A DNA stretch of 64,000 bases from Planctomycetota bacterium. GTDB taxonomy: Bacteria > Planctomycetota > Planctomycetia > Planctomycetales > Planctomycetaceae. This document shows, one piece after another, positions 1 through 64,000 of the stretch; position 1 is the first letter of the stretch; the number at the start of each line of letters is the position of its first letter. The stretch covers positions 1 to 64,000 of the forward strand of contig VGZH01000021.1 of NCBI GenBank assembly GCA_016872645.1, read 5' to 3'. Made by a program: the position numbers and the translations under genes. The notes beneath the pieces were generated by a model, which saw only the letters and a list, made by a program, of their open reading frames with translations, searched no databases and had not been told where the DNA came from.

Positions 1-120
1 GGCGCATCCTCACGCAACATCGAGCGCCTCTGGTCCTTCTTCGTCCAAGCTCTCGACCACTTCTCTCCCGACGAACGCCTCCACTACCTCCAACACTGCG
101 GCTACGCGACAGATGCTTGA
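1..120 (+). CDS. IS630-family transposase, C-terminal end only (cut by window start)
   Basis: Frame 1 is open from the first base and ends at TGA 118-120, giving the last 39 residues. It contains the run NIERLWSFF, which matches the conserved end of the DDE domain of IS630-type transposases (usually NxIERLW, where the Glu is the third catalytic acid). The rest of the gene lies outside the window, so I cannot say whether the element is complete. It marks an insertion boundary directly downstream of the minus-strand gene ending at 129. Family call is from a short motif only. Confidence 0.6.
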   Translation, partial: GASSRNIERLWSFFVQALDHFSPDERLHYLQHCGYATDA

Positions 121-128
121 GAGAGGGA

Positions 129-1043
129 CTAAGGTGCTGCGGAGTGGTTTTCAACATCCGGGAGAATCGTCCTCACGCTTTTGAGAATGCGGCCTTTGGG
201 GGGCTCGATCATCCCTTGTTGCATGAGGTTGGCGACCATGGCTCGACCTTGTTGGAGATGTGGTTGCAGCAGCTTCCATTGCCGTTCATCCATGAGCGGC
301 TTCAGTTTGGTGTCGGGTAGTTTCGCGAGGCTGTAATACACGTAGTATTGGTCGTACTGTCCGAAGGTCAGCGGCGGTTGCGTCTCCTCGATGAGGAGCT
401 TGAAGATCGTCTCGTGTTGTTCGTGACGCAGACCGAGGGTGTTGGACAGATTGTGCAAGGCAACCTCGGCAGCGGCTTGGTAGCGGAAGCGGCGACGATC
501 ATCGAGGACGACCTGATATTTCTCTTGTTGCTCGCGCGTGAGCGTGTTGCGGACCGTCTTGGCGAAGAATGAGGAGTCACCGAACAGGCCCCTCTGCTGT
601 TTCTGTTGCAGCGGATTGATCTCCTGCCAGATTTGGTTGAAAGCGTTCTGATCATTTCGCACTTTGAGAAACTTCTTGCGAACAACCTCGACCTCTTCGA
701 AGAACTGCTGCATATCGCCGCGTGCCGCGAGCGAGAGCTTCTTCGATTGAGCCTCCGTCAGATTGCAGACTCGCCGCAATTCCGCGAGCTTTATTTTCAC
801 GCTCGACTCAATCCGAGCTTTGCCAGCGGCCGCATTGTTACTCCCCTGGAAGATCCATTGGTCGAAATGTTCTTCTGGGATGAAGAACCTGTTGTTGACC
901 TGAGCCGCTGCGGCCGGAGGATCGTCGTCGTCCTCGTCGGCCGCAAAGGCGAACGAAGCCAAGAGGAGGATCGGCAACGCCAGCAGGTGAAGCCAACGCG
1001 GGCCTCTCTGGGTTGAGTCTTCTGATTGGTTTCTTGGCAACAC
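129..1043 (-). CDS. Secreted hypothetical protein, paralogue of the upstream gene
   Basis: 304 residues. Residues 17-35 form a hydrophobic stretch (LHLLALPILLLASFAFA) ending in an AxA-like site, so Sec export is likely. An acidic DEDDDD run follows, then a mostly helical, charged body without a family I recognise. A segment near residue 90 (ELRRVCNLTEAQSKKL) aligns with FIRQVCDLTPEQRPKI in the protein encoded just upstream, and both later contain a TREQQEKYQ / TPGQMAKYK motif, so the two look like tandem duplicates. It is the last gene of a three-gene minus-strand group, 31 bp after its neighbour. The pattern C-x-L-T-x-x-Q is reminiscent of Spy/CpxP-like helical periplasmic proteins, but this is a weak resemblance. 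Function unknown. Confidence 0.75.
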   Translation of the reverse strand: MLPRNQSEDSTQRGPRWLHLLALPILLLASFAFAADEDDDDPPAAAAQVNNRFFIPEEHFDQWIFQGSNNAAAGKARIESSVKIKLAELRRVCNLTEAQSKKLSLAARGDMQQFFEEVEVVRKKFLKVRNDQNAFNQIWQEINPLQQKQQRGLFGDSSFFAKTVRNTLTREQQEKYQVVLDDRRRFRYQAAAEVALHNLSNTLGLRHEQHETIFKLLIEETQPPLTFGQYDQYYVYYSLAKLPDTKLKPLMDERQWKLLQPHLQQGRAMVANLMQQGMIEPPKGRILKSVRTILPDVENHSAAP

Positions 1044-1074
1044 GAGCCACCTCGGTTTCCTGGTCGTCTTCCGT

Positions 1075-1923
1075 TCATTTCATCGGTGCGTCGGCTTTGG
1101 CGGGTTCGACGCCCCACCAGCCGTCGTCTGCTTCGACGATGCCGCCGCCGTAGTAGCCAAATTCGATTTTTTGCAGGCCGCTCCAGACCGACTTTTGATC
1201 GGCATCGAGATGCGTCGCGATATGTTGGTCTGGAACCACTGGAAAGTACTGGTCGCCGTAGATCGACAGCATCAGCCATTGCTCCCACTTGTCTTGCCAT
1301 CCGGCAGTGATTGACTCCGTGATCTTGTCTCGCTGTTGTGCGCTCAGACACAGGGTGCCGTCGAGACGAGCGACAACGCCTTGGATGGCGGCTCGTTTGC
1401 GAAGGGCGGTGCGCTGAGCCACCTCGGTTTTGTACTTCGCCATTTGTCCGGGAGTCAGCGTGTCCTGCAACACCTTTGTGATGGATTCGCGAATGGTCTG
1501 CTGAGGATTCGGCTGCTGGTTTTGCGCTCGCGATCCGTCACGCATCATGCCTCCCTGAAATTCAGCCATCTTGGTAGCGGCCTCTTTCAGAGTCGCTTCG
1601 CTAGCCGTTTTGATCTTTGGACGTTGTTCCGGAGTCAGGTCGCAGACTTGTCGAATGAAGTTGAGCTCGGTGGTGAGGATCGGCCGGTACTGCTGCGTAA
1701 ACTGTGGAATCCACTGTTGAAGCTGCGCATCAATTTGCGCGTCGCGTGCATCGACCTCCTTCTTGGCTTCGGCTGGCTTGTCGGCTTTCGGTTCTGCTTT
1801 GTCTGGCTTGGCATCGACGGCTTTTTTGGCGGCAGGTTTCGGCTCGTCGGCATGGCTGCGAATGGGCGCGAGCGTGATTGCCAGTGCCGCGACAAGGATT
1901 CTGTGGCGATGTGTGGGTGTCAT
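1075..1923 (-). CDS. Secreted hypothetical protein, tandem paralogue
   Basis: 282 residues. The N-terminus (MTPTHRHRILVAALAITLAP) is a plausible signal peptide. A low-complexity Lys/Ala/Glu/Asp region (about residues 27-62, rich in KPA and DKAEPKADKP) follows, probably an extended linker at the cell envelope. The rest is helical and shares the C-D/N-L-T-x-x-Q pattern with the gene at 129-1043. It starts 15 bp after the end of the EF-hand/propeller gene (1939-3867), so the three genes are probably co-transcribed. No catalytic motif is visible. The order suggests that an envelope or extracellular complex is encoded here, which is inference only. Confidence 0.75.
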   Translation of the reverse strand: MTPTHRHRILVAALAITLAPIRSHADEPKPAAKKAVDAKPDKAEPKADKPAEAKKEVDARDAQIDAQLQQWIPQFTQQYRPILTTELNFIRQVCDLTPEQRPKIKTASEATLKEAATKMAEFQGGMMRDGSRAQNQQPNPQQTIRESITKVLQDTLTPGQMAKYKTEVAQRTALRKRAAIQGVVARLDGTLCLSAQQRDKITESITAGWQDKWEQWLMLSIYGDQYFPVVPDQHIATHLDADQKSVWSGLQKIEFGYYGGGIVEADDGWWGVEPAKADAPMK

Positions 1924-1938
1924 GGCTGTGGGTTCTCT

Positions 1939-3867
1939 TTACCTCGTGCTGATGTAGACGAAGGTCTTTCCGTCGCGGGACCAACTGACTCCGACATTGT
2001 TGCGGTTGGCGGGTTGTTTGGCGTAGCGCTCGGACGGTTTTCCGTTCTCGCCATCGGGGTCGATCATATGGATTTGTGATTTCGAGGCTCCGGCCGGCGT
2101 GCGCGGGAACATCAGCCGTTTATCGGCGAGCCACGCGATGTCCGTGGCAACATCCTTGGCGTCACAGAGCACTCGCAGCTTCGGATCGTTGCCCGTCGTG
2201 TGGACGATGCCGATCTCTCTACCGCCATCCGCGCGACGCCCTTTGAAGCAGATTCTTTGTGAATCGGGGGACCACGCAAAATTGTGCTCGATGTACCGAT
2301 AGGGAGTTTTGCCTTCGCCGAAGAGGGAGCGTTTCTCGTTGGAGGCGACGTCGCGAATGACGAAGTTGATGCCGTTGATGACGTAAGCAAACTGCTTCCC
2401 ATCGGGCGAGAACTCAATCGCCCAGCCTTGCGGGTCGATCGATTCCTCTTCCGAATCCAGTTCGAAATCGCGAACGAACACTCCCTGGTTGTACTTCGAA
2501 TAAGCGACGCGGCGACTGTCGGACGACCAGTGCGGACTGCAGCCGATGCCGAAATCTCGCACCTCGTCGGTTTCCAAGCTGGCGATCAACAGGTGCGAGG
2601 CGATGTTGTTCTCGCCGCGCTTCCAACCATCGACAGCCACCCACTTCCCGTCGGGCGAAATCTCTGGCGAGAAGATGTTCGGGTAATCGGGGATCGTGAT
2701 CGCCAGCACTCGGCCGTCGGCGAACCGCACGCGGATTTCGTTGGGAGGCAGGCGAGTCGTCGTAAACGGGAACTCGGTAAGTGTCAGCGACTGATCCTGA
2801 TCCACATCTAGCCGCCGGAAGTACTCGGCGCTCAGGGCGGCGAGGGCGATTCCTGGATGAAAGCGAAACTCGGCCGCTTGCAACAGTCCGTCGTCGTTGG
2901 CGTCCTGAGCATGTTGCCAAGGAGCCAAAACATTCGCCAGCGGAGCCAGTTGAAACTCGCGCAGCGACAGCGCGCCGTCGCGATCGTCGTCGAAACCGGG
3001 AAACATGCAGGCCGCGATCGGCTGTTGGTCGGCGGTCATCTTTTCTAATTCTTTCGGAGTCAACCGGCCGTTCAAATCAGCATCGAATTGCAGAAATGTT
3101 CCGACCGGATCGGTGCGATGATCGCTCTTGGCGAACTCCGCCCAGTTGATTTTGCCGTCACCATTCTGATCGGTCGTGGCGATCCACCGCTGCTTGGCCG
3201 CATCGTCCAACGGGCCGAGCGCTCGCGAGTAAACCTCAACCCCGACAAAGCCCTCGGCATCGAGTGTGAAATTGCGAAAGACCCGCCAATCGATCACGCG
3301 ACCGGTTGGCTCGCGCAACAGATGACCCTCGGGAGTCCGCACGCCAAACGCGACGTCCAAAACGCGAGCCGCCTCTTGCCGAGAGAGCAGCCCATCTCGA
3401 TTCAGGTCCCAATCCGCAAACCCCGCCGCTTCCAATCCACGGACCTGAGCCGCCACATCACCCTCTTTGAACTCCTCCGCCGACAGCGAGTCATCTCCAG
3501 TCTTGTCCCAAGCCTTCCACTCCTTCGCCAACTGAGCCATCGCTTTTTCCGACAAGCCGATCACCGGATCAGGCAACTTCCCACGCAGTTCATCGGCCTG
3601 CCCGATCGGGACCGTGACAAACTCCGCCTGAGTCATCCTCCCATCACCATCAAAATCAAAGACCTTGAACTCCCGCTGCAACACGGCCTTTTCGCGCCCC
3701 ACCCGCTTTAAATACTCCGCCTCAGTGAGCACCGCATCACCGTTTGCATCGCACGCCTTGAACTCAGCAACAATCGCATCTTCGGCCTGTGACGCCGATT
3801 CAGACAAAAGAACCGACAAAAACAACGCGGAGATGAACACGCAGAGACGAATCGAGACCGTATTCAT
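1939..3867 (-). CDS. Secreted protein with about nine EF-hand loops and a C-terminal beta-propeller
   Basis: 642 residues. A signal peptide is likely at residues 1-28 (RLCVFISALFLSVLLSESASQA). Nine DxDxDG-type EF-hand loops start near residues 40, 71, 121, 154, 233, 262, 293, 322 and 354; some are canonical (DFDGDGRMTQAEF, DQNGDGKINWAEF) and others degenerate (DVDQDQSLTLTEF). From about residue 385 there are repeated SPDGKW / SPDSQR / SRDGKT motifs, as in PD40/TolB-type propellers. EF-hands bind calcium, so a calcium-dependent exported protein is likely; the partner is unknown. First gene of the three-gene minus-strand group. The fusion of so many EF-hands with a propeller is typical of planctomycetes but its role is not established. 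Confidence 0.85.
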   Translation of the reverse strand: MNTVSIRLCVFISALFLSVLLSESASQAEDAIVAEFKACDANGDAVLTEAEYLKRVGREKAVLQREFKVFDFDGDGRMTQAEFVTVPIGQADELRGKLPDPVIGLSEKAMAQLAKEWKAWDKTGDDSLSAEEFKEGDVAAQVRGLEAAGFADWDLNRDGLLSRQEAARVLDVAFGVRTPEGHLLREPTGRVIDWRVFRNFTLDAEGFVGVEVYSRALGPLDDAAKQRWIATTDQNGDGKINWAEFAKSDHRTDPVGTFLQFDADLNGRLTPKELEKMTADQQPIAACMFPGFDDDRDGALSLREFQLAPLANVLAPWQHAQDANDDGLLQAAEFRFHPGIALAALSAEYFRRLDVDQDQSLTLTEFPFTTTRLPPNEIRVRFADGRVLAITIPDYPNIFSPEISPDGKWVAVDGWKRGENNIASHLLIASLETDEVRDFGIGCSPHWSSDSRRVAYSKYNQGVFVRDFELDSEEESIDPQGWAIEFSPDGKQFAYVINGINFVIRDVASNEKRSLFGEGKTPYRYIEHNFAWSPDSQRICFKGRRADGGREIGIVHTTGNDPKLRVLCDAKDVATDIAWLADKRLMFPRTPAGASKSQIHMIDPDGENGKPSERYAKQPANRNNVGVSWSRDGKTFVYISTR

Positions 3868-3888
3868 CGTTCTGCTCCTATCTTTCTG

Positions 3889-4588
3889 TCAGCCAATTCC
3901 GCAGCGCACCACACAACTCAAACAGCACACCGCCAGCAAAAGTTGCCTGAGCGATAAGCGATGGGCGACCACATTTGTAATCGCCGCGCGATCCTCGGCG
4001 AAAGCATCGCTACCGCTTTGAGTGGCTATCGAGTTCGGCGCGGGTCCATGTTGCACGAGCACATCCACAATTACTTGCGGCAACGCTTCACCGATCATTG
4101 CACCCCGCCCACGCAAATTGCAGCCGACACGGACACGCTCAAGCTGTTTCCGTTTGCTGAAGGCCGCAACCAGACGACTCGCAGTGCCGACGCCATCTGA
4201 ACGGGCGAGAACGTCAACACCACCTGGCAATGCATCGGGCCATGACGGTGGCGAGTCGTGGCTTCAGGTCAGCACGCGGCGCATGCAAGTGGTTGGTGTG
4301 ACCGAACGATTCACACGCGGCCTTCGCCGATGTGCGATTCCATACCCGTCGTCAACGCGCCACCGACCGACGCTTTTGCGAATGGCCACTTGCAGTTCAT
4401 CGCGATACACGACTTGCCACGGCGCTGAGTTCTTCCGTCGAATCACTCGAATGACATGCCCGCATCGCCGAGCCTCGATGGCAATCTTGCTTCCGGCCCG
4501 TCGCCAGGAAGCCGAATCCGCAGAAACCAGCCGCGGCAATCAAAGGAATAACGGCCATCGCACGCATCAGCCACGACATGACATTCAT
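3889..4588 (-). pseudogene. Possible decayed exported-protein gene
   Basis: This stretch has no intact gene. On the minus strand a start at 4588 gives a good signal-peptide or membrane segment (SWLMRAMAVIPLIAAAGFCG), then near 4500 the likely continuation moves to another frame (AIEARRCGHVIRVIRRKNSA...), and the downstream open frame at 3889-4230 (contains VLVQHGPAPNSI, faintly ankyrin-like) may be the tail. The pieces could be one frameshifted gene or chance open frames. No family identified. Low confidence. Confidence 0.25.
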
Positions 4589-4877
4589 CCTATTCTTTGA
4601 CCAGATCGTACCGACACAAAGTTACTCTACCAAACTTCAACGATGTGATTGTCGTACGGGCCAGGCAAACAACAGCCACCCATCGGGGCTGGCATGCGAA
4701 AGTCCAAAGGCACGCGAGCGTGTCGACTTAGTCTTGGTCATCGCAGCAAGTCGCAGTCTGTTCAAGTTCGTCCAACTGAAATTGTCAGGATAGGGCAATC
4801 GCGTCGGTCTTCTTTCCAGCGGCCTGCGTTTTATGTCTCGGTTCGGCAGTAAACTGCGACTATCAGGAGCGACGACG

Positions 4878-5095
4878 ATGCGACAAACATCGGCTCACTC
4901 GTGCTCATTGTCGTGCTGACCTCACCGGCTTTAGCCCAGCAGCAGGAGGGGCCGCCTACTCTTCAGCAACTCTGGAGCCGCGGCCGCGCGGAAGGCAATG
5001 GGCCGGTGAAGCTCTCACGCTTACCGCTGCGGGAGGCGGACATTGGCTCGATCGGCCCGCTGGGGATGATGGTGCACGGGCATGTCGCGCCTATC
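4878..5095 (+). pseudogene. Truncated exported-protein gene (5' remnant)
   Basis: An ATG at 4878 follows an AGGAGCGACGACG ribosome-binding site, but the signal peptide (LIVVLTSPALAQQQ) is read in a different frame, so one small frameshift lies between 4880 and 4900. The readable part continues to GPLGMMVHGHVAPI near 5095, where similarity to anything plausible stops. The PLG...GHVxP pattern resembles the start of secreted M23-like proteins of planctomycetes (PLGxxxPPGHxFPxDH), from memory only. The break coincides with the break of the oppositely oriented fragment at 5096-5290, so both were cut by the same event. Confidence 0.45.
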
Positions 5096-5290
5096 ACTCC
5101 GTTTTTCGCCGTAGCGTCCGTTGCCAGGTAAGCACAAATCCAGGTCGCCAGCGTTATCGAAGCGAAACAGCTCCATACCGCCTCGCAGCGATTCCAAAAT
5201 GGCAACCTCTCCTGCCTCACTCCCACTACAGTAAGTGAATGTCACGCCCGATTGCTCCGTGACCTCTTCGAATTGAATGGCTGTCACCAT
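5096..5290 (-). pseudogene. Truncated CRTAC1/FG-GAP-type protein gene (5' remnant)
   Basis: From an ATG at 5290 the minus strand reads FEEVTEQSGVTFTY...EAGEVAILESLRGGMELFRFDNAGDLDLCLPGNGRYGEK. This is the start of the FG-GAP/ASPIC-UnbV (CRTAC1) family, where the usual text is FxDVTxxSGIxFxY... LFDYDNDGDLDLFLPGG. Similarity ends near 5100, after about 60 residues of a protein normally 500 or more long. It lies directly downstream of the TPR gene 5539-6729 on the same strand, where planctomycete cassettes of this kind usually carry a full CRTAC1 gene. Some expected calcium ligands are changed (DNAGD for DNDGD), consistent with decay. Confidence 0.6.
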
Positions 5291-5538
5291 CGTCGAACCG
5301 CCGGTGAAAGTTGACTTACCCGGTTTGATGTCAATGTCTCCTGGCGGATGACTCGGCAATCTCCCGTTCGAACATCCCAGCTCGGCGAACAGCCGCCATG
5401 TTGTCCACAGGGATGCTCGCAATAGGCGGTTTTAAGCCACGTGCTCAGTCTCGATACGGGAAGCTAGCGCGCGAGAATGGCATGCACCTGGCGGATTAGG
5501 AATCGCGAAGAGAGTAGATTCCTCCATCAACGCGACCC

Positions 5539-6729
5539 TCAATCGTGATTGGGACCAGGTGACACATGGTTTTGAACTGCTTCACTCGACAAGCAGGCAT
5601 TCGCGGCGCGGCGCCACATTTGTGCAAGGTCTTGCTTGCCCAGCTTGTCACAGGTGTCCGCCAATTCATAGCGAATCTGTGCATCGCGAGGATTCTGAAT
5701 CGCCTTGATGTTCAATTCCGTGAGGCTCTCCTTGAGAGCCAATAGCTGGCTGCGTTTCTCATTGGCAACTCTTGCTTCTTCATGCTTGCCAAGTTTGACG
5801 AGGGCTTGTCCGAAAATGTAATAGGCATCAATGTTGGCTGGGTCTGACGCCACAATCTCTCGAAGGATTGGTTCGGCCTTTTCTAAGTCACCGGACTCCA
5901 GGGCGAACCGGGATCGGGTGAGTGCGACTGCGTTATTCCTCGTACCGCCTTCCTCTGCGTCATTGAGATGTTTGACAGCCAATTCTTGATCGCCGAGAGC
6001 CCAGTATGCCTGTGCGAGAGAGTGACTCATGATCGGTGACCGAACGAGCGAACCTTCGATGAGCGAGATCGTCTCGGAATACTCATGCTCGTCAACGAGC
6101 GCCGCAGCTAATTCTTCGACAATTTCGAACCGCACATCTTTGGGAGGATTCAATTTCAACGCCTGCCGAAAATGTGAAATCGCCTGTTTGTTGCGCTCAA
6201 AATCCCTGGACATCATCCCAAGCATACGATGTGGCGAAAAATCCTGTGACCTCAGAGAGATCAGTCGAGTTGCTATGTCAGTCGCCTGGTCATATGCGCC
6301 GAGGTCGTAGTAAACGGCAACCAGCCATCGTAGACCAAGGTCCGACTCGGGATTCAGTGAGGTTAATTGTCGAAACGCGACTTCCGCCTCAAGGTATCGG
6401 TGCAGGCGATAATAGCACTCCCCCGCCACCAACAACGATTTCTCGCGGTGCTGGTCGCCGGGCAAATATGACAAGTGCCTTAACGCCAACTCTGGCATCC
6501 CCATCCGCACGTCGATGGCCGCTCGAAGCAACCGCGTTTCAGAGGAATCCGGCCGTAGCCGCTGTAGAATCCGCAATTGCGAGATTGCCTCGGTCGTAGA
6601 ACCACGCTGCAAATATTGCCAAGCGACCAAGAATGGCTCTTGTGTGGCTGCGCGCCAGCCGTACCAGCCGAAACAAGAAAAAACAAACAACGTCGCAAGC
6701 GATAGAGCTACCTGAATTTTGCGACGCAT
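5539..6729 (-). CDS. Membrane-anchored TPR-repeat protein
   Basis: 396 residues. One N-terminal membrane anchor (residues 6-28, QVALSLATLFVFSCFGWYGW) is followed by TPR-like helical repeats from about residue 33 to 385, such as YLQRGSTTEAISQLRILQRLRPDS and HFRQALKLNPPKDVRFEI. TPRs bind proteins; the domain most likely faces the periplasm. Its C-terminal quarter (ALKESLTELNIKAIQNPRDAQIRYELADTCDKLG...) is clearly related to that of the divergent TPR protein at 9622-10899. Same strand and order as the DUF1559 and lipoprotein genes upstream, so it likely works with them. The CRTAC1 gene expected after it is reduced to a remnant. Confidence 0.85.
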   Translation of the reverse strand: MRRKIQVALSLATLFVFSCFGWYGWRAATQEPFLVAWQYLQRGSTTEAISQLRILQRLRPDSSETRLLRAAIDVRMGMPELALRHLSYLPGDQHREKSLLVAGECYYRLHRYLEAEVAFRQLTSLNPESDLGLRWLVAVYYDLGAYDQATDIATRLISLRSQDFSPHRMLGMMSRDFERNKQAISHFRQALKLNPPKDVRFEIVEELAAALVDEHEYSETISLIEGSLVRSPIMSHSLAQAYWALGDQELAVKHLNDAEEGGTRNNAVALTRSRFALESGDLEKAEPILREIVASDPANIDAYYIFGQALVKLGKHEEARVANEKRSQLLALKESLTELNIKAIQNPRDAQIRYELADTCDKLGKQDLAQMWRRAANACLSSEAVQNHVSPGPNHD

Positions 6730-7244
6730 CTGACACCCCCAAGAGTAACAGCATGCGATCTAACGCACATTCATCGAAGGATCAACGCAGGCTTGGGTTT
6801 CAGATCGAGACCGTATCATTGGGCCCAACTGTATGCCGCGAAGCAGCATTCCAAAGTGCATCCAGGCAATTCGTTTGCTTGTCTGCTTCAGGGAAGTCTC
6901 TCTGGCGGATACAGTGACACTTTGCGAAGTGCAGGGACAATTCTTTTCGCCTCGCCATCCGGGCCATTGAATCGGCCAATTAATGCCAAGCGATCTCAGA
7001 TTTGGACCGATGCGCTTCAGCACCTGGCAAGTCAGGTTCAGAAGGCCTGTCGTGGCCTGTTGTCTGAATTGGTTCTGAAGCAACCGTAGAAAACTCGAGC
7101 GGATAAGTGACGTGTCAGCCACGACAGCTCATAGAAAAAGTTCAGCAACGTTGCCAACCCAATTCGGCGCAGTTTCAGCTTGAGAACACCGTGAACCAGC
7201 GGCACCCAGCGCATCCAACTTGACGGCCGCAGGTAAAATTGAAA
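6730..7244. other. 515-bp interval without a convincing gene
   Basis: Between the lipoprotein and TPR genes of the cassette. Open frames exist on both strands (for example 6760-7122 minus and 6793-7089 plus) but their translations show no signal peptide, motif, repeats or relation to neighbours. It may be a long leader or a lost gene; I see nothing specific. Confidence 0.5.
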
Positions 7245-7751
7245 TCACTCGTCCAACGAGAAGTTGATTTCGTTCTTTCCAGAAGCACTGACTGTCGCCT
7301 TCAAACCTGAGGCTTTCGAGTCAGCGAATTTTGCAGGAAACTCGTTTGCCGAACCCTCAGGAAGTTTCATATTTCCCGACTTGTCCGGGGTTGGATAGCC
7401 GGCCATGGGCCCTTTCGACAAGTCCTGCCCAGTTGCCTTTGCCGGGTCACTGGTCGCGTTCTGAGTTGCAAACTTGGTGATCACAACCTGATGCTCTCCG
7501 GCCACTGCGCCATCTTTGAAGTTGTATGTGGTCAGCCAGTACTTACCGTTGTCATCGGTCTTCCCACTTGCCGATCGAGGAGCATTCTCTGATGAAAAAG
7601 TCACTGCCACTCCGGCAACGGGCTTACCGTTCAAAGTGACCGTGCCTGTTACCGGATAGACAGCCGGCCGATCATCAACTCCTCCGGAGCAGCCAGCGAC
7701 ACACACGGATCCCAAAAACAACGCCAGCGTTGAACCAAGAATCGCCCGCAT
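7245..7751 (-). CDS. Lipoprotein with carboxypeptidase-regulatory-like (Ig-fold) domain
   Basis: 168 residues from the ATG at 7751, which has AGAGGAATTGAA just upstream; an ATG at 7775 is in frame but gives no better signal. The signal peptide ends in the lipobox VAGC (MRAILGSTLALFLGSVCVAGC), so the mature protein is a lipoprotein. The body begins VYPVTGTVTLNGKPVAGVAVTF and includes GKTDDNGKYWLTTYNFKDGAVAGEHQVVIT, the standard carboxypeptidase-regulatory-like beta-sandwich found in many planctomycete lipoproteins. It follows the DUF1559 prepilin gene on the same strand, a very common pairing in this phylum. Exact role unknown; probably an envelope or pilus-associated accessory. Confidence 0.9.
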   Translation of the reverse strand: MRAILGSTLALFLGSVCVAGCSGGVDDRPAVYPVTGTVTLNGKPVAGVAVTFSSENAPRSASGKTDDNGKYWLTTYNFKDGAVAGEHQVVITKFATQNATSDPAKATGQDLSKGPMAGYPTPDKSGNMKLPEGSANEFPAKFADSKASGLKATVSASGKNEINFSLDE

Positions 7752-7947
7752 TTCAATTCCTCTGCTTTTGAACAAAATCGAAACAACAATCGATCTTTAA
7801 CCCGAAGCAGAAGGGGTACCAACCACCCGACTGCTCAGCCAGTGATGACCAATTGGTGTTGAGGGCGATCAGAGTATCTCAGCGACCAATGCCCGTCCAT
7901 GGTAATTGTTCGACCCCAGCGCACAAGCAGTTGTGCCGAACTAGAGG

Positions 7948-9009
7948 CTAAAAATTGGAGACCGCCGTGCCATCCCGGCGATCGCCAAGTTGTTGATACG
8001 TTCGGTATGTGATGTTCTCTGAAAGGAATCGAACCGCACCGTCGCAAAATACAAAATGTGCTCCACCCTTATGCCGCGACTTGAAGCCTTGGCTAGTGGT
8101 CCAGTTTTGCCAGTGATTGCAATGGGTTGCCGGTCCATTTGCGCTGCCAACTGCATCGCTCCACCCGGACTCATAGACACATTTGATGGGATAGTTGAGC
8201 GGAGCGGTCGTAGCGATCCACGGAGCATTCCAGTGGTACCAACCATTTCGACTGTGGTCGCCACAATTCGGGACGATTTCGCCCATCATGATCACTTGGG
8301 AACCGCCGTCTGAGATTTGAGAGATTTTTGCACCGAAGTTGATACGCGAGAACACTCCAGAGGTGTCACTTGGGTTTTGAGTGTTTCCGTGTCCGGCGCC
8401 GCCACCACCAAACAGATTCCCAGGTGCACTCGGAGCGGCGGGGCCGTAAATCGCCCTATTAGCAAGATCGTTGCAAACCCCGCCGAATAAATTATCCATC
8501 CGCTGGTTACCCATGCTCCCCGCGTAATTCGTTTTCATCCGGTCGCCACCATCGCTGTTGTTGGGGTTGGGATCGGTTGGGCAAATGTAAGCGGGTATCA
8601 GGTAATTTCGGAATTTTTTGCCACTGCGCGGTTGATCGTCAATTCGCGGTCTTCCTGCGGGATCACTCGCCGGATTTTTAAAGTCAATCTGCTTGTACAA
8701 AGGGCCTTGATCGACGTACGGCAACAGATGGACCAAATAGGTCCCTTTCTCGTGCTCCCACCAAGTCTGCGGGCCATTAACTTCGAAAATGGTACATGGA
8801 TACTGTTTGGCCGAGTCTTCGTAGTTAGCCACAGCCAATCCCAACTGCTTCAGGTTGTTCTTACACGTTGACCGTCGGGCGGCTTCACGGGCCTGTTGCA
8901 CCGCTGGTAGCAGAAGGGCGATTAGAACTGCGATGATGGCGATCACGACCAGCAACTCGATTAGTGTAAAAGCCCGGGGATTTCGCGGTCGAGCACGGTG
9001 AAGCATCAT
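7948..9009 (-). CDS. DUF1559 protein with type IV prepilin-like N-terminus
   Basis: 353 residues from the double ATG at 9006-9009, which is preceded by TAGGAGAACTCAC, a good ribosome-binding site; the open frame extends further to 9129 but without family support. Residues 12-35 (RAFTLIELLVVIAIIAVLIALL) are a type III prepilin signal and hydrophobic helix with Glu at the usual +5 position, then LLPAVQQAREAARRSTCKNNLKQLGLAVANY, the hallmark of DUF1559. The end carries the usual HxGGAHFVFCDGAVRFLSE segment. Such proteins are presumed to be processed by a prepilin peptidase and assembled at the cell surface; they occur in tens of copies per planctomycete genome. First gene of the cassette. Confidence 0.95.
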   Translation of the reverse strand: MMLHRARPRNPRAFTLIELLVVIAIIAVLIALLLPAVQQAREAARRSTCKNNLKQLGLAVANYEDSAKQYPCTIFEVNGPQTWWEHEKGTYLVHLLPYVDQGPLYKQIDFKNPASDPAGRPRIDDQPRSGKKFRNYLIPAYICPTDPNPNNSDGGDRMKTNYAGSMGNQRMDNLFGGVCNDLANRAIYGPAAPSAPGNLFGGGGAGHGNTQNPSDTSGVFSRINFGAKISQISDGGSQVIMMGEIVPNCGDHSRNGWYHWNAPWIATTAPLNYPIKCVYESGWSDAVGSANGPATHCNHWQNWTTSQGFKSRHKGGAHFVFCDGAVRFLSENITYRTYQQLGDRRDGTAVSNF

Positions 9010-9621
9010 GTGAGTTCTCCTAAGAAAACTAAGAGGGAGGAAACGGGTGCATGCATCGAAAAAATCAGGGCAAGTTTCAACGCCGATCGCGGAGATGCTA
9101 GAATTTGAATCGGCAAATTGCGATTCCAAATCGACAAAGAATTCAGGTTGCCTTCAGGTTGCTGAAGTTCAGGAAATTGGCAAAACCTCATTGGACTCGC
9201 AGGACATCTAATTCAGCGAGTTTGACCTCGAAAAACAAAAAATCTGCTTTTTTTGCGTCAAACTCATGTTTCGCATTTCGACCGCGTTACCGTGCAGTTT
9301 CGGCGATGGGGTCACCAAAGTTGCAACCGAACCAATGACGCCTGAAGAATTTACGGTAGTCTTTTCGGTTTTTGAATGACCGAAAATCGTTCCACCCGAC
9401 CCAGGATCAAGGACCACTGCTCCACTTACGGGGCATGGTGGAGACGATGGCCTCGGAACGTGGAATCGAGTAATCCGTTCTGAAAGGAAAGATCGTACGA
9501 TTCAATGGCATTGCAATGAGCGACGTTGCAACTCTTTTGCGATTCAAACCTCCGCGTGAATGGGCTGGCATGGTGTCACTCGAATCATCAGTGGCTCAAT
9601 CAGAATGATCCGAGAAATCCC
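9010..9621. other. 612-bp divergent intergenic region
   Basis: Separates the DUF1559 gene (minus) from the second TPR gene (plus), so it should hold both promoters. It is more AT-rich than the genes and contains several short inverted repeats, the clearest at 9362-9386. I could not identify a reliable -35/-10 pair or a known regulator site. If the TPR gene started at 9526 instead of 9622, the region would be shorter. Confidence 0.5.
9362..9386. repeat. Short stem-loop in the divergent intergenic region
   Basis: Arms TTTTCGGT (9362-9369) and ACCGAAAA (9379-9386) are perfect 8-bp complements around a 9-base loop. Could be an operator, or a terminator-like structure of a short transcript; no T-run follows on the plus strand. 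Function unknown. Confidence 0.35.
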
Positions 9622-10899
9622 ATGCTTCAAACAATTCCCCATCGATCGCAACGATGGCTCTTTCGTATGGCGCTCTGCAGTTGCGCTTTGATTCTGACTG
9701 TCATTGGACTACTGGTCGGTCCTCAAATTGCGAAAACCTGGAAGCTCCAACAATCAGCCAAGTTGCTGCAAGATCGTCGAAATGTCGAAGCCAAGGAGCT
9801 CCTTCAGTCATTGCGAACGGCATATCCGCAGGATCCAGTGACCTTGTTGCGTCTGGCTCGAGTCCACCGCCGGCTCGGTGAGTTTGAAAGCATGTCGGCA
9901 ATATTGCGTGAGGCCGCAAAGCAGAAGGCGCCGGTCAAGGCCATCGAATTGGAAACAACACTCGCAAAAGCGCAGGTTGGCAATGTGAATGAGGTAGTCC
10001 GGGACCTGTCGAAGCTACTTGTCGATCCGGGAGACGACGGACCGGATATTTGCGAAGCCTACGCCAACGGATACTTCTTGCTCAACAAGATCGATTTCGC
10101 ATTTCGCATCATTGAGGCTTGGAAGGCGGATTTTCCGCGCGATCCCCAACCGTACCTGTTCGCGGGAGTCTACTTTGAGCAAATCGGAATCTCATCGAAA
10201 TCGATACCCGCCTTGAGGCGTGCTTTGGAGTTGGCGCCGCATCGGACCGAAATCCGCGTTCGTCTTGCAAAACAGCTGTGCGATACACAAGAGGCGGAGC
10301 AATCCATGGTGGAAGCAAATGCGGTGTTGCGAGCGGATCCGACCAACGAAGCTGCGAAAGTCATTCGGGCAAAGTGCTTGAACGTTTCCGGAAAATCCGC
10401 CGACGCCATTCAGGTTCTGGAGGAGGTTCTGTCAACGAATCCTCAATATGTAGATGCACTGGTGGCCCTCGGACAATTGCTGATTGAAACCCGACAATTT
10501 GAATCGGCGGTGCGCTCTTTGACTCGCGCCGTCGAAATCAGGCCGTTTGATTCTGGAATTCGATACGCGTTCGCCAACGCTCTTGTCGGCGCAGGCGCAC
10601 AAGACGAAGCCAAGCGGCATTTTCAGATTGTCTCTGAAGCGAAGCAGCAACTTGCGATGGTTAATCAACTCAAAGACTCTGTCAGCAAGACCCCGAATTC
10701 TGCGGATCTTCGATACGAAATTGGATGGCGACTTCTCAAGTTTGACGATCCGTCTCAAGGAGAAATGTGGTTGCGGGGCGCGCTCGAGGTTGCACCTGAT
10801 CACGAAAAATCCAGAGCCGCGCTCATTGAATACTACAAGTCGACAGGAAAGACCGACCTGGTGAGGCTGTACTCTGCGAATCAAAAGTCCCAGGACTGA
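9622..10899 (+). CDS. Membrane-anchored TPR-repeat protein, paralogue of the TPR protein at 5539-6729
   Basis: 425 residues from ATG 9622; the frame is open from 9526 but the upstream 32 residues have no signal character. One membrane helix lies at about residues 14-38 (FRMALCSCALILTVIGLLVGPQIA). TPR motifs cover the rest, with clear examples at IPALRRALELAPHRTEIRVRLAKQL and AIQVLEEVLSTNPQYVDALVALGQLL. The C-terminal region (LKDSVSKTPNSADLRYEIGWRLLKFDDPSQGEMWLRGALEVAP) corresponds to that of the minus-strand TPR protein on the other side of the DUF1559/lipoprotein pair. Transcribed away from them. Likely a protein-binding scaffold in the same system. Confidence 0.85.
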   Translation: MLQTIPHRSQRWLFRMALCSCALILTVIGLLVGPQIAKTWKLQQSAKLLQDRRNVEAKELLQSLRTAYPQDPVTLLRLARVHRRLGEFESMSAILREAAKQKAPVKAIELETTLAKAQVGNVNEVVRDLSKLLVDPGDDGPDICEAYANGYFLLNKIDFAFRIIEAWKADFPRDPQPYLFAGVYFEQIGISSKSIPALRRALELAPHRTEIRVRLAKQLCDTQEAEQSMVEANAVLRADPTNEAAKVIRAKCLNVSGKSADAIQVLEEVLSTNPQYVDALVALGQLLIETRQFESAVRSLTRAVEIRPFDSGIRYAFANALVGAGAQDEAKRHFQIVSEAKQQLAMVNQLKDSVSKTPNSADLRYEIGWRLLKFDDPSQGEMWLRGALEVAPDHEKSRAALIEYYKSTGKTDLVRLYSANQKSQD

Positions 10900-11202
10900 G
10901 GGGGCACGTTGGATTCATGTTCCGACTGCGATTCCAAGAGCATCGAAAGCAAGCCCTGGATTTTCATCGGAATAAAGGCTTGTTGACGACGGTTGAAAAT
11001 GGTGACAGTGGTCGGCTGAATCTGGTGGCGCTGGATTGTTGAGGGACTCCTGTGGGTTGCGGTTGGGGTTCGACGATCGGAGTTGCCGCAGCGGGAGCAG
11101 CCGGTGGTATATTGGGGTGGTTATTGGGAAGTGTGTCTGCGAATTTGCAAGGAGCGGCCACCAGCCCGCTTCCGAGCATTTTCACTGGCCATCCAATTTC
11201 CA
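10900..11202. other. 303-bp interval without a convincing gene
   Basis: The plus frame from 11052 reads a glycine-zipper-like GVAAAGAAGGILGWLLGSVSANL, and the minus frame over the same bases is Pro/Ala-rich; one mirrors the other and neither has a good start. Probably the upstream region of the gene at 11203. Confidence 0.4.
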
Positions 11203-11943
11203 ATGAAAGGATTTCTCATAAATCGACGCGTTGAATTGTTTGCTCGTGGGCTTGTGGTCGCGATCGTGTCTCACACACTTTGGTTTGCAGACTCGCGAGT
11301 GTTTGCGCAGGGAGACTACTCGCCCGTCAGCGAAGACAATGTCATCGCGATTAAGTTCAACCATTACTTCATTGGCGAACCGCAGTATGTGTTCGCGATT
11401 AGCGACGAGCCTCGTGGCGCGTCACCAGTTGCCACCGAAAAAGCCGCCGACGAATACGGGCTGGCCGTCGGCAAGAAGATGCCGGTCCATGTGGTGGACT
11501 TCGTCAATGGCAAATACAGGCACGGTTGTCCATCCGTGATCATTTCGAATGGGAAGTCGCGAGGCATCATCGTCTGGACCCGTACGGATGCCGCAGCAAT
11601 GAAACGGCTCGCAGTGGCATTGGATGCGATCGGGGTCGATGGTGAGAAACTACGCGCCTTCGTTGTCGCCTATGACGTCGCTTCTACGGATCTCAAGAAC
11701 AACAACGAAACCTGGAGCAACCTCAAGCATGTCATCGTCGGCAAGGGACGCAGCGACGCAAAGGACCAATTCGAGAAGCGAGGCGTGGATGCCAAAGTGC
11801 AGATGCTCGTATTCTTCCTCGACCGCAAAGACATCCAAGCGATGCGGAGCTTTGGCGCGGAGGAATTGACCGATGCCAAGATCGCCGAAATCGCCGCCGA
11901 CGCCGCAAAGTTCGCCGCCGGGGATGCCGTTCGGAAGGATTGA
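11203..11943 (+). CDS. Secreted hypothetical protein
   Basis: 246 residues from ATG 11203, chosen because it places a signal peptide first (residues 11-31, FARGLVVAIVSHTLWFADSRVFAQ, cleavage after an FAQ site). The frame is open upstream to 11083 but that part has no signal. The mature part has an alternating beta/alpha look with VHVVDFVNGKYRHGCPSVIISNGKSRGIIVWTRTD and VDAKVQMLVFFLDRKD, which resembles a thioredoxin-like fold of planctomycete exported proteins, though there is no CxxC. No recognised catalytic residues. The gene ends four bases into the start region of the next open frame. Confidence 0.7.
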   Translation: MKGFLINRRVELFARGLVVAIVSHTLWFADSRVFAQGDYSPVSEDNVIAIKFNHYFIGEPQYVFAISDEPRGASPVATEKAADEYGLAVGKKMPVHVVDFVNGKYRHGCPSVIISNGKSRGIIVWTRTDAAAMKRLAVALDAIGVDGEKLRAFVVAYDVASTDLKNNNETWSNLKHVIVGKGRSDAKDQFEKRGVDAKVQMLVFFLDRKDIQAMRSFGAEELTDAKIAEIAADAAKFAAGDAVRKD

Positions 11944-12578
11944 GCATCGGTCGGACAAGTCGCTTGGGAAGCAACGACGTGAACGCGGACCTCGGGCGAC
12001 AGGTTGATCAGACAAACGATGCCAGTCGGTGTTCGTCCCACGAGCACAGTTTGCATCGCGCGGCGACGAGTCACTCGCGCCGCTTCCGTGTGATCCTTCT
12101 CTGCTACCTGATTTCGTTTTCGCTGCCCGCGCTCAAGACCAGCGGCAACTTTGGAACGCTTTGGGGCATCCAAGCGTTTGCGGGATCAGCGCTCGCCCTG
12201 TTCGATCTGTATCCGTACTGGTTGGCTAACCCGGCGTTATGGTTGGGACTGTATTTCTTCCACCATGGTCGTTGGCGGATCGCGGCGAGCTGCGGTCTCG
12301 TCGCAACGTTGCTCGCGCTCAGCGTGCCCGTCATCCAGCGCTGGGAGGTTCAACTCCGACCGCCACCACCCGACCTCAGCTCGACACTTCTGCCCGGCTA
12401 TTACGTCTGGCTCGCGAGCTCAGTGCTGCTTGCGTTCTGGTCGATCCGCCTGTGGTTGGCTGACGGCCGTTCGGATGACGCAGTCGCTGGTGATGATTTG
12501 CTTGGGGCAACCAACTCCCGACAGGCGACGGTGCCACTCGAACCTGTTCCCTTATCACCTTCCCGGTTGAATGGTTAG
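11940..12578 (+). CDS. Small integral membrane protein of unknown function
   Basis: 212 residues if read from a TTG at 11940 that overlaps the previous stop; the first 45 residues are polar and the true start may be further in (a GTG near 12087). Four hydrophobic segments can be seen: FRVILLCYLISFSLPAL, LWGIQAFAGSALALFDLY, RIAASCGLVATLLALSVPVI and YYVWLASSVLLAFWSIRLWL. No family motif is recognised. It converges with the gene at 12555-14162 and the two overlap by 24 bases at their 3' ends. Position after the secreted protein suggests an operon. Confidence 0.65.
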   Translation: MSIGRTSRLGSNDVNADLGRQVDQTNDASRCSSHEHSLHRAATSHSRRFRVILLCYLISFSLPALKTSGNFGTLWGIQAFAGSALALFDLYPYWLANPALWLGLYFFHHGRWRIAASCGLVATLLALSVPVIQRWEVQLRPPPPDLSSTLLPGYYVWLASSVLLAFWSIRLWLADGRSDDAVAGDDLLGATNSRQATVPLEPVPLSPSRLNG

Positions 12579-14162
12579 CGGTTCGCGAAACTCGCGCTCA
12601 ACGGCTGCAGGATTCTTACGTAGTGCGTATAGCTGTCCGAGTCGAAAATGAGCGCTAGCGCGATCGGAATCTGAACGGGCACTGAACGCGGCGGACTGAA
12701 GGCTTTTCAGTGACTCATCGAAACGACCCAGCCGCAAATAGAGTTCACCCAGCAAGCGATGGCTCTGGGAGTCTTCTGGATGCTGACGCAGAATCTCAGC
12801 GAGCTTGGCAATTGCTTCCGAGTGTTTTCCCAGATTCGCCAGCGTTACCGCCGCCAGCCGCTGTGAATGCAGATCTCCCGGGGCGGCTTCCGCCAGGTTC
12901 AGACGCATCGCTTGATAGAATTCATCCGGCCAAACCCGTTCCACTTTTTCTGAAGACGACAGCACCGAACCAGACAGCTCCTGTATGGTCAACCAACAGA
13001 CCAATCCCACCAACGGCAACCACTTCAACAAGTGGAACGAATTCATTTTCCACAAAGGGTGAGCTTGGACGGCTGCTCGTTGAGCGTCCACAAGGCCCAG
13101 GCCCGCACGGGTAGAAGCCTCGCGAACTTTCCAGATAAAGCCGTCGAAGTAAAAGTGCAGGATCGTGGAGGCCCAGACGATCCCCAACAAAGTGCTTTTG
13201 ATCGTTTCATGATCGGCGAGGACGGACGCTAGCTTGATTGTGCCATACGCGAAAATCAGCCCTAGGTACAAGAGAATCATCCAGACACTGCCACGGAACA
13301 GGAAGCGCAATACGTTTCCGACCCGCGAATTGCCTTCGACCCTGCGGCGATTAAAAAGCCAGACGATGGCCAGGTACTGCACGTCATGAAATACCTCGAA
13401 CATGGTGATGCCAAGAACGAGATTCTCGATTCCCACCATGCAATACCACCAGAAGCCGATACCGCTCGCCAGAATCAGCAGTTTGACGTGACTCTGACGG
13501 TAACCACGTCGCATTTGCACGATGTAGTTGCTGCCGAAACCAACCAGTACGACGACCGTCGCGACAACCCCGATTCTCCGAATAAGTACGATCTGCTCAG
13601 GCTCAAACAGCGGTCCGCCGGATGCGTACCAGCTACTCAAAACGTTGGCTAATTGGCCGTGTGAATACAGCACCGCCAGGCCGAAGCCAAACAGGCACAA
13701 CAGCCAGTCCCAATAGGCGGTGATCGCAGCGGTCGAACCGGCCTTGGCATCGTAGATTCTCGCAAATCCGTAGACTTGCATCATTCCGTGCCAGTAGCCC
13801 CAGACGGCCAGCACCAAAACCATCGCATTCAGATGTTGTTGCGAAAAGTAAATGCAGGAGACCAACAAAACGAGGGGAGCGAAAATGAACCTCCCGCGAA
13901 ACCGCTGAAACAACTCCCGGTCACAGTACGCGCGAATCATCCCTGGAAAATGATGTCCCATGGCCCCAAATGCAGCCACGAGCGTTGAAACCACGTCGAC
14001 GGAGAGAGAATCCAATCCGCTAGAAGTCAGCAGCCAGATGGCCGGGACGATGATGATCGGCGTGAGAACAAACAGGACCAGGTCTGGAAGTCGATTCAGA
14101 ATCCATTGACTGTTAGGAATCGCAGACGCCGCGCCAGCGGGTGGGTGGGCTGGTTGAGACAT
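12555..14162 (-). CDS. Polytopic membrane protein with conserved-looking histidines and C-terminal TPRs
   Basis: 535 residues. About nine to ten membrane helices occupy residues 25-400; residues 400-535 form TPR-like repeats (SQHRLLGELYLRLGRFDESLKSLQSA pattern). Histidines sit in or at the edge of helices: H70-H71 (GAMGHHFPGM), H110 (QQHLNAM), H125 (WGYWHGMMQVYGFARIYD), H259 (FEVFHDVQYLAIVW) and H336 (ILHFYFDGFIWK, with D340). Such spaced histidines are typical of membrane di-metal or haem enzymes, for example the Brp/Blh carotene dioxygenase group, but I cannot claim membership. The last 24 bases overlap the convergent gene. Function unknown; a membrane oxidoreductase coupled to a protein-binding tail is possible. 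Confidence 0.8.
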   Translation of the reverse strand: MSQPAHPPAGAASAIPNSQWILNRLPDLVLFVLTPIIIVPAIWLLTSSGLDSLSVDVVSTLVAAFGAMGHHFPGMIRAYCDRELFQRFRGRFIFAPLVLLVSCIYFSQQHLNAMVLVLAVWGYWHGMMQVYGFARIYDAKAGSTAAITAYWDWLLCLFGFGLAVLYSHGQLANVLSSWYASGGPLFEPEQIVLIRRIGVVATVVVLVGFGSNYIVQMRRGYRQSHVKLLILASGIGFWWYCMVGIENLVLGITMFEVFHDVQYLAIVWLFNRRRVEGNSRVGNVLRFLFRGSVWMILLYLGLIFAYGTIKLASVLADHETIKSTLLGIVWASTILHFYFDGFIWKVREASTRAGLGLVDAQRAAVQAHPLWKMNSFHLLKWLPLVGLVCWLTIQELSGSVLSSSEKVERVWPDEFYQAMRLNLAEAAPGDLHSQRLAAVTLANLGKHSEAIAKLAEILRQHPEDSQSHRLLGELYLRLGRFDESLKSLQSAAFSARSDSDRASAHFRLGQLYALRKNPAAVEREFREPLTIQPGR

Positions 14163-14612
14163 GATTGTCCGAGCGGAAACTACAGCGCACTATTTTTGAA
14201 TTTCGCCGCGTACTAGAGGTTGTCTCGCTGGGCAGGCCAAGTATGGAGTTCGGCTGATGCTGAGGTCAAGAGACAGAAAAAAGGACGCTCTGATGTGAAA
14301 AAAAACTACCAGCGATCATCTTAAAACAGTTCAATTGCTGATTCAAAAAGCTTTTAAAGTTCCTGATTCGGGGCCGGGATGAGTTACGGTTTTGTGAAGA
14401 CCAGTGCAGCAACCAAGAAAAAATTGGAAGGCATGACTCCAATGTCTAATAGCGCTTGTCGCGCAGTGGTTTGGTAACCGAGGTTTCGGTCAACACGTTT
14501 CTGAATGTGGGAACGCCGATCGTACAAGCCCCGGATCAGGCACTGGAAATCCTGCGTCGCGCCAGAACCTGCGTCAGCCTCATAATGATCGGCAGCGACG
14601 AAGAGACACGCT
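14163..14612. other. AT-rich interval upstream of the dead RAYT gene
   Basis: Contains A/T runs near 14276-14310 and AAGCTTTTAAAG near 14348, clearly lower in GC than its surroundings, which suits an upstream region of the minus-strand membrane gene or an old insertion. From about 14450 on it may hold the decayed 5' half of the RAYT transposase gene, but no frame reads well. Confidence 0.4.
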
Positions 14613-15197
14613 TTGCCTGGCATGCGCGAAACGCTCGATCGCGTCGACATGCGAGTCCTCTCGTGCCGTCTGATTCACAGTCATTGGCATCTCGTGCCGT
14701 GGCCACGCCGGGACGGAGATTTGTCCAAGTTCATAGGCTGGCTGACGCTGACCCACTCGCAGCGGTGCCGCGCTCACTTTCGCACCACAGGCACCGAGCC
14801 TCTGTATCAAGGCCGCTTGAAATCCTTTCCCCTGCCAGACGACGAGCACTTCCTGACGGTCTGCCGGTCTGTCGAACGAAACGCAGTGCGTGCCAATCTC
14901 GTCAGGCGAGCGGAAGACTGGCTATGGAGACGCCTCTGGCATCAGCAACAACGTGACGAGTTTTCAAAGCGTGCGCTAAGTGCCTGGCCGGTTCCCTGCC
15001 CGCATCAAGGGCGGCAGCAGGTCAGCCAGTCGCAGTCCGCATCCGAGGTTGCCAACTTGCGGCGCAGCGTCAATCGGAACGCACCATTCGATGACTCGAA
15101 CTGAACCAGACAAATCGTCAAACACCTGGGATTAGAGGTCACCACCCGCCCCAGCGACCGACCCAAACAAGCCACAGACCGCAAAAACGGTTCCTGA
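14613..15197 (+). pseudogene. REP-associated tyrosine transposase (RAYT / IS200-like), decayed
   Basis: The frame reads ETLDRVDMRVLSCRLIHSHWHLVPWPRRDGDLSKF, then GWLTLTHSQR, LYQGRLKSFPLPDDEHFLTVCRSVERNAVRANLVRRAEDW and NLRRSVNRNAPF. This is the Y1_Tnp/RAYT family, in which the expected motif is LMPNHWHLVLWP; here it is altered to LIHSHWHLVPWP. A TGA at 15102-15104 stands where the family usually has Trp, and the same frame then continues with TRQIVKHLGLEVTTRPSDRP to a second TGA at 15195-15197, which is the normal end of the family. The 5' half before 14589 is disrupted by stops. RAYTs move or maintain REP-type hairpin repeats; several hairpins of that kind occur in this window. Confidence 0.8.
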
Positions 15198-15244
15198 CGC
15201 CTTCTTGCTTTTTTGTTCCCGTTTCCCACTAGTTCTGCACTTGG

Positions 15245-17275
15245 TCAGTGACCTTCCGCCGCGTCTCGTAACATTGAGGGTGGTGTTTCGTTAGCCACAT
15301 CGCTGGCGGGTTGTGCGAACGTCCCCGGGACGAGTTGTGGTCCGGTTTTGTGTTCGTCGAGGATGCGTTTGAGGTGGTCGGCGTCCATGACTTCGATTTC
15401 GAGCAACTCTTTGGTCATGTGTTCCAGCACGTCGCGACGTTCGTTGAGGATGTCCAGCGCAATCGTAGCGGACTCGTCGATCAGTCGGCGGACTTCGAGG
15501 TCGATCTCGCGGACGGTGTCTTCGCTGTGGACGGCATCGGAAGTTGTCCCGCTGCCGAGGAACGGCGAGCGGCGGGCTTCGCTGTAGTAGACGCGGCCGA
15601 GTTTTTGGCTCATGCCGAATTCAGTGACCATGCGGCGCGCGGTGTCGGTCGCGCGTTGCAAATCGTTCTGCGCGCCGGTTGAGGTTTCTTTGAAGATGAT
15701 CTGTTCAGCGGCGATGCCACCCAGCAGGACGCAGATGCGATGGTGCAACTCAGATTGTGTGACCAGCGAGCGGTCCCCTTCCGGCCGCTGCATGGTGTAA
15801 CCGAGTGCTCCGAGACCGCGCGGGATGATCGAGATCTTGTGCACCGGGTCGGTGTGCGGCAGGCTGCACGCGACCAGTGCGTGACCGCACTCGTGATACG
15901 CGACGCGGATTTTTTCGTCTTCCGGGATGATTCGCGTTTGCTTTTCGAGTCCGGCGACGACACGGTCAATGCCTTCTTCGAACTCGTGCATTGTGACGAA
16001 CTTCTTGTCCGCGCGAGCGGCCAGCAGCGCGGCTTCGTTGACGAGATTGGCGAGGTCCGCTCCGACAAAGCCGGGAGTCAACTTGGCCAGTCGCAGCAGA
16101 TCGACGCTGTCGTCGCATTTGACCTTTTTGGCGTGGACCTTCAGGATCGCCTCGCGGCCGCGGATGTCGGGGCGATCAACCAGGACATGCCGGTCGAAGC
16201 GTCCCGGACGAAGCAGAGCGGGGTCGAGCGTTTCGGGCCGGTTGGTCGCGGCCATCACGATCACACTTTGATCGGAACTGAAGCCGTCCATCTCGACGAG
16301 CAGCGCGTTAAGCGTTTGATCGCGCTCGTCATGTCCGCCAGGCATGCCGCTGCCACGCACCTTGCCGAGGGCGTCGAGTTCGTCGATGAAGATGATTGCC
16401 GGAGAGCGTGTCGCCGCCTGTTGGAACATGTCGCGCACACGCGCCGCTCCGACGCCAACGAACATCTCGACAAAGTCCGATCCACTGAGGCTGAAGAACG
16501 GTACGCCCGCCTCACCCGCGACGGCTTTCGCCAGGAGAGTCTTGCCTGTGCCCGGTGGGCCGACCAGCAACACTCCGCGCGGGATGCGTCCGCCGAGAGC
16601 TTGATACTTTTGCGGCGTGCGTAGGAACTCGACAACTTCTTTCAGCTCTTCGACCGCTTCGTCAATCCCGGCCACGTCGCTGAAGGTAACTTTGACATCC
16701 TCTTGCGCGAACAGTTTGCCACGGCTACGGCTGAATGACATGGCGGCTCCCGGCCCGCCGAGGCGTCGCAGCATGAACAGGAAGAACACCAAAAACAGCA
16801 CCAGGAACGCGGTGTAGACCATCAACTCCGGCCACGGCGAGATGGGTTTCGAATAGCTGTGTCGGATGTCTTTGGATTCCAGCAGACTCAGCAACCGACC
16901 CTGATCCGCCTCGAAGAGTTTCTCGATGGGCACTTGCCAGTGCTTGGCCGACTTAGAAGGCTCGCCGTCTGGGCCATTGGCTTCGGACTGAAACGTGATG
17001 TAGCCGCGATCGATCACCAATTCATGAACGTTGAGCTTGCTGTATTTGGGATCGTCCCCTTTGAGCCCTTCCAGGAACTCGCTAAACGAAATCGTCGTGG
17101 GGGTTTTCGGCCGCGTCGACCACGAATACGCCAGCGCGGCGAAGACAAAGCCGAGCATCAAGTACCAAAACACGTTTCCCGACGACGGCGATTTCTCGGG
17201 CCGCTTCGGGGAATCGGGGGACTTTGACCCAGACGGTGGGGGCGAAGCAGGAGGGGGCGAAGCAGAGTTGGACAT
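15245..17275 (-). CDS. ftsH: ATP-dependent zinc metalloprotease FtsH
   Basis: 676 residues from ATG 17275. A GTG at 17386 is in frame and overlaps the stop of the upstream gene (GTGA), so translation coupled to that gene would add 37 residues; I prefer the ATG because the protein then has a normal N-terminus. Proline-rich start, membrane helix at 34-53, periplasmic part, second helix at about 150-169, then the AAA module: Walker A GPPGTGKT (239-246), pore [11 protein letters not shown], Walker [10 protein letters not shown] (294-302), SRH with arginine fingers ([19 protein letters not shown]), and peptidase M41 with the zinc motif HECGH (461-465). It degrades misassembled membrane and some cytosolic proteins. 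Full length for the family. Confidence 0.97.
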
Positions 17276-17382
17276 GGTGAGCTGCGCGGCAGGCCGAGTC
17301 GGCACAACAGGAATCAAAAGTTCTTCCGCAATGTACGCCCCTGCGCGCAAGCCGGTCAACCACGCCTCGACGTCCAGAGATT

Positions 17383-20300
17383 TCACTTGGTACGTTGCGG
17401 TAGCTTCGGCAAGTGTTTCCAGAGATCGAATCGTCCGGCTCTTGATTCGGGTTCTGTCGCCGATTCCGTGTGCGTCGCGAGCCGCGACTCGCCCGGCGGA
17501 TCATGTGCGATCACTTCCAAGTGATCGAACTGAACGTCGCCCAGTCCGTGCATCGTGATCGTCAGGGCAAACAGTCCATCCTGATAGGCTTCGCGGAGCA
17601 TTTCAAAGCGTTGCCATTCACGCTTCTCTTGCCAGTGCCATGCACCGGATCGGCCGGTGAAATTGTCACTCAGAGTCACCCCATCGAAGCTGCCGGTGAT
17701 CGCTGAAGCGACACGGACCCACCCGCTGATGTGCAACACTTGCCCGGCCTGCACGGCGATTGGCGGAGCCGACAACGTGATCAGTGGCGTATCGAGCATG
17801 CTGGGCGAATCGTTGTTGGTGTCGGGAGCCACCACGAGTCGCAGGCAACGGCCGTCTCGTCCTGTTGCATTCAGAATCTGGACCGCAGCACGAACTCCGG
17901 TCGGCAAAGTTGTCGGTGCGGATTGCCACCCCAACCGCAACAATGTTGGGAAGTCGAGCACCTCGAAGTCCCCATTCGTCAGCAAGTTCTCCGAGGCTCG
18001 CGTCGCCGACTTGCCCAGCGTCTCGATCAATCGCCAGTGATCCGGCAGCGTCTGAAAACAGAGCGTGTGCGGACTGCCGACCGGTGACTTCAAGCGATGG
18101 GTCGCTGTCTCCCAATGTGCCTTCTGCAAAATACGCAGCCACTGCATTGCCGTTTGGCTGTATCGCGCTGCTTCGTCGAATCGCTTGCGAAGCTGCACGA
18201 CATCCGCAGAATTCGGCGACTTCCGCTGGCCAGCTTCACGTGCCAGCGCGATCGCCCGGTCGAGCGCATCGCCTGGGAAAATCCCTTCGGCCTTTTGAAT
18301 GTTCGCGCGGGCTTGAGCCAGCAGTTGCGGAGCATCCGGCTGTCCGGCTCCGAGTTTTGTCAGCTCATCGTCGGCGATCTGCACGCGGTTGAGTTTCGCT
18401 TTCGCCAATTCGATCCAGTTGCGGGCGCTTTGAGCCTGCAGGGTTTCCATCTTCCGTTTCAAATCGGCAATTAGACTGGAATCAGAGGTGACGATAATCG
18501 CGGCAGTCGTGTCGAATGCGGGCAGCTTAACTTTGCGTCCTCCGGGGATCGGTTCGCTCGACAAGGGGGTAATTCGCGTGGTGGTGACTTCGTAGGCGAA
18601 AGCCGTTTCGGGGACGCTAGCGACGTCGATTGTCGCACCCGGCGCGGCGAGTTGCCCGGGCACAAATTGGGCGTCGTCTTCGTACCAAATCGGCAGCAAG
18701 AGCGTCGCTTTGTCGGTACGGAACACCGCCGCCTCCAACTCGCTACGAATGCGGCGCTCGCGCAACACATCGGACTTGTAAGCCGCGAGCCTCGCCTCTT
18801 TTTCGGCTCGTGAGATCGCGGAATTTCGAAACGCCACGTCATGCGATCTGAGGTTCGAACCGGACGGAGCCGAGATCGCAAATGGACGTTGCTCGACCAA
18901 CGTCCCAGCGGCAAGAAAGTCCTCGAGCAATGCCAGTTCGGCGTTGAGCAACCCGATCGCAAGCCGTCGCTCGGAGGCTCCTGGAACATTCGCGTCGAGC
19001 GATTCGTTCAACGAAAACCCGAGTCCACGACATCCCGCGGCGAGCGCGCTGTGTGCTCCCAGGAAGATCTGCTCCGGCTCGATGATGATCGGAATCCGCC
19101 CCGCCGCTTGCCGCTGTTGTGCGATGTCCGGCAACGGTTCGGTCGGCAGCCAAGTGAAGAGGAACGTTCCCGGGCGCGCCAGCTTGCGATGCTGGTCCAA
19201 CGACTCGCGGTAGTTCTTGAAAGTCATCGTCGAGTTGAACATGTGCCGGCTGGTTCCGAGCATCTCTGTATTTCGCGAGTAAATTCGCTCGCCCCCTGTG
19301 ACATCAATCATGATCGGGCGGTGCCGTTCGCGGTCAGCGCTTTTCACTTGAGAGACCCATTGCAGCACGTTTCGCTGCGCCTCAGGCGAAACAGCGACTC
19401 CCAAGTTGAACGCCAGCAGATTGTCCCAGACTCGCGGAATCGGCAGCAGTCCGGCGGACTCGTGATTGAGTGAACCACCCGTCGACCCCTGCAACTGCGG
19501 CGGTGCGGCCATTCCCCAAAGTCCATGTTGCTTCAGTGATCGCTGCAATTCCAGGTCGCTTGCTTCTGGAATCCAGACGACGTTGAAGCCCGCATCGCGC
19601 AAGTCCTCCACACGCTCCCCGTGATACGGCAACATGCGCAGGAAGAATGGTTTCCCATCCACCGACAAACGATCCAACTGAAACGACACTGGCCAGCGAG
19701 CAATTTCCTCAGCGTTCTGAGCAAGCTGAATGCTCCTTTGAGTGACAGGTTTCGCGAGTGGTCCGAACTGGAGTTCGTCGATCAGCAACTCGGTCTTTCC
19801 GGTATCAAGCGACATTTCCAAAACGACACGATCCACGACGGCCTGATCCAAGTCGAGGGTCGTGGGCCGCATCTCGGCGCGCAGCCGACGCCTCTCCTCC
19901 TGCAGCGCCTTGGTCGAAGTGCCGACTTTCAGCTCTTGCCAGCTTCCGACTTTGGTGTACGAGTCACCGTATAACACAGCTTTGAGTGGTTTCGCTGGGG
20001 CTCTCGGGTCGCTCTGCTGGGGAAAGACGACTCGCAGTCCAATACGAATCGCGCCGCCAGTCGCTCGCACATGCAGCCTGAGTTTCAGATCGTCGATTGC
20101 CTGAGCCATCGGCAACTCGTGATCGAGCACAAGCTGGGTCGGACTTCCAGTGGTCCGAAACACAAATTGTTCAACTCCATTTCCCCGGAAGGCCAGCTTC
20201 GAGTTGGTCAGTCGAGTCTGTTGCGAGTTTTTTTCCAATGTGGTGTCAGACCGACGCAACTTCCACGAAGGTTGTTCGTCTTCAAAGCCTTCAATGTGGT

Positions 20301-20421
20301 CGTCCGCATTTGCGGCACAAGCAAAGCTCAGGCCGAAAAACAGCACCAGCACCTGAGCCAGCCAACGATTTGGCCGATCAGCGATCGGAAACGACGCTTG
20401 CTGCGTGTTCATTCCATCCAT
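17383..20421 (-). CDS. Large secreted protein of unknown function, possible polysaccharide-acting domains
   Basis: 1012 residues from ATG 20421 (20412 is an alternative). A signal peptide ([21 protein letters not shown]) ends near residue 38. Residues of roughly 40-260 resemble a beta-sandwich ([19 protein letters not shown]), then a region with [27 protein letters not shown] reads like the first strands of a TIM-barrel glycosidase, a helical region follows ([19 protein letters not shown]), and the C-terminus (about 830-990) has another sandwich of carbohydrate-binding type ([42 protein letters not shown]). No catalytic residues are certain. Its stop overlaps the possible GTG start of ftsH, so the two are probably one operon. 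Confidence 0.8.
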
Positions 20422-20775
20422 GGATTTTGCGTGACCGGAACAATCGGACTTTCGCCGGTCAGGATTTGTTGATTTTTGAAACCGATCTGGGTTGTTTTCT
20501 TGCCAAAGAGTTGAACACCCGGAAAACGCAGCACAACCGGTCACTTTGCTGTAAGTGGTCGAATCTACTGGCGTTTGCGAAACGAGCCAAGATGAGGTCC
20601 GCGCCAATCGTTGCGACCAACACAGTCGCGACCGCAACTACGAAATCTCATAACGCATTTATTCAATTATGTTTGCGACGATTCTCTCGTGTAAGACAAT
20701 TCGCTTGTGGAATCACGTCGACCGGCACAGAATCTGAGCTCTTCTTGGCGGAGCAACTTTAGGAGCGTTCGGAGT

Positions 20776-21057
20776 ATGACCACGACACCTCGATTTCCTA
20801 ACACCGGCGAGAGCGACTTGCCTCGTGAATTGGTTGATCTCGCTCAAAAGATCGCTGACCTCCCAGAACCGCTGCAAAAGGACTTGGAGTCAGCCTACAG
20901 TCGAGTCGTCGAGTCTGTTCGCCGTCGTCGCCGGATCCTAGCGTTGGTTCAAGAGGCACTTTCGCAACTGCGGCTCGATATCAAGTACCTGATGTTCGAT
21001 CTGGAAGTGACTCGCAAAGAACGCGACGAACTCAAGACGCAGTTGGAACACGACTAA
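20776..21057 (+). CDS. Small helical protein of unknown function
   Basis: 93 residues from ATG 20776, supported by GGAG at 20771-20774. No membrane segment. From residue 20 it is strongly helical and charged (ELVDLAQKIADLPEPLQKDLESAYSRVVESVRRRRRILALVQEALSQLRLDIKYLMFDLEVTRKERDELKTQL), with a heptad pattern at the end, so a coiled coil and probably a dimer. The RRRR cluster could bind nucleic acid. It lies between the divergent 17383-20421 gene and the menaquinone genes. No family recognised; a small regulator or structural protein are both possible. Confidence 0.75.
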   Translation: MTTTPRFPNTGESDLPRELVDLAQKIADLPEPLQKDLESAYSRVVESVRRRRRILALVQEALSQLRLDIKYLMFDLEVTRKERDELKTQLEHD

Positions 21058-21141
21058 TCCGCGCCTCACTTTGACGCGCCAGAGTACCCCTCCTACAACT
21101 CCGCGCTTCGGCACTGTGCTGGTGATGAGACATGCCGTTGA

Positions 21142-22638
21142 ATGATGAGCGGAGACATGACGAGCGATCATCTGGCGGACTGGCTGACTCAGTGGCACGA
21201 TGTGCGTGAGTTGGTGCGCGTGTCGGCTGCAGTGGACGCTGTGCACGAGATCGCCGCGATTACGGATCGCCTGCGAAGTGATCAAGGTGGCCCAGCGGTG
21301 CTCTTCGATCATGTTCTCGGGCAGACGATTCCAGTGGTCACGAATCTGCTGGGAAGCCCACGTCGATTGGCGGCGGCTTTGGGAGTGGGCTCGCTGGATG
21401 GACTGTCGCAGCGACTCGACGATTGGTTGTCGCTCACGCTGCCACGCGGGAAGCTCGATACTTGGAAATTGCTGCCACGGTTGGCCGAGCTGTCGCAGTG
21501 GCCGCCGACTCTCGAAAAGACGGGCCTGTGTCAGCAGGTCGTGAAGCTCGGCCGAGATGTGAACCTCGCTGAATTGCCCGCGTTGACGATGTGGCCGGGT
21601 GACGCCGCGCCGACGATCACTTGGGGACAATTGCACACCCAATCGCCGAGTGGTGATGTGACGACAGCAGAGTCAGGCGCGGACACTCGGCGGCGTGTCT
21701 GTGTTGTGCCATTGGAGGTTCGTGGTCGAGATGGACTGCTGATTCACGGCGATGAAAACTCGGAGTTGTGGTCGTTGCTGGTCGAGTACGGTTCACGCGG
21801 GCAGCAGATGCCGGTCGCTGTCGTTCTGGGGGGCGATCCCCTCACGTCCGTCGCTTCGTGGGCACCGTTGCCGGGGCGGACCGATCCGCTCGTATTCGCG
21901 GGTTTCTTGCGGAATCGACCGGTCGAGTTGGTTGCGGCTCGATCGATACCACTGACTGTTCCGGCGTCGGCCGAGATCGTCTTCGAGGGCTTCGTCGATC
22001 CACAGGCGGCATACGAATCCTCCGGGCCGATCAGTCGTGAGACGGGATTCTTTGGGCCGCGCGAATCGCTGCCAGTGATGCGAGTCACAGCGATCACGCA
22101 TCGCGCGAACCCGGTTTTCCCCGCGATGGTTCCGGGTGCCGCTCCATCAGAGAGTCATTGGCTGGATCGTGCGTGCGAGCGCTTGCTGCTGCCGCTCGCG
22201 CGATTGTGGATTCCGGAGTTGGTTGAGTGGCGCTGGCCGTTTGCGGGGGCAAATCGGCACGTTGTGTTCGCCAGTATTCGCAAGACTTACGCTCAGCAAG
22301 CTCGCAAGGTGATGCACGCACTCTGGTCGTTGCCGCGAGCCGCGACGGCGAAGATGCTGGTCGTGGTCGATGACGATGTCGACGTGCGCGACGAGAACGC
22401 CGTCTGGTCGAGCGTCGCGGCTCATGCCGATCCAGCTCGCGATTTGGTGTTGTGGGACGGACCAGCCGATCCGCTGGATCATGCGACGGCGCTTCGTGGA
22501 GTTGGTCGGAAGCTTGGCCTGGATGCGACTCGCAAGTTGCCGAGCGAAGCAGGTGCGGCTCGAGTCCCCCAGCCGTTACGCTGGACCGCGGAGATCGAGC
22601 AACGGCTGCAGGCGCGATGGCCTGAGTTTGGGTTGTGA
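21142..22638 (+). CDS. UbiD-family decarboxylase homologue with degenerate active site
   Basis: 498 residues, the full length of UbiD (E. coli 497), and alignable throughout: GGPAVLFDHVLGQTIPVVTNLLGSPRR near the start, WPGDAAPTITWGQ, PVAVVLGGDP, PASAEIVFEGFV, VVDDDVDVRDENAVWS, and LGLDATRKLPSE at the end. Family members decarboxylate aromatic acids with prenylated FMN made by UbiX, whose gene is two downstream. However, where E. coli has NLGIYR, this protein has RVCVVP (about 185-190), and where the family has EGPxG(E/D) it has SGPISR (about 294-299); the Arg-Glu-Glu/Asp triad and the metal-binding Asn thus look lost. The aligning was done by eye. It may be a structural paralogue or a decarboxylase of another kind. 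Operon with ubiE and ubiX. Confidence 0.85.
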   Translation: MMSGDMTSDHLADWLTQWHDVRELVRVSAAVDAVHEIAAITDRLRSDQGGPAVLFDHVLGQTIPVVTNLLGSPRRLAAALGVGSLDGLSQRLDDWLSLTLPRGKLDTWKLLPRLAELSQWPPTLEKTGLCQQVVKLGRDVNLAELPALTMWPGDAAPTITWGQLHTQSPSGDVTTAESGADTRRRVCVVPLEVRGRDGLLIHGDENSELWSLLVEYGSRGQQMPVAVVLGGDPLTSVASWAPLPGRTDPLVFAGFLRNRPVELVAARSIPLTVPASAEIVFEGFVDPQAAYESSGPISRETGFFGPRESLPVMRVTAITHRANPVFPAMVPGAAPSESHWLDRACERLLLPLARLWIPELVEWRWPFAGANRHVVFASIRKTYAQQARKVMHALWSLPRAATAKMLVVVDDDVDVRDENAVWSSVAAHADPARDLVLWDGPADPLDHATALRGVGRKLGLDATRKLPSEAGAARVPQPLRWTAEIEQRLQARWPEFGL

Positions 22639-22753
22639 AGAGTCGAGGGCGATTACGGTCCTTGTCATTGAGGCCCTTGTGACCTGAGTGATTTGGAAAA
22701 TCAAAATGAATCGACCGATCCACAAGGGGTCGGGCTACGTGGAAACACACGCG

Positions 22754-23476
22754 ATGACAGTTGACAAATCGGAGAGTCGTGTTCGCCGGATGTTCGGTGA
22801 GATTTCGGCGCGTTACGACTTTTTGAACCATTTGTTGTCGGGCGGGACCGACGTCTATTGGCGTTGGCGAGCGGTGCGGTTGGCTCGGCCGACGGGAGCG
22901 GCCCCGGTGCTTGATGTCTGCACGGGGACGGGAGATTTGGCCCTTGCGTATTGGCGAGCCAGCGGGAGGCGCGTGTCGGTCGTCGGCTCGGATTTCACGC
23001 ACGAGATGTTGGCGCTCGCTCGCGAGAAGTGGGCGCGAGTCCGCGGCGTTGCGAATCCCGAACAAATGCAGTTTGTCGAGGCGGATACTCAGCATCTGCC
23101 GTTCGGCGACAATCAATTTCAGATCGTCTCGGTCGCGTTCGGCCTGCGCAACGTCACGCGGACGGATGCCGGGCTGCGCGAGATGACTCGCGTCTGCCAG
23201 CCGGGCGGCAAAGTCGTCGTGCTGGAGTTCTCGACCCCGACCAATCGATTGTTCCGAGCGATCTACCTCTGGTACTTCCGCAACGTGCTGCCGAGGATCG
23301 GGCAGGTTCTGATGCGGAATCAGCAAGCGGCATACAACTATCTGCCGCAGTCGGTCAGCGAGTTTCCTCAAGGGGAAGCCTTAGCCGATCTGATGCGGCA
23401 GGCGGGTCTGCACAACATCGTTTGGAAGCCGCTGACGTTTGGCATCGCGACGATTTATATCGGAGAGAAATCATGA
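22754..23476 (+). CDS. ubiE: Demethylmenaquinone/ubiquinone C-methyltransferase
   Basis: 240 residues from ATG 22754; an ATG at 22706 is also in frame and would add 16. SAM-dependent class I methyltransferase: RVRRMFGEISARYDFLNHLLSGGTDVYWRW is the UbiE/MenG signature start, VLDVCTGTGDLAL is SAM motif I, FGLRNVTRTDAGLREMTRVCQPGGKVVVLEF the UbiE signature 2, and YNYLPQSVSEFPQGEALADLMRQAG the typical end. It methylates the quinone ring in the last step of menaquinone (or ubiquinone) synthesis; with the planctomycete setting, menaquinone is more likely. Its TGA overlaps the ATG of ubiX by ATGA. Confidence 0.95.
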   Translation: MTVDKSESRVRRMFGEISARYDFLNHLLSGGTDVYWRWRAVRLARPTGAAPVLDVCTGTGDLALAYWRASGRRVSVVGSDFTHEMLALAREKWARVRGVANPEQMQFVEADTQHLPFGDNQFQIVSVAFGLRNVTRTDAGLREMTRVCQPGGKVVVLEFSTPTNRLFRAIYLWYFRNVLPRIGQVLMRNQQAAYNYLPQSVSEFPQGEALADLMRQAGLHNIVWKPLTFGIATIYIGEKS

Positions 23477-24120
23477 CCGCCTGCTCTGAGACGAACACGC
23501 CTGATCTGGTTGTCGCGATCACCGGAGCCAGCGGTGCGATTTACGCGACGCGGCTGTTGCAGGTGCTGGTGAGTTCGGGTCGACGCGTGCATCTGACGAT
23601 CAGTCCATCGGGAGCGGAGGTGCTCGATCACGAACTCGGCATGCATGTGGACCTGGCGACGCTTGATCCGCAGCGACTGTTGGTCAGCGATTCGGGGATC
23701 GGTCCGGTGGACGACGTGACGCCAGGCGAACTGGTTTACCATCACTTCCAAGATTTCCGGGCGGGGATCGCCAGCGGCTCGTTCCCGACGGGCGGCATGG
23801 TAGTGTGTCCCTGCTCGATGGGGACGCTCGCGAGCATCGCCAGCGGCCAATCGACGAATTTGATTCAGCGCGCGGCGGACGTGCATCTGAAAGAGCGCCG
23901 CAAACTGATCGTCGTTCCGCGCGAGACGCCGCTCGGCAGCATCCAGCTTGAGAACATGAAACGCCTCGCCGACGCCGGTGCCGTGATCTTGCCCGCGATG
24001 CCGGGTTTTTATCACGGCCCGACCGCGATTCTGGACTTGGTCGATTTCGTCGTCGGCCGAATTTGCGATCAACTCGCTGTGTCGCATCGACTCTGCAAAC
24101 GCTGGGGAGTGAAAAACTGA
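23473..24120 (+). CDS. ubiX: UbiX-type flavin prenyltransferase
   Basis: 215 residues, starting at ATG 23473 inside the ubiE stop (ATGA) with GGAGAGAAATC just upstream. The N-terminus DLVVAITGASGAIYATRLLQVL is the Rossmann-like FMN site of UbiX/Pad1; CPCSMGTLASIASGQSTNLIQRAADVHLKERRKLIVVPRETPLGSIQLENM is the family core. UbiX joins dimethylallyl phosphate to reduced FMN to make prenylated FMN, the cofactor of UbiD enzymes. Placed with a UbiD homologue and UbiE, so most simply in menaquinone synthesis (futalosine route, MqnM-like), but the UbiD next door seems unable to bind the cofactor, so another UbiD elsewhere may be its client. Confidence 0.95.
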   Translation: MTACSETNTPDLVVAITGASGAIYATRLLQVLVSSGRRVHLTISPSGAEVLDHELGMHVDLATLDPQRLLVSDSGIGPVDDVTPGELVYHHFQDFRAGIASGSFPTGGMVVCPCSMGTLASIASGQSTNLIQRAADVHLKERRKLIVVPRETPLGSIQLENMKRLADAGAVILPAMPGFYHGPTAILDLVDFVVGRICDQLAVSHRLCKRWGVKN

Positions 24121-24121
24121 C

Positions 24122-24214
24122 CCGATGCGCAAGCGAGGGCCAACGCTTCGCGGACTCCCACAGAGATTTCCAATTCATCGTCGTTTGAAAGGCCCGCTCT
24201 CGCTTACGCATCGG
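24122..24214. repeat. Long imperfect inverted repeat between ubiX and the DUF1501 gene
   Basis: CCGATGCGCAAGCGAGGGCC (24122-24141) pairs with GGCCCGCTCTCGCTTACGCATCGG (24191-24214), with a small bulge, around a 49-base spacer. It begins two bases after the ubiX stop, so it may also end ubiX transcription. The core GCGTAAGCGAGGGCC recurs in planctomycete genomes as far as I remember; a count was not possible here. Confidence 0.6.
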
Positions 24215-24291
24215 ATCAGTTTGTACGAATCGGCCTTGCAGGATCACTGTGAGCGTGAAAAGCTAGGCACCGCCCATCTCGAGACGAACCC

Positions 24292-25692
24292 ATGTTCCAG
24301 TCGCCACCGCAAACTCGACGCCAGTTGCTGCGAGCTTCCGCGTGCGGCGGTTTGTCGCTGTCGAGTTTGTGGCGTGCTCAGGCGGCGGAAGCGAACAAGG
24401 CCGCGCCCGCGGCGAAGATCAAGGCGTGCATCGTCGTCTTTTACTACGGCGGGCCGAGTCATCTTGATACCTACGATCTGAAGCCGAACGCTCCGGCGGA
24501 TGTGCGGGGTGAGTTCCAGCCGATTGCATCGTCTGCGCCGGGAGTGATGGTCTCCGAACATCTGCCGCAGATGGCGAAGGTGATGCACAAGGTCGCGATC
24601 GTGCGGAGCGTCAACCATAAAAATCGGCTGCACGATTCCGCCTCGACCGAAATGCTGACCGGGCGGCAGTCGCCGCAAGGAGACCGCGAAGAGTTTGCTC
24701 CGATCCCGCAGTTTTACCCGTGTGTCGGAGCGACTTGCAGCTATTTGTGGCGAGATCGCGGACTCGACGTGCCGCACGCGGCACTGCCGTTTCTGTTTCA
24801 CAATGTCGTCGATGTGCCGTGTCAGGGAGGCGGGTTCCTCGGCTCGGCGTTCGATCCGTTGCAGATCACGGTGGATGTCGAGAAGCGGGCCTATCGAGCC
24901 GGAACGCTCGCTCCACCCGATGGCCGATCGTTTGCCAGCGTGGATGATCGACGGCGATTGCTTCGATTCCTCGAAAGTGGGCTGTCTTCGATCAACTCCG
25001 CCGAACGACAGTGGAGCGCGTTCTACGACAAAGCGTACTCGTTGCTCGGTTCGGAGACCCTGCGGCGAGCGCTCGATCTGTCGGCCGAAACGCAGGCGAC
25101 TCGCGACCGGTATGGCTACAAGTCTGCCGAGGCGGTGAATGGCGACACGAGCCAATCGGCAATGGCCGAAGCTCGCCCGATGCGCGGACAGAATTTACTC
25201 GTCGCGCGGCGGCTGATCGAAGCGGGTGTGCCGTTCGTCAACGTATTCGACTTCCGTCAGCAGGGACAGAATTGGGACTCGCACGCGAACAATTTCTTTC
25301 ATCACAAGCATTACCTGTTGCCGCAGACCGACCAAAGTTTGTCGGCACTGATCGAGGACTTGGACCAGCGCGGGCTGCTCGATTCGACGCTGGTGATTGC
25401 GATGGGTGAGTTCGGCCGGACTCCGCGAATCAATGCGAACGCAGGGCGGGATCACTGGCCTGATTGCTACTCGGTGCTGCTGGCCGGCGGCGGCGTGAAG
25501 GGGGGCTTCGTTTACGGCTCGAGCGATCGGCTCGGCATGTATCCCGAAACGAATCCGGTCAGCCCGGCCGATCTGACCGCGACAATCTTCTCCCGCTTCG
25601 GACTTAACCCGGCGACGGAGATTCATGACGCGACGTTGCGGCCACATCGCATCTCGGACGGTCGTCCGATTCGCGAGCTGTTCGTGTCGTAG
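24292..25692 (+). CDS. DUF1501 exported protein
   Basis: 466 residues from ATG 24292. The start TRRQLLRASACGGLSLSSLWRAQAAEA is a twin-arginine signal. The body shows the DUF1501 order: [117 protein letters not shown]. These resemble alkaline-phosphatase/sulfatase-like metal ligands (Asp/His pairs) but no reaction is established for DUF1501. It stands alone here, without the DUF1549/DUF1553 partner it often has. Ends in TAG, converging with pdxA through a hairpin. Confidence 0.93.
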   Translation: MFQSPPQTRRQLLRASACGGLSLSSLWRAQAAEANKAAPAAKIKACIVVFYYGGPSHLDTYDLKPNAPADVRGEFQPIASSAPGVMVSEHLPQMAKVMHKVAIVRSVNHKNRLHDSASTEMLTGRQSPQGDREEFAPIPQFYPCVGATCSYLWRDRGLDVPHAALPFLFHNVVDVPCQGGGFLGSAFDPLQITVDVEKRAYRAGTLAPPDGRSFASVDDRRRLLRFLESGLSSINSAERQWSAFYDKAYSLLGSETLRRALDLSAETQATRDRYGYKSAEAVNGDTSQSAMAEARPMRGQNLLVARRLIEAGVPFVNVFDFRQQGQNWDSHANNFFHHKHYLLPQTDQSLSALIEDLDQRGLLDSTLVIAMGEFGRTPRINANAGRDHWPDCYSVLLAGGGVKGGFVYGSSDRLGMYPETNPVSPADLTATIFSRFGLNPATEIHDATLRPHRISDGRPIRELFVS

Positions 25693-25714
25693 TTCGGACA
25701 TAGGCGTCCGAACT
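25691..25714. terminator. Hairpin between convergent DUF1501 and pdxA genes
   Basis: AGTTCGGAC (25691-25699) and GTCCGAACT (25706-25714) are perfect complements around six bases. The left arm includes the DUF1501 TAG and the right arm touches the pdxA stop, so both mRNAs would end in or near this stem. No strong T-run, so possibly an mRNA-stabilising stem instead. Confidence 0.5.
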
Positions 25715-26741
25715 ATGTCATGCACAATTTTGCCGCCGCCAAGATCGCTTCGATCATGCCGCTTGCATCGGCGGGGTGCTGCCAGGCGATGTCGAATGCG
25801 GTGCCGTGACTGGGGCTGGTGCGGACGATGGGCAGACCAAGCGTCACGTTCACTGCCGATTGAAAGCCGATCAGCTTGAAGGCGATGTGTCCTTGATCGT
25901 GATACATCGCGACGACCGCGTCGAACTCACCGGCGGCAGCTCGGCGGAAAAGCGTGTCGGCGGGCAAGGGGCCGGTGACGTTGATGCGACCACGATCGAG
26001 GAGGGTCCGCACGGCGGGTGCGATGATTCGTGATTCTTCGTCGCCGAAGATGCCGTCCTCGCCGGCGTGCGGATTCAACGCACAAACGGCGACCCGCGGA
26101 CTCGGACAGCCGACACGACGCAGGAAGCCGTCGATGAGTTCGATCTTCTCCGAAACACCGGCGGTCGTCAGCAGTTCGCAGACACTGCGGATCGACGTGT
26201 GCAGCGTGACATGAACGACGCCGAGACCATGCGGCGACTTCACTGCACCGCCACTCGGCAGGAACAGCATCATGCCGAAGTCACGTACGCCGCAGACCTC
26301 GGCGAGGATCTCGGTGTGGCCGGGATACTTGAGTCCGGCGAGATGCAATGCGGCCTTGCTGAATGGCGCGGTCGTGATTGCGTCAACCTGTTTAGCCAGC
26401 GCGGCCTTCGCAGCGGCGACAAGGTATTCGTAAGCCGCTCGTCCAGCGCGAGCGTCGTTGTGGCCCGAGGGGACACCAACAACATCGTGCGGTGCGTACG
26501 GCGGATTCCAGCAAGAGATTGTATTGCTCGAAGTCGACTCATCCGGCTGTTGGACTGCGGAAATTTCGATTGACAAACCGGCGTGAATGACCGCTCGGCG
26601 CACGACATCGGGATGTCCAACGATGACTGGCCGGCAGGCGGCGAGGACTCGCCGATCGGCGCAGGCTCGGACGACAATTTCCGGACCGATGCCGGCAACA
26701 TCGCCGAGAGTCAGAGCAATCGTGGGGAGAAATTCGGGCAT
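25713..26741 (-). CDS. pdxA: 4-hydroxythreonine-4-phosphate dehydrogenase (PdxA)
   Basis: 342 residues, normal family length (E. coli 329). It oxidises 4-phosphohydroxy-threonine with NAD in pyridoxal phosphate synthesis. Seen: TLGDVAGIGPEIVVRA at the N-terminus, ITTAPFSKAAL, KYPGHTEILAE, HVTLHTS, CALNPHAGEDGIFGDEES, ADTLFRRA, AMYHDQGHIAFKLIGF and IVRTSPSHGTAFDIAW, which are the substrate and metal-binding motifs of the family (His of GHTE, His of HVTLHT, His of YHDQG). GDVAGIGPE has Val where most have Pro, a minor change. It is followed on the same strand by nothing; upstream is rfbC across a repeat. The PdxA2 (erythronate catabolism) branch is an alternative I cannot exclude. Confidence 0.93.
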   Translation of the reverse strand: MPEFLPTIALTLGDVAGIGPEIVVRACADRRVLAACRPVIVGHPDVVRRAVIHAGLSIEISAVQQPDESTSSNTISCWNPPYAPHDVVGVPSGHNDARAGRAAYEYLVAAAKAALAKQVDAITTAPFSKAALHLAGLKYPGHTEILAEVCGVRDFGMMLFLPSGGAVKSPHGLGVVHVTLHTSIRSVCELLTTAGVSEKIELIDGFLRRVGCPSPRVAVCALNPHAGEDGIFGDEESRIIAPAVRTLLDRGRINVTGPLPADTLFRRAAAGEFDAVVAMYHDQGHIAFKLIGFQSAVNVTLGLPIVRTSPSHGTAFDIAWQHPADASGMIEAILAAAKLCMT

Positions 26742-26745
26742 AAAC

Positions 26746-26829
26746 GTAGGTCAGTCTTTTCAGGCTGATCCGATCAACATTCGACGCAATTCGGGAATTC
26801 GAGTCAGGCTGGAAAGCCTGGCCTACTGG
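26746..26829. repeat. Imperfect inverted repeat between rfbC and pdxA
   Basis: GTAGGTCAGTCTTTTCAGGCTGATC (26746-26770) is roughly the reverse complement of GAGTCAGGCTGGAAAGCCTGGCCTAC (about 26800-26825), and the second arm itself contains the self-pairing AGGCTGGAAAGCCT. It overlaps the last codons of rfbC. The core AGGCTGGAA is shared with the inverted repeat at 60124-60164, so this is likely a dispersed repeat. Confidence 0.5.
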
Positions 26830-27374
26830 ATCGCATCGTAGACCTCGGCGCGATCGAGCGGGATGCCGGCGCGGTCTTTGTTGGAGAGAATTGGTTCGTC
26901 AGTCAGCGGCCATTCGATGCCCAGTGCGGGGTCGTTCCAGAGCAGCGTCCGTTCGTGCTCGGGAAAGTACAAGTCGGTGCACTTGTAGGTGAAGTCGGCA
27001 GTGTCGCTGAGCACGCAGAAGCCGTGCGCGCAGCCGGGGGGAATGTAGACTTGGCGGCACGTCTCGTGACTGAGTTCTAAACCGAGCCAGCGTCCGAAGG
27101 TCGGCGACGGTCGCCGCAGATCGACAACGACGTCGAAGATTTTGCCTTGCAGAACTTGCACCAGCTTTCCTTGCGGATGCTGAATCTGGTAGTGCAAGCC
27201 TCGCAGCGTCCCCTTTGCAGATCGCGAGAAGTTGTCCTGCACGAAGTCGGCAGTCAGACCGGCGTCGCGGTAACGCGGACGTTGAAAGGTCTCGGTAAAG
27301 AAGCCGCGCGGGTCTCGGAAGACCTTCGGCTGGATCAACAGCACACCAGAGATCGTGGTGGTTTCGACGTGCAT
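26823..27374 (-). CDS. rfbC: dTDP-4-dehydrorhamnose 3,5-epimerase
   Basis: 183 residues, normal length. A cupin-fold enzyme that epimerises dTDP-4-keto-6-deoxyglucose on the way to dTDP-rhamnose for surface polysaccharides. Visible family text: IQPKVFRDPRGFFTETFQRPRYRDAGL, FVQDNFSRSAKGTLRGLHYQ (catalytic His of RGLHYQ), GKLVQVLQGKIFDVVVDLRRPSPTFGRW, IPPGCAHGFCVLSDTADFTYKCTDLYFPEHERTLLWNDPALGIEWPL (Tyr in the KCTDLY region). Four bases separate its start from the stop of the upstream Trm112-like gene, so they share a transcript. No other rhamnose gene is in the window. Confidence 0.96.
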   Translation of the reverse strand: MHVETTTISGVLLIQPKVFRDPRGFFTETFQRPRYRDAGLTADFVQDNFSRSAKGTLRGLHYQIQHPQGKLVQVLQGKIFDVVVDLRRPSPTFGRWLGLELSHETCRQVYIPPGCAHGFCVLSDTADFTYKCTDLYFPEHERTLLWNDPALGIEWPLTDEPILSNKDRAGIPLDRAEVYDAIQ

Positions 27375-27378
27375 GGTT

Positions 27379-27600
27379 TCACGGGGCGTCGGGAGTAGCT
27401 CGTTGAATGATCGCGGCCCATTCGTCGGAGGCCGTTAGCAGAGCTTCGTCGGAGAGCATCACCGGGATGTCGTCCTTGACCTCGTAGCGCCGACGACAGG
27501 CTTCACCTCGACAGACAAAGCTTTGAACATCGACCACCAGCTTGGATTGGCAAGCAGGGCAGACAAGCAGTTGGGAATAGGACTGGAGGTCGATGGACAT
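27379..27600 (-). CDS. Trm112-like / UPF0434 small zinc-ribbon protein
   Basis: 73 residues. The sequence LLVCPACQSKLVVDVQSFVCRGEACRRRYEVKDDIPVMLSDEALL contains a zinc ribbon of four Cys (CPAC ... C ... C) and the IPVML motif of the Trm112/UPF0434 (YcaR-like) family. In eukaryotes Trm112 activates methyltransferases; bacterial versions are short and of unclear partner. ATG at 27600; ends 4 bp before rfbC, so translational coupling is likely. Functional link to rfbC is not implied. Confidence 0.88.
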   Translation of the reverse strand: MSIDLQSYSQLLVCPACQSKLVVDVQSFVCRGEACRRRYEVKDDIPVMLSDEALLTASDEWAAIIQRATPDAP

Positions 27601-27668
27601 GATTCTTGGCTAAGGGGCGAAGACTGAGGGGTGAAGCGTGAGACTTGCGTCCCTCATCGCCTTGCCAC

Positions 27669-28688
27669 TCAGAATCCGCGAAGAGTGCGGATGTCGTCGA
27701 ACGTCCGGAGTTGATAGTCGATCTGGACGTAGTCCAGCAACCGGCAGAGGCAGCGAACAGCCACACCTAATCCATCGGGGCCGCTGAAGCCGCCGAATTG
27801 TCCGCCACCTTTGAGGTGTGGCTCGACCTCCAGGAAGAAGCCGGGGGCTCCAAGCGACTTGATCCGCTTTTCGAGTTTCGGCAGGTGCTCGCGCAGGTCT
27901 TTGAGGACCAGATCGTGACCGCCGTCACCTCGATCGGCTGGGACGAAGTTCCTCAGTCGCTCTTCGTCGACGGCACCGGTCCAGGTCATCGATGGATCGA
28001 TCTTATAGTCCTTGATGTGCATCCAACCCAGATGGTCGCGCATCGCGAGGTACTCTTCGTAGCACTGCTGCGGCTTCTTGTTTTGGCAGGCGACGTTGCC
28101 GCCGTCGAAGATCAGCAGCATGTTTTTCCGCTTCACGGCGCGAGCCAGCTTGGCCATCATCGGGCCAGTGTCGCCGATTAGGTTTGGTTCGATTTCGAGT
28201 CCGTAAACCAGCCCCGCTTTCGCGCAGAGGTCGGCGATTTGCCCGATTTGATCGACGGCTTGCTGAAAGTACGGCTGCGGGTTTTCGCCGCGCGGCGGAT
28301 AGAACGAGAAGCCGCGGATCAGCACCGTGCCGAGTTCCTTCGCAGCGTTGATTGTTGAGGCGACCTCGGTTTTGAGGTACTCCTTGAACGGCACGAATTT
28401 GTTGTGCGAGCCGTCCTCTTTGTCTTTCAGCTTTACCTTGCCGATGCGCGAACCGATGCTCGTGACGCCGACGCCGTACTCGGCGTTGAGCTTGGCAAGC
28501 GTTTGGTACTCGGCCTTGCTGAGCGTGACAACGTGCTTGACCTCGCCAGTCGAATTCACGTCGATGAATCGCGGGCTGTAAAATTTCAGTCCGACCGCTG
28601 CGATCGCGGAGAGTTGCTCCAACGCGGTCTTGCGGTTCGCAGCTTCATCGGCAAAGGCGCTGAGAAACACTTGTGGGGCGGCGGTCAT
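27669..28688 (-). CDS. Sugar-phosphate isomerase/epimerase-like TIM-barrel protein
   Basis: 339 residues from ATG 28688, which has GGAAGGACTCCCGC upstream. The frame is open to 28754 without support. Family xylose-isomerase-like TIM barrel (AP_endonuc_2): it opens with [34 protein letters not shown], has [15 protein letters not shown] (metal-ligand Glu), [15 protein letters not shown] (Asp), [11 protein letters not shown] (His) and [25 protein letters not shown] near the end (Glu). These residues suit a divalent-metal isomerase or epimerase of a sugar. The substrate cannot be told. A strong terminator of the upstream gene precedes it, so it is probably its own unit. Confidence 0.85.
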
Positions 28689-28702
28689 GCGGGAGTCCTT
28701 CC

Positions 28703-28737
28703 AAAAAAAATTCCCCACCGGCGCTGCGCCGGTGGGG
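28703..28737 (-). terminator. Rho-independent terminator of the cupredoxin-like gene
   Basis: On the minus strand, CCCCACCGGCGC and GCGCCGGTGGGG (28713-28737) form a 12-bp GC-rich stem, followed by eight T (A-run at 28703-28710 on plus). It lies 20 bases after the stop of the gene at 28758-29522 and just before the ribosome-binding site of the next gene. Confidence 0.85.
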
Positions 28738-28757
28738 TCAGCGACATTCCTCACGAA

Positions 28758-29522
28758 CTATTGCTTGGCCAACTTTTCAGCCTTGACCTTGATCACGCCA
28801 AGTTCCTTGGTCTTGCCGTCTTCAATCGTGATCTTGACGGACTTCTCGACGTAGCCAGGTCGTTCGTGCCAGTAGCGAAACTCCAATTCGCCGGCCGGAA
28901 GATTGTCGATCTTGAACTTGCCGTCCTTGTCCGTCACGACGGCATACGGGTGGTCGATGACCAGGCAATAGGCGGACATCCAGGGGTGAATGTCGCACTT
29001 GATTTGTGTCGGCAGAGTCTCAGCGACTTTGACTTTCCAAGGCAGGCCCTTCTGCTCGTTGGCGGGAACGGTGAAATTGACCGGATTGTTTTTGATCGGG
29101 TTCGGCCGGGTGTTGTGATTGCAGTTGTCCATCGATTTCACCATCAGTGTCTGGTCCGTTCGCATCACTTGCGCGTGCGGTTGAAACTGGCAGTTCTTCT
29201 GATCGAGCACGACTTCGCTGCCTTTTGATTTCGCCAGCGAGGGATGTACCGCTGGTTTCCGGATGGCGGGAATGAACACGAAAATGTTGGCGATCCCTTT
29301 GTTCTCTTTGTTGATGACCAGTTCGTCGGTCGGCACCTTCTTGGAACAGACCGACTCTTTAACGTTTTCGACTTCGTCTACGGCGGGAATTTCGCCCTCC
29401 AGGACGAACTGGCCCGACAGATTTCCCCACTTCTGAGCGTAAGCTGGCGATGCAGTCGGAATGAGAGCCGCGGACAGGGTGACGGCGAGCATTGCTCGCC
29501 AGATGGAGCGAAACGATTTCAT
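28758..29522 (-). CDS. Secreted cupredoxin-like protein with carboxypeptidase-regulatory domain
   Basis: 254 residues from ATG 29522 (AAGGTGCCTTTC upstream). A signal peptide ends at SPAYA (residues about 10-30). The central part contains HAQVMRTDQTLMVKSMDNCNHNTRP and then PTQIKCDIHPWMSAYCLVIDHPYAVV: the CDIHPWM run gives Cys, His and Met with the CxxHxxM spacing of blue-copper ligands, with an upstream His as possible fourth. Then VTDKDGKFKIDNLPAGELEFRYWHERPGYVEK is a carboxypeptidase-regulatory-like segment. So a periplasmic copper electron carrier is plausible (inference). It stands divergent to the complex I genes, separated by a short open frame. It ends at a strong terminator. Confidence 0.8.
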   Translation of the reverse strand: MKSFRSIWRAMLAVTLSAALIPTASPAYAQKWGNLSGQFVLEGEIPAVDEVENVKESVCSKKVPTDELVINKENKGIANIFVFIPAIRKPAVHPSLAKSKGSEVVLDQKNCQFQPHAQVMRTDQTLMVKSMDNCNHNTRPNPIKNNPVNFTVPANEQKGLPWKVKVAETLPTQIKCDIHPWMSAYCLVIDHPYAVVTDKDGKFKIDNLPAGELEFRYWHERPGYVEKSVKITIEDGKTKELGVIKVKAEKLAKQ

Positions 29523-29665
29523 GAAAGGCACCTTGTGAAATGTGGACACATGGAACTCGGCAGGCCGCGCAGTCGCGGTTCGCGGAGGGCGGAAGGCAGC
29601 CTTCCCGAAGCCAACTCCACGGTGAGTCAGAAAAGACTAGCGAACCAGCTCGGCAAGTTGAACGG

Positions 29666-29833
29666 CTAAGCGAACCCGCCTGCAAATTCCGCCCCCACGT
29701 TCGCCGAGAGCACGGACGCAAGCACCACAAGCCCACGCTTCCGGCGAACGTGTCGAGTCCAACTTCCAAGCATTGAGAAGACCGGCAAGCGATGGTTCCG
29801 CAGTCGCTTGAATCCCGAATTTTGTTTTGTCAT
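29666..29833 (-). CDS. Possible small basic protein
   Basis: 55 residues from ATG 29833, preceded by GAGGCGGAGACT, one of the better ribosome-binding sites here. The product is very basic (KRLRNHRLP, TRHVRRKRG) and ends in a hydrophobic stretch, LVVLASVLSANVGAEFAGGF. It could be a short membrane-associated peptide, a leader for the gene at 29522, or a chance frame. No homologue recognised. Confidence 0.3.
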   Translation of the reverse strand: MTKQNSGFKRLRNHRLPVFSMLGSWTRHVRRKRGLVVLASVLSANVGAEFAGGFA

Positions 29834-30009
29834 AGTCTCCGCCTCGTTAGGCCTCGGCGGGAGCTGCTGAGGCTTGGTTTGTTGTGAGATGGAGCGTTTT
29901 TCCGCGTCCAGAGGCGGCTCAACAGACCGACCGGCGGGTTGCTTCCGCCGGTGAGTTCCGCAATCCACGCGGGCGAAATCTTCGCCGGCGACAACGTGCC
30001 GAATGGACG

Positions 30010-31278
30010 ATGGACACACTGTTGGCTGCCAACTCTCTAGCGGAGTATCTCCACACGAACGGCGTGCCGGTCGTTGGCCCGCTTGATGATTCGACCGCGA
30101 TGATCGTCGCCGCAGTCGTGCATGTCGCTTTGGTCGGAGCCTGGTTCGGTTTGCCCGCCGGACTTTTCATCTGGGCCGAGCGAAAAATCTCCGGCCGTAT
30201 TCAGGACCGCCTGGGCCCGACACGCACCGGCGGAAAATTCGGCTGGCTGCAATCGCTGGCAGACGGCATCAAGCTGATCCAGAAAGAAGACCTTGTGCCG
30301 AAGGATGCGGACGGCCTGATGTTTCGGCTGGCTCCGTACATTGTCGTGGTGGCCTCCTTCGTCGGCTACATCGCTCTGCCATTTTCCGATGGTTGGGCGG
30401 CGATGGTGCTTGACGTCGGTTTGTTTCTGACGCTGGCGGTTCTCTCGCTGGAGGTGCTGGGGGTTATCCTGGCTGGCTATTCGAGCGGCTCAAAGTGGGC
30501 ACTCTTCGGAGCCATGCGCGAAGGAGCCCAGATGGTCAGCTACGAAATCCCGATGGCGATTTGCGCTCTTTGCCCGATCGTCACGGCGGGAACGCTGAAT
30601 CTGAACGAGGTCGCGTTGCTGCAATCGGGTGGAGCCTGGAATTGGAATGTTTTGCACCCGTTCAACTTCTTTGCCTTCTTTGTCTACTTCACCTGCGCGA
30701 CGGCCAGTTGCAAGCGAGCCCCTTTCGATTTGGCTGAGGCGGAGAGCGAACTGGTTGCCGGATTTCTCACCGAATACAGCGGCTTCCGCTGGTCGCTGTT
30801 CTTTCTCGCCGAGTACGCCAGCATGTTTCTCGTGAGCGGTTTGGCGGTTGTGCTGTTCCTTGGTGGCTGGGACGACGGCTTCGGGATCATCGTCGCGATC
30901 AAGAAAGCGTTCCCCGATTTCCTCGGGACGTTCATCGCCAACGTAATTGGATTGAAGGTGTTCCTGATCAAGTCGTCGATTCTGGTCTGCGTGCAGATTT
31001 GGGTTCGCTGGACATTGCCTCGGCTGCGCATTGACCAAGTGATGACGACCTGCTTGAAGTATCTCATTCCGATCAGTTGCTTCCTGTTTGCCGGAACGGT
31101 CGCCTATCCGCTGGTGCTGGCAAAGATGTCCGGGCAGACGTCGATTATCGGTCCGCCCGCTGGTGAGCGTTTGGTGCAGCCCAGGTCAGCGTCCGCAACG
31201 AGCCGGCTCGAGCCGAATGGAACCAACCCCGCAAGTGTGCAGGTTTCTGCGGCTTCGTCTGAAGGGAGCCAGCCATGA
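30010..31278 (+). CDS. nuoH: NADH-quinone oxidoreductase subunit H
   Basis: 422 residues from ATG 30010; an in-frame upstream extension to 29884 is polar and unlikely. Complex I membrane subunit forming the quinone site with the peripheral arm. Core motifs are intact: LFIWAERKISGRIQDRLGPTRTGGKFGWLQSLADGIKLIQKED, SSGSKWALFGAMREGAQMVSYEIPM, and APFDLAEAESELVAGFLTEYSGFRWSLFFLAEYASM with the charged loop that contacts the quinone. The last 45 residues after the final helix are a Ser/Ala/Pro-rich tail (SATSRLEPNGTNPASVQVSAASSEGSQP), unlike E. coli NuoH (325 aa). Its stop overlaps nuoJ (ATGA). First gene of the cluster. Confidence 0.97.
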   Translation: MDTLLAANSLAEYLHTNGVPVVGPLDDSTAMIVAAVVHVALVGAWFGLPAGLFIWAERKISGRIQDRLGPTRTGGKFGWLQSLADGIKLIQKEDLVPKDADGLMFRLAPYIVVVASFVGYIALPFSDGWAAMVLDVGLFLTLAVLSLEVLGVILAGYSSGSKWALFGAMREGAQMVSYEIPMAICALCPIVTAGTLNLNEVALLQSGGAWNWNVLHPFNFFAFFVYFTCATASCKRAPFDLAEAESELVAGFLTEYSGFRWSLFFLAEYASMFLVSGLAVVLFLGGWDDGFGIIVAIKKAFPDFLGTFIANVIGLKVFLIKSSILVCVQIWVRWTLPRLRIDQVMTTCLKYLIPISCFLFAGTVAYPLVLAKMSGQTSIIGPPAGERLVQPRSASATSRLEPNGTNPASVQVSAASSEGSQP

Positions 31279-31988
31279 ACACGACGCAGCTGACCCTGTT
31301 TTGGCTGTTCGCTGCGTTGACTTGTGGCGGTGCGATCGCGGTCTGCGTGTCCCAAAATGTTGTCCGCATGGCGTTCTCGCTGGTGCTGACGCTCGGCTCG
31401 ACGGCGGTCCTGTTCCTGCTGTTGGGTGCGGACTTCGTCGGTGCAACGCAACTACTGGTCTACGTCGGGGGCACGTTGGTTCTGATTGTGTTTGGCGTGA
31501 TGCTGACCGCGACGGGGCCGTTCACTCGCATCAAGAGTTCGGCGGCTGGCGGCATTCTATCTGGGCTGATTGGCATCGCCTTCTTGTTCATTGTCGCCAG
31601 CACGGTGACGTCGGTGCGTTGGGTGGACTCGGATAAAGGCCAGGGGGTTGCCTCGAAAATTGAGTTCGGGACGCATTCCAAAGCGGTTGCGAGTCATTTC
31701 AATCCCGAGCAGCAGGGCAACACAACTCGACAGTTGGGCTTGAGTTTTCTCTCGCTTCGGGCGGATCGCGATTTGAAATTCGGCATCCCTCCGGCGCCGG
31801 TGGAAGAATCCAACACGGCTCCGGTCATTCCCGGCGAGTCAGTGGCTGCGGCAGCACTGCCTTTGAATTCGAACCCGAAGCTGAGCGTTGGCTATCTCCT
31901 GCCGTTTGAAATTGTCTCCGTGCATCTGCTCGTCGTGTTGGTGGGTGCGGCGTACCTCGCTCGAACCAAGCGGCGAACGAAATCGTAG
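31275..31988 (+). CDS. nuoJ: NADH-quinone oxidoreductase subunit J
   Basis: 237 residues, starting in the nuoH stop (ATGA). Five membrane helices expected: LFWLFAALTCGGAIAVCV, NVVRMAFSLVLTLGSTAVLFLLLG, FVGATQLLVYVGGTLVLIVFGVML (family core), GGILSGLIGIAFLFIVAST, and LPFEIVSVHLLVVLVGAAYLARTKR. It helps carry the proton path of complex I next to NuoK. Between helices four and five there is a polar insertion of about 85 residues (roughly 112-200), which explains the length against about 184 in E. coli. Its role is unknown. Confidence 0.95.
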   Translation: MNTTQLTLFWLFAALTCGGAIAVCVSQNVVRMAFSLVLTLGSTAVLFLLLGADFVGATQLLVYVGGTLVLIVFGVMLTATGPFTRIKSSAAGGILSGLIGIAFLFIVASTVTSVRWVDSDKGQGVASKIEFGTHSKAVASHFNPEQQGNTTRQLGLSFLSLRADRDLKFGIPPAPVEESNTAPVIPGESVAAAALPLNSNPKLSVGYLLPFEIVSVHLLVVLVGAAYLARTKRRTKS

Positions 31989-32024
31989 GTACCGGCAACT
32001 CGTCGGCCTGTTCCAGGATTTTTT

Positions 32025-32336
32025 ATGCAACCCATCGACCCCAATCCTTTCTTGATTGTTGGCGCTGTGCTGTTTGTCTGCGGCGTTGTCTGTATGACGA
32101 CTAAGCGGAATGGCATTGGAGTGCTGATGGGGGTGGAACTGGTGCTCAATGGGGCGAACTTGAACTTCATCACGTTCTCGAGATGCACTCCCTTGGGTCT
32201 CGACGGACAGGTGTTTTCACTGTTCGTGATCGTGCTCGCTGCGGCCGAGGCGGCCGTGGCGTTGGCGATTGCTCTGAACTTTTACAACAACCACCTGACG
32301 ATCGACGTCGATCGCGGGGATGAACTCCACGGCTGA
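32025..32336 (+). CDS. nuoK: NADH-quinone oxidoreductase subunit K
   Basis: 103 residues, typical of NuoK (100 in E. coli). Three helices: PFLIVGAVLFVCGVVCMTTKR, GIGVLMGVELVLNGANLNFITF with the proton-path Glu of MGVELVLN, and FSLFVIVLAAAEAAVALAIALNFY with the second essential Glu of AAAEAAV. Related to MnhC/MrpC antiporter subunits. It follows nuoJ by 36 bases and precedes nuoL by 51. Confidence 0.97.
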   Translation: MQPIDPNPFLIVGAVLFVCGVVCMTTKRNGIGVLMGVELVLNGANLNFITFSRCTPLGLDGQVFSLFVIVLAAAEAAVALAIALNFYNNHLTIDVDRGDELHG

Positions 32337-32349
32337 TGCGGCGCGGAAC

Positions 32350-32385
32350 TTTGAGACTTGAAATCTGAGATCTGAAATCAGAACA
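32350..32385 (+). repeat. Degenerate TGAAATC-type repeats before nuoL
   Basis: Reads TTTGAGACTTGAAATCTGAGATCTGAAATCAGAAC, several imperfect copies of a roughly 9-base GAAATCTGA unit directly before the nuoL start. Similar runs stand before the genes at 38252 and 46462. They may hold purine-rich ribosome entry signals or be simple repeats spread between genes. Confidence 0.4.
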
Positions 32386-32387
32386 AC

Positions 32388-34820
32388 ATGGACTCACTCG
32401 GTAACACACTCGCGAACCTGCTGACCATTGCCTGGCTGCTGCCATTGTTCGGCTTTGTGGTGCAGATTCTGTTCGCGCACAAGTGGGGTCGCAAAAGCAA
32501 GGCGGCGGCCTACCTGGCGATCTTCTGCATCGGTACCGGCTTCGTTTGCAGCGCGACCGCATTCTACAAATGGGACAAGCAAGCAGGGCACTTGGTCTTC
32601 AAAGAGGCCAAGCCCGCTGCCACTGAAGTCGCCGAACCGAAAAACGATTCGAAGGCCGAAGTCACCGAAGAGGCTCACCCCAAAAAACATTCCGGCAGGC
32701 AAACGGTCTTCTCGGGGACGTTTTACCAACTTGCTCAGTTCGGTGACCTGCAACTTTCGCTCGACTACTACATCGACAGCCTGACTCTGGCGATGTTCGT
32801 GATGGTCACGCTGATCGCCACCTGCATTCACATCTTTGCGACCGGCTACATGTCCGAAGAGCTGGTTGAGGACTATGTTGATCACCAGGTTCACTCGCAC
32901 GATGGCGGTCACTTCCATCGGCCGGGGCGGTTCTACCGATTCTTCTCGTACCTGTCCCTGTTCTGCTTCGCGATGCTGGGGCTCGTGATCGCCGGGAATA
33001 TTTTTCAGGTCTTCGTCTTCTGGGAATTGGTCGGCATTTGCAGTTACTTGCTGATCGGCTTCTACGTCGAGCGACACTCCGCCAGCACGGCGGCCAACAA
33101 GGCGTTCATCGTCAATCGCGTCGGCGACTTCGGCTTCATCATCGGCTTGATGATTCTTTGGACGTCGTTCGGCACCTTCAATTTCGCAGACCAGCATGTG
33201 TCCGATGGTGGCGTTAAGCCCGGATTGTTCTCGATGGTGACTCGCGATCATCACGGCGAGTTCCCCAAGAGCGCCGACGGTAAAGAAGTGGTCCTGACGA
33301 CTCAACAAGATGGTCACGGAGCTTGGCAGGTTCCACCGGAAACCAGTCCACGCAAGACGATCGCTTACACACTGCTGATCGTGGCGGGCTTGGGAGTCTT
33401 CGGCGGCTGCGTCGGCAAGAGTGCTCAGTTCCCGTTGCAGACGTGGTTGCCCGACGCGATGGAAGGTCCAACTCCGGTTTCCGCTCTGGTGCATTCGGCG
33501 ACGATGGTCGCGGCAGGCGTCTATCTGGCGGGACGGTTCTATCCGATGTTCGTCCCCGAAGTGTTGCTGGTCATCGCCTACGTCGGCTGCATTACCGCGT
33601 TCGTCGCCGCGACAATTGCGATTGTCGCGACGGACATCAAGAAGGTGCTGGCCTATTCGACGATCAGCCAGCTCGGCTACATGATGCTTGGTCTGGGTGT
33701 CGGTGGTTGGGGGGCCGGCTTGTTTCACTTGATCACGCATGCGTTCTTCAAGTCGCTGATGTTCCTCTGCTCCGGCAGCGTGATTGCCGGTTGTCATCAC
33801 GAGCAAGAGATGCCCAAGATGGGCGGCCTGCTCCGCAAGATGCCGATCACCGCCCTGACGATGCTGGTCGGAGTGATCGCGATCGCCGGCTTAGCGATTC
33901 CCGGCATCTATCTGAAGTTCTGGTCGTTCGTCCCGTACCTGTCCGTTTATGAGGACCACGGTTATGTCCTGTCGTTTTCGGGATACCATTCCAAAGATGC
34001 GATTCTGGCCACAGCATTGGCCTACACGAAGCTCAATCCGCTCCACTTCCTGCTGTTCCTGATTCCGTTGCTGACAGCGGGAATCACGTCGTTCTACATG
34101 TTCCGGTTGTGGTTCTACACGTTCCTCGGCAAACCGCGCGATCAGCACCTGCACGAACACGTTCACGAATCGCCGTGGGTCATGACCGCGCCGTTGTTGG
34201 TCTTGTCTTTCTTCGCGGCGTTCTGCGCCCTCGGTGGCGAGCATCACGGCAGCCTGTTTGGAGTGTTGCATCACAGCGAACCGGTTCACGTGCATCACGG
34301 TTTTGAGGCGGCGAACTCCGTGTCGCTTCCCAGCCATCAGGCCATTGAGGATTCACATGCCAGCGCCGGCCAAGCCGCCTTGCTGGCGGCGTTCGTGGGG
34401 ATGGCGCTCTCGTACTTGATCTACGGCAAGGGAGTCGTCAATCCAGACGAGATCCAGCGGCAAGCCAGTGGAGTTCACGCCTTTCTGGCCAACAAGTGGG
34501 GCTTTGATGACCTCTACGATGTCATGTTCGTGAAGCCGGCGCATGTCGTCGCCAAGTTCGCGGCGGCGATTGACAAGTTTGTATTCGACGAAATCTTGCA
34601 CACATTCGTGCGAATGGGGATCGCAGTCTCGAAATGGGATCGCAAGTTTGATGAGGGAGTCATTGACGGCATCGTCAATCTGATGGGGAACTCGACGCAC
34701 TCGCTGGGAATCAGCCTCCGCAACGTGCAGACCGGAAAAATTCGTCAGTATGTGACGTTCATCGCCGTCAGTGTGGTGACGTTGTTTGTGTTGCTGTTCG
34801 CGCTGTATCCGAAAGGTTGA
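32388..34820 (+). CDS. nuoL: NADH-quinone oxidoreductase subunit L, extended form
   Basis: 810 residues against 613 in E. coli. Antiporter-like proton-pumping subunit at the end of the membrane arm, with the long lateral helix. Core: FVFWELVGICSYLLIGFY (Glu in a helix), FPLQTWLPDAMEGPTPVSALVHSATMVAAGVYL, VATDIKKVLAYSTISQLGYMMLGLGVGGW (Lys), ITHAFFKSLMFLCSGSVI (Lys), and SFYMFRLWFYTFLG. Two unusual parts: after the second helix a charged insert (residues 70-105: AKPAATEVAEPKNDSKAEVTEEAHPKKHSG), and His-rich loops (DHQVHSHDGGHFH; HLHEHVHESP; HHSEPVHVHHGF). The C-terminus carries an extra helix region after the lateral helix. Ends 131 bp before nuoM. Confidence 0.96.
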   Translation: MDSLGNTLANLLTIAWLLPLFGFVVQILFAHKWGRKSKAAAYLAIFCIGTGFVCSATAFYKWDKQAGHLVFKEAKPAATEVAEPKNDSKAEVTEEAHPKKHSGRQTVFSGTFYQLAQFGDLQLSLDYYIDSLTLAMFVMVTLIATCIHIFATGYMSEELVEDYVDHQVHSHDGGHFHRPGRFYRFFSYLSLFCFAMLGLVIAGNIFQVFVFWELVGICSYLLIGFYVERHSASTAANKAFIVNRVGDFGFIIGLMILWTSFGTFNFADQHVSDGGVKPGLFSMVTRDHHGEFPKSADGKEVVLTTQQDGHGAWQVPPETSPRKTIAYTLLIVAGLGVFGGCVGKSAQFPLQTWLPDAMEGPTPVSALVHSATMVAAGVYLAGRFYPMFVPEVLLVIAYVGCITAFVAATIAIVATDIKKVLAYSTISQLGYMMLGLGVGGWGAGLFHLITHAFFKSLMFLCSGSVIAGCHHEQEMPKMGGLLRKMPITALTMLVGVIAIAGLAIPGIYLKFWSFVPYLSVYEDHGYVLSFSGYHSKDAILATALAYTKLNPLHFLLFLIPLLTAGITSFYMFRLWFYTFLGKPRDQHLHEHVHESPWVMTAPLLVLSFFAAFCALGGEHHGSLFGVLHHSEPVHVHHGFEAANSVSLPSHQAIEDSHASAGQAALLAAFVGMALSYLIYGKGVVNPDEIQRQASGVHAFLANKWGFDDLYDVMFVKPAHVVAKFAAAIDKFVFDEILHTFVRMGIAVSKWDRKFDEGVIDGIVNLMGNSTHSLGISLRNVQTGKIRQYVTFIAVSVVTLFVLLFALYPKG

Positions 34821-34951
34821 ATTTGCAGTGCGGCGGGTTATCGCCGCTTTGGATCGCGTCAGTAAGCCGGCTGACGAGATTAATGACCATCGGCAAACTC
34901 CGAGAAATTCAAAGCGGTGCTGACACACCGTACTCCATAGGGAAACGGACC

Positions 34952-36553
34952 ATGTTTAGTCCCGAAGTGCTGTCCAACTTAATCATCTTCGTCCCGACGA
35001 TCTTCGCGTTCTTGTTGATCTTTGCAGACAAAACCGCGGTCGAATTTATGCGTGTCTGGACGCTCGTCGGAACGGCGATCACGTTCGCCCTGTCGGTCGC
35101 CTTGCTGGGGACCTACGCACCGGCGGACGGCGGCATTCAGCAGGTTGTTGCCAAGGAGTGGATTTCGAGTTGGAACATCTACTATCGGATTGGCTACGAC
35201 GGGATCAGTCTGACGTTGGTTGTGTTGACGGGATTCGTGTTCCTGATCTCGATGCTGGCCTCGTGGGGGATCGAGAAGCACGTCAAAGGTTATTTGATTC
35301 TGTTCCTTATTCTGGAAACAGGTGTGATGGGGGTCTTCTTCGCGCTCGACTTCTTCCTGTTCTACGTCTTCTGGGAAGTGATGCTGCTGCCGATGTATTT
35401 CCTGATCGGCATCTGGGGCGGCCCGCGTCGCGAGTACGCGGCGATCAAGTTTTTTCTGTACACATTAGCTGGCGGCGTGCTGATGCTGATCGCCATGTTG
35501 ATGTATTTCTTCGCCAGCGCGTCGCATACCGGAAATGGCGTTGGTTCATTCAACTTGTTGGAACTCGCGAAGTGGGCGGCTCAAGGGAACGTCTTCAGCC
35601 CCGGCTTGCAGGTCGCGGGATTTATTTTGTTGTTCATTGGCTTTGCGATTAAGGTGCCGACTTTCCCGTTCCACACGTGGTTGCCCGACGCTCACGTTGA
35701 AGCGCCGACGCCGATCTCGATGATTCTGGCGGGGGTGCTGTTGAAACTGGGCGGTTACGGAATCATCCGCATCGCTTATCCGCTGTGTCCGTACGGAGCG
35801 CAATACGCTTCGTATGCCCTGGTGGCGATTGGCGTTGTCAGCATCGTCTACGGAGCGTTCGCCGCGCTGGCTCAGACCGACTTCAAGCGAATGGTGGCCT
35901 ACAGTTCGGTTAGCCACATGGGTTATGTTCTGCTGGGGATCGCCGTCTGGAAGATCAACGAAGTGACCGGTGCCGCAGAAGGTGCCAACTACTGGTTGAT
36001 GGGAATGAGCGGTGCGATGTTCCAGATGATCGCTCACGGTGTTTCGTCACCCGGCATGTTCTTTTGCGTCGGCGTGATTTACGACCGAGTCCATCATCGC
36101 GACCTCAACCAGTTCGGCGGGTTGGCCGGGTTGATGCCGAGGTACTCTGGCATGGCGGCGGTGATCTTCTTTGCCGGCTTGGGTCTGCCCGGTCTGTGCG
36201 GGTTCATCGGCGAAGTCTTCGTCGTGCTGAGTGCTTGGAACTTTTCGAAGACGTTGGCGATCGTTTCGGCGAGCGGCGTGATCTTGACGGCCGGTTACAT
36301 TTTGTGGGCGCTGCAGCGCGTGTATCTCGGACCGGCCTACAAGGGACCTCACCCGGAAGCAATCACTCCGATGAACTCACGCGAGCAGGCGATCGGCTGG
36401 GCGCTGATCGTCCCCTGTTTCGCCTTGGGCGTGTACCCGAACTTCGTGTTCGACTACACCGACAAGCCGATGGCGAAGTTGGTGAGATCACTCGATGAAG
36501 GCTACCAGAACACTCCAAAACCGCACGGCGACGTGCAGACGACCCAAAAGTAG
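34952..36553 (+). CDS. nuoM: NADH-quinone oxidoreductase subunit M
   Basis: 533 residues from ATG 34952; the frame is open to 34817 but that extension is not hydrophobic and the family begins like MFSPEVLSNLIIFVPTIFAF. Antiporter-like pump subunit. Motifs: YRIGYDGISLTLVVLTGFVF, LFYVFWEVMLLPMYFLIGIWGGPRREYAAIKFFLYT (Glu of FWE), KVPTFPFHTWLPDAHVEAPTPISMILAGVLLKLGGYGIIR (Lys and His), TDFKRMVAYSSVSHMGYVLLG (Lys), SPGMFFCVGVIYDRVHHRD. All expected charged residues present. Followed by a hairpin and 39 bp later by nuoN. Confidence 0.97.
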   Translation: MFSPEVLSNLIIFVPTIFAFLLIFADKTAVEFMRVWTLVGTAITFALSVALLGTYAPADGGIQQVVAKEWISSWNIYYRIGYDGISLTLVVLTGFVFLISMLASWGIEKHVKGYLILFLILETGVMGVFFALDFFLFYVFWEVMLLPMYFLIGIWGGPRREYAAIKFFLYTLAGGVLMLIAMLMYFFASASHTGNGVGSFNLLELAKWAAQGNVFSPGLQVAGFILLFIGFAIKVPTFPFHTWLPDAHVEAPTPISMILAGVLLKLGGYGIIRIAYPLCPYGAQYASYALVAIGVVSIVYGAFAALAQTDFKRMVAYSSVSHMGYVLLGIAVWKINEVTGAAEGANYWLMGMSGAMFQMIAHGVSSPGMFFCVGVIYDRVHHRDLNQFGGLAGLMPRYSGMAAVIFFAGLGLPGLCGFIGEVFVVLSAWNFSKTLAIVSASGVILTAGYILWALQRVYLGPAYKGPHPEAITPMNSREQAIGWALIVPCFALGVYPNFVFDYTDKPMAKLVRSLDEGYQNTPKPHGDVQTTQK

Positions 36554-36577
36554 GTTCGCCATTTCAGGCGGACTTAC
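36550..36577 (+). repeat. Stem-loop after nuoM
   Basis: GTAGGTTCGCC (36550-36560) pairs with GGCGGACTTAC (36567-36577) with two mismatches around ATTTCA. The left arm includes the nuoM TAG. No T-run follows, and nuoN starts 15 bases later, so it is more likely an mRNA-processing or stability element than a terminator; it may belong to the same dispersed family as the hairpins at 26746. Confidence 0.45.
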
Positions 36578-36592
36578 GACTGAAAATTCACT

Positions 36593-38209
36593 ATGCACGA
36601 TATCGGTTCTCTAGTCGACCAATTGGTCGAATCGACGAAGACTTCGGTCGGGCTGTTCGTACCGGAATTGGTACTGAGCGGCACGATTGTCGTTCTGTTG
36701 TTGTGCCGCATCCTGCCGTTGGTCTGGCGAGTGCCGACACAATGGATCGCCCTGTTGGGCGCCTTCACCGCGTTTGGCTGGACGTTGTCTCAATTCGACC
36801 AGCTGGTTACTCCGAGTGAGGCGTTACAAGTCAAGACACTCTTTACCGGGTTGCTGAAGTTCGACGAGTTCTCGACGTTTTTCCGGATGTTTCTGAGTCT
36901 GTTTTTGATCCTGACAATCACGTTGACTGTGCTGACCGGCATTCCGGATCGCGAGGATGCACCGGACTTCTACACGCTGCTGATTGGAGCGACGATCGGC
37001 ATGATGATCATGGCCTCGGCCAATCATCTGCTGATGGTGTTCATCGGCGTCGAGATGACCAGCGTTCCCAGCTACGCGATGGTCGGTTTTATGAAAGGCC
37101 GCCGGCAAAGCAGCGAGGCGGCACTCAAATACGTGGTCTACGGAGCCGGTGCGGCGGGCGTGATGTTGTACGGCATCAGCTTGCTGGCGGGCCTCACAGG
37201 GACCGGTTCATTGCCGGAGATGGCTGAGCGGTTGAGCATGATCGTCGCCCAAGGGCAGGGGATCAGCGATCCGACGAATCGCACGATTGTATTGGCCAGC
37301 TTGATGGTGCTGGTGGGACTGGCCTTCAAGTTGTCGGTCTTCCCGTTCCACTTCTGGTGTCCCGATGCGTTTGAAGGTGCTGCGGCGGAAGTGGCAGGGT
37401 TCCTGTCGGTCGCGTCGAAGGCGGGTGCGTTCGCGCTGCTGGTGCGATTTGGCTTGGCGTTCTCCGGTCAATCCAAAGAAGTGTCGAGCATCGCCTTCGC
37501 GCTGGGGATCGGCTTGGGAGTGCTCGGTGCGGCGACGGCAACGTTCGGGAATCTTTCGGCCTATGGCCAGTCGAACATGAAGCGTCTGTTGGCGTATTCG
37601 ACGATCGCACATGCGGGGTACATGCTGATGTCAGTGTCGGCGTTGCTGGTGCTGCGATTCAGCAAACAGGCCGGGGCGGAGGCAGATGTGGCGTCCCTCT
37701 CGTGCATCGAAGGGTTGATGTACTACCTCTTTGTGTATTTGTTCATGAACTTGGGAGCCTTCGCAATTGTGGCGTTGATTCGCAACCAGATCTTCAGTGA
37801 AGAGCTGGACGACTACAACGGTTTGGGAACTCAGTGCCCGGTGCTCTGTTTCGGGATGACGATTTGTGTCTTCAGCCTGATCGGCCTGCCGCCGATGGGT
37901 GGTTTCTTCGCCAAGTTCGCGATCTTTTACTCGGTCTTCAAAGCGACTTCGGTGCATTGGGTGATGTGGTTGGTGCTGGCAGCCGGAGCGATCAACACGG
38001 TCTTCAGCCTCTTTTATTACATTCGCATTTTGAAGGCGATGTACGTCAAGCCGCGGCCGGACGGTGCTCGCAAAGTGACCTACGACCTGATGCCGGTCGG
38101 TCTATTTGTGCTCATGGTCTGTTTGCCGGTCCTGGGACTGGGGCTGTTTCCGGCTCGGTTCTCGGAGACGTTTCATCATGTCGCGTCGCTATTGCTGACG
38201 GGGCGATGA
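36593..38209 (+). CDS. nuoN: NADH-quinone oxidoreductase subunit N
   Basis: 538 residues (E. coli 485). Third antiporter-like pump subunit, next to NuoK and NuoM in the membrane arm. Motifs: LLMVFIGVEMTSVPSYAMVGFMKGRRQSSEAALKYVVYGAGAAGVMLYG (Glu and Lys), LAFKLSVFPFHFWCPDAFEGAAAEVAGFLSVASKAGAFALLVR, SNMKRLLAYSTIAHAGYML (Lys), FSLIGLPPMGGFFAKFAIF. Last gene of the cluster. A run of TGAAATTCGAAA-like repeats follows directly after the stop. Confidence 0.96.
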   Translation: MHDIGSLVDQLVESTKTSVGLFVPELVLSGTIVVLLLCRILPLVWRVPTQWIALLGAFTAFGWTLSQFDQLVTPSEALQVKTLFTGLLKFDEFSTFFRMFLSLFLILTITLTVLTGIPDREDAPDFYTLLIGATIGMMIMASANHLLMVFIGVEMTSVPSYAMVGFMKGRRQSSEAALKYVVYGAGAAGVMLYGISLLAGLTGTGSLPEMAERLSMIVAQGQGISDPTNRTIVLASLMVLVGLAFKLSVFPFHFWCPDAFEGAAAEVAGFLSVASKAGAFALLVRFGLAFSGQSKEVSSIAFALGIGLGVLGAATATFGNLSAYGQSNMKRLLAYSTIAHAGYMLMSVSALLVLRFSKQAGAEADVASLSCIEGLMYYLFVYLFMNLGAFAIVALIRNQIFSEELDDYNGLGTQCPVLCFGMTICVFSLIGLPPMGGFFAKFAIFYSVFKATSVHWVMWLVLAAGAINTVFSLFYYIRILKAMYVKPRPDGARKVTYDLMPVGLFVLMVCLPVLGLGLFPARFSETFHHVASLLLTGR

Positions 38210-38212
38210 GTC

Positions 38213-38248
38213 TGAAATTCGAAACTCGAAATCTGAAACTCGAAATCG
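38213..38248 (+). repeat. TGAAATC/CGAAACT repeats between nuoN and the next gene
   Basis: Reads CTGAAATTCGAAACTCGAAATCTGAAACTCGAAATC, four to five copies of a 7-9 base unit (GAAAYTCGAAAT), the clearest of the three runs in this window (also near 32350 and 46425). Ends just before the ATG at 38252. Confidence 0.5.
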
Positions 38249-38251
38249 TTC

Positions 38252-38674
38252 ATGGCACTCTCGACCGAATTGGAAATCCTGAACCGTGTGCAGCGGCAAC
38301 TGTCGGGCTGCTTCTTGCAGTACGTCGGTGAAATTTGGCCGTGGACATCGGTCGGGGCTGAGGGTTCAAAGCTAAAAACAGTGCTCGATCAGTGCGTTGC
38401 TCGGCAAAAGGAATCGATCGCGATGCTGATTGAGCATCTCGCATCGCGTCAGGCCCGCGTCGAGTTCGGCAGTTATTCGGCCGACTTCACCGACTTGCAT
38501 TACGTGTCGCTGCACTTCTTGATCAAGCATCTGATCTCCAGCCAGACGTTGGTTGTCGAGTCGCTGAATCGAGCAGTCACGACGTTGCCCGGCGGCGATG
38601 GGTCGCAGGAATTGTTGATCGCCGTCCGCCAGAACGAACAAGAGGTTTTGGCGGCGTTGAAAGCGGCGGCCTAA
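38252..38674 (+). CDS. Hypothetical helical protein
   Basis: 140 residues. Predicted to be all helical, without a signal or membrane part: ELEILNRVQRQLSGCFLQYVGEIWPW, LDQCVARQKESIAMLIEHLASRQARVEFGSYSADFTDLHYVSLHFLIKHLISSQTLVVESLNRAV, then a short C-terminal helix. Histidines and acidic residues are spaced as in ferritin-like or DinB-like bundles, but I cannot show a metal site. It sits between nuoN and tatD, 19 bp before tatD, so it is probably co-transcribed with tatD. No recognised family. Confidence 0.7.
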   Translation: MALSTELEILNRVQRQLSGCFLQYVGEIWPWTSVGAEGSKLKTVLDQCVARQKESIAMLIEHLASRQARVEFGSYSADFTDLHYVSLHFLIKHLISSQTLVVESLNRAVTTLPGGDGSQELLIAVRQNEQEVLAALKAAA

Positions 38675-38693
38675 TCCGTCGTGAGGCGGCCAA

Positions 38694-39476
38694 ATGCTGT
38701 TCGACACACACGCTCATCTGGACGAAGACGCCTTCAGCCAGGACGCTGACGAAGTGATCGTGAGGGCCGTCGCTTCCGGTGTGACGACGATGCTCGCCGT
38801 AGCGACGACGGTTGAGAGCAGCCGGGCCACGATCGCGCTGGCGACGCGATTCCCGAATGTGTTCGCTTCGGTTGGCATCCATCCAAACTATGCGGTGCAG
38901 GCCAAACCGGGAGATTGGGAGGCGATCGAAGGGCTGGCTTCGTCACCGAAGGTGATCGCGATTGGCGAGACGGGACTGGATCGGTATTGGGACCACACGC
39001 CGTTCGATGTGCAGATCGATTACTTTCGCAGGCAAATCGAACTCGCGAAGCGTCGTGACCTGCCGTTCATCGTGCATTGCCGCGAGGCGGAACCGGATGT
39101 CGTCGCCGTGCTGCGCCAGATGGCTGGCGCGGGACAGCTCAAGGGGATCATGCATTCGTTCTGCGGCCGGCAGGCGACGCTTGATGCGGCACTCGAGTTG
39201 GGGCTGCACGTCTCGTTCGCGGGAATGTTCACATTCAAGAAGAACAACGAGCTTCGCGAGTTGGCAAAGACCATTCCGCTGGAGCGGTTGCTGGTCGAAA
39301 CCGACTCACCGTACTTGGCTCCGCAGCCCCAGCGCGGCAAGCGGAACGAGCCGGCATTCGTGCGGTATACGGCGGAGTGTCTCGCGGAAGTGTTTGGCAA
39401 AACGCTTGACGAGATGGCCGCGATTACGACGGCGAACGCTCTGCGGTTGTTTGGGTTGTCGGGCGAAGTCAGTTGA
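38694..39476 (+). CDS. tatD: TatD-family metal-dependent DNase/hydrolase
   Basis: 260 residues, normal length. TIM-barrel amidohydrolase-like enzyme with two metal ions; family members are 3'-5' exonucleases. Metal and catalytic motifs all present: LFDTHAHLDEDAF (two His), AIGETGLDRYWD (Glu), RDLPFIVHCREAE (His), GIMHSFCG (His), LLVETDSPYLAPQPQRGKRNEPAFV (Asp). The name TatD is historical; it does not take part in twin-arginine export. Overlaps by one frame with the far upstream open frame of the next gene. Confidence 0.95.
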   Translation: MLFDTHAHLDEDAFSQDADEVIVRAVASGVTTMLAVATTVESSRATIALATRFPNVFASVGIHPNYAVQAKPGDWEAIEGLASSPKVIAIGETGLDRYWDHTPFDVQIDYFRRQIELAKRRDLPFIVHCREAEPDVVAVLRQMAGAGQLKGIMHSFCGRQATLDAALELGLHVSFAGMFTFKKNNELRELAKTIPLERLLVETDSPYLAPQPQRGKRNEPAFVRYTAECLAEVFGKTLDEMAAITTANALRLFGLSGEVS

Positions 39477-39571
39477 TGGACGGGATTCGAGAATTTGCCA
39501 AGATCGGTCTTGCCACTTACAGTCCGTCCGCTTTTCCCGCCACTTCCTCCCACCGCGATTGGAGTCTGCCG

Positions 39572-40849
39572 ATGCGCAAGAGTTTATTGCTGACCTGCCT
39601 GTGTTGGACTGGTGCGATGTTGTCGTTGACGGCGATCGGAGCGGACGTTCCGGCATCGAAGAACGACTGGCCGAGTTGGCGTGGTCCGAAGCGGGACGCC
39701 ATCTCGACCGAGAAAGGCCTGCTGACCGAATGGCCGGAGAATGGCCCAGAAGTCGTCTGGACGGCGGAGAATCTTGGAAAGGGCTTTTCGAGCATCGCGA
39801 TTTCCGGCGATCGCATTTACACGATGGGAGAACGCAAAGGTGGGACGTTCCTGATTTGCCTCGATCTGGACGGCAAGGAGCAATGGGCCGCGAACGTCGG
39901 CAAGGGTGATCCGAATTGCACTCCGACCGTGGATGGCAATCGGGCTTACACCGTCGATCGTAATGGCGAGCTGGCCTGTGTCGGGATCGAGTCAGGCAAC
40001 GTGCTGTGGACGAAGAGCTTCACGAAGGACTTCGGCGGCAAAATGATGTCGGGCTGGGGCTACAGTGAGTCGCCGCTGGTGGATGGCGACCGACTGATCG
40101 TCACGCCGGGATCGAACGACGCGATGTTGGCGGCGCTCGACAAGCAGACCGGCGACGTGATTTGGAAGTCGGCTGTGCCGAAGTTGGGTGACAAGGGAGG
40201 CGATGGGGCGGCCTATTCGTCGGTCGTCATCAGCAATGCCGGTGGAATCAAGCAGTATGTGCAACTGGTCGGCAAAGGGATCGTGTCAGTGCGGGCCACT
40301 GATGGCAAGTTCTTGTGGAACTACAACAAGATTACGAACGGCACCGCGGCGATTCCGACGCCAATCGTGCGCGACGATTATGTGTTTTGCTCGTCCGGCT
40401 ACGGCGACGGCGGAGCCGCTTTGTTGAAAGTGATCAACGACGGATCGGGCCTGCGCTTCGACGAAATTTGGTACAAGAAGGCGGGTGAGTTACAGAACCA
40501 TCACGGAGGCGTCGTGCTGCTTGGGGACTACCTCTACATGGGTCACGGGCACAATCTCGGGTTGCCTGTGTGCGTGGACTTCCTGACCGGCAAGCCGACC
40601 TGGGGACCGCAACGTGGCCCAGGTGGTGACTCGGCAGCGGTGGTTTATGCGGATGGTCATCTCTACTTTCGCTACCAGAACGGTGTGATGGCTCTGATCG
40701 AAGCGAACTCGAAAGAGTTGCAGGTGAAGGGCAAGTTTAATGTGAAGACCAAAGATGGTCCGGGCTGGCCGCATCCAGTAGTGCTGGGCGGTCGGCTGTA
40801 TCTTCGCGATCAACAGCACTTGCACTGTTACAACATCAAAAAGAGTTGA
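39572..40849 (+). CDS. Exported PQQ-like beta-propeller repeat protein
   Basis: 425 residues from ATG 39572, which gives a signal peptide (MRKSLLLTCLCWTGAMLSLTAIGAD). The body opens with DWPSWRGPKRDAISTEKGLLTEWPENGPEVVWTAENLGKGFSSIAISGDRIYTMG, the usual opening of planctomycete PQQ-repeat proteins, then repeats ending in LDLDGKEQW, IESGNVLW, LDKQTGDVIW, FLTGKPTW. Eight-blade propellers of this kind resemble the quinoprotein and BamB folds; without the PQQ-binding residues known, enzyme activity should not be assumed. Monocistronic or with tatD; a strong terminator stands 32 bp after the stop. Confidence 0.9.
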   Translation: MRKSLLLTCLCWTGAMLSLTAIGADVPASKNDWPSWRGPKRDAISTEKGLLTEWPENGPEVVWTAENLGKGFSSIAISGDRIYTMGERKGGTFLICLDLDGKEQWAANVGKGDPNCTPTVDGNRAYTVDRNGELACVGIESGNVLWTKSFTKDFGGKMMSGWGYSESPLVDGDRLIVTPGSNDAMLAALDKQTGDVIWKSAVPKLGDKGGDGAAYSSVVISNAGGIKQYVQLVGKGIVSVRATDGKFLWNYNKITNGTAAIPTPIVRDDYVFCSSGYGDGGAALLKVINDGSGLRFDEIWYKKAGELQNHHGGVVLLGDYLYMGHGHNLGLPVCVDFLTGKPTWGPQRGPGGDSAAVVYADGHLYFRYQNGVMALIEANSKELQVKGKFNVKTKDGPGWPHPVVLGGRLYLRDQQHLHCYNIKKS

Positions 40850-40880
40850 CGTTCAACGTGCGTTTGGACAGGAACAGAAC

Positions 40881-40918
40881 ATGGCCCGACGTCGGTTTGT
40901 CGTCGGGCCATTTTGTTC
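40881..40918 (+). terminator. Rho-independent terminator after the PQQ-repeat gene
   Basis: ATGGCCCGACG (40881-40891) and CGTCGGGCCAT (40901-40911) form a perfect 11-bp stem around nine bases, followed by TTTGTT. Works on the plus strand; the clearest terminator of the window. Confidence 0.9.
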
Positions 40919-41074
40919 TGATGGATTGTGACGCGCGCTTCGCAAATCTCCGCAGGGAGACGCAGGCTGAGCAATCGCGCGGCTTGACGTTTGAGCATGG
41001 CTCGCTGATGCTGTTCGTGGTTGCGTTCACTCAATCAGACAGGTCCATCGCATCGCACGCGTCGAGATTTCAAC

Positions 41075-44000
41075 ATGCTGGACTCCGATCTGTCCGTGTT
41101 GCTTGTGGAGGACAACCCCGCCGAAGCGCGGCGGCTGAGTGACCTGCTTGCGCAAGCCTCGCGGTGTCGGATGCGAGTGACGCATGTGACCAGCATTGGA
41201 GCTGCCAAGCGTGAGTTCGCGAAGGCTCCCACGAATGTGATCTTGCTCGATTGGTTTCTGCCCGACCGATACGGTGTTGATGGATTGCGCGACCTGCAAA
41301 CGGTCGCTCCGCGCACGCCGGTGCTGATGCTGGTCGGCTGGGACGACGATGAAGCTGCAATGAATTCGTTGCGAGCCGGTGCGCAGGATGTACTGATCAA
41401 AGAGCAGATGACGTCGTCGATCCTCGAACGCACGATCCGCTACGCCGTCGAGCGGCAACGGACCGAATCCGCGCTGCGGCAGACCGAAGAGATGTACCGC
41501 TCCTTGATTGAGTCGCTACCGATCAACGTGTTCCGCAAAGACGCTCAAGGAAACTTCGTCTTCGCCAATCAACGATACTGCGACGAACTTCATCGGCGGT
41601 TGGATGAACTTGTCGGCCGCACGGATTTCACCTTCTTTCCGCCGGAATTGGCGGAGAAATATCGTCGAGACGATCAACGCGTCATGCGCGAACGGCTTGT
41701 GGTGGAAGACATCGAAGCCTATCGCACGCCAGATGGACAACGATTGCACGTGCAGGTCATGAAGGCTCCCGCGACCGATGCGAAGGGCAGAGTGGTTGGA
41801 ACTCAGACGATGTTCTGGGACGTCACGCCGCGTGTTGAAGCCGAAGAGGCTTTGCAGCGCAGCACCTCTCGTTTCAAGAAGTTGTTCGATGCGAACATCA
41901 TCGGCATCATTCTGGCCGACTTGTCGGGGAGAGTGCTTGAAGCCAACGACGCCTACCTGTCGTTGACCGGATACTCGCGTGAAGACTTGATGTCCGGCCG
42001 GCTGCGCTGGGATAAGCTAACGCCACCCGAATACCGCGAATTCGATTTACGAGAGATCGAGTCGCTGAATCGGACCGGTGTCTGCCCGCCGTGGGAGAAG
42101 GAATACATTCGCAAGGATGGCAGCCGCGTGCCGGTGATGCTGGGAGTGTCGATGCTCGACAATTCGACCAGCGAGTGTATTTGTTTCGTGCTCGACATGA
42201 CGAAACAGAAGCGGGTCGAGGCGCAGTTGCTGCGAGCGAAAGAAGAAGCGGACTCGGCCAGTCAGTCGAAAAGCCTGTTCCTGGCGAACATGAGCCACGA
42301 GATTCGCACCCCGATGAACGCCATCATCGGACTGACGGAATTGGTGCTCGATTCGGATCTGACCCGGCAGCAGCGCGATAATTTGACGGCCGTGGCAGAA
42401 TCAGCCGAAGCATTGCTGTCGTTGATCAATCACATTCTCGACTTCTCAAAGATCGAAGCAGGCAAGCTGGAGCTCGATGAAGTCGAGTTCAGCTTGCGAA
42501 CGATGATTGCCGGTATTTTGAAAACCCTGGCGCTCGAAGCTCATCGTAAGCAATTGGAGTTAGTGGGAGACATTCGCGCTGACGTGCCTGATCGACTGCT
42601 GGGCGACGTGGTCAAACTGAGACAGATTTTGATGAACTTGTTGGGCAACGCGATCAAGTTCACTGAGTCGGGTGAAGTCGTCCTGCGAGTGATCGTTGTG
42701 TCACGCGACGAGCTGTCACTGGAACTTCAATTCGACGTGATCGATACCGGCATCGGCATCCCCGAGGACTATCAGCACGCAATCTTCGAGGCGTTCGAGC
42801 AAGTCCACACATCGATCAACCGCAAGTACGGTGGCACCGGATTAGGACTGTCGATCACTTCGAAGCTAGCGCAGCTCATGGGAGGACGTCTGTGGCTGAC
42901 GAGCGAGCCTGGACGCGGCAGTACGTTTGTCGTGACCAGTCGAATGCGACCTGCCGTTTCAGGGTTGGCCGCAACAGCCATGAATCCCTCGCCGTTGGAT
43001 GGACTGCGAGTCTTGGCTGTTGATGACAACGCGACCAGCCGGCAGAACTTAATGGACCTGCTGACCTCGTGGCGCATGCGGCCGATGGCCGTGGCCAGTG
43101 CAAGCGAAGCGTTGACGATTTTGAAACGCATGACGGGCGAGGACAGTGTCTTTGCGTTTTCGCTGATTGATTCCCAGATGCCTGATGGGGACGGTATTGA
43201 TCTGGCGGCTACGATTCGCGAAGAGTTTTCAAATCAAGCCGGACACATGTTGTTGTTGCTCAGTTCACCCGATCGCGGGACAGAATTGGCGCGGTGCGAT
43301 CAAGCAGGGATCGCAGCGACCATCGCAAAACCGGTGAATGAATCGGAGTTGTTCGACACGCTGATTTCGCTGCGTGGTGGATCTGGAGACGAAGTGGCAC
43401 CCTCACTGCCTGCGCGAGCTGCTGTGAAGGCTCGGAACATCTTGCGTGTGTTATTGGTCGAGGATAGCCGGTTCAACCAAAAACTTGCCGTGGCTCTGCT
43501 GGAAAAGCGTGGGCATCAGGTCACTCTTGCTCACAACGGACGCGAGGCGGTCGACATATTCTTTCGCCAGCCGTTTGATCGGGTCTTGATGGATGTGCAA
43601 ATGCCGGAGATGGATGGCCTGGAAGCGACACATGTCATCCGGCAGCGTGAGCAGCGATCCGGCTGGCATGTGCCGATTATTGCGATGACTGCTCAAGCGA
43701 TGAGCGGCGATCGCGAGCGCTGCCTGGCGGCCGGCATGGACGAATATCTGACGAAGCCGATCCGCGCCGACCATTTGTATGAGGTTCTGGAATCGGACTT
43801 TCCCAACGCGGTGTTCCCTCAGGAATCGTCGTTCAAGGCGAGCCAGAAAACTCGTCGCGGGATGATTCAAAAGCCGCTCGAAGCCGAAGTGTCTCCGTCA
43901 TCTCAGGCCAACGGAAGCATCGTCAATTGGACCCATGCCATGTCAATCGTTGGTGGCGATAAGGCGCTGTTACGCGATGTTGCAGTCGCTTGCCTCGAAG

Positions 44001-44287
44001 ATTTTCCACGCTGGATGAAAGAGTTTGATCAGGCGTTGGCTGAGCGGCAAGCACCACTGTTTCGTCGTGCCGCACATTCATTGCGAGGTGCGTGTCGAAC
44101 CTTTGGATTAGACCGGCTCACCACGCCGACACAGGAATTAGAAACGCTTGCACTGGCTGGTAATCTGGCTGCCGCTGAACAACTGCTGAACTCGCTGCGA
44201 CCTGAGCTGCAGGCCTGTCAAATCGAACTGCAAGCATTCCTGGAAAAGCCGCGAGACCGACATGACCACGATTTTGGTCGTCGATGA
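41075..44287 (+). CDS. Hybrid sensor histidine kinase (REC-PAS-PAS-HisKA-HATPase-REC-REC-HPt)
   Basis: 1070 residues from ATG 41075; the open frame starts at 41021 without support. Receiver 1 at about 5-125 (phospho-Asp D59, VILLDWFLPD), PAS at about 138-255 and 265-385 (FVFANQRYC; VLEANDAYLSLTGYSREDL), HisKA with H408 in LANMSHEIRTPMNAIIG, HATPase with NLLGNAIKFTESG, DTGIGIP and GGTGLGLSI, receiver 2 (D699, LIDSQMPDGDG), receiver 3 (D840, VLMDVQMPEMDG) and a C-terminal HPt with H1001 in RRAAHSLRGACRTFG. No membrane segment, so cytoplasmic. All phosphorylation residues are present, enabling a full phosphorelay. Its end overlaps the next, broken, response regulator gene by 26 bases. Signal unknown. 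Confidence 0.95.
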   Translation: MLDSDLSVLLVEDNPAEARRLSDLLAQASRCRMRVTHVTSIGAAKREFAKAPTNVILLDWFLPDRYGVDGLRDLQTVAPRTPVLMLVGWDDDEAAMNSLRAGAQDVLIKEQMTSSILERTIRYAVERQRTESALRQTEEMYRSLIESLPINVFRKDAQGNFVFANQRYCDELHRRLDELVGRTDFTFFPPELAEKYRRDDQRVMRERLVVEDIEAYRTPDGQRLHVQVMKAPATDAKGRVVGTQTMFWDVTPRVEAEEALQRSTSRFKKLFDANIIGIILADLSGRVLEANDAYLSLTGYSREDLMSGRLRWDKLTPPEYREFDLREIESLNRTGVCPPWEKEYIRKDGSRVPVMLGVSMLDNSTSECICFVLDMTKQKRVEAQLLRAKEEADSASQSKSLFLANMSHEIRTPMNAIIGLTELVLDSDLTRQQRDNLTAVAESAEALLSLINHILDFSKIEAGKLELDEVEFSLRTMIAGILKTLALEAHRKQLELVGDIRADVPDRLLGDVVKLRQILMNLLGNAIKFTESGEVVLRVIVVSRDELSLELQFDVIDTGIGIPEDYQHAIFEAFEQVHTSINRKYGGTGLGLSITSKLAQLMGGRLWLTSEPGRGSTFVVTSRMRPAVSGLAATAMNPSPLDGLRVLAVDDNATSRQNLMDLLTSWRMRPMAVASASEALTILKRMTGEDSVFAFSLIDSQMPDGDGIDLAATIREEFSNQAGHMLLLLSSPDRGTELARCDQAGIAATIAKPVNESELFDTLISLRGGSGDEVAPSLPARAAVKARNILRVLLVEDSRFNQKLAVALLEKRGHQVTLAHNGREAVDIFFRQPFDRVLMDVQMPEMDGLEATHVIRQREQRSGWHVPIIAMTAQAMSGDRERCLAAGMDEYLTKPIRADHLYEVLESDFPNAVFPQESSFKASQKTRRGMIQKPLEAEVSPSSQANGSIVNWTHAMSIVGGDKALLRDVAVACLEDFPRWMKEFDQALAERQAPLFRRAAHSLRGACRTFGLDRLTTPTQELETLALAGNLAAAEQLLNSLRPELQACQIELQAFLEKPRDRHDHDFGRR

Positions 44288-45173
44288 TTCCGCGATGGAC
44301 CGACGCGTCGCTGGCAGGCCGCTGGAAAAGCAGCCGGACTGCCAGTTGTTCTACACCGAAGACGGCTACGCGGCGCTGAAGTCGGTGGATGAGAATCTGC
44401 CAGACGTCGTTGTCACGGACATGGCCATGCCGCATCTCGATGCCCTAAAACTGGTCAAAGCGATGAAGCGTAACTTCTCGCTGATCCCGGTAATCATCAT
44501 GACCGCTGTGGGAACCGAGGAGACCGCCGTGCAAGCTTTGACGCGTGGGGCGGCCAGTTATGTGACCTAGCGACGTCTGGCTGAAGACCTGCTGGAAACC
44601 GTGAGGATTGTGTTGCAAGCCGCCGACGATGAGCGAATTGTTTCGCGGCTGGTGATTCATTCAACTCAGCCGTCCGAGTTCAAATTTGTGCTCGAAAACG
44701 AATAGCCGTTGTTGGCCACTTCCGTGACCCACATGCAGCAGACCATCACTGCGAAGGAGTTGTCCGACGAGTCGGAGCGGCTGCGAATCGGCGTCGCTCT
44801 TGAAGAGGTGTTGCTCAACTCCGCGTATCACGGAAATCTCGAGTTGTCTTTCTGTCTGTAATAAGACGATAAGTCGTCGCACCACGAATTGGTTCGCATT
44901 CGGGCGAATAGGTCGCTGTATCGCGATCGGCAGATCTACGTGGACGCCTCGTTCTCGCCAGCAGGTGCCGAATTCAAAATCCGTGATCAGGGTTCAGGCT
45001 TCAATCCTAACGATCTGCCTGATCCCGCCGAGCTGGCAAATCTGCATAATGCGACGGGGCGTGGCTTGCTGTTGGTGCGCACTTTTATGGATAGCGTGGC
45101 CTTCAACGAAACCGGGAACGAAGTGCGGCTGACGAAAACCGTCCGCCGTGTTAATGTCGAGCCGCTCGCCTGA
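44262..45173 (+). pseudogene. Response regulator with C-terminal RsbW-type ATPase domain, four in-frame stops
   Basis: ATG 44262 starts a receiver: TTILVVDDSAMDRRVAG, VVVTDMAMPHLDALKLVKAMK (phospho-Asp), IIMTAVGTEETAVQALTRGAASYV. One reading frame then runs for 304 codons to TGA 45171-45173 but with TAG at 44568, TAG at 44703 and TAATAA at 44859-44864. After the stops it reads RRLAEDLLETVRIVLQAADDE, then SERLRIGVALEEVLLNSAYHGNLE (N-box of a GHKL/HATPase_c_2 anti-sigma-type kinase), then IRDQGSGFNPNDLP and GRGLLLVRTFMDSVAFNETGNEV. Intact versions of this receiver-ATPase protein are common in planctomycetes. No frameshift is seen; each stop is one base from a sense codon. TAG, TAA and TGA all end other genes here, so recoding is unlikely. 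It probably served the kinase upstream. Confidence 0.85.
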
Positions 45174-45214
45174 TGGCAGGACGCGAAGGCACTCCTCGAA
45201 GACCAAGACCCGCC

Positions 45215-46420
45215 ATGAAGTTTGCTTTGATCATCCCGGACGGCGTTGCCGATGAACCGCAGCCGTCGCTGGGCGGCAAGACGCCGTTGCAAGCCGCTCG
45301 CATCCCGCACATGGACGACATCGCTCGACGCGGGGTCGTTGGCCGAGCGAACAACGTCCCCGAGTCACTCCCGTCCGGAAGCGACGTGGGGACGATGAGC
45401 CTCTTCGGCTACGACCCGCTGATCTATCACACTGGCCGAGCGCCGCTCGAAGCCGCCGCGCAGGGTCTCTCGCTCGGACCGGACGACTGGGCGATTCGCT
45501 GCAACTTCGTCACGATCAACAACAATCGGATGCACAGCTTCACCGCTGGTCAGATTCCCAACGAGATCAGTCAGAACTTGATCGAAGCGTTGCAGCATTC
45601 CGCCTGCGGCGATGCACATTGGAAATACTTTGCCGGGGTCAGCTACCGCAACCTGCTGATCTATCGCGGCCGGGGCGAGCCGTCTCCCTTCGCCGCCGAT
45701 ACGAACACAACTCCGCCGCACGACATCACCGCTCAAATCATTGACCCGTACTTGCCCCACGGCACCGGCTCGGAATTGCTGCGGGATTTGATGACCAAAA
45801 GCCGCGATGTGCTCGCCGGTGTCGAAGCCAATCGCACTCGCGGCGACAGCGCCGCCACGCAAACCTGGTTGTGGGGCCTGGGCAAATCTCCCGTGCTCAA
45901 GCCGTTCAGGGAACGCTTTGGTGTGTGCGGAGCGGTCATCACGGCCGTCGATCTCTTGCGCGGAATCGGCCGGTTGCTCGGCTGGCAAGTCATCGAGGTT
46001 CCTGGTGCGACCGGCTATCTCGACACCGACTACGCCGCCAAAGGCCGCTACGCCGTGGCCGCGTTGCAGCGGCCGGACATCGATTTCATCGTCGTCCACG
46101 TTGAAGCGACCGATGAAGCGTCACACGAAGGACATGCCGACGAAAAAGTCAAAGCTCTCGAACGGATTGACGCTGAAATCGTCGCGCCGGTTCACGACTA
46201 CCTGCACTCCCAGGGCGATTATCGCATTCTTATCAGCCCCGATCACCCGACGTTCCTCCGCACTAAGACTCACAGCCACGGCTATGTGCCAGTAGCCATG
46301 TGCGGCTCCGACATCCCCTCGGCTGGAATGCCGAGCTACGACGAAGCGATCGGCATCCGGTCGCACTTGTGTTTCGAGAAAGGCTGCGACCTAATGCCTG
46401 CGTTCATGAGCCGTACATGA
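45215..46420 (+). CDS. Cofactor-independent phosphoglycerate mutase, ApgM type
   Basis: 401 residues from ATG 45215 (start MKFALIIPDGVADEPQPSLGGKTPLQAARIPHMDDIARRG). Alkaline-phosphatase superfamily enzyme converting 3- and 2-phosphoglycerate without 2,3-BPG. Metal and catalytic residues visible: Asp in IIPDGVAD, Ser in ESLPSGSDVGTMSLFGYDP (phosphoserine), Asp-His in VHVEATDEASHEGHADEKVKALERID, and SPDHPTFLRTKTHSHGYVPVAM (Asp/His). Length matches archaeal-type ApgM (about 400), unlike GpmI (about 510). Related members act as phosphonopyruvate decarboxylase or homoserine kinase substitutes, so exact substrate is not certain. 42 bp after the pseudogene. Confidence 0.9.
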   Translation: MKFALIIPDGVADEPQPSLGGKTPLQAARIPHMDDIARRGVVGRANNVPESLPSGSDVGTMSLFGYDPLIYHTGRAPLEAAAQGLSLGPDDWAIRCNFVTINNNRMHSFTAGQIPNEISQNLIEALQHSACGDAHWKYFAGVSYRNLLIYRGRGEPSPFAADTNTTPPHDITAQIIDPYLPHGTGSELLRDLMTKSRDVLAGVEANRTRGDSAATQTWLWGLGKSPVLKPFRERFGVCGAVITAVDLLRGIGRLLGWQVIEVPGATGYLDTDYAAKGRYAVAALQRPDIDFIVVHVEATDEASHEGHADEKVKALERIDAEIVAPVHDYLHSQGDYRILISPDHPTFLRTKTHSHGYVPVAMCGSDIPSAGMPSYDEAIGIRSHLCFEKGCDLMPAFMSRT

Positions 46421-46423
46421 GTT

Positions 46424-46461
46424 TCTGAAATTTGAACTCTCACCTTTGAAATCGACTTCCT
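46424..46461 (+). repeat. TGAAATTTGAA-type repeats before the dehydrogenase gene
   Basis: TTTCTGAAATTTGAACTCTCACCTTTGAAATCGACTTCC, a more degenerate version of the runs before nuoL and the gene at 38252. Fills the space between the ApgM stop and the next ATG. Confidence 0.35.
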
Positions 46462-47487
46462 ATGAAAGCCATCCAGCTCGAAAAACCTGGTCAGTTTCGT
46501 CACATCGAAATCTTAGAACCCAATCGACCCGGTCCCGGCGAGGCGTTGGTTCGCGTGCATCGCGTTGGCATCTGCGGCACGGACATCAGCGGGTATCTCG
46601 GCAAGATGCCGTTCTACAGCTACCCGCGCATTCCGGGGCATGAACTTGGTATTGAAGTGGTCGAGGTCGGCTCCGGCGTCAGCAACGTGAAGGTGGGCGA
46701 TCGCTGCTCGGTCGAGCCGTATATGAATTGCGGTGAGTGCTACGCCTGCCGCCGCGGCAACAGCAACTGCTGTGAGAGGCTGCAAGTGCTCGGCGTTCAC
46801 ATCGACGGCGGGCTGCGTCCGCAATTTGTGCTGCCTGCTCGCAAGCTGCACCCGTCGAGCAAGCTGACGCTGGAACAACTCGCACTGGTCGAAACTCTCG
46901 GCATCGGCTGCCACGCGGTCGATCGAGCCAACCCGCAACCGGGAGAACATGTGCTGGTCATCGGAGCCGGTCCGATCGGCCTGTCGGTCATCGAATTCGT
47001 GAAGCTCACCGGTGCAACGATCACGGTGCTCGATATGAACCAAGGCCGGCTCGACTTCTGCCAGAAGACGATGGGAGTCGCACACACGATTCGCTTCAAC
47101 GGCGATGGCAGCGAGATGAAAACTTTGCAGGAGATCACGAACGGCGCGCTCGCCGCTCACGTCTTCGACGCGACCGGTAGCCCAAAGTCGATGTGCAACG
47201 CCTTCAACTATGTCGGCCACACCGGCAAGATCGTCTTCGTGGGAATCGTCACCGACGAGATCAGCTTCCCCGATCCGCTGTTCCACCGCCGCGAGATGAC
47301 GATCCTCGCATCGCGCAATTCGCTGCCGAAAGACTTCGGTCGCATCATCAACCTGATCGAAACCGGCCGCATCGACACTCGCCCGTGGATCACTCATCGC
47401 ACGCCGTTCGAGGGACTGATCGACGTCTTCCCGTCGTACACGAAGCTCGAAACCGGAGTGATCAAAGCGATCGTCGATGTCGCGTAA
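46462..47487 (+). CDS. Zinc-dependent alcohol dehydrogenase-family protein
   Basis: 341 residues, full length MDR/zinc ADH. Catalytic zinc: Cys of VGICGTDI and His-Glu of RIPGHELGIEV. Structural zinc: four Cys in NCGECYACRRGNSNCCERL. NAD(P) site HVLVIGAGPIGLSVIEFVKLTGA with Asp at VLDMNQ, which suggests NAD. The end RRIITLIETGRI-like text (IINLIETGRIDTRPWITHRTPFEGLIDVFPSY) matches the sugar-acid or polyol dehydrogenase branch (threonine, sorbitol or galactonate dehydrogenases). Substrate unknown. Converges with the transporter at 47550 after 62 bp. Confidence 0.92.
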   Translation: MKAIQLEKPGQFRHIEILEPNRPGPGEALVRVHRVGICGTDISGYLGKMPFYSYPRIPGHELGIEVVEVGSGVSNVKVGDRCSVEPYMNCGECYACRRGNSNCCERLQVLGVHIDGGLRPQFVLPARKLHPSSKLTLEQLALVETLGIGCHAVDRANPQPGEHVLVIGAGPIGLSVIEFVKLTGATITVLDMNQGRLDFCQKTMGVAHTIRFNGDGSEMKTLQEITNGALAAHVFDATGSPKSMCNAFNYVGHTGKIVFVGIVTDEISFPDPLFHRREMTILASRNSLPKDFGRIINLIETGRIDTRPWITHRTPFEGLIDVFPSYTKLETGVIKAIVDVA

Positions 47488-47549
47488 CGTGGGGCAACTT
47501 CTCAACCTGCCATTGTGTGGACGGGCAGACCGAGAAACTGCGCCACGAG

Positions 47550-49130
47550 CTAAGGCTCGCGAGCGGCCGTCAACTTGTTCAGCCACGGAGAGAAGATCAG
47601 GATCACGGCGCCGGCTCCAAACGACGTGACCACGAACAGGGCAAAAAAGTCCGCATCGCCGCCGAAGCTCCAGGGAAGTTTGATCTCTCCCTTTTCGATT
47701 CGGTCGGTCAATCCAGCAAGTTTGCCGCCAATGACATAGGCCATGAAGCTGCTAAGAAACCATAGGCCCATCAACAATGTGACGTGCTTCTTTGGGGCGG
47801 TCTTCGTAACGAAGGCCAAGCCGGTCGGCGACAGGAAAATCTCGCCGATGGTGTGGAAGATATAAGTCGCTGTGATCAGCCACATGGCGGCTTTGGCCCC
47901 GTCCTTCGCCTGCAGTCCGGCCCAGACCGTGAATAGATAACCGATTCCCAGCCAAATCAGGCCCAATCCAATCTTGACTGGTTGTCCGGGATTGCGGTGC
48001 CGTGCTTCTAGCTTGGTCCACAATGCTCCGAAGACCGGTGCGAGCAGCACGATTCCGAAGGGGTTGATGTCCTGGAACCAACCCGTCGGCACGAGGAAGT
48101 CGCCGAGCATGCGATTCGTCTTTTCGTCGGTGAAGAAGTTGATGCTGGTCGCGGCCTGCTCGAACGCCAGCCAGAAGAACGTGTTGAATACCATGTAAAT
48201 GAAGATTGCAGCGACGGGTCCGCGGTCCATTTTTTCTTGAGTGGCCGTGAAGAAGATTGCCCAGCCGATGCCACCCAGCAGCAAAACCCACACTAGCCAC
48301 GGTTGGCTGAGAGTTTCGTCGATCGTTCTCAATAATCCGATGTGAAAGAAGATCGTGACAATCGCCGAGATCGCAAAGCCGGTCAGCAGAAACAGCGGCG
48401 CAGTCGAACCTTTCCCGTCGCGCGGCAAGCCGATTCCTTCGAGAAACTTGGGCCGCACGGTCAGATAGATCGCCAGCCCTGCCAGCATTCCAGCAGCGGC
48501 AGCACCGAAGCCGTAGTGCCAACCGACTTGCTCGCCCAGATACGCACAAGCTGTCGTTCCCAAGAACGCTCCGACATTGATCCCCATGTAGAAGATGCCG
48601 AACGCCCCCTCACGACGCGGATCGCCATCCGGGTAAAGCTGACTGACCATCACCGTCACAGTCGGCTTGAAGTGGCCGGTCCCGACAACGATTAGAGAGA
48701 GCCCGAAGATGAATAAATCCAAGCCAGTCTGATTCATCGCCATCGCGCCTATTCCAGAGATGGCCAGCACGATGTGTCCAAGAGCAATGAGCAAGCCGCC
48801 AACCACCATCGAGCGATGCGTACCGATCAGCTTGTCTGCAATCAGCCCGCCGAGGATCGGTAGCAGATAGGCCATGCCGCCGTACCAGCCCATCAGGTTG
48901 GTTGCGTCCTCTTTGGCCCAACCCCGTCCGGGATTAAACCCAGCCTCCGCGCCTGGCGGAGGATTTGCCATGCCATCAATGGCGCACTTCAGATACAAGC
49001 CCAGGATCGCCCGCATTCCGTAGAAGCTGAACCGCTCCCACATTTCCACGCCGAACAGCACAAACAAGCCGAGTGGATGTCCAAACCACGTTTTAGTGGC
49101 AGCAGCGGACGGACTTCGTTCGTCGGACAT
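47550..49130 (-). CDS. POT/PTR family proton-dependent peptide transporter
   Basis: 526 residues, about 13-14 membrane helices. The POT marker ExxERFxYYG is present as EMWERFSFYGMRAILGLYL in helix 1, and PTR2 signatures follow (NLMGWYGGMAYLLPILGGLIADKLIGTHRSMVVGG, FYMGINVGAFLGTTACAYLGEQVGWHYGFGAAAAGMLAG, and PTGLAFVTKTAPKKHVTLLMGLWFLSSF near the end). These carriers import di- and tripeptides with protons; some take other small compounds. ATG at 49130 with GAAAGGGAACC upstream. Single gene, divergent from the STAS gene. Confidence 0.94.
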   Translation of the reverse strand: MSDERSPSAAATKTWFGHPLGLFVLFGVEMWERFSFYGMRAILGLYLKCAIDGMANPPPGAEAGFNPGRGWAKEDATNLMGWYGGMAYLLPILGGLIADKLIGTHRSMVVGGLLIALGHIVLAISGIGAMAMNQTGLDLFIFGLSLIVVGTGHFKPTVTVMVSQLYPDGDPRREGAFGIFYMGINVGAFLGTTACAYLGEQVGWHYGFGAAAAGMLAGLAIYLTVRPKFLEGIGLPRDGKGSTAPLFLLTGFAISAIVTIFFHIGLLRTIDETLSQPWLVWVLLLGGIGWAIFFTATQEKMDRGPVAAIFIYMVFNTFFWLAFEQAATSINFFTDEKTNRMLGDFLVPTGWFQDINPFGIVLLAPVFGALWTKLEARHRNPGQPVKIGLGLIWLGIGYLFTVWAGLQAKDGAKAAMWLITATYIFHTIGEIFLSPTGLAFVTKTAPKKHVTLLMGLWFLSSFMAYVIGGKLAGLTDRIEKGEIKLPWSFGGDADFFALFVVTSFGAGAVILIFSPWLNKLTAAREP

Positions 49131-49482
49131 GGTTCCCTTTCACGATCAGGGGATGGGATTGGCGGGCGGGAGCATGATGCCCCAATGACTTGAATTCAAG
49201 CAGCCTGGTGAATGATCAATTCTGTTGCGGTATGACGGCAACGATGTCACCAGAACGCAACATTCGTCCGATGGTGAGGTGTTGCAAAACAGCACAGCCG
49301 ACGGATTGCTGATGTGCGCAGGATTCTCGCTGTGGCTGTTTCTCGTGCCAATGCTTGAGTTTGCGATCGTCTCGAAAAAATTTTCGCGACTGGCCCAATC
49401 ATTGCCATTGTCTCGGTCGCGCATTTGCGAACGATGTTTCGACCGGCCGCCTTCCCAGACGCCACTTCAAGAGATCACTCCC
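49131..49482. other. 352-bp divergent intergenic region
   Basis: Between the POT gene (minus) and the STAS-like gene (plus). An upstream open frame of the latter (49225-49480) contains a hydrophobic stretch SLWLFLVPMLEFAIV, but the family starts at MAKRNRLHF and the extension is probably chance. No clear promoter found. Confidence 0.4.
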
Positions 49483-50004
49483 ATGGCCAAGCGCAACCGA
49501 CTTCACTTTCACGATTGGAACGGTGCAAAGGTCATCGACCTGGGCACCATGGAAATCTGGGACGGAGCCGACCTGGCTCTGCTCCGCGAAACGCTGACAC
49601 TGCTGATCGACCGCCAGCGGCATCACTCGATCGGAGTGAATATGGCGTTCGTGAAGTACATCCCCAGCGGGTTCTTCGGACTCCTGTTCGACTGGCGAGA
49701 GAAGGGTGTCCGAGTCCAGCTCTTCAATCCGCAACCCCACGTCCAGCGGATGCTGTGGTTCACGCAATTCATGCAGCCGGTCGCGAAAGGATGCTTCCTG
49801 ATGCTCGCCGATCCAAAGCAACCGTATCAGACCGGATCGACTCCGCCGTGGGCGACGACCGCTCCGATCGAAATCCCGGATGATGACAAAGTGGAAGTCA
49901 GCCTTTTCTCTCAGGCGACTGACGGTGACGAAGCGGAGTTGGCATTCGCAGTGGCGGGAGACGGCGAAGAGGACGATGACTTCGAGTCCGCCATCGATGA
50001 CTGA
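49483..50004 (+). CDS. STAS-like domain protein with acidic tail
   Basis: 173 residues from ATG 49483 (AGAGATCACTCCC upstream). Residues 6-115 look like a small alpha/beta domain of STAS or anti-sigma-antagonist type: AKVIDLGTMEIWDGADLALLRETLTLLIDRQRHHSIGVNMAFVKYIPSGFFGLLFDWREKGVRVQLFNPQPHVQRMLWFTQFM. In place of the usual D-S serine site there is YIPSGFFG, so a phosphorylatable Ser is possible. The last 45 residues are strongly acidic (DGDEAELAF, GEEDDDFESAIDD), probably disordered. Cytoplasmic. Partner kinase not in the neighbourhood, though the broken RsbW-type gene at 44262 is 5 kb away. Ends before a strong terminator. Confidence 0.7.
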   Translation: MAKRNRLHFHDWNGAKVIDLGTMEIWDGADLALLRETLTLLIDRQRHHSIGVNMAFVKYIPSGFFGLLFDWREKGVRVQLFNPQPHVQRMLWFTQFMQPVAKGCFLMLADPKQPYQTGSTPPWATTAPIEIPDDDKVEVSLFSQATDGDEAELAFAVAGDGEEDDDFESAIDD

Positions 50005-50028
50005 TTGCTCGGATTGTGATTGAGAGAC

Positions 50029-50068
50029 CAAACCCTCGGAGCTGAACGTGCCGAGGGTTTTCGTTTCA
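50029..50068 (+). terminator. Rho-independent terminator after the STAS-like gene
   Basis: AACCCTCGG (50031-50039) and CCGAGGGTT (50051-50059) are perfect complements around an 11-base loop, followed by TTTCGTTTCATT. Located 26 bp after the stop. Confidence 0.88.
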
Positions 50069-50311
50069 TTGTGTCTTGCGTCGTTCTCGGCAATGGCGAC
50101 CTCCTGCTTACTCGATTCGCGAACCGCCGATAGTTTGGCTGACTCGTCACGAACCAATTCCCAGCCAGCGCTAATTGAACGCTGCCATCCCCAAAGATCT
50201 CGAAACCATCCGCCTGAAGTACCTGAAAAAGGATCGCCGCCGCCGACTGGATCAGGCCTTCACAGATCGCGCGTACGACGCCCAACAGAAAATCCGCCGC
50301 CCCCTGCTTTG

Positions 50312-51091
50312 TCAGAGCGCCTCATCGTGAAACACTCCCATGTTGTAGACATCGACGTTGCGCGTGTGCGGGGCGTTGTAGAGTGTCTGCTGCAATGTCC
50401 GGTCGGCGGCGCGGGCTTAAATGGCCTCGACTCCCAATTCCTGGACTCTTTTGTTGACGTGGAACACGAGGCCATGGTCATTCCAGGTCTTAAAATCTCG
50501 GCTGTTGGCAAGCACAATCGCTGGCCCGAAGGGACCGCCACGCTTGACCGAGTGGATGAACAGACCCTCGCAAAGATCGTAGCTGAGATTGCCTTCATCG
50601 CTGCTGGGGACTGTCGGCACATCCAGTTTCGTCCATGGAACTGCATCCGGAGAAACTGCAAAACCTGCATTCAGCCACGAAGCCTTGAAGCGCCGCCCGG
50701 GATCGGGATCGTACGGATCGCGGGTCGGATGCACGATCCGCATGTAGGGTTTAGGGCCAGTCATCCAATGCTGTCCGTCACTGCTCACCCGCAACGGCTC
50801 ATCGGTTTTTAAGACACATAATTTGAAGTGCTCGGCATCCGGATCCCAAATCGGGGCCATGCCTGTTTGAATGGCCTGAGTCGGATTGTCGCTGCGAACG
50901 ACCGTACCCCGCTTCTGCGGTGGACGCATCATCCGCTCGAGATTCTCGATCCTCACAATCGAGTCGTCATCCAGAAACAATTTCCGCTGTCCAATGAGAT
51001 ATTTTCCGGGTGTCCTCGGCAACAGCCACTGACCGAGGTCCAAGCAATAAACCGGGCTACAGCGCGTGGATCGTCCACGAGCGATGGTCAT
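50312..51091 (-). pseudogene. Glycosidase-like (five-bladed propeller, GH32/GH43-like) gene with internal stop
   Basis: On the minus strand one frame from 51091 reads YLIGQRKLFLDDDSIVRIENLERMMRPPQK, APIWDPDAEHFKLC, KASWLNAGFAVSPDAVPWTKLDVP, GGPFGPAIVLANSRDFKTWNDHGLVFHVNKRVQELGVEAI, then a TAA at 50417-50419, and in the same frame continues RAADRTLQQTLYNAPHTRNVDVYNMGVFHDEAL to a TGA at 50312-50314. This is the N-terminal half of a planctomycete family of exported GH-like proteins; the second half is missing and the N-terminal signal peptide is corrupted. So dead or truncated twice. The intact gene at 51266 on the other strand belongs to a similar fold but is not an obvious recent copy. Confidence 0.7.
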
Positions 51092-51265
51092 TCAACATTA
51101 GAGATTCTCTTATCATGCGTCAGTCGCTCTTTTCGCGGGAGTATGTGAGGTGCTGCATTGGCGAGTATACTCCATCGTCATACCAACACGAACTTTGAGC
51201 AGCGAGGCGATTCAGGCAATACGCTCGTTTCAGCCGCTGAGTGCTAGTGCGTGCGAGCATCCGTC

Positions 51266-52315
51266 ATGAGCGTCACACATCACTGGCGAAAGGAAAAGGG
51301 CGCGCGCCTGCAAGGGTCAAGAGCACTGGATCACTTCAAGGTTCAGGCGCCGTGCATCGTGCGTGTTCCGCATGGCGGATTCCGACTCTTCTACACCGCC
51401 GTGGGGCCGGCGAAACCGTTTTCGGCGTGTCAGGGCTACATTCTCAGCGCGGTCTCGGAGGACGGATTGATGTTTCGCACCGAGCCGGGTATTCGTCTGG
51501 CACCGCAGCCGGCGTTACCGCACATGTCGTTGCGAGTGATTGCGCCGACGATCACGAAGCTCGCCGACGGTTGCTGGCGAATGTACTTTGAATCACGCGG
51601 GCCGGCTGATCGACCGACAGTCATTTGCAGCGCGGTGTCTTCGGACATGTTGCACTGGGAACTTGAGGAGGGCATTCGATTGCAGAACCTCGGCGGAGTC
51701 CGCGGGCCTCGTTATCTGCAATTGCCGGATGGTCGCGGCCGGCTGTATTGCTGCAGCTCGAAGTTTGGTCCCGGAGAGATCGCGAGCGACCAGCGAATTG
51801 CGACCAGCGTCATCAGCGCAATCACGTCCGATGGCCTGAACTTCGAGTTCGAGCCAGGAGATCGTCTGCGGGACAACCAGGCTGATGACGACACAGCGGG
51901 AATCACCGCGGCGGAGGTTCTCTCACCGTCGATCAAAGACGATTGTTGGACGATGTTCTTCTCGGCCTGGCAGGATGTGCCGCCGGGAACCAAGGTGCCT
52001 CTGCATCCGAGCCAAGATGTCAACGCCGTGGCAAGCGGAACGAGCGACGACTTTGCCGCTGCGTCGATTGCCTCGGATCTGTCCGGATACAGGTCACGGA
52101 TCTTCGTGGCCTGTTCGACCGACGGCTTGGTTTGGAAACGTGCTAAGTGCGTAATCGACGGTCTCGGATACGGAGGCGCGGGGCTGGACGCCGTTCACGC
52201 GGAGGACATGTCGCTGGTTCAAATCGGCAAGAACGAGTATCGAATGTACTATGCCGCCTGTGACAAAGACGGTAATTGGCGCATTGCCAGTGCGGTGACG
52301 AACGGTTTGGATTAA
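51266..52315 (+). CDS. Glycosidase-like five-bladed beta-propeller protein
   Basis: 349 residues from ATG 51266; a GTG at 51251 is possible. No signal peptide visible. Repeated blade motifs: VQAPCIVRVPHGGFRLFYTAVGP, YILSAVSEDGLMF, IAPTITKLADGCWRMYFESRG, ICSAVSSDMLHWELEEGIRL, SAITSDGLNFEFEPGDRL, SPSIKDDCWTMFFSAW, VACSTDGLVWKRA, YRMYYAACDKDGNWRIASAV. This is the GH43/GH32/GH130-like propeller in which each blade carries a [SA]xDGLxF/W turn. Catalytic acids cannot be set with certainty. It may act on plant or algal oligosaccharides, or be a non-catalytic member. The next gene, an SDR, is 157 bp downstream after a terminator. Confidence 0.8.
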   Translation: MSVTHHWRKEKGARLQGSRALDHFKVQAPCIVRVPHGGFRLFYTAVGPAKPFSACQGYILSAVSEDGLMFRTEPGIRLAPQPALPHMSLRVIAPTITKLADGCWRMYFESRGPADRPTVICSAVSSDMLHWELEEGIRLQNLGGVRGPRYLQLPDGRGRLYCCSSKFGPGEIASDQRIATSVISAITSDGLNFEFEPGDRLRDNQADDDTAGITAAEVLSPSIKDDCWTMFFSAWQDVPPGTKVPLHPSQDVNAVASGTSDDFAAASIASDLSGYRSRIFVACSTDGLVWKRAKCVIDGLGYGGAGLDAVHAEDMSLVQIGKNEYRMYYAACDKDGNWRIASAVTNGLD

Positions 52316-52340
52316 GGGGCTGGCAAAAAACTCGCCCGGC

Positions 52341-52376
52341 AATTAGCCGGAACGCGCTAGCGTCCGGTTTTTCTGC
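52341..52376 (+). terminator. Hairpin with T-run after the glycosidase-like gene
   Basis: CCGGAACGC (52347-52355) and GCGTCCGG (52360-52367) pair with one bulged base, followed by TTTTTCT. Just upstream CCGGCAATTAGCCGG is a second small stem. The text ATTAGCCGGAACGCGCTAGCGTCCGGTT resembles a hairpin repeat that, as I remember, recurs widely in planctomycetes, so it may be a repeat used as a terminator. Confidence 0.7.
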
Positions 52377-52472
52377 TCTCATCAACGAGTTCTTTGTCAG
52401 CCTCCAAGAGTCCAGCACCGATTTCGCGAACATCCTCAAAACGAGCAACACTCAACCGGAAGGCTATCGACG

Positions 52473-53261
52473 ATGAGCATCCTTGACCGATTTTCGCTGA
52501 AGGGACGCATCGCGCTGGTGACCGCCGGCGCGGGACCGTTGTTTGGCAGCAGCATCTCGCAGGCACTCGCCGAAGCTGGCGCGACCGTCATCACGGCGTC
52601 GCGTTCGTTGGAAGCCAATCAGCAGTTCGCCGAGTCACTGCGAACTGCCGGGTACGACGCGCACGGCATGCAGTTTGACCTGTCCGATCCTGATTCGATC
52701 CGACAATTGCACCGCGATGTGATCCAGCGATTCGGACGGCTGGATATTTTGGTGAACAGCGCGCTGACGCGCGATGGTCACGTCGGAAATTTGGAGAGTC
52801 AGAATTCGGAGGTCTGGATGAAGGCGGCTGGCGGCGACTTCTCGGGACTGTTTTTGATCTGTCAGCAGTTCCTGCCCGACATGGTCAAGCAAAGACGCGG
52901 GTCGATCATCAATATCTCCAGCATCTACGGCGTCGTGTCGAACGACCCTACGATCTATGAAGGAACCACGATGCTTCAACCGCCGACGTATAATTTCGTG
53001 AAGGCGGGAATGATCAACTTCACGCAGTACTTAGCTTGCTACTACGGCAAGCAGGGAGTGCGAGCAAACTGCATCAGCCCCGGCGGGTATTTCAACGACC
53101 AGCCCAAGCCGTTCCTTGATCAATACTGCCACCGCGTCCCCATCGGTCGGATGCTGGGCAACGAAGACATTAAGGGGGCGGTAGTCTTCTTGGCTTCGGA
53201 CGCTTCCGAGTATGTCACCGGTCTGAACCTGATGGTCGACGGCGGATGGACGTGTTTGTAG
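52473..53261 (+). CDS. Short-chain dehydrogenase/reductase (SDR)
   Basis: 262 residues, SDR size. Cofactor site near residues 13-24 (VTAGAGPLFGSSISQALAEAG), a variant of the TGxxxGIG loop with Ala for the first Thr/Ser; the sequence TASRSLEANQQ suggests an Arg after strand two, hinting at NADPH. NSALTRDG (NAG-type motif), catalytic Ser in NISSIYG, and Tyr-x3-Lys in PTYNFVKAGMINFTQ, then PGGYFN and VTGLNLMVDGGWT at the C-terminus. All active residues are present. Likely a sugar or fatty-acyl alcohol oxidoreductase; FabG-like housekeeping role is less likely because the neighbours are carbohydrate-type genes. Substrate unknown. Confidence 0.92.
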   Translation: MSILDRFSLKGRIALVTAGAGPLFGSSISQALAEAGATVITASRSLEANQQFAESLRTAGYDAHGMQFDLSDPDSIRQLHRDVIQRFGRLDILVNSALTRDGHVGNLESQNSEVWMKAAGGDFSGLFLICQQFLPDMVKQRRGSIINISSIYGVVSNDPTIYEGTTMLQPPTYNFVKAGMINFTQYLACYYGKQGVRANCISPGGYFNDQPKPFLDQYCHRVPIGRMLGNEDIKGAVVFLASDASEYVTGLNLMVDGGWTCL

Positions 53262-53358
53262 AACCGGCATTGCTCCCACGGCCTTGGCCGAGACAGCATT
53301 GTTTGACCGCACCGAGTTGCTGCACACGTTGGACTCAAGCGATCAACGATGAAATCGA

Positions 53359-54753
53359 TCAGGCCAGAATCGCTTGCACCACTTCCCCATGCACGTCGGT
53401 CAGTCGATAATCGCGGCCGCCGTGGCGATAAGTCAGGCGTTCGTGGTCGAAACCCATTTGATGCAGGATCGTGGCGTGCAGATCGTGGACGTGGACCTTG
53501 TCTTGGACCGAATGCCAGCCGAATTCGTCGGTCGCTCCGTGGACTATGCCGCCGCGAATGCCGCCGCCAGCCAGCCACATCGTGAAGCCGAACGGATGAT
53601 GCTCGCGACCGTTGGTTCCTTCGGCCGTTGGAGTGCGACCGAACTCGCCGCCCCAGAGCACCAACGTGTCTTCGAGCAGACCGCGTGACTTCAAATCGGT
53701 CAACAATGCGGCGATCGGTTGGTCGACTGCTAGGCAGCGCTTGGGGAGATTCTCACGAAGGCCGCCGTGATGATCCCAGGCATTATTCTGCGGCGCATCG
53801 AAGAGTTGCACAAACCGCACGCCCCGCTCGACCAGTCGCCGGGCGAGCAGACACTGCTTGCCGAAGAGTTCGGTCGCTGGCTGGTCGGTGCCGTACAGCT
53901 TCTGAGTCGCCTCGCTTTCGCGCGAGATGTCGAACGCCTCGGGAGCTTCGCGTTGCATGCGAAACGCCAACTCGAACGACGCGATCCGCGCATCGAGTTG
54001 GCTGTCGATGACTCGGTCGCGCTTGTGGAGTTCATTCAGCCGGACGAGCGCGTCGAGTTTCTTCCGCTGGCCTTCGAGGGAGCCCGACGGATCGCCGAGG
54101 TTCGCGATCGGGTTCTTCAGATCGCGGACCAGCGTCCCTTGATAGGCACTCGGCAGGAAGCTCGATGCCCAGAGTTGCGCTCCCTGAAAAACGGCTGCGG
54201 GACTGACCACGACGAACCCGGGCAGGTTTTGATTCTCGGTGCCGAGTCCGTAGGTCAGCCACGATCCGAGACTCGGCCGCGAGAAGGCTTGCTCGCCGGT
54301 ACACATTTGGAGCGCCGCGCCAGTGTGATTGATGTTGTCAGCCACCATCGAGCGGATGACGCACAGGTCGTCGATGTGCCTCGCCGTGTGCGGCAACAGC
54401 TCACTGACTTCGATGCCGGAGTCCCCTTGTCTAGAAAACTTCCAGGGCGATGCGAGCAGGTTGCCGGTCTTGGTTCTTTCGAGCTTCGGCTTCTCAAACG
54501 GCAACGGCTGACCGTTCTCCGCCGCGAGCCGAGGTTTTGGATCAAACAGGTCCACATGCGAAGGACCACCGGGCATGTAGAGGAAGATGATCCGCTTGGC
54601 CTTGGGCGAGTGATGCGGCGCGCGGATCGCGTAGGCTTGAGCCGCGCGATGTGGTTCGTTCGCCGCCAGCAGGTCGGCGAGCGCCAGCAGACCGAATCCA
54701 CAACCAGTACGAGCCAGCAGATCGCGTCGTGAGAGCGTGAGTTGATGGGTCAT
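53359..54753 (-). CDS. DUF1501 exported protein (with PSD1 partner)
   Basis: 464 residues from ATG 54753. The start LTLSRRDLLARTGCGFGLLALADLLAANEPHRAAQA is a Tat signal with RR. DUF1501 text: RIIFLYMPGGPSHVDLFDPKPRLAAENGQPLPF, GIEVSELLPHTARHIDDLCVIRSM, RRLVERGVRFVQLF, AWDHHGGLRENL, LVLWGGEFGRTPTAEG, GREHHPFGFTMWLAGGGIRGGIVHGATDEFGW. It lies 31 bp downstream of the PSD1 gene 54785-57160 and on the same strand, the standard planctomycete DUF1553-DUF1501 pair. The pair's function is not known; a role in degrading complex organic matter is often proposed. Confidence 0.95.
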   Translation of the reverse strand: MTHQLTLSRRDLLARTGCGFGLLALADLLAANEPHRAAQAYAIRAPHHSPKAKRIIFLYMPGGPSHVDLFDPKPRLAAENGQPLPFEKPKLERTKTGNLLASPWKFSRQGDSGIEVSELLPHTARHIDDLCVIRSMVADNINHTGAALQMCTGEQAFSRPSLGSWLTYGLGTENQNLPGFVVVSPAAVFQGAQLWASSFLPSAYQGTLVRDLKNPIANLGDPSGSLEGQRKKLDALVRLNELHKRDRVIDSQLDARIASFELAFRMQREAPEAFDISRESEATQKLYGTDQPATELFGKQCLLARRLVERGVRFVQLFDAPQNNAWDHHGGLRENLPKRCLAVDQPIAALLTDLKSRGLLEDTLVLWGGEFGRTPTAEGTNGREHHPFGFTMWLAGGGIRGGIVHGATDEFGWHSVQDKVHVHDLHATILHQMGFDHERLTYRHGGRDYRLTDVHGEVVQAILA

Positions 54754-54784
54754 GGTCGTAGCCTCATGATTCGCTGGGACAGAT

Positions 54785-57160
54785 TCAGTCGATGTAAATG
54801 AACTCGTTGCAGCACAGCAACACATGCGCAAGGTCGCTCCAACCAGCGTCCGCACTTGCTTGCCCCAGAAGCTGCCGCGCAATCCTGATCTCTTCTTCGC
54901 TGGGCGAACGGCTGAAGAGCAGGCGGTAGGCGTATTGAATCCGCGAAGTTTCGAAATTCGGCGACTCTTTGGGCAGTTCACGAATCAGCCGCTCCGCCAG
55001 GTGCTGAGTCTGGCCGAGCGTGAAACTATTGTTGAGCAAGAACAGCGACTGCGGGGCGACCGTGCTGACATTACGCTTCTCATCAGACGCATCAGGATTG
55101 GCCGCATCGAACAGCGTCGCAAAGTTGCTGCGATCCCAGCGCGCCGTCTGGACGTAAAGCGATCGCCGCGAGATGGAAACATTGTCGCTCGCCGGTCCAC
55201 CGCTGACGGGATCGAGCTTGCCGGTGACGGATAGCATCGCATCACGAATCGCTTCCGCCTCCAACCGGCGAGCGGTGAAGCGTCCCAGCCAACGGTTATC
55301 GGGATCGGCGAGGCTCTTCTGCTCCCGATCGTCCTCTCTGCCGCTCGCTTGTTGATAAGTGGCTGAGAGCACGATGCGGCGATGCAGTTTTTTGAGCGAC
55401 CAACCCTCCTCGACAAATCGAACTGCGAGCCAGTCGAGTAGCGCAGGATGTGATGGCGGTTCCGAGAGCATTCCAAAATTGTTCGGCGTACGGACCAACC
55501 CTTCGCCAAAATGCGAATGCCAGATTCGATTGACGATGACGCGCGCGGTGAGCGGGTTTTCTTTCGAAGCGATCCACGCCGCCAGTTCGCGCCGGCCGCT
55601 CCCGCTGGTGATCGCGGGCTGCTTGTCACCCGCAAAGAACAACGGCATCCGGCGCGGCACAATCGACCCCAGTCGCGTATAGCTGCCGCGAAGATGAATC
55701 GGCACGTCTTGGATGGCAGGGAACAACCCGCCGGGAACGCCCCCCTCACTGACCGCCAATGCCATGGGCGGTTCGGGAGGTAATTCTTTTTGCAGCCGGT
55801 CGCGCCGCTCAATCAATGCCCGCCGAGCGGGATCATCTGGCGGCGGTTTCGGCGACTGCTTGTCCAGTTCGGCGAGCTTTGCAGTCACCTCCGCAATTTG
55901 CTGCACTTGCTGGTTGTGCTTCTCCACGACGTCTTGCGGCACGAGCGGCCGACGTTGCAGCGTGATCTCACCACCCTTCGTCCCCAGTTCCTTGAGCATC
56001 CGCGTGCTGTAAAAGATACCGGCCAGCGCGTAGTAATCGGTCTGTGCCAGCGGATCGAATTTGTGGTCGTGGCAGCGAGAACATCCCAGCGTCAGACCGA
56101 GGAACGCCTTTCCGACGGTGTCGATTTGATCGTCCACCATGTCGCTGACCATCTTCTCTTTATCGGCATCGCCGCGATCCCACGCTCCGTTGACGAGAAA
56201 CGTTGTCGCGATCAACCCGTCGGTGTAAGGCTGCTGGCCGTCGGGCGCGGGGAGCAGATCGCCGGCAATCTGATGCGTGATGAATTGATCGTAGGGCAAG
56301 TCGCGGTTGAGCGACTCGACGACCCAATCGCGATACCGCCACGCTTCGAGCGGTTCACACACCGGGTTGCGAGCCTTCGGGTCGCCGTCGTGATAGTCGG
56401 CATAGCGCACGACGTCGAGCCAGTGCCGAGCCCAGCGCTGCCCATACGCGGGCGATCCGAGCAGCCGATCGACAACGCGATCAAACGCTTGATCCGAGTT
56501 GTCCGCGACGAACGTATCGACTTCTTCAGGAGTCGGCGGGAGACCCGTGAGGTCGAACGTCACCCGTCGCAGCCACACATGCCGATCGGCCGGGGGAGAA
56601 GGCGACATCTCGCGAGCTTCCAATTCCGCCAGAATGAACGGATCGATCTCACCGCGCAGCCACGGTGAGTTCTTCACCGATGGCGGAGGTGCCTGCTTCA
56701 CTGGCTGAAACGCCCACCAATTCTGCTGTTTCGGAGTCACCGCGTATCCACCCGGCCCCGTTCCTGCCCCGCTCTCCTTCGGAGTCGTTGCTGACTCCGG
56801 CCACGGCGCTCCCTGCGCAACCCAACGTGTCAGCTTGACGATGTCTGCGTCTCCCAGCTTCTGTTTCGGTGGCATCTTCCGTTCGCCGAGATATCCGATC
56901 GCTTTGATCAGTAAACTTTCGGTCGGCTTCCCAGGGATCACGGCTTGCCCCGTCTCACCCCCCTTCAGCAGTAACTCGCGCGACGTGAGTCGCAACCCAC
57001 CCTCCTGTTTCTTCTCGCCATGACACGATTGGCAATGCTCAACCAACAGCGGACGAATCTGCTTCTCGAAGAATTCGTCATTCGGATCGGCGTGAGCGAG
57101 GCTTGCCGTGAAGCAAGCCAACGCCACCAGATTTGCACGAGTCGACAACATGGCCACCAT
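54785..57160 (-). CDS. PSD1 protein: planctomycete cytochrome c, DUF1549 and DUF1553 domains
   Basis: 791 residues. Signal peptide at 1-24. A cytochrome c domain follows with the haem site CQSCH (residues 43-47) in FEKQIRPLLVEHCQSCHGEKKQEGGLRL and a Met ligand in GERKMPPKQK. DUF1549 at about 165-370 (IDPFILAELEAREMSPSPPADRHVWLRRVTFDLTGLPPTPEEVDTFV and DVVRYADYHDGDPK), a helical linker (about 410-460), then DUF1553 (AAWIASKENPLTARVIVNRIWHSHFGEGLVRTPNNFGMLSEPPSHPALLDWLA). A c-type haem in the periplasm suggests electron transfer. Directly upstream of its DUF1501 partner. Confidence 0.95.
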   Translation of the reverse strand: MVAMLSTRANLVALACFTASLAHADPNDEFFEKQIRPLLVEHCQSCHGEKKQEGGLRLTSRELLLKGGETGQAVIPGKPTESLLIKAIGYLGERKMPPKQKLGDADIVKLTRWVAQGAPWPESATTPKESGAGTGPGGYAVTPKQQNWWAFQPVKQAPPPSVKNSPWLRGEIDPFILAELEAREMSPSPPADRHVWLRRVTFDLTGLPPTPEEVDTFVADNSDQAFDRVVDRLLGSPAYGQRWARHWLDVVRYADYHDGDPKARNPVCEPLEAWRYRDWVVESLNRDLPYDQFITHQIAGDLLPAPDGQQPYTDGLIATTFLVNGAWDRGDADKEKMVSDMVDDQIDTVGKAFLGLTLGCSRCHDHKFDPLAQTDYYALAGIFYSTRMLKELGTKGGEITLQRRPLVPQDVVEKHNQQVQQIAEVTAKLAELDKQSPKPPPDDPARRALIERRDRLQKELPPEPPMALAVSEGGVPGGLFPAIQDVPIHLRGSYTRLGSIVPRRMPLFFAGDKQPAITSGSGRRELAAWIASKENPLTARVIVNRIWHSHFGEGLVRTPNNFGMLSEPPSHPALLDWLAVRFVEEGWSLKKLHRRIVLSATYQQASGREDDREQKSLADPDNRWLGRFTARRLEAEAIRDAMLSVTGKLDPVSGGPASDNVSISRRSLYVQTARWDRSNFATLFDAANPDASDEKRNVSTVAPQSLFLLNNSFTLGQTQHLAERLIRELPKESPNFETSRIQYAYRLLFSRSPSEEEIRIARQLLGQASADAGWSDLAHVLLCCNEFIYID

Positions 57161-57234
57161 CCTGTTCGGGCTGGGCGATCGAAAACCGAACTCTCAAATT
57201 CTGTTTGCTACGTCTCCAAAGTAACGCAACTGGG

Positions 57235-58488
57235 CTACGGATCGGAGCGCAGGTCGGGTTTTGGCGCATGCGGATAGTCGACGGGTTCGTAACGGATCGC
57301 CAGTTCAGGAGTCAGCAACTTCATATGGCTTTGAATTCGTGACGTGAGCGCTCGGTCGAGAATGCCGCTGCTCAGCAGAGTTCGCTCGAAGGGATAGCTC
57401 GGCCGACCCGTGTGAATCATTCGCTCGATTGCTTTGAGCAGATACGCGAAGTGGGGATGCCTGGGTTCCGCCCGTTCTTCGAATCGAGTGGCCATCGGTG
57501 TCGGCTCCCCTTTGAGTTTCAGGGCGGCCGAAATTCCACCAGCTATTCCGGGCAGCATGAAAACCGCTCCGAGCAAACCATCGAGATATTCAAATAGGTA
57601 CAGGGCCGAATCATTTCGTCCGCGAACTTGATCCGGCTGGTTGCAGACCCGCGCGAGCGCGGTGTCAAACGTCGTCTTCGAAATCAGGCCGTCATCCAGA
57701 GGCTTCCACATCGCGTCCCCTTGCAGGCACTGTACCCATTTCACGCCGGTCTCGGCCCCGCGCCGCCGTTCGACCAGACACTGGTAGCAGTCCAGCGCGT
57801 GGAACCCGTAGATTTCCGGGTGCGAATAGCCAATGCCGACTGCGGCCTCGATCTCACAATTCATCGGCACGGTCAGGTCGGGATCTCGGTACGTGACGGT
57901 CAGCGACGAGCCGGCCATGCACGGGACGTTCATTTCTTTTGCTCGGTCAGACATCCACTTCGCGTCGTCCCATTGTGGCCCCAGGTGTTTGTCGTTGAAG
58001 ACTGGCACGATGCGGCCGTACTTTTGGAACGTGTTGGTGATCGCCTCGAAGAAACGGCGGCGCGGATACAGGATCTGTCCCTTGTCGTTCGACGGATAGT
58101 TGCCATGCTCGCCGATGCTGATCACCCCATCGACCGGGATGCGATCGCCGCCGACGGTGACGGCTTGCTCGATCGTGTCGAAGAGCGGCACGTCGTACTT
58201 CTGCGCGATCGCGCGGCCGATATCCGTGTTGCCAATCTGCTCGATGTACAACGACGCAAGTTTCAGAGCCGGCCCAGGGCCGCCATCCTGCTTCCAGCCT
58301 TCGAGGATCTTGCCGATCAGCACATCGGCGTGAGACCCCTTGAAATAAGTCGTCACCACGGCGGCAACCGACTTCGGCATTTTTGGTTGGCTTACACCCG
58401 CGACTGAGTGTGTTGCCAGCTCGCCCAAAATTGCTGTTGCCGCGGTGCTCGCCAGCCAGTCACGGCGATTGAGTCTGAATGCGTTCAT
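57235..58488 (-). CDS. Tat-exported protein of unknown function
   Basis: 417 residues from ATG 58488 (the frame extends to 58638). [28 protein letters not shown] is a twin-arginine signal. The body is an alpha/beta fold: [148 protein letters not shown], which resembles a Rossmann-type dehydrogenase or oxidoreductase-like fold without the usual GxGxxG. Several proteins of this kind occur beside DUF1501 genes in planctomycetes. Function unknown. It sits between two DUF1501 genes on the same strand. Confidence 0.8.
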
Positions 58489-58634
58489 TGTGGTTTGTTC
58501 GCGTCGGTCGTATTGAAGATCAGGAGTCACGGGAGTGGCCGCCGGAATATCCCGGTCGTCGTGGAGTGCCGATTGCGCGGCTCGCTCGCGTCGACACTTC
58601 GGGCGAGTTTCAAGCACAAGCCTTTCCAAGGTCA

Positions 58635-60014
58635 TCAACTCAGTCGTCCGGAATACAGCGGGGCGATCACCTCGCCATTGAGCAAATGATTCGGCCGCTG
58701 CAGCGGGTCCATGAGCATTGCGTTGTGATCAACGCCGAGTGCGTTGAACAATGTTGTGCAGACATCAGCGGGAGACCACGGTCGCGAGACCGGGTACGCC
58801 GCGTTGGCGTCAGACTGCCCGACGACTTGGCCCCCTCGAACACCGGCTCCGGCGACGAGTGCCGAGTACACATGAGCCCAATGGTCGCGACCGGGAATCG
58901 ATTCACCGGGCAGCTTCGAGATGCGGGGCGTCCGCCCGAACTCACCCATGACGAGCACCAATGTCTGGTCCAACAACCCCGTTGCCGACAAATCATCCAT
59001 CAGCGCTGCGAGCCCCCGATCCAATTCTGGCAGCAACGTGTTCTTCAATCGCCCCCAGTTGTCGACGTGAGTGTCCCACGTTTGCACGATCCCCATCGCC
59101 GCTTGCACGATCGGAACTCCCGCTTGCAGCAATCGTCGCGCGAGCAACAAAGACTGGCCGAATTTGTTCCGGCCGTAACGATCGCGAACCGGAGCTTCTT
59201 CACGCTGAATGTCGAACGCTTGAGCGACTTGATCGGATGTCAGCAGCGAGAACGCCAACCCCTGTTGTTCCGCGAACGACTTGGCTCGGCCTGTTGCGTC
59301 GAGCGACAGCGGGCTGCGATTCACCGTTTCCAGCAACCCGCGCCGCGACAGCAGCCGAGGAGAGGTGATCCCCGGTTGCAGGCTCAGAGAATCGATGCGG
59401 AAGTTGGGGTCATTGGGATTATGATTGATCTGCCAAGGGTCATGCTTCGGACCGAGGAACCCGGCATGTTGTCCGGGCCAGGTGAGCGGTCCTTCGATGA
59501 AGTAGTTCGGCAGCGAGACCCCGGTCGGCACACCATCACTGCGTGGCCGAACGTAGCTGAGCGCCCCCGCGAAGTTCGGGAAATCATTGCGAGACTCGAC
59601 ACGATCCAGATCACTGCCTCCCCGCGGAATCGGTGTCGGGCGGCCGGTCAGCGCGACGTGTGTCGCCAGCAGATGATTGTGTTCCAGATGCGCCAACGAG
59701 CGGAGCACCGACCAGTGTTTCAGTTGCTGCGCCAGTCGCGGCAGATGCTCGCAGACCTGCACGCCCGGAACGGCAGTTTCGATCGGCGAAAACTCACCAC
59801 GAATCTCCGCTGGAGCATCCGGTTTTGGATCGAGCATATCCAACTGGCTCGGTCCGCCGCTCAGATGCACGATCAGAACCGACTTGGCTCGGCCAGTCGC
59901 CGACGATGCGGCAGACGTCGTGTTCGGGAGCAATGGCAACGCCGAACCCATGACACCCGCCGTGCTGACTCGCAGCCAATCTCGACGACCCATTTGTTCA
60001 ACCGGAAAAATCAT
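58635..60014 (-). CDS. DUF1501 exported protein
   Basis: 459 residues. The start is [29 protein letters not shown], a Tat signal. DUF1501 core: [125 protein letters not shown], then [16 protein letters not shown]. It is closer in pattern to the DUF1501 at 24292 (GRDHW, no DUF1553 partner) than to the one at 53359. No partner gene adjacent upstream. An MFS remnant and a repeat lie upstream. Confidence 0.93.
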
Positions 60015-60123
60015 TCGTCGTCACCTCGAATTACGTTTCGACCCAACTGCATTCGGCCGCAGTTATTCTTGCAGAAGTATCGGTCTGTCGCGATCAGAAT
60101 CTACGATCAGACGAGCAATCGGC

Positions 60124-60164
60124 TTCCAGCCTGTCAAATTTTCGGAGAATTCGACAGGCTGGAA
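60124..60164. repeat. Perfect inverted repeat upstream of the DUF1501 gene
   Basis: TTCCAGCCTGTC (60124-60135) and GACAGGCTGGAA (60153-60164) are perfect 12-bp complements; AATT/GAATT next to them extends the stem. It shares AGGCTGGAA with the repeats at 26746-26829. Located 110 bp upstream of the 58635-60014 start, so it could affect that promoter. Confidence 0.6.
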
Positions 60165-60235
60165 CCCGATCTCGCGAAACAGAACCAGCCGCCCCGCCCC
60201 ATCGTAACTCCTAAAGGCCACGGAAGACTCGCCCT

Positions 60236-60556
60236 GATGAACATCGGTTTCAAACGCCTGCTGTACTTGATTTGTGGTCTGACAGCACGGTCGGCAGCTC
60301 GCACGAACGTCGCGCGTTGGCCGCTGGCATTCATGAAGCGACGCTCGCAGTCGGAATGGCGGTTGGCACCATCGTGGGGGGCGTTCTTGGTACGATGGCG
60401 AATCGGCGCATCCCCTACTTGCTCGCGGCGGCAGTCTTGCTGGTGATGATCGTCATGCAGTCCATCGCTTGGTGGCGCTGGATTCGGTGTCCCAGACAGA
60501 ATGCGTTTCAGACGGACGTCGATTCCAGCACAGTGGTGCGGAAGGACTCAACCTGA
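60236..60556 (+). pseudogene. C-terminal remnant of a major facilitator superfamily transporter
   Basis: The readable part, in frame to the TGA at 60554-60556, is STVGSSHERRALAAGIHEATLAVGMAVGTIVGGVLGTMANRRIPYLLAAAVLLVMIVMQSIAWWRW, the last two to three helices of an MFS carrier (pattern RAGxHEaxLaxGxxxGxxxGG). No start codon in a suitable position and no upstream 300-plus residues, so the rest has been lost. It sits next to an inverted repeat, which may have mediated the deletion. Confidence 0.6.
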
Positions 60557-60699
60557 CTCGATCGGCTGAGCGGCGAGGAAGGATCGCATCCCGAATTTGA
60601 ATCGTCGTTGTTGTCTCGGTTGCCGTGTTCGCGGTTGCGGATGGATTGCCAACTTGCCTCAATTGCAACAATCTCCCGACATCCCTCGAGGTGCCGATC

Positions 60700-63552
60700 A
60701 TGCAGCTGCGCCCTTTCCGTTCCACCGGACTTTTGGTTTTCTGCGTCTGCGCGTCGGGCGTCGGCCTGACTTATGCGATCAATTCGCTGATGGGTTCAGC
60801 ATCGTTTGCCGAGGATGCAATCCAGTTTGTCGATGACGGCTTTCAGGAATTTGCTCAGGGGTCGTTCGACGACGGCGGACATAATTTCTATGCGGCTCAC
60901 GATGGGACGCTGCGGAACATTAATCGGTTTGATCTCAATGAGGACGGGCATCTCGACGTCATCTTCAATTGCACACACAACACCTATCAGATGCTTCCTG
61001 CGACGTGTGGCACGATCCATCCGGATCGCCGTGCCGCAAAAAGCACTGACATTGCGGTCGAAGGGTCGCAGCAGGTGGCGTGCGGAGATTTGAATCGTGA
61101 TGGGTTCACGGACTTGGTGTTCTGCCCCAATCCGATCGGTGTGCATCACGATCGACGATTCGTATCGATTGCTTGGGGTGGACCTGGCGGCTGGGTTCCG
61201 CAACGGATCAACTCGCCGTTGCCGATGAACGGTGCCGCGTCGGTCGCCATCGTCGAACTGAACGGTGACGAGTGGCCTGACATCGCAGTCCTGGGAGGCG
61301 CACGGTGGATGCCTGCTCAACCCGAGGGGAGGATCATACGCGTGTATCTGGGAAGCGCCACAGGTTACTCGGTCGTCGAAAAGCACGACTTGGGTGTCCC
61401 GGCCGCTCATTCGATTGCTGCGGCTGACTTCGACCGCGACGGTCGTCGCGATCTTGCCGTGTTGGGTTCGGACAGTCGTATCACATTGATCTGGAACACG
61501 GCACCGATCGACGGTCGCTGGACGCCAGCGCGAACCGAAGTTGCGTTGTCGTTCGCTGACGCCTCGTGTATCACGGCTGGTGATGTCACCGGAGACGAGC
61601 GCGCCGATCTCGTCGTTGGTCGCGCCAGCGCGTCGATTGGACTGCTCGTCGCGGCAGCGGACCGAACGTGGGTTCCACCGCGACAAGTTCCCGCGTTCTC
61701 GGCAACGCAGATCTCGATCGCGAACCTTGACCGTGACGCCCACGCCGATCTGGTGCTGACGCAATTCGATCAGGCTCGCGCGGCGGGAGGCGAACAGGCC
61801 GGCGCGGGAAAGCAAGCGAAAGACGTCGTGCGGATTTTGTGGGGCGACTCGGCTGGTTTCGCGCCGCAGCGTGTGACAAATCTCGAAATCCCGCTGGCCG
61901 TGGCGACTGCAACGGCAGACATGGACGGCGATGGGGTCACTGACCTGACAGTCGCCATTCATCAGGGGGAGAAGACATTCAATGGTGAGTCGTTTGTCTG
62001 GTTCGGCGACGGTCAACGCGGATTCAAAAAGAGCGTGATCGGTTTCCGCACTTCCGGGACACTGCACGTCGCAGCGGTTCCGGCTGAGAAGGAACTCCCG
62101 GCGCGGGTCGTCTTCTGCAACAGCATCGGCGGACAGCTTGATGAAGAGGTCCCGTTGCACGTTTTCTGGGGGAGCAAAGGAGGCTTCGATCCCGAACGGA
62201 TTTGGAAGCTGCCATTTCACAGCGGCTATGAATCCAGCGCGAGCGATTTGAATGCCGACGGGTTCACCGACTTGATCGTGCTCAATTCTGGTCACGCGGG
62301 TGAACACGCTCATGCCGACGCGACGTTGGGCGCGAACATTCTGTGGGGCGGTCCCGACGGATTGGAGCGTTCGACGAAACGGACGGTCCTGCACGAACAC
62401 TTCTTGGGGACCAGCAGCGTGGCCGATCTGAATCGGGATGGCTGGCTCGACCTCGTGCTCGAACCATTCGGCCCCGAGCATGGGGGCGAAAAGGAAAAGC
62501 TCTTCATTTATTACGGCGGCGCGGATGGGTACGTGTCGGCGGCAGGGCGTCGAGTCGCATTGGAAATGGACGGCTACGCGCAGGAGCACTTGGTGGCGGA
62601 CTTCAATCGCGATCAGTGGCTCGATATCGCCGTCACGTCGCGATCGCTCGATTGTGTCCGCATCCTGTGGGGCGGGCCAAAAGGTTATGACACGAATCGC
62701 GATCAGCGGCTCAAGATTGCGGGGCCGGTGGGAGTCGATGCGGCGGACTTCAACGGCGACGGGTGGCTCGACCTGCTGGCGGGCAGCTACAACGATCCCA
62801 TCTCCGGACACCGCGACATGGGATTGGTCATTTTTTGGGGTGGACGTGACGGATACCGGCACTCAGACGCGCAGTGGCTTCCCGGTTTCTCACCGCTCGG
62901 GCGAACGATTGCCGACTTCGATGGAGACGGGTATCTCGATCTGGTCTCTCCTCAGCACAGTGGCGAACTGACTCGCGAGGATTTGGCTTGCCACATTTAC
63001 TGGGGCAGCGAGTTGGGCTTCGCCACCCGCGGCCGCACGACGTTCTTCTGCGATTCAGTCAACGACACGATGGCGGGGGACTTCAATGGTGATGGCCGAA
63101 TCGATCTCGCGGTCAATGCGCATACGCGACACGGCGATCATCGCACGCAGTCCCGCATCTTCTACAACGATGGAAAGCGATTTGAGAATCCGATCATTCA
63201 AAAGCTCCCGACGAACGGCCCGCATCTGATGTGGGCCGAGGATGTCGGCCACATGTATCACCGCCGGTATCGTCAAGCGTTCGAATCGCGCGTGTTTTCC
63301 TGGAACAACCAGGCCACTTCCGGAACGCTCAGCAGCAAGGCGATTCGACCGAGCGGAACCCGTATTGTCTTCTCGGTGCGATCAGCTCCGGACAACGAGT
63401 CGCTGGCGAAGCGACCTTGGTCCACAGTGACGAACGAGACTTTCGCGACTCAACCGGACGACCGTCGGATGCAATACCGCGTCGAGTTCCATTCAGCGAA
63501 CGGCGATCGCTATCCGGTTCTGGATCGGGTTGAAGTCAAGCTGCAACCGTAA
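60700..63552 (+). CDS. Large exported FG-GAP/VCBS repeat protein
   Basis: 950 residues from ATG 60700; a longer start at 60625 gives no signal peptide. STGLLVFCVCASGVGLTYAINSLMG is the signal. About 13 copies of the calcium-binding FG-GAP turn occur, for example DLNEDGHLDVIF, DLNRDGFTDLVF, DFDRDGRRDLAV, DMDGDGVTDLTV, DLNADGFTDLIV, DFNGDGWLDLLA, DFDGDGYLDLVS, DFNGDGRIDLAV, each followed by an xxxWGGxxG segment. The fold is a seven-bladed integrin-alpha-like propeller, possibly two in tandem. A C-terminal beta-sandwich (SGTLSSKAIRPSGTRIVFSVRSAPDNES, YRVEFHSANGDRYPVLDRVEVKL) follows. Likely surface-exposed, calcium-stabilised, ligand unknown. A flavoprotein gene starts 40 bp downstream. Confidence 0.9.
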   Translation: MQLRPFRSTGLLVFCVCASGVGLTYAINSLMGSASFAEDAIQFVDDGFQEFAQGSFDDGGHNFYAAHDGTLRNINRFDLNEDGHLDVIFNCTHNTYQMLPATCGTIHPDRRAAKSTDIAVEGSQQVACGDLNRDGFTDLVFCPNPIGVHHDRRFVSIAWGGPGGWVPQRINSPLPMNGAASVAIVELNGDEWPDIAVLGGARWMPAQPEGRIIRVYLGSATGYSVVEKHDLGVPAAHSIAAADFDRDGRRDLAVLGSDSRITLIWNTAPIDGRWTPARTEVALSFADASCITAGDVTGDERADLVVGRASASIGLLVAAADRTWVPPRQVPAFSATQISIANLDRDAHADLVLTQFDQARAAGGEQAGAGKQAKDVVRILWGDSAGFAPQRVTNLEIPLAVATATADMDGDGVTDLTVAIHQGEKTFNGESFVWFGDGQRGFKKSVIGFRTSGTLHVAAVPAEKELPARVVFCNSIGGQLDEEVPLHVFWGSKGGFDPERIWKLPFHSGYESSASDLNADGFTDLIVLNSGHAGEHAHADATLGANILWGGPDGLERSTKRTVLHEHFLGTSSVADLNRDGWLDLVLEPFGPEHGGEKEKLFIYYGGADGYVSAAGRRVALEMDGYAQEHLVADFNRDQWLDIAVTSRSLDCVRILWGGPKGYDTNRDQRLKIAGPVGVDAADFNGDGWLDLLAGSYNDPISGHRDMGLVIFWGGRDGYRHSDAQWLPGFSPLGRTIADFDGDGYLDLVSPQHSGELTREDLACHIYWGSELGFATRGRTTFFCDSVNDTMAGDFNGDGRIDLAVNAHTRHGDHRTQSRIFYNDGKRFENPIIQKLPTNGPHLMWAEDVGHMYHRRYRQAFESRVFSWNNQATSGTLSSKAIRPSGTRIVFSVRSAPDNESLAKRPWSTVTNETFATQPDDRRMQYRVEFHSANGDRYPVLDRVEVKLQP

Positions 63553-63592
63553 GCGGCTTCCTGCAGGAATCATCACAACTCACTGGCGCCCC

Positions 63593-64000
63593 ATGAAAGC
63601 CATTCTCATCATCGCGGTGTTGCTTGTATGGCTGCCGCTGAGCGGTTGCTCGCCGCCGGCAACATTGAACGTCAGCACGGACGCGAGTCCGGCAGATCCG
63701 CCCAATCAAACCACCGACGTGATCGTCGTCGGTGCCGGGATCTCCGGATTGTCGGCGGCTCTTGATCTCGGCCGAGGCGGAGCGCGGGTTACGGTGATCG
63801 ACATGTCGTCCGTCTTTGGCGGACATGCCGTCATGTCACAAGGGAGTGTGAGCATCGTGGCGACGCCGGCGCAAGAGCGGGCCGGCATCCAGGACTCTCC
63901 GGACCTGGCCTTCCAGGATTTTCACCGCTGGGGCGAAAACCCGGACACCGACTGGGTGCGCTACTACGTCGATCATTCACGAAGCGACATCTACGACTGG
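63593..64000 (+). CDS. Lipoprotein FAD-dependent oxidoreductase, 5' part (cut by window end)
   Basis: 136 residues, continuing beyond the window. The signal ends in the lipobox LSGC (residues 16-19, KAILIIAVLLVWLPLSGC). After a short linker comes TDVIVVGAGISGLSAALDLGRGGARVTVIDMSSVFGGHAVMSQGSV, the dinucleotide-binding GxGxxG motif of FAD_binding_2 (fumarate reductase / flavocytochrome c type), with the GG(H)A segment that contacts FAD. So an envelope-anchored flavoenzyme, of unknown substrate, co-transcribed with the FG-GAP protein 40 bp upstream. Confidence 0.88.
   Translation, partial: MKAILIIAVLLVWLPLSGCSPPATLNVSTDASPADPPNQTTDVIVVGAGISGLSAALDLGRGGARVTVIDMSSVFGGHAVMSQGSVSIVATPAQERAGIQDSPDLAFQDFHRWGENPDTDWVRYYVDHSRSDIYDW

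Follow-up and report, generated by a model that had tools for sequence, protein, structure and literature searches.

A probable pseudoenzyme derived from UbiD in the ubiE-ubiX gene cluster of planctomycetes

The prFMN-dependent UbiD decarboxylases share a catalytic R-E-(D/E) network and a set of N/H/E/K ligands of Mn2+ and prFMN. The residues of the network have been described as invariantly conserved across UbiD enzymes; the R173A and E282Q mutants of Aspergillus niger Fdc1 are inactive, and the R175A and E285A mutants of PSC1 retain 2-3% activity, so that 97-98% of the activity goes when the Arg or the second acid is missing (PMC12153358). According to the titles of their PDB entries, the Fdc1 R173A and E282Q mutants crystallise with prFMN all the same. 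Residues N168, H191 and E233 are listed as Mn2+ ligands of Fdc1 (PMC4947166). Homologues of UbiD and UbiX have been proposed as MqnL and MqnM of the futalosine route (PMC4746308). A literature search of limited reach for UbiD pseudoenzymes or inactive UbiD subunits found nothing relevant, which does not prove that none has been published. The gene described here, from a window of 64,000 nucleotides of planctomycete DNA, encodes a UbiD homologue that departs from this picture at the three catalytic positions and at three of the four ligand positions.

Fold and active site of the short UbiD

The open reading frame at positions 21142-22638 of the forward strand encodes a UbiD-like protein of 498 residues (short UbiD), as judged from the ORF call, Pfam, alignment with E. 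coli UbiD and fold comparison. The preliminary description had regarded it as a UbiD homologue from end to end and had proposed a profile search and a structural model as checks; both bear it out. The protein matches UbiD_N (PF20695), UbiD (PF01977) and UbiD_C (PF20696) along its whole length, above the curated cut-offs, and residues 9-496 align with E. coli UbiD (E = 4e-76). An AlphaFold model built from 47 relatives has a mean pLDDT of 90.7 and superimposes on E. coli UbiD (5m1d) with Z = 46.9 and an rmsd of 2.7 over 458 aligned residues. The complete three-domain UbiD fold is thus predicted for the short UbiD. Its score lies above the looser cut-off of TIGR00148 and below that of the MqnL equivalog TIGR03701 (mena_SCO4490; 355.4 vs 495.9 bits). 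By fold and descent the protein belongs to the UbiD family, and the family models would annotate it as a decarboxylase.

The active site does not fit this annotation. In PDB-chain numbering, the E. coli residues N175, R180, H196, E241, E285 and D290 correspond to R185, P190, N206, P249, S294 and R299 of the short UbiD. The NxGxYR cofactor and catalytic loop is reduced to RVCVVP (residues 185-190; 21694-21711, forward strand), in which the metal Asn has become R185 and the catalytic Arg P190. The EGPxG(D/E)H motif is reduced to SGPISRE (residues 294-300; 22021-22041, forward strand) with the loss of both catalytic acids. All three catalytic residues, equivalent to R173, E277 and E282 of Fdc1, are therefore replaced. 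Three of the four Mn2+/prFMN ligands are also gone: besides the Asn, the metal-binding His is replaced by N206 (codon 21757-21759, forward strand; this assignment depends on the alignment) and the metal-binding Glu by P249 (codon 21886-21888, forward strand). The Glu is E241 in E. coli UbiD and, as we take it from the alignment and general knowledge, E233 in Fdc1. The Lys ligand is kept as K381, which presumably corresponds to K391 of Fdc1. The protein thus lacks both the R-E-(D/E) network and the full N/H/E/K ligand set of a prFMN-dependent UbiD decarboxylase.

The preliminary description had assigned P190, S294, R299 and R185 to the lost catalytic and metal-binding positions, and every one of these assignments proved exact. 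The possibility that the catalytic residues had been shifted in the alignment was rejected by comparison with E. coli UbiD and 20 canonical relatives. The flanking blocks ASAEIV-EG, PARD and GLDAT-K all align, and neither the Arg nor the acids are displaced to nearby positions. A placement of the metal Glu in AEIVLEG was also rejected, the correct column being that of SEYAFAG (E. coli E241). Since published mutants of the equivalent residues lose activity, it is very improbable, judging from the sequence, that the protein decarboxylates by the known mechanism.

Distribution, origin and selection of the degenerate gene

All 12 genomes of the genus carry a short UbiD with P190, with I-S-R at 297-299 and without E at 294. 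The changes are therefore not a sequencing or assembly error, and the orthologues with a normal motif that would have pointed to one do not occur within the genus. Most orthologues in the wider family are degenerate too, but with differing letters. Among 43 degenerate sequences, the Arg position is occupied by P (26), D (7), A (4) and others, the first-acid position by A (14), V (6), S (5) and others, and the second-acid position by L (8), R (6), A (6), T (6) and others; three of the 43 retain one of the three catalytic residues. A conserved P/S/R combination, earlier suggested as the sign of a new subfamily, was found in part: Pro190 is common yet not fixed, and the S and R vary outside the genus. 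Nearly all 43 members have lost the NxGxYR loop and the Asn and Glu that bind the metal. Of the 43, 22 retain the His ligand and 38 the Lys ligand, so the degenerate proteins may still bind some cofactor.

To judge by the titles of the named genomes, the family is Planctomycetaceae (Gimesia, Schlesneria). Additional degenerate copies occur in Pirellulales, and relatives from Gemmatales, Poribacteria, Gemmatimonadota and other groups have canonical copies. Two MAGs titled 'Candidatus Kuenenia stuttgartiensis' (L228, L232) carry the gene with 87-90% identity and appear to belong to the window's genus under a wrong name. Another MAG, titled Verrucomicrobia (L254/G370), has two canonical short UbiDs, one of them tight with Gemmatales, and is possibly a mixed bin or mislabelled.

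In a maximum-likelihood tree computed without the two catalytic motifs, the 43 degenerate sequences form one side of a single branch, with support of 99/98 and in 100% of the bootstrap trees, although the bootstrap had yet to converge completely and several terminal branches are long. The branches of the degenerate copies are longer than those of the canonical ones. The sister of the degenerate clade is a lineage with intact motifs (G052, G060, G019, L233). One member of that lineage, G067, retains the Arg and the Asp but not N168, E277 or the motif His. A position of G067 basal to the degenerate clade was rejected, as the motif-free tree places it inside the intact lineage; it represents a second, younger decay, separate from that of the main clade.

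Of the 61 family genomes, 23 have no short gene, several of them with ubiE and ubiX still in place; the role of the gene is therefore dispensable over long times, not essential. No remnants of it were found in five gaps searched in genomes without the gene, and in many such genera ubiE follows the upstream gene directly.

Where it is present, the short UbiD is maintained by purifying selection, but not for its old active site. Its dN/dS is about 0.05-0.14 across at least three genera: the median in the genus is 0.10, compared with 0.076 for the long UbiD described below and 0.059 for UbiE, and values in two other genera are 0.045-0.105. Such values indicate that the protein is maintained. The losses are clustered in the catalytic motifs, where 12 of 15 columns conserved in canonical UbiD are lost vs 21 of 76 elsewhere (p = 2e-4). 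Relaxation is greatest in the cofactor domain: identity falls from 0.58 to 0.44 in the prFMN-binding domain, from 0.59 to 0.50 in the oligomerisation domain and from 0.50 to 0.46 in the N-terminal domain. The short UbiD is thus a homologue of an enzyme that has lost its catalytic residues and is kept by selection, i.e., it has the attributes of a pseudoenzyme.

The second UbiD and the gene neighbourhood

A second, canonical UbiD, for which a search of the genome had been recommended, was found on contig C102 (L001:1063-2982). This long UbiD has about 640 residues, its orthologues are near universal in the class, and the R, E and D are kept in all 48 long UbiDs examined. Its C-terminus is longer by about 150 residues, which have no Pfam match; a short part of them weakly resembles the end of UbiD_C, so that they may represent a domain that was duplicated and then decayed. 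Conserved neighbours of the long gene were looked for and none was found.

The two copies occur in a complementary pattern. Nine genomes have an intact short copy and no long copy (G052, G060, G019, G214, G367-G370, G386; three of the nine were also reached as G371-G373). Of 34 family genomes with a degenerate short copy, 32 also have a long one. The degenerate copies for which no long copy was seen are in G011 (genus), G021 and G023 (family sample) and G381, all of them drafts; G011, G021 and G023 are MAGs that are incomplete or fragmented, and the completeness of G381 is not given. The half-decayed G067 also has a long copy, and the contig that holds it agrees in tetranucleotide make-up with the contig of the short gene (r = 0.96). 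In the tree of long copies G067 groups with G043 and G057, and its long copy may therefore have been acquired from a relative. Such a pattern would follow from a takeover by the long enzyme that freed the short one from its catalytic duty. The support that it lends is strong but not overwhelming because it comes from about two independent evolutionary events.

The short gene lies in an operon with ubiE and ubiX, as the preliminary description had stated. Directly downstream on the forward strand are genes for the UbiE/MenG demethylmenaquinone methyltransferase (22688-23476; profile match and synteny), the true start of which may be a later conserved ATG, and for the UbiX flavin prenyltransferase (23473-24120; profile match). 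The order ubiD-ubiE-ubiX is kept in most genera, whether ubiD is intact or degenerate, and in some (G029, G041, G023) the short copy is away from ubiE and ubiX. Each of 34 genomes has one ubiX gene, second matches being pieces of the same gene, and this single UbiX must therefore serve the long UbiD. Futalosine genes (two PF02621; MqnA/MqnD type) are present in 20 of 20 genomes tested, which makes menaquinone, synthesised by the futalosine route, the probable quinone.

The syntenic upstream neighbour (20707-21057, forward strand) encodes a small conserved protein for which profile searches gave no Pfam or NCBIfam hit. Counted from a conserved Met it has about 93 residues, and it is 55-71% identical beside ubiD/ubiE/ubiX in many Planctomycetaceae. 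Divergent from it, and in the same position across genera, is an ORF of 1084 residues (window positions 17383-20637, reverse strand) without a Pfam match, the product of which is probably secreted. In several genera a transporter of the sodium/bile-acid type lies between the small protein and ubiD/ubiE (L207:5057-6127, L211:4666-5661, L212:4643-5635); the L207 copy matches PF01758, and the L211 and L212 copies are alike by sequence. Two of the five gaps searched for remnants of the short gene have a bile-acid-type transporter in its place.

Possible roles and comparison with known systems

The observed loss of residues, single clade, selection, synteny and complementary pattern with the long UbiD can be combined into the following description, to which as a whole we give a probability of roughly 0.7. 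The ancestor of the short gene would have been an ordinary UbiD of the late futalosine-menaquinone pathway (the MqnL role), encoded in a ubiD-ubiE-ubiX operon. The catalytic network and the Mn2+/prFMN site would then have been lost in one ancestral episode. Wherever the short protein is dead, prFMN-dependent decarboxylation would be carried out by the longer canonical UbiD encoded elsewhere. The short protein would have kept its fold and oligomerisation domain, and would be retained by purifying selection as a non-catalytic protein. That it has no decarboxylase activity and that the long UbiD has taken over are both very probable. Its role is most likely structural or regulatory, as a subunit or scaffold of the late menaquinone enzymes (long UbiD, UbiX and UbiE), a proposal that we make tentatively and rate at somewhat under even odds.

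A rival proposal is that the short UbiD assembles with the active long UbiD and regulates or stabilises it. By analogy with VdcCD, where a non-catalytic protein activates a UbiD (PMC8379154), such a pseudo-subunit is conceivable, and the short UbiD is accompanied by the long one almost without exception, its oligomerisation domain being better kept than its cofactor domain. The assembly is nevertheless doubtful, as the long UbiD works without the short one in 23 of 61 family genomes and its extra C-terminal part may alter the oligomer. The suggestion of the preliminary description that the protein is a non-catalytic partner of another UbiD thus stands as far as "non-catalytic" and the existence of another UbiD are concerned, but the same 23 genomes weaken the idea of a partnership. 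It is rather unlikely, if imaginable, that a mixed assembly of one live and one dead UbiD of different length has been kept across two planctomycete orders, the dead one being needed for cofactor loading or regulation of the live one or for delivery of its membrane-bound substrate.

Alternatively, the short UbiD might be a relic on its way out, kept by inertia, its low dN/dS reflecting the cost of misfolded protein. The clean absence of the gene from many genera, with ubiE directly after the upstream gene, and the longer branches would fit such a fate. This is unlikely in view of the full-length ORF, the dN/dS of 0.05-0.14 in at least three genera, and the persistence of the gene for a very long time, as shown by its presence in Pirellulales and in about 34 of the 61 family genomes.

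It could also be imagined, by analogy with the prFMNH2-binding chaperone LpdD (PMC10865409), that a non-reacting short UbiD holds the product of UbiX and passes it to the long UbiD. The short gene adjoins the sole ubiX found in the genome, and the Lys ligand K381 is kept in 38 of 43 sequences. Such a carrier is improbable, however, with nearly all members having lost the NxGxYR loop and the metal-binding Asn and Glu, and the cofactor domain showing the largest drop in conservation of the three. Re-use of the fold for a different reaction, the other possibility raised in the preliminary description, is disfavoured and a new active site highly improbable on sequence grounds: in spite of the strong purifying selection and the retention of the acids E278 and E282, canonical UbiD conserves both acids equally, the residues at the former catalytic positions change without constraint between genera, and a search for clade-specific fixed columns gave eleven candidates, all already present in the canonical sister lineage, so that no residue is newly fixed.

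An old, selected clade here breaks the published invariance of the R-E-(D/E) residues (PMC12153358). The intact, half-lost, lost and deleted copies form a natural series tied to the presence of the second UbiD, and thus a good case for studying how a bacterial enzyme changes into a pseudoenzyme. The short UbiD may also hint that the futalosine route to menaquinone has, in its last steps, an accessory requirement not yet recognised.

Among described systems, the short UbiD most resembles UbiD/MqnL itself (PF01977, TIGR00148, TIGR03701), with which it shares whole-length homology, the three domains, the fold, the UbiX and UbiE partners and a futalosine pathway in the genome; it differs in lacking the catalytic Arg, Glu and Asp and three of the four Mn2+ ligands, and in its score below the TIGR03701 cut-off. 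The vanillate decarboxylase VdcCD shows that a UbiD (VdcC) can depend on a non-catalytic partner (PMC8379154), but VdcD is a small zinc-ribbon protein unrelated to UbiD, whereas the short UbiD is a degenerate UbiD. LpdD is likewise an accessory protein of a UbiX/UbiD system (PMC10865409); unlike the short UbiD it has an unrelated, Pba3/4-like fold, and it binds reduced prFMN, which the short UbiD is unlikely to do. The alpha and beta subunits of phenylphosphate carboxylase (TIGR02723/TIGR02724) provide an example of two UbiD-like proteins in one enzyme system; the short UbiD scores only weakly against these models.
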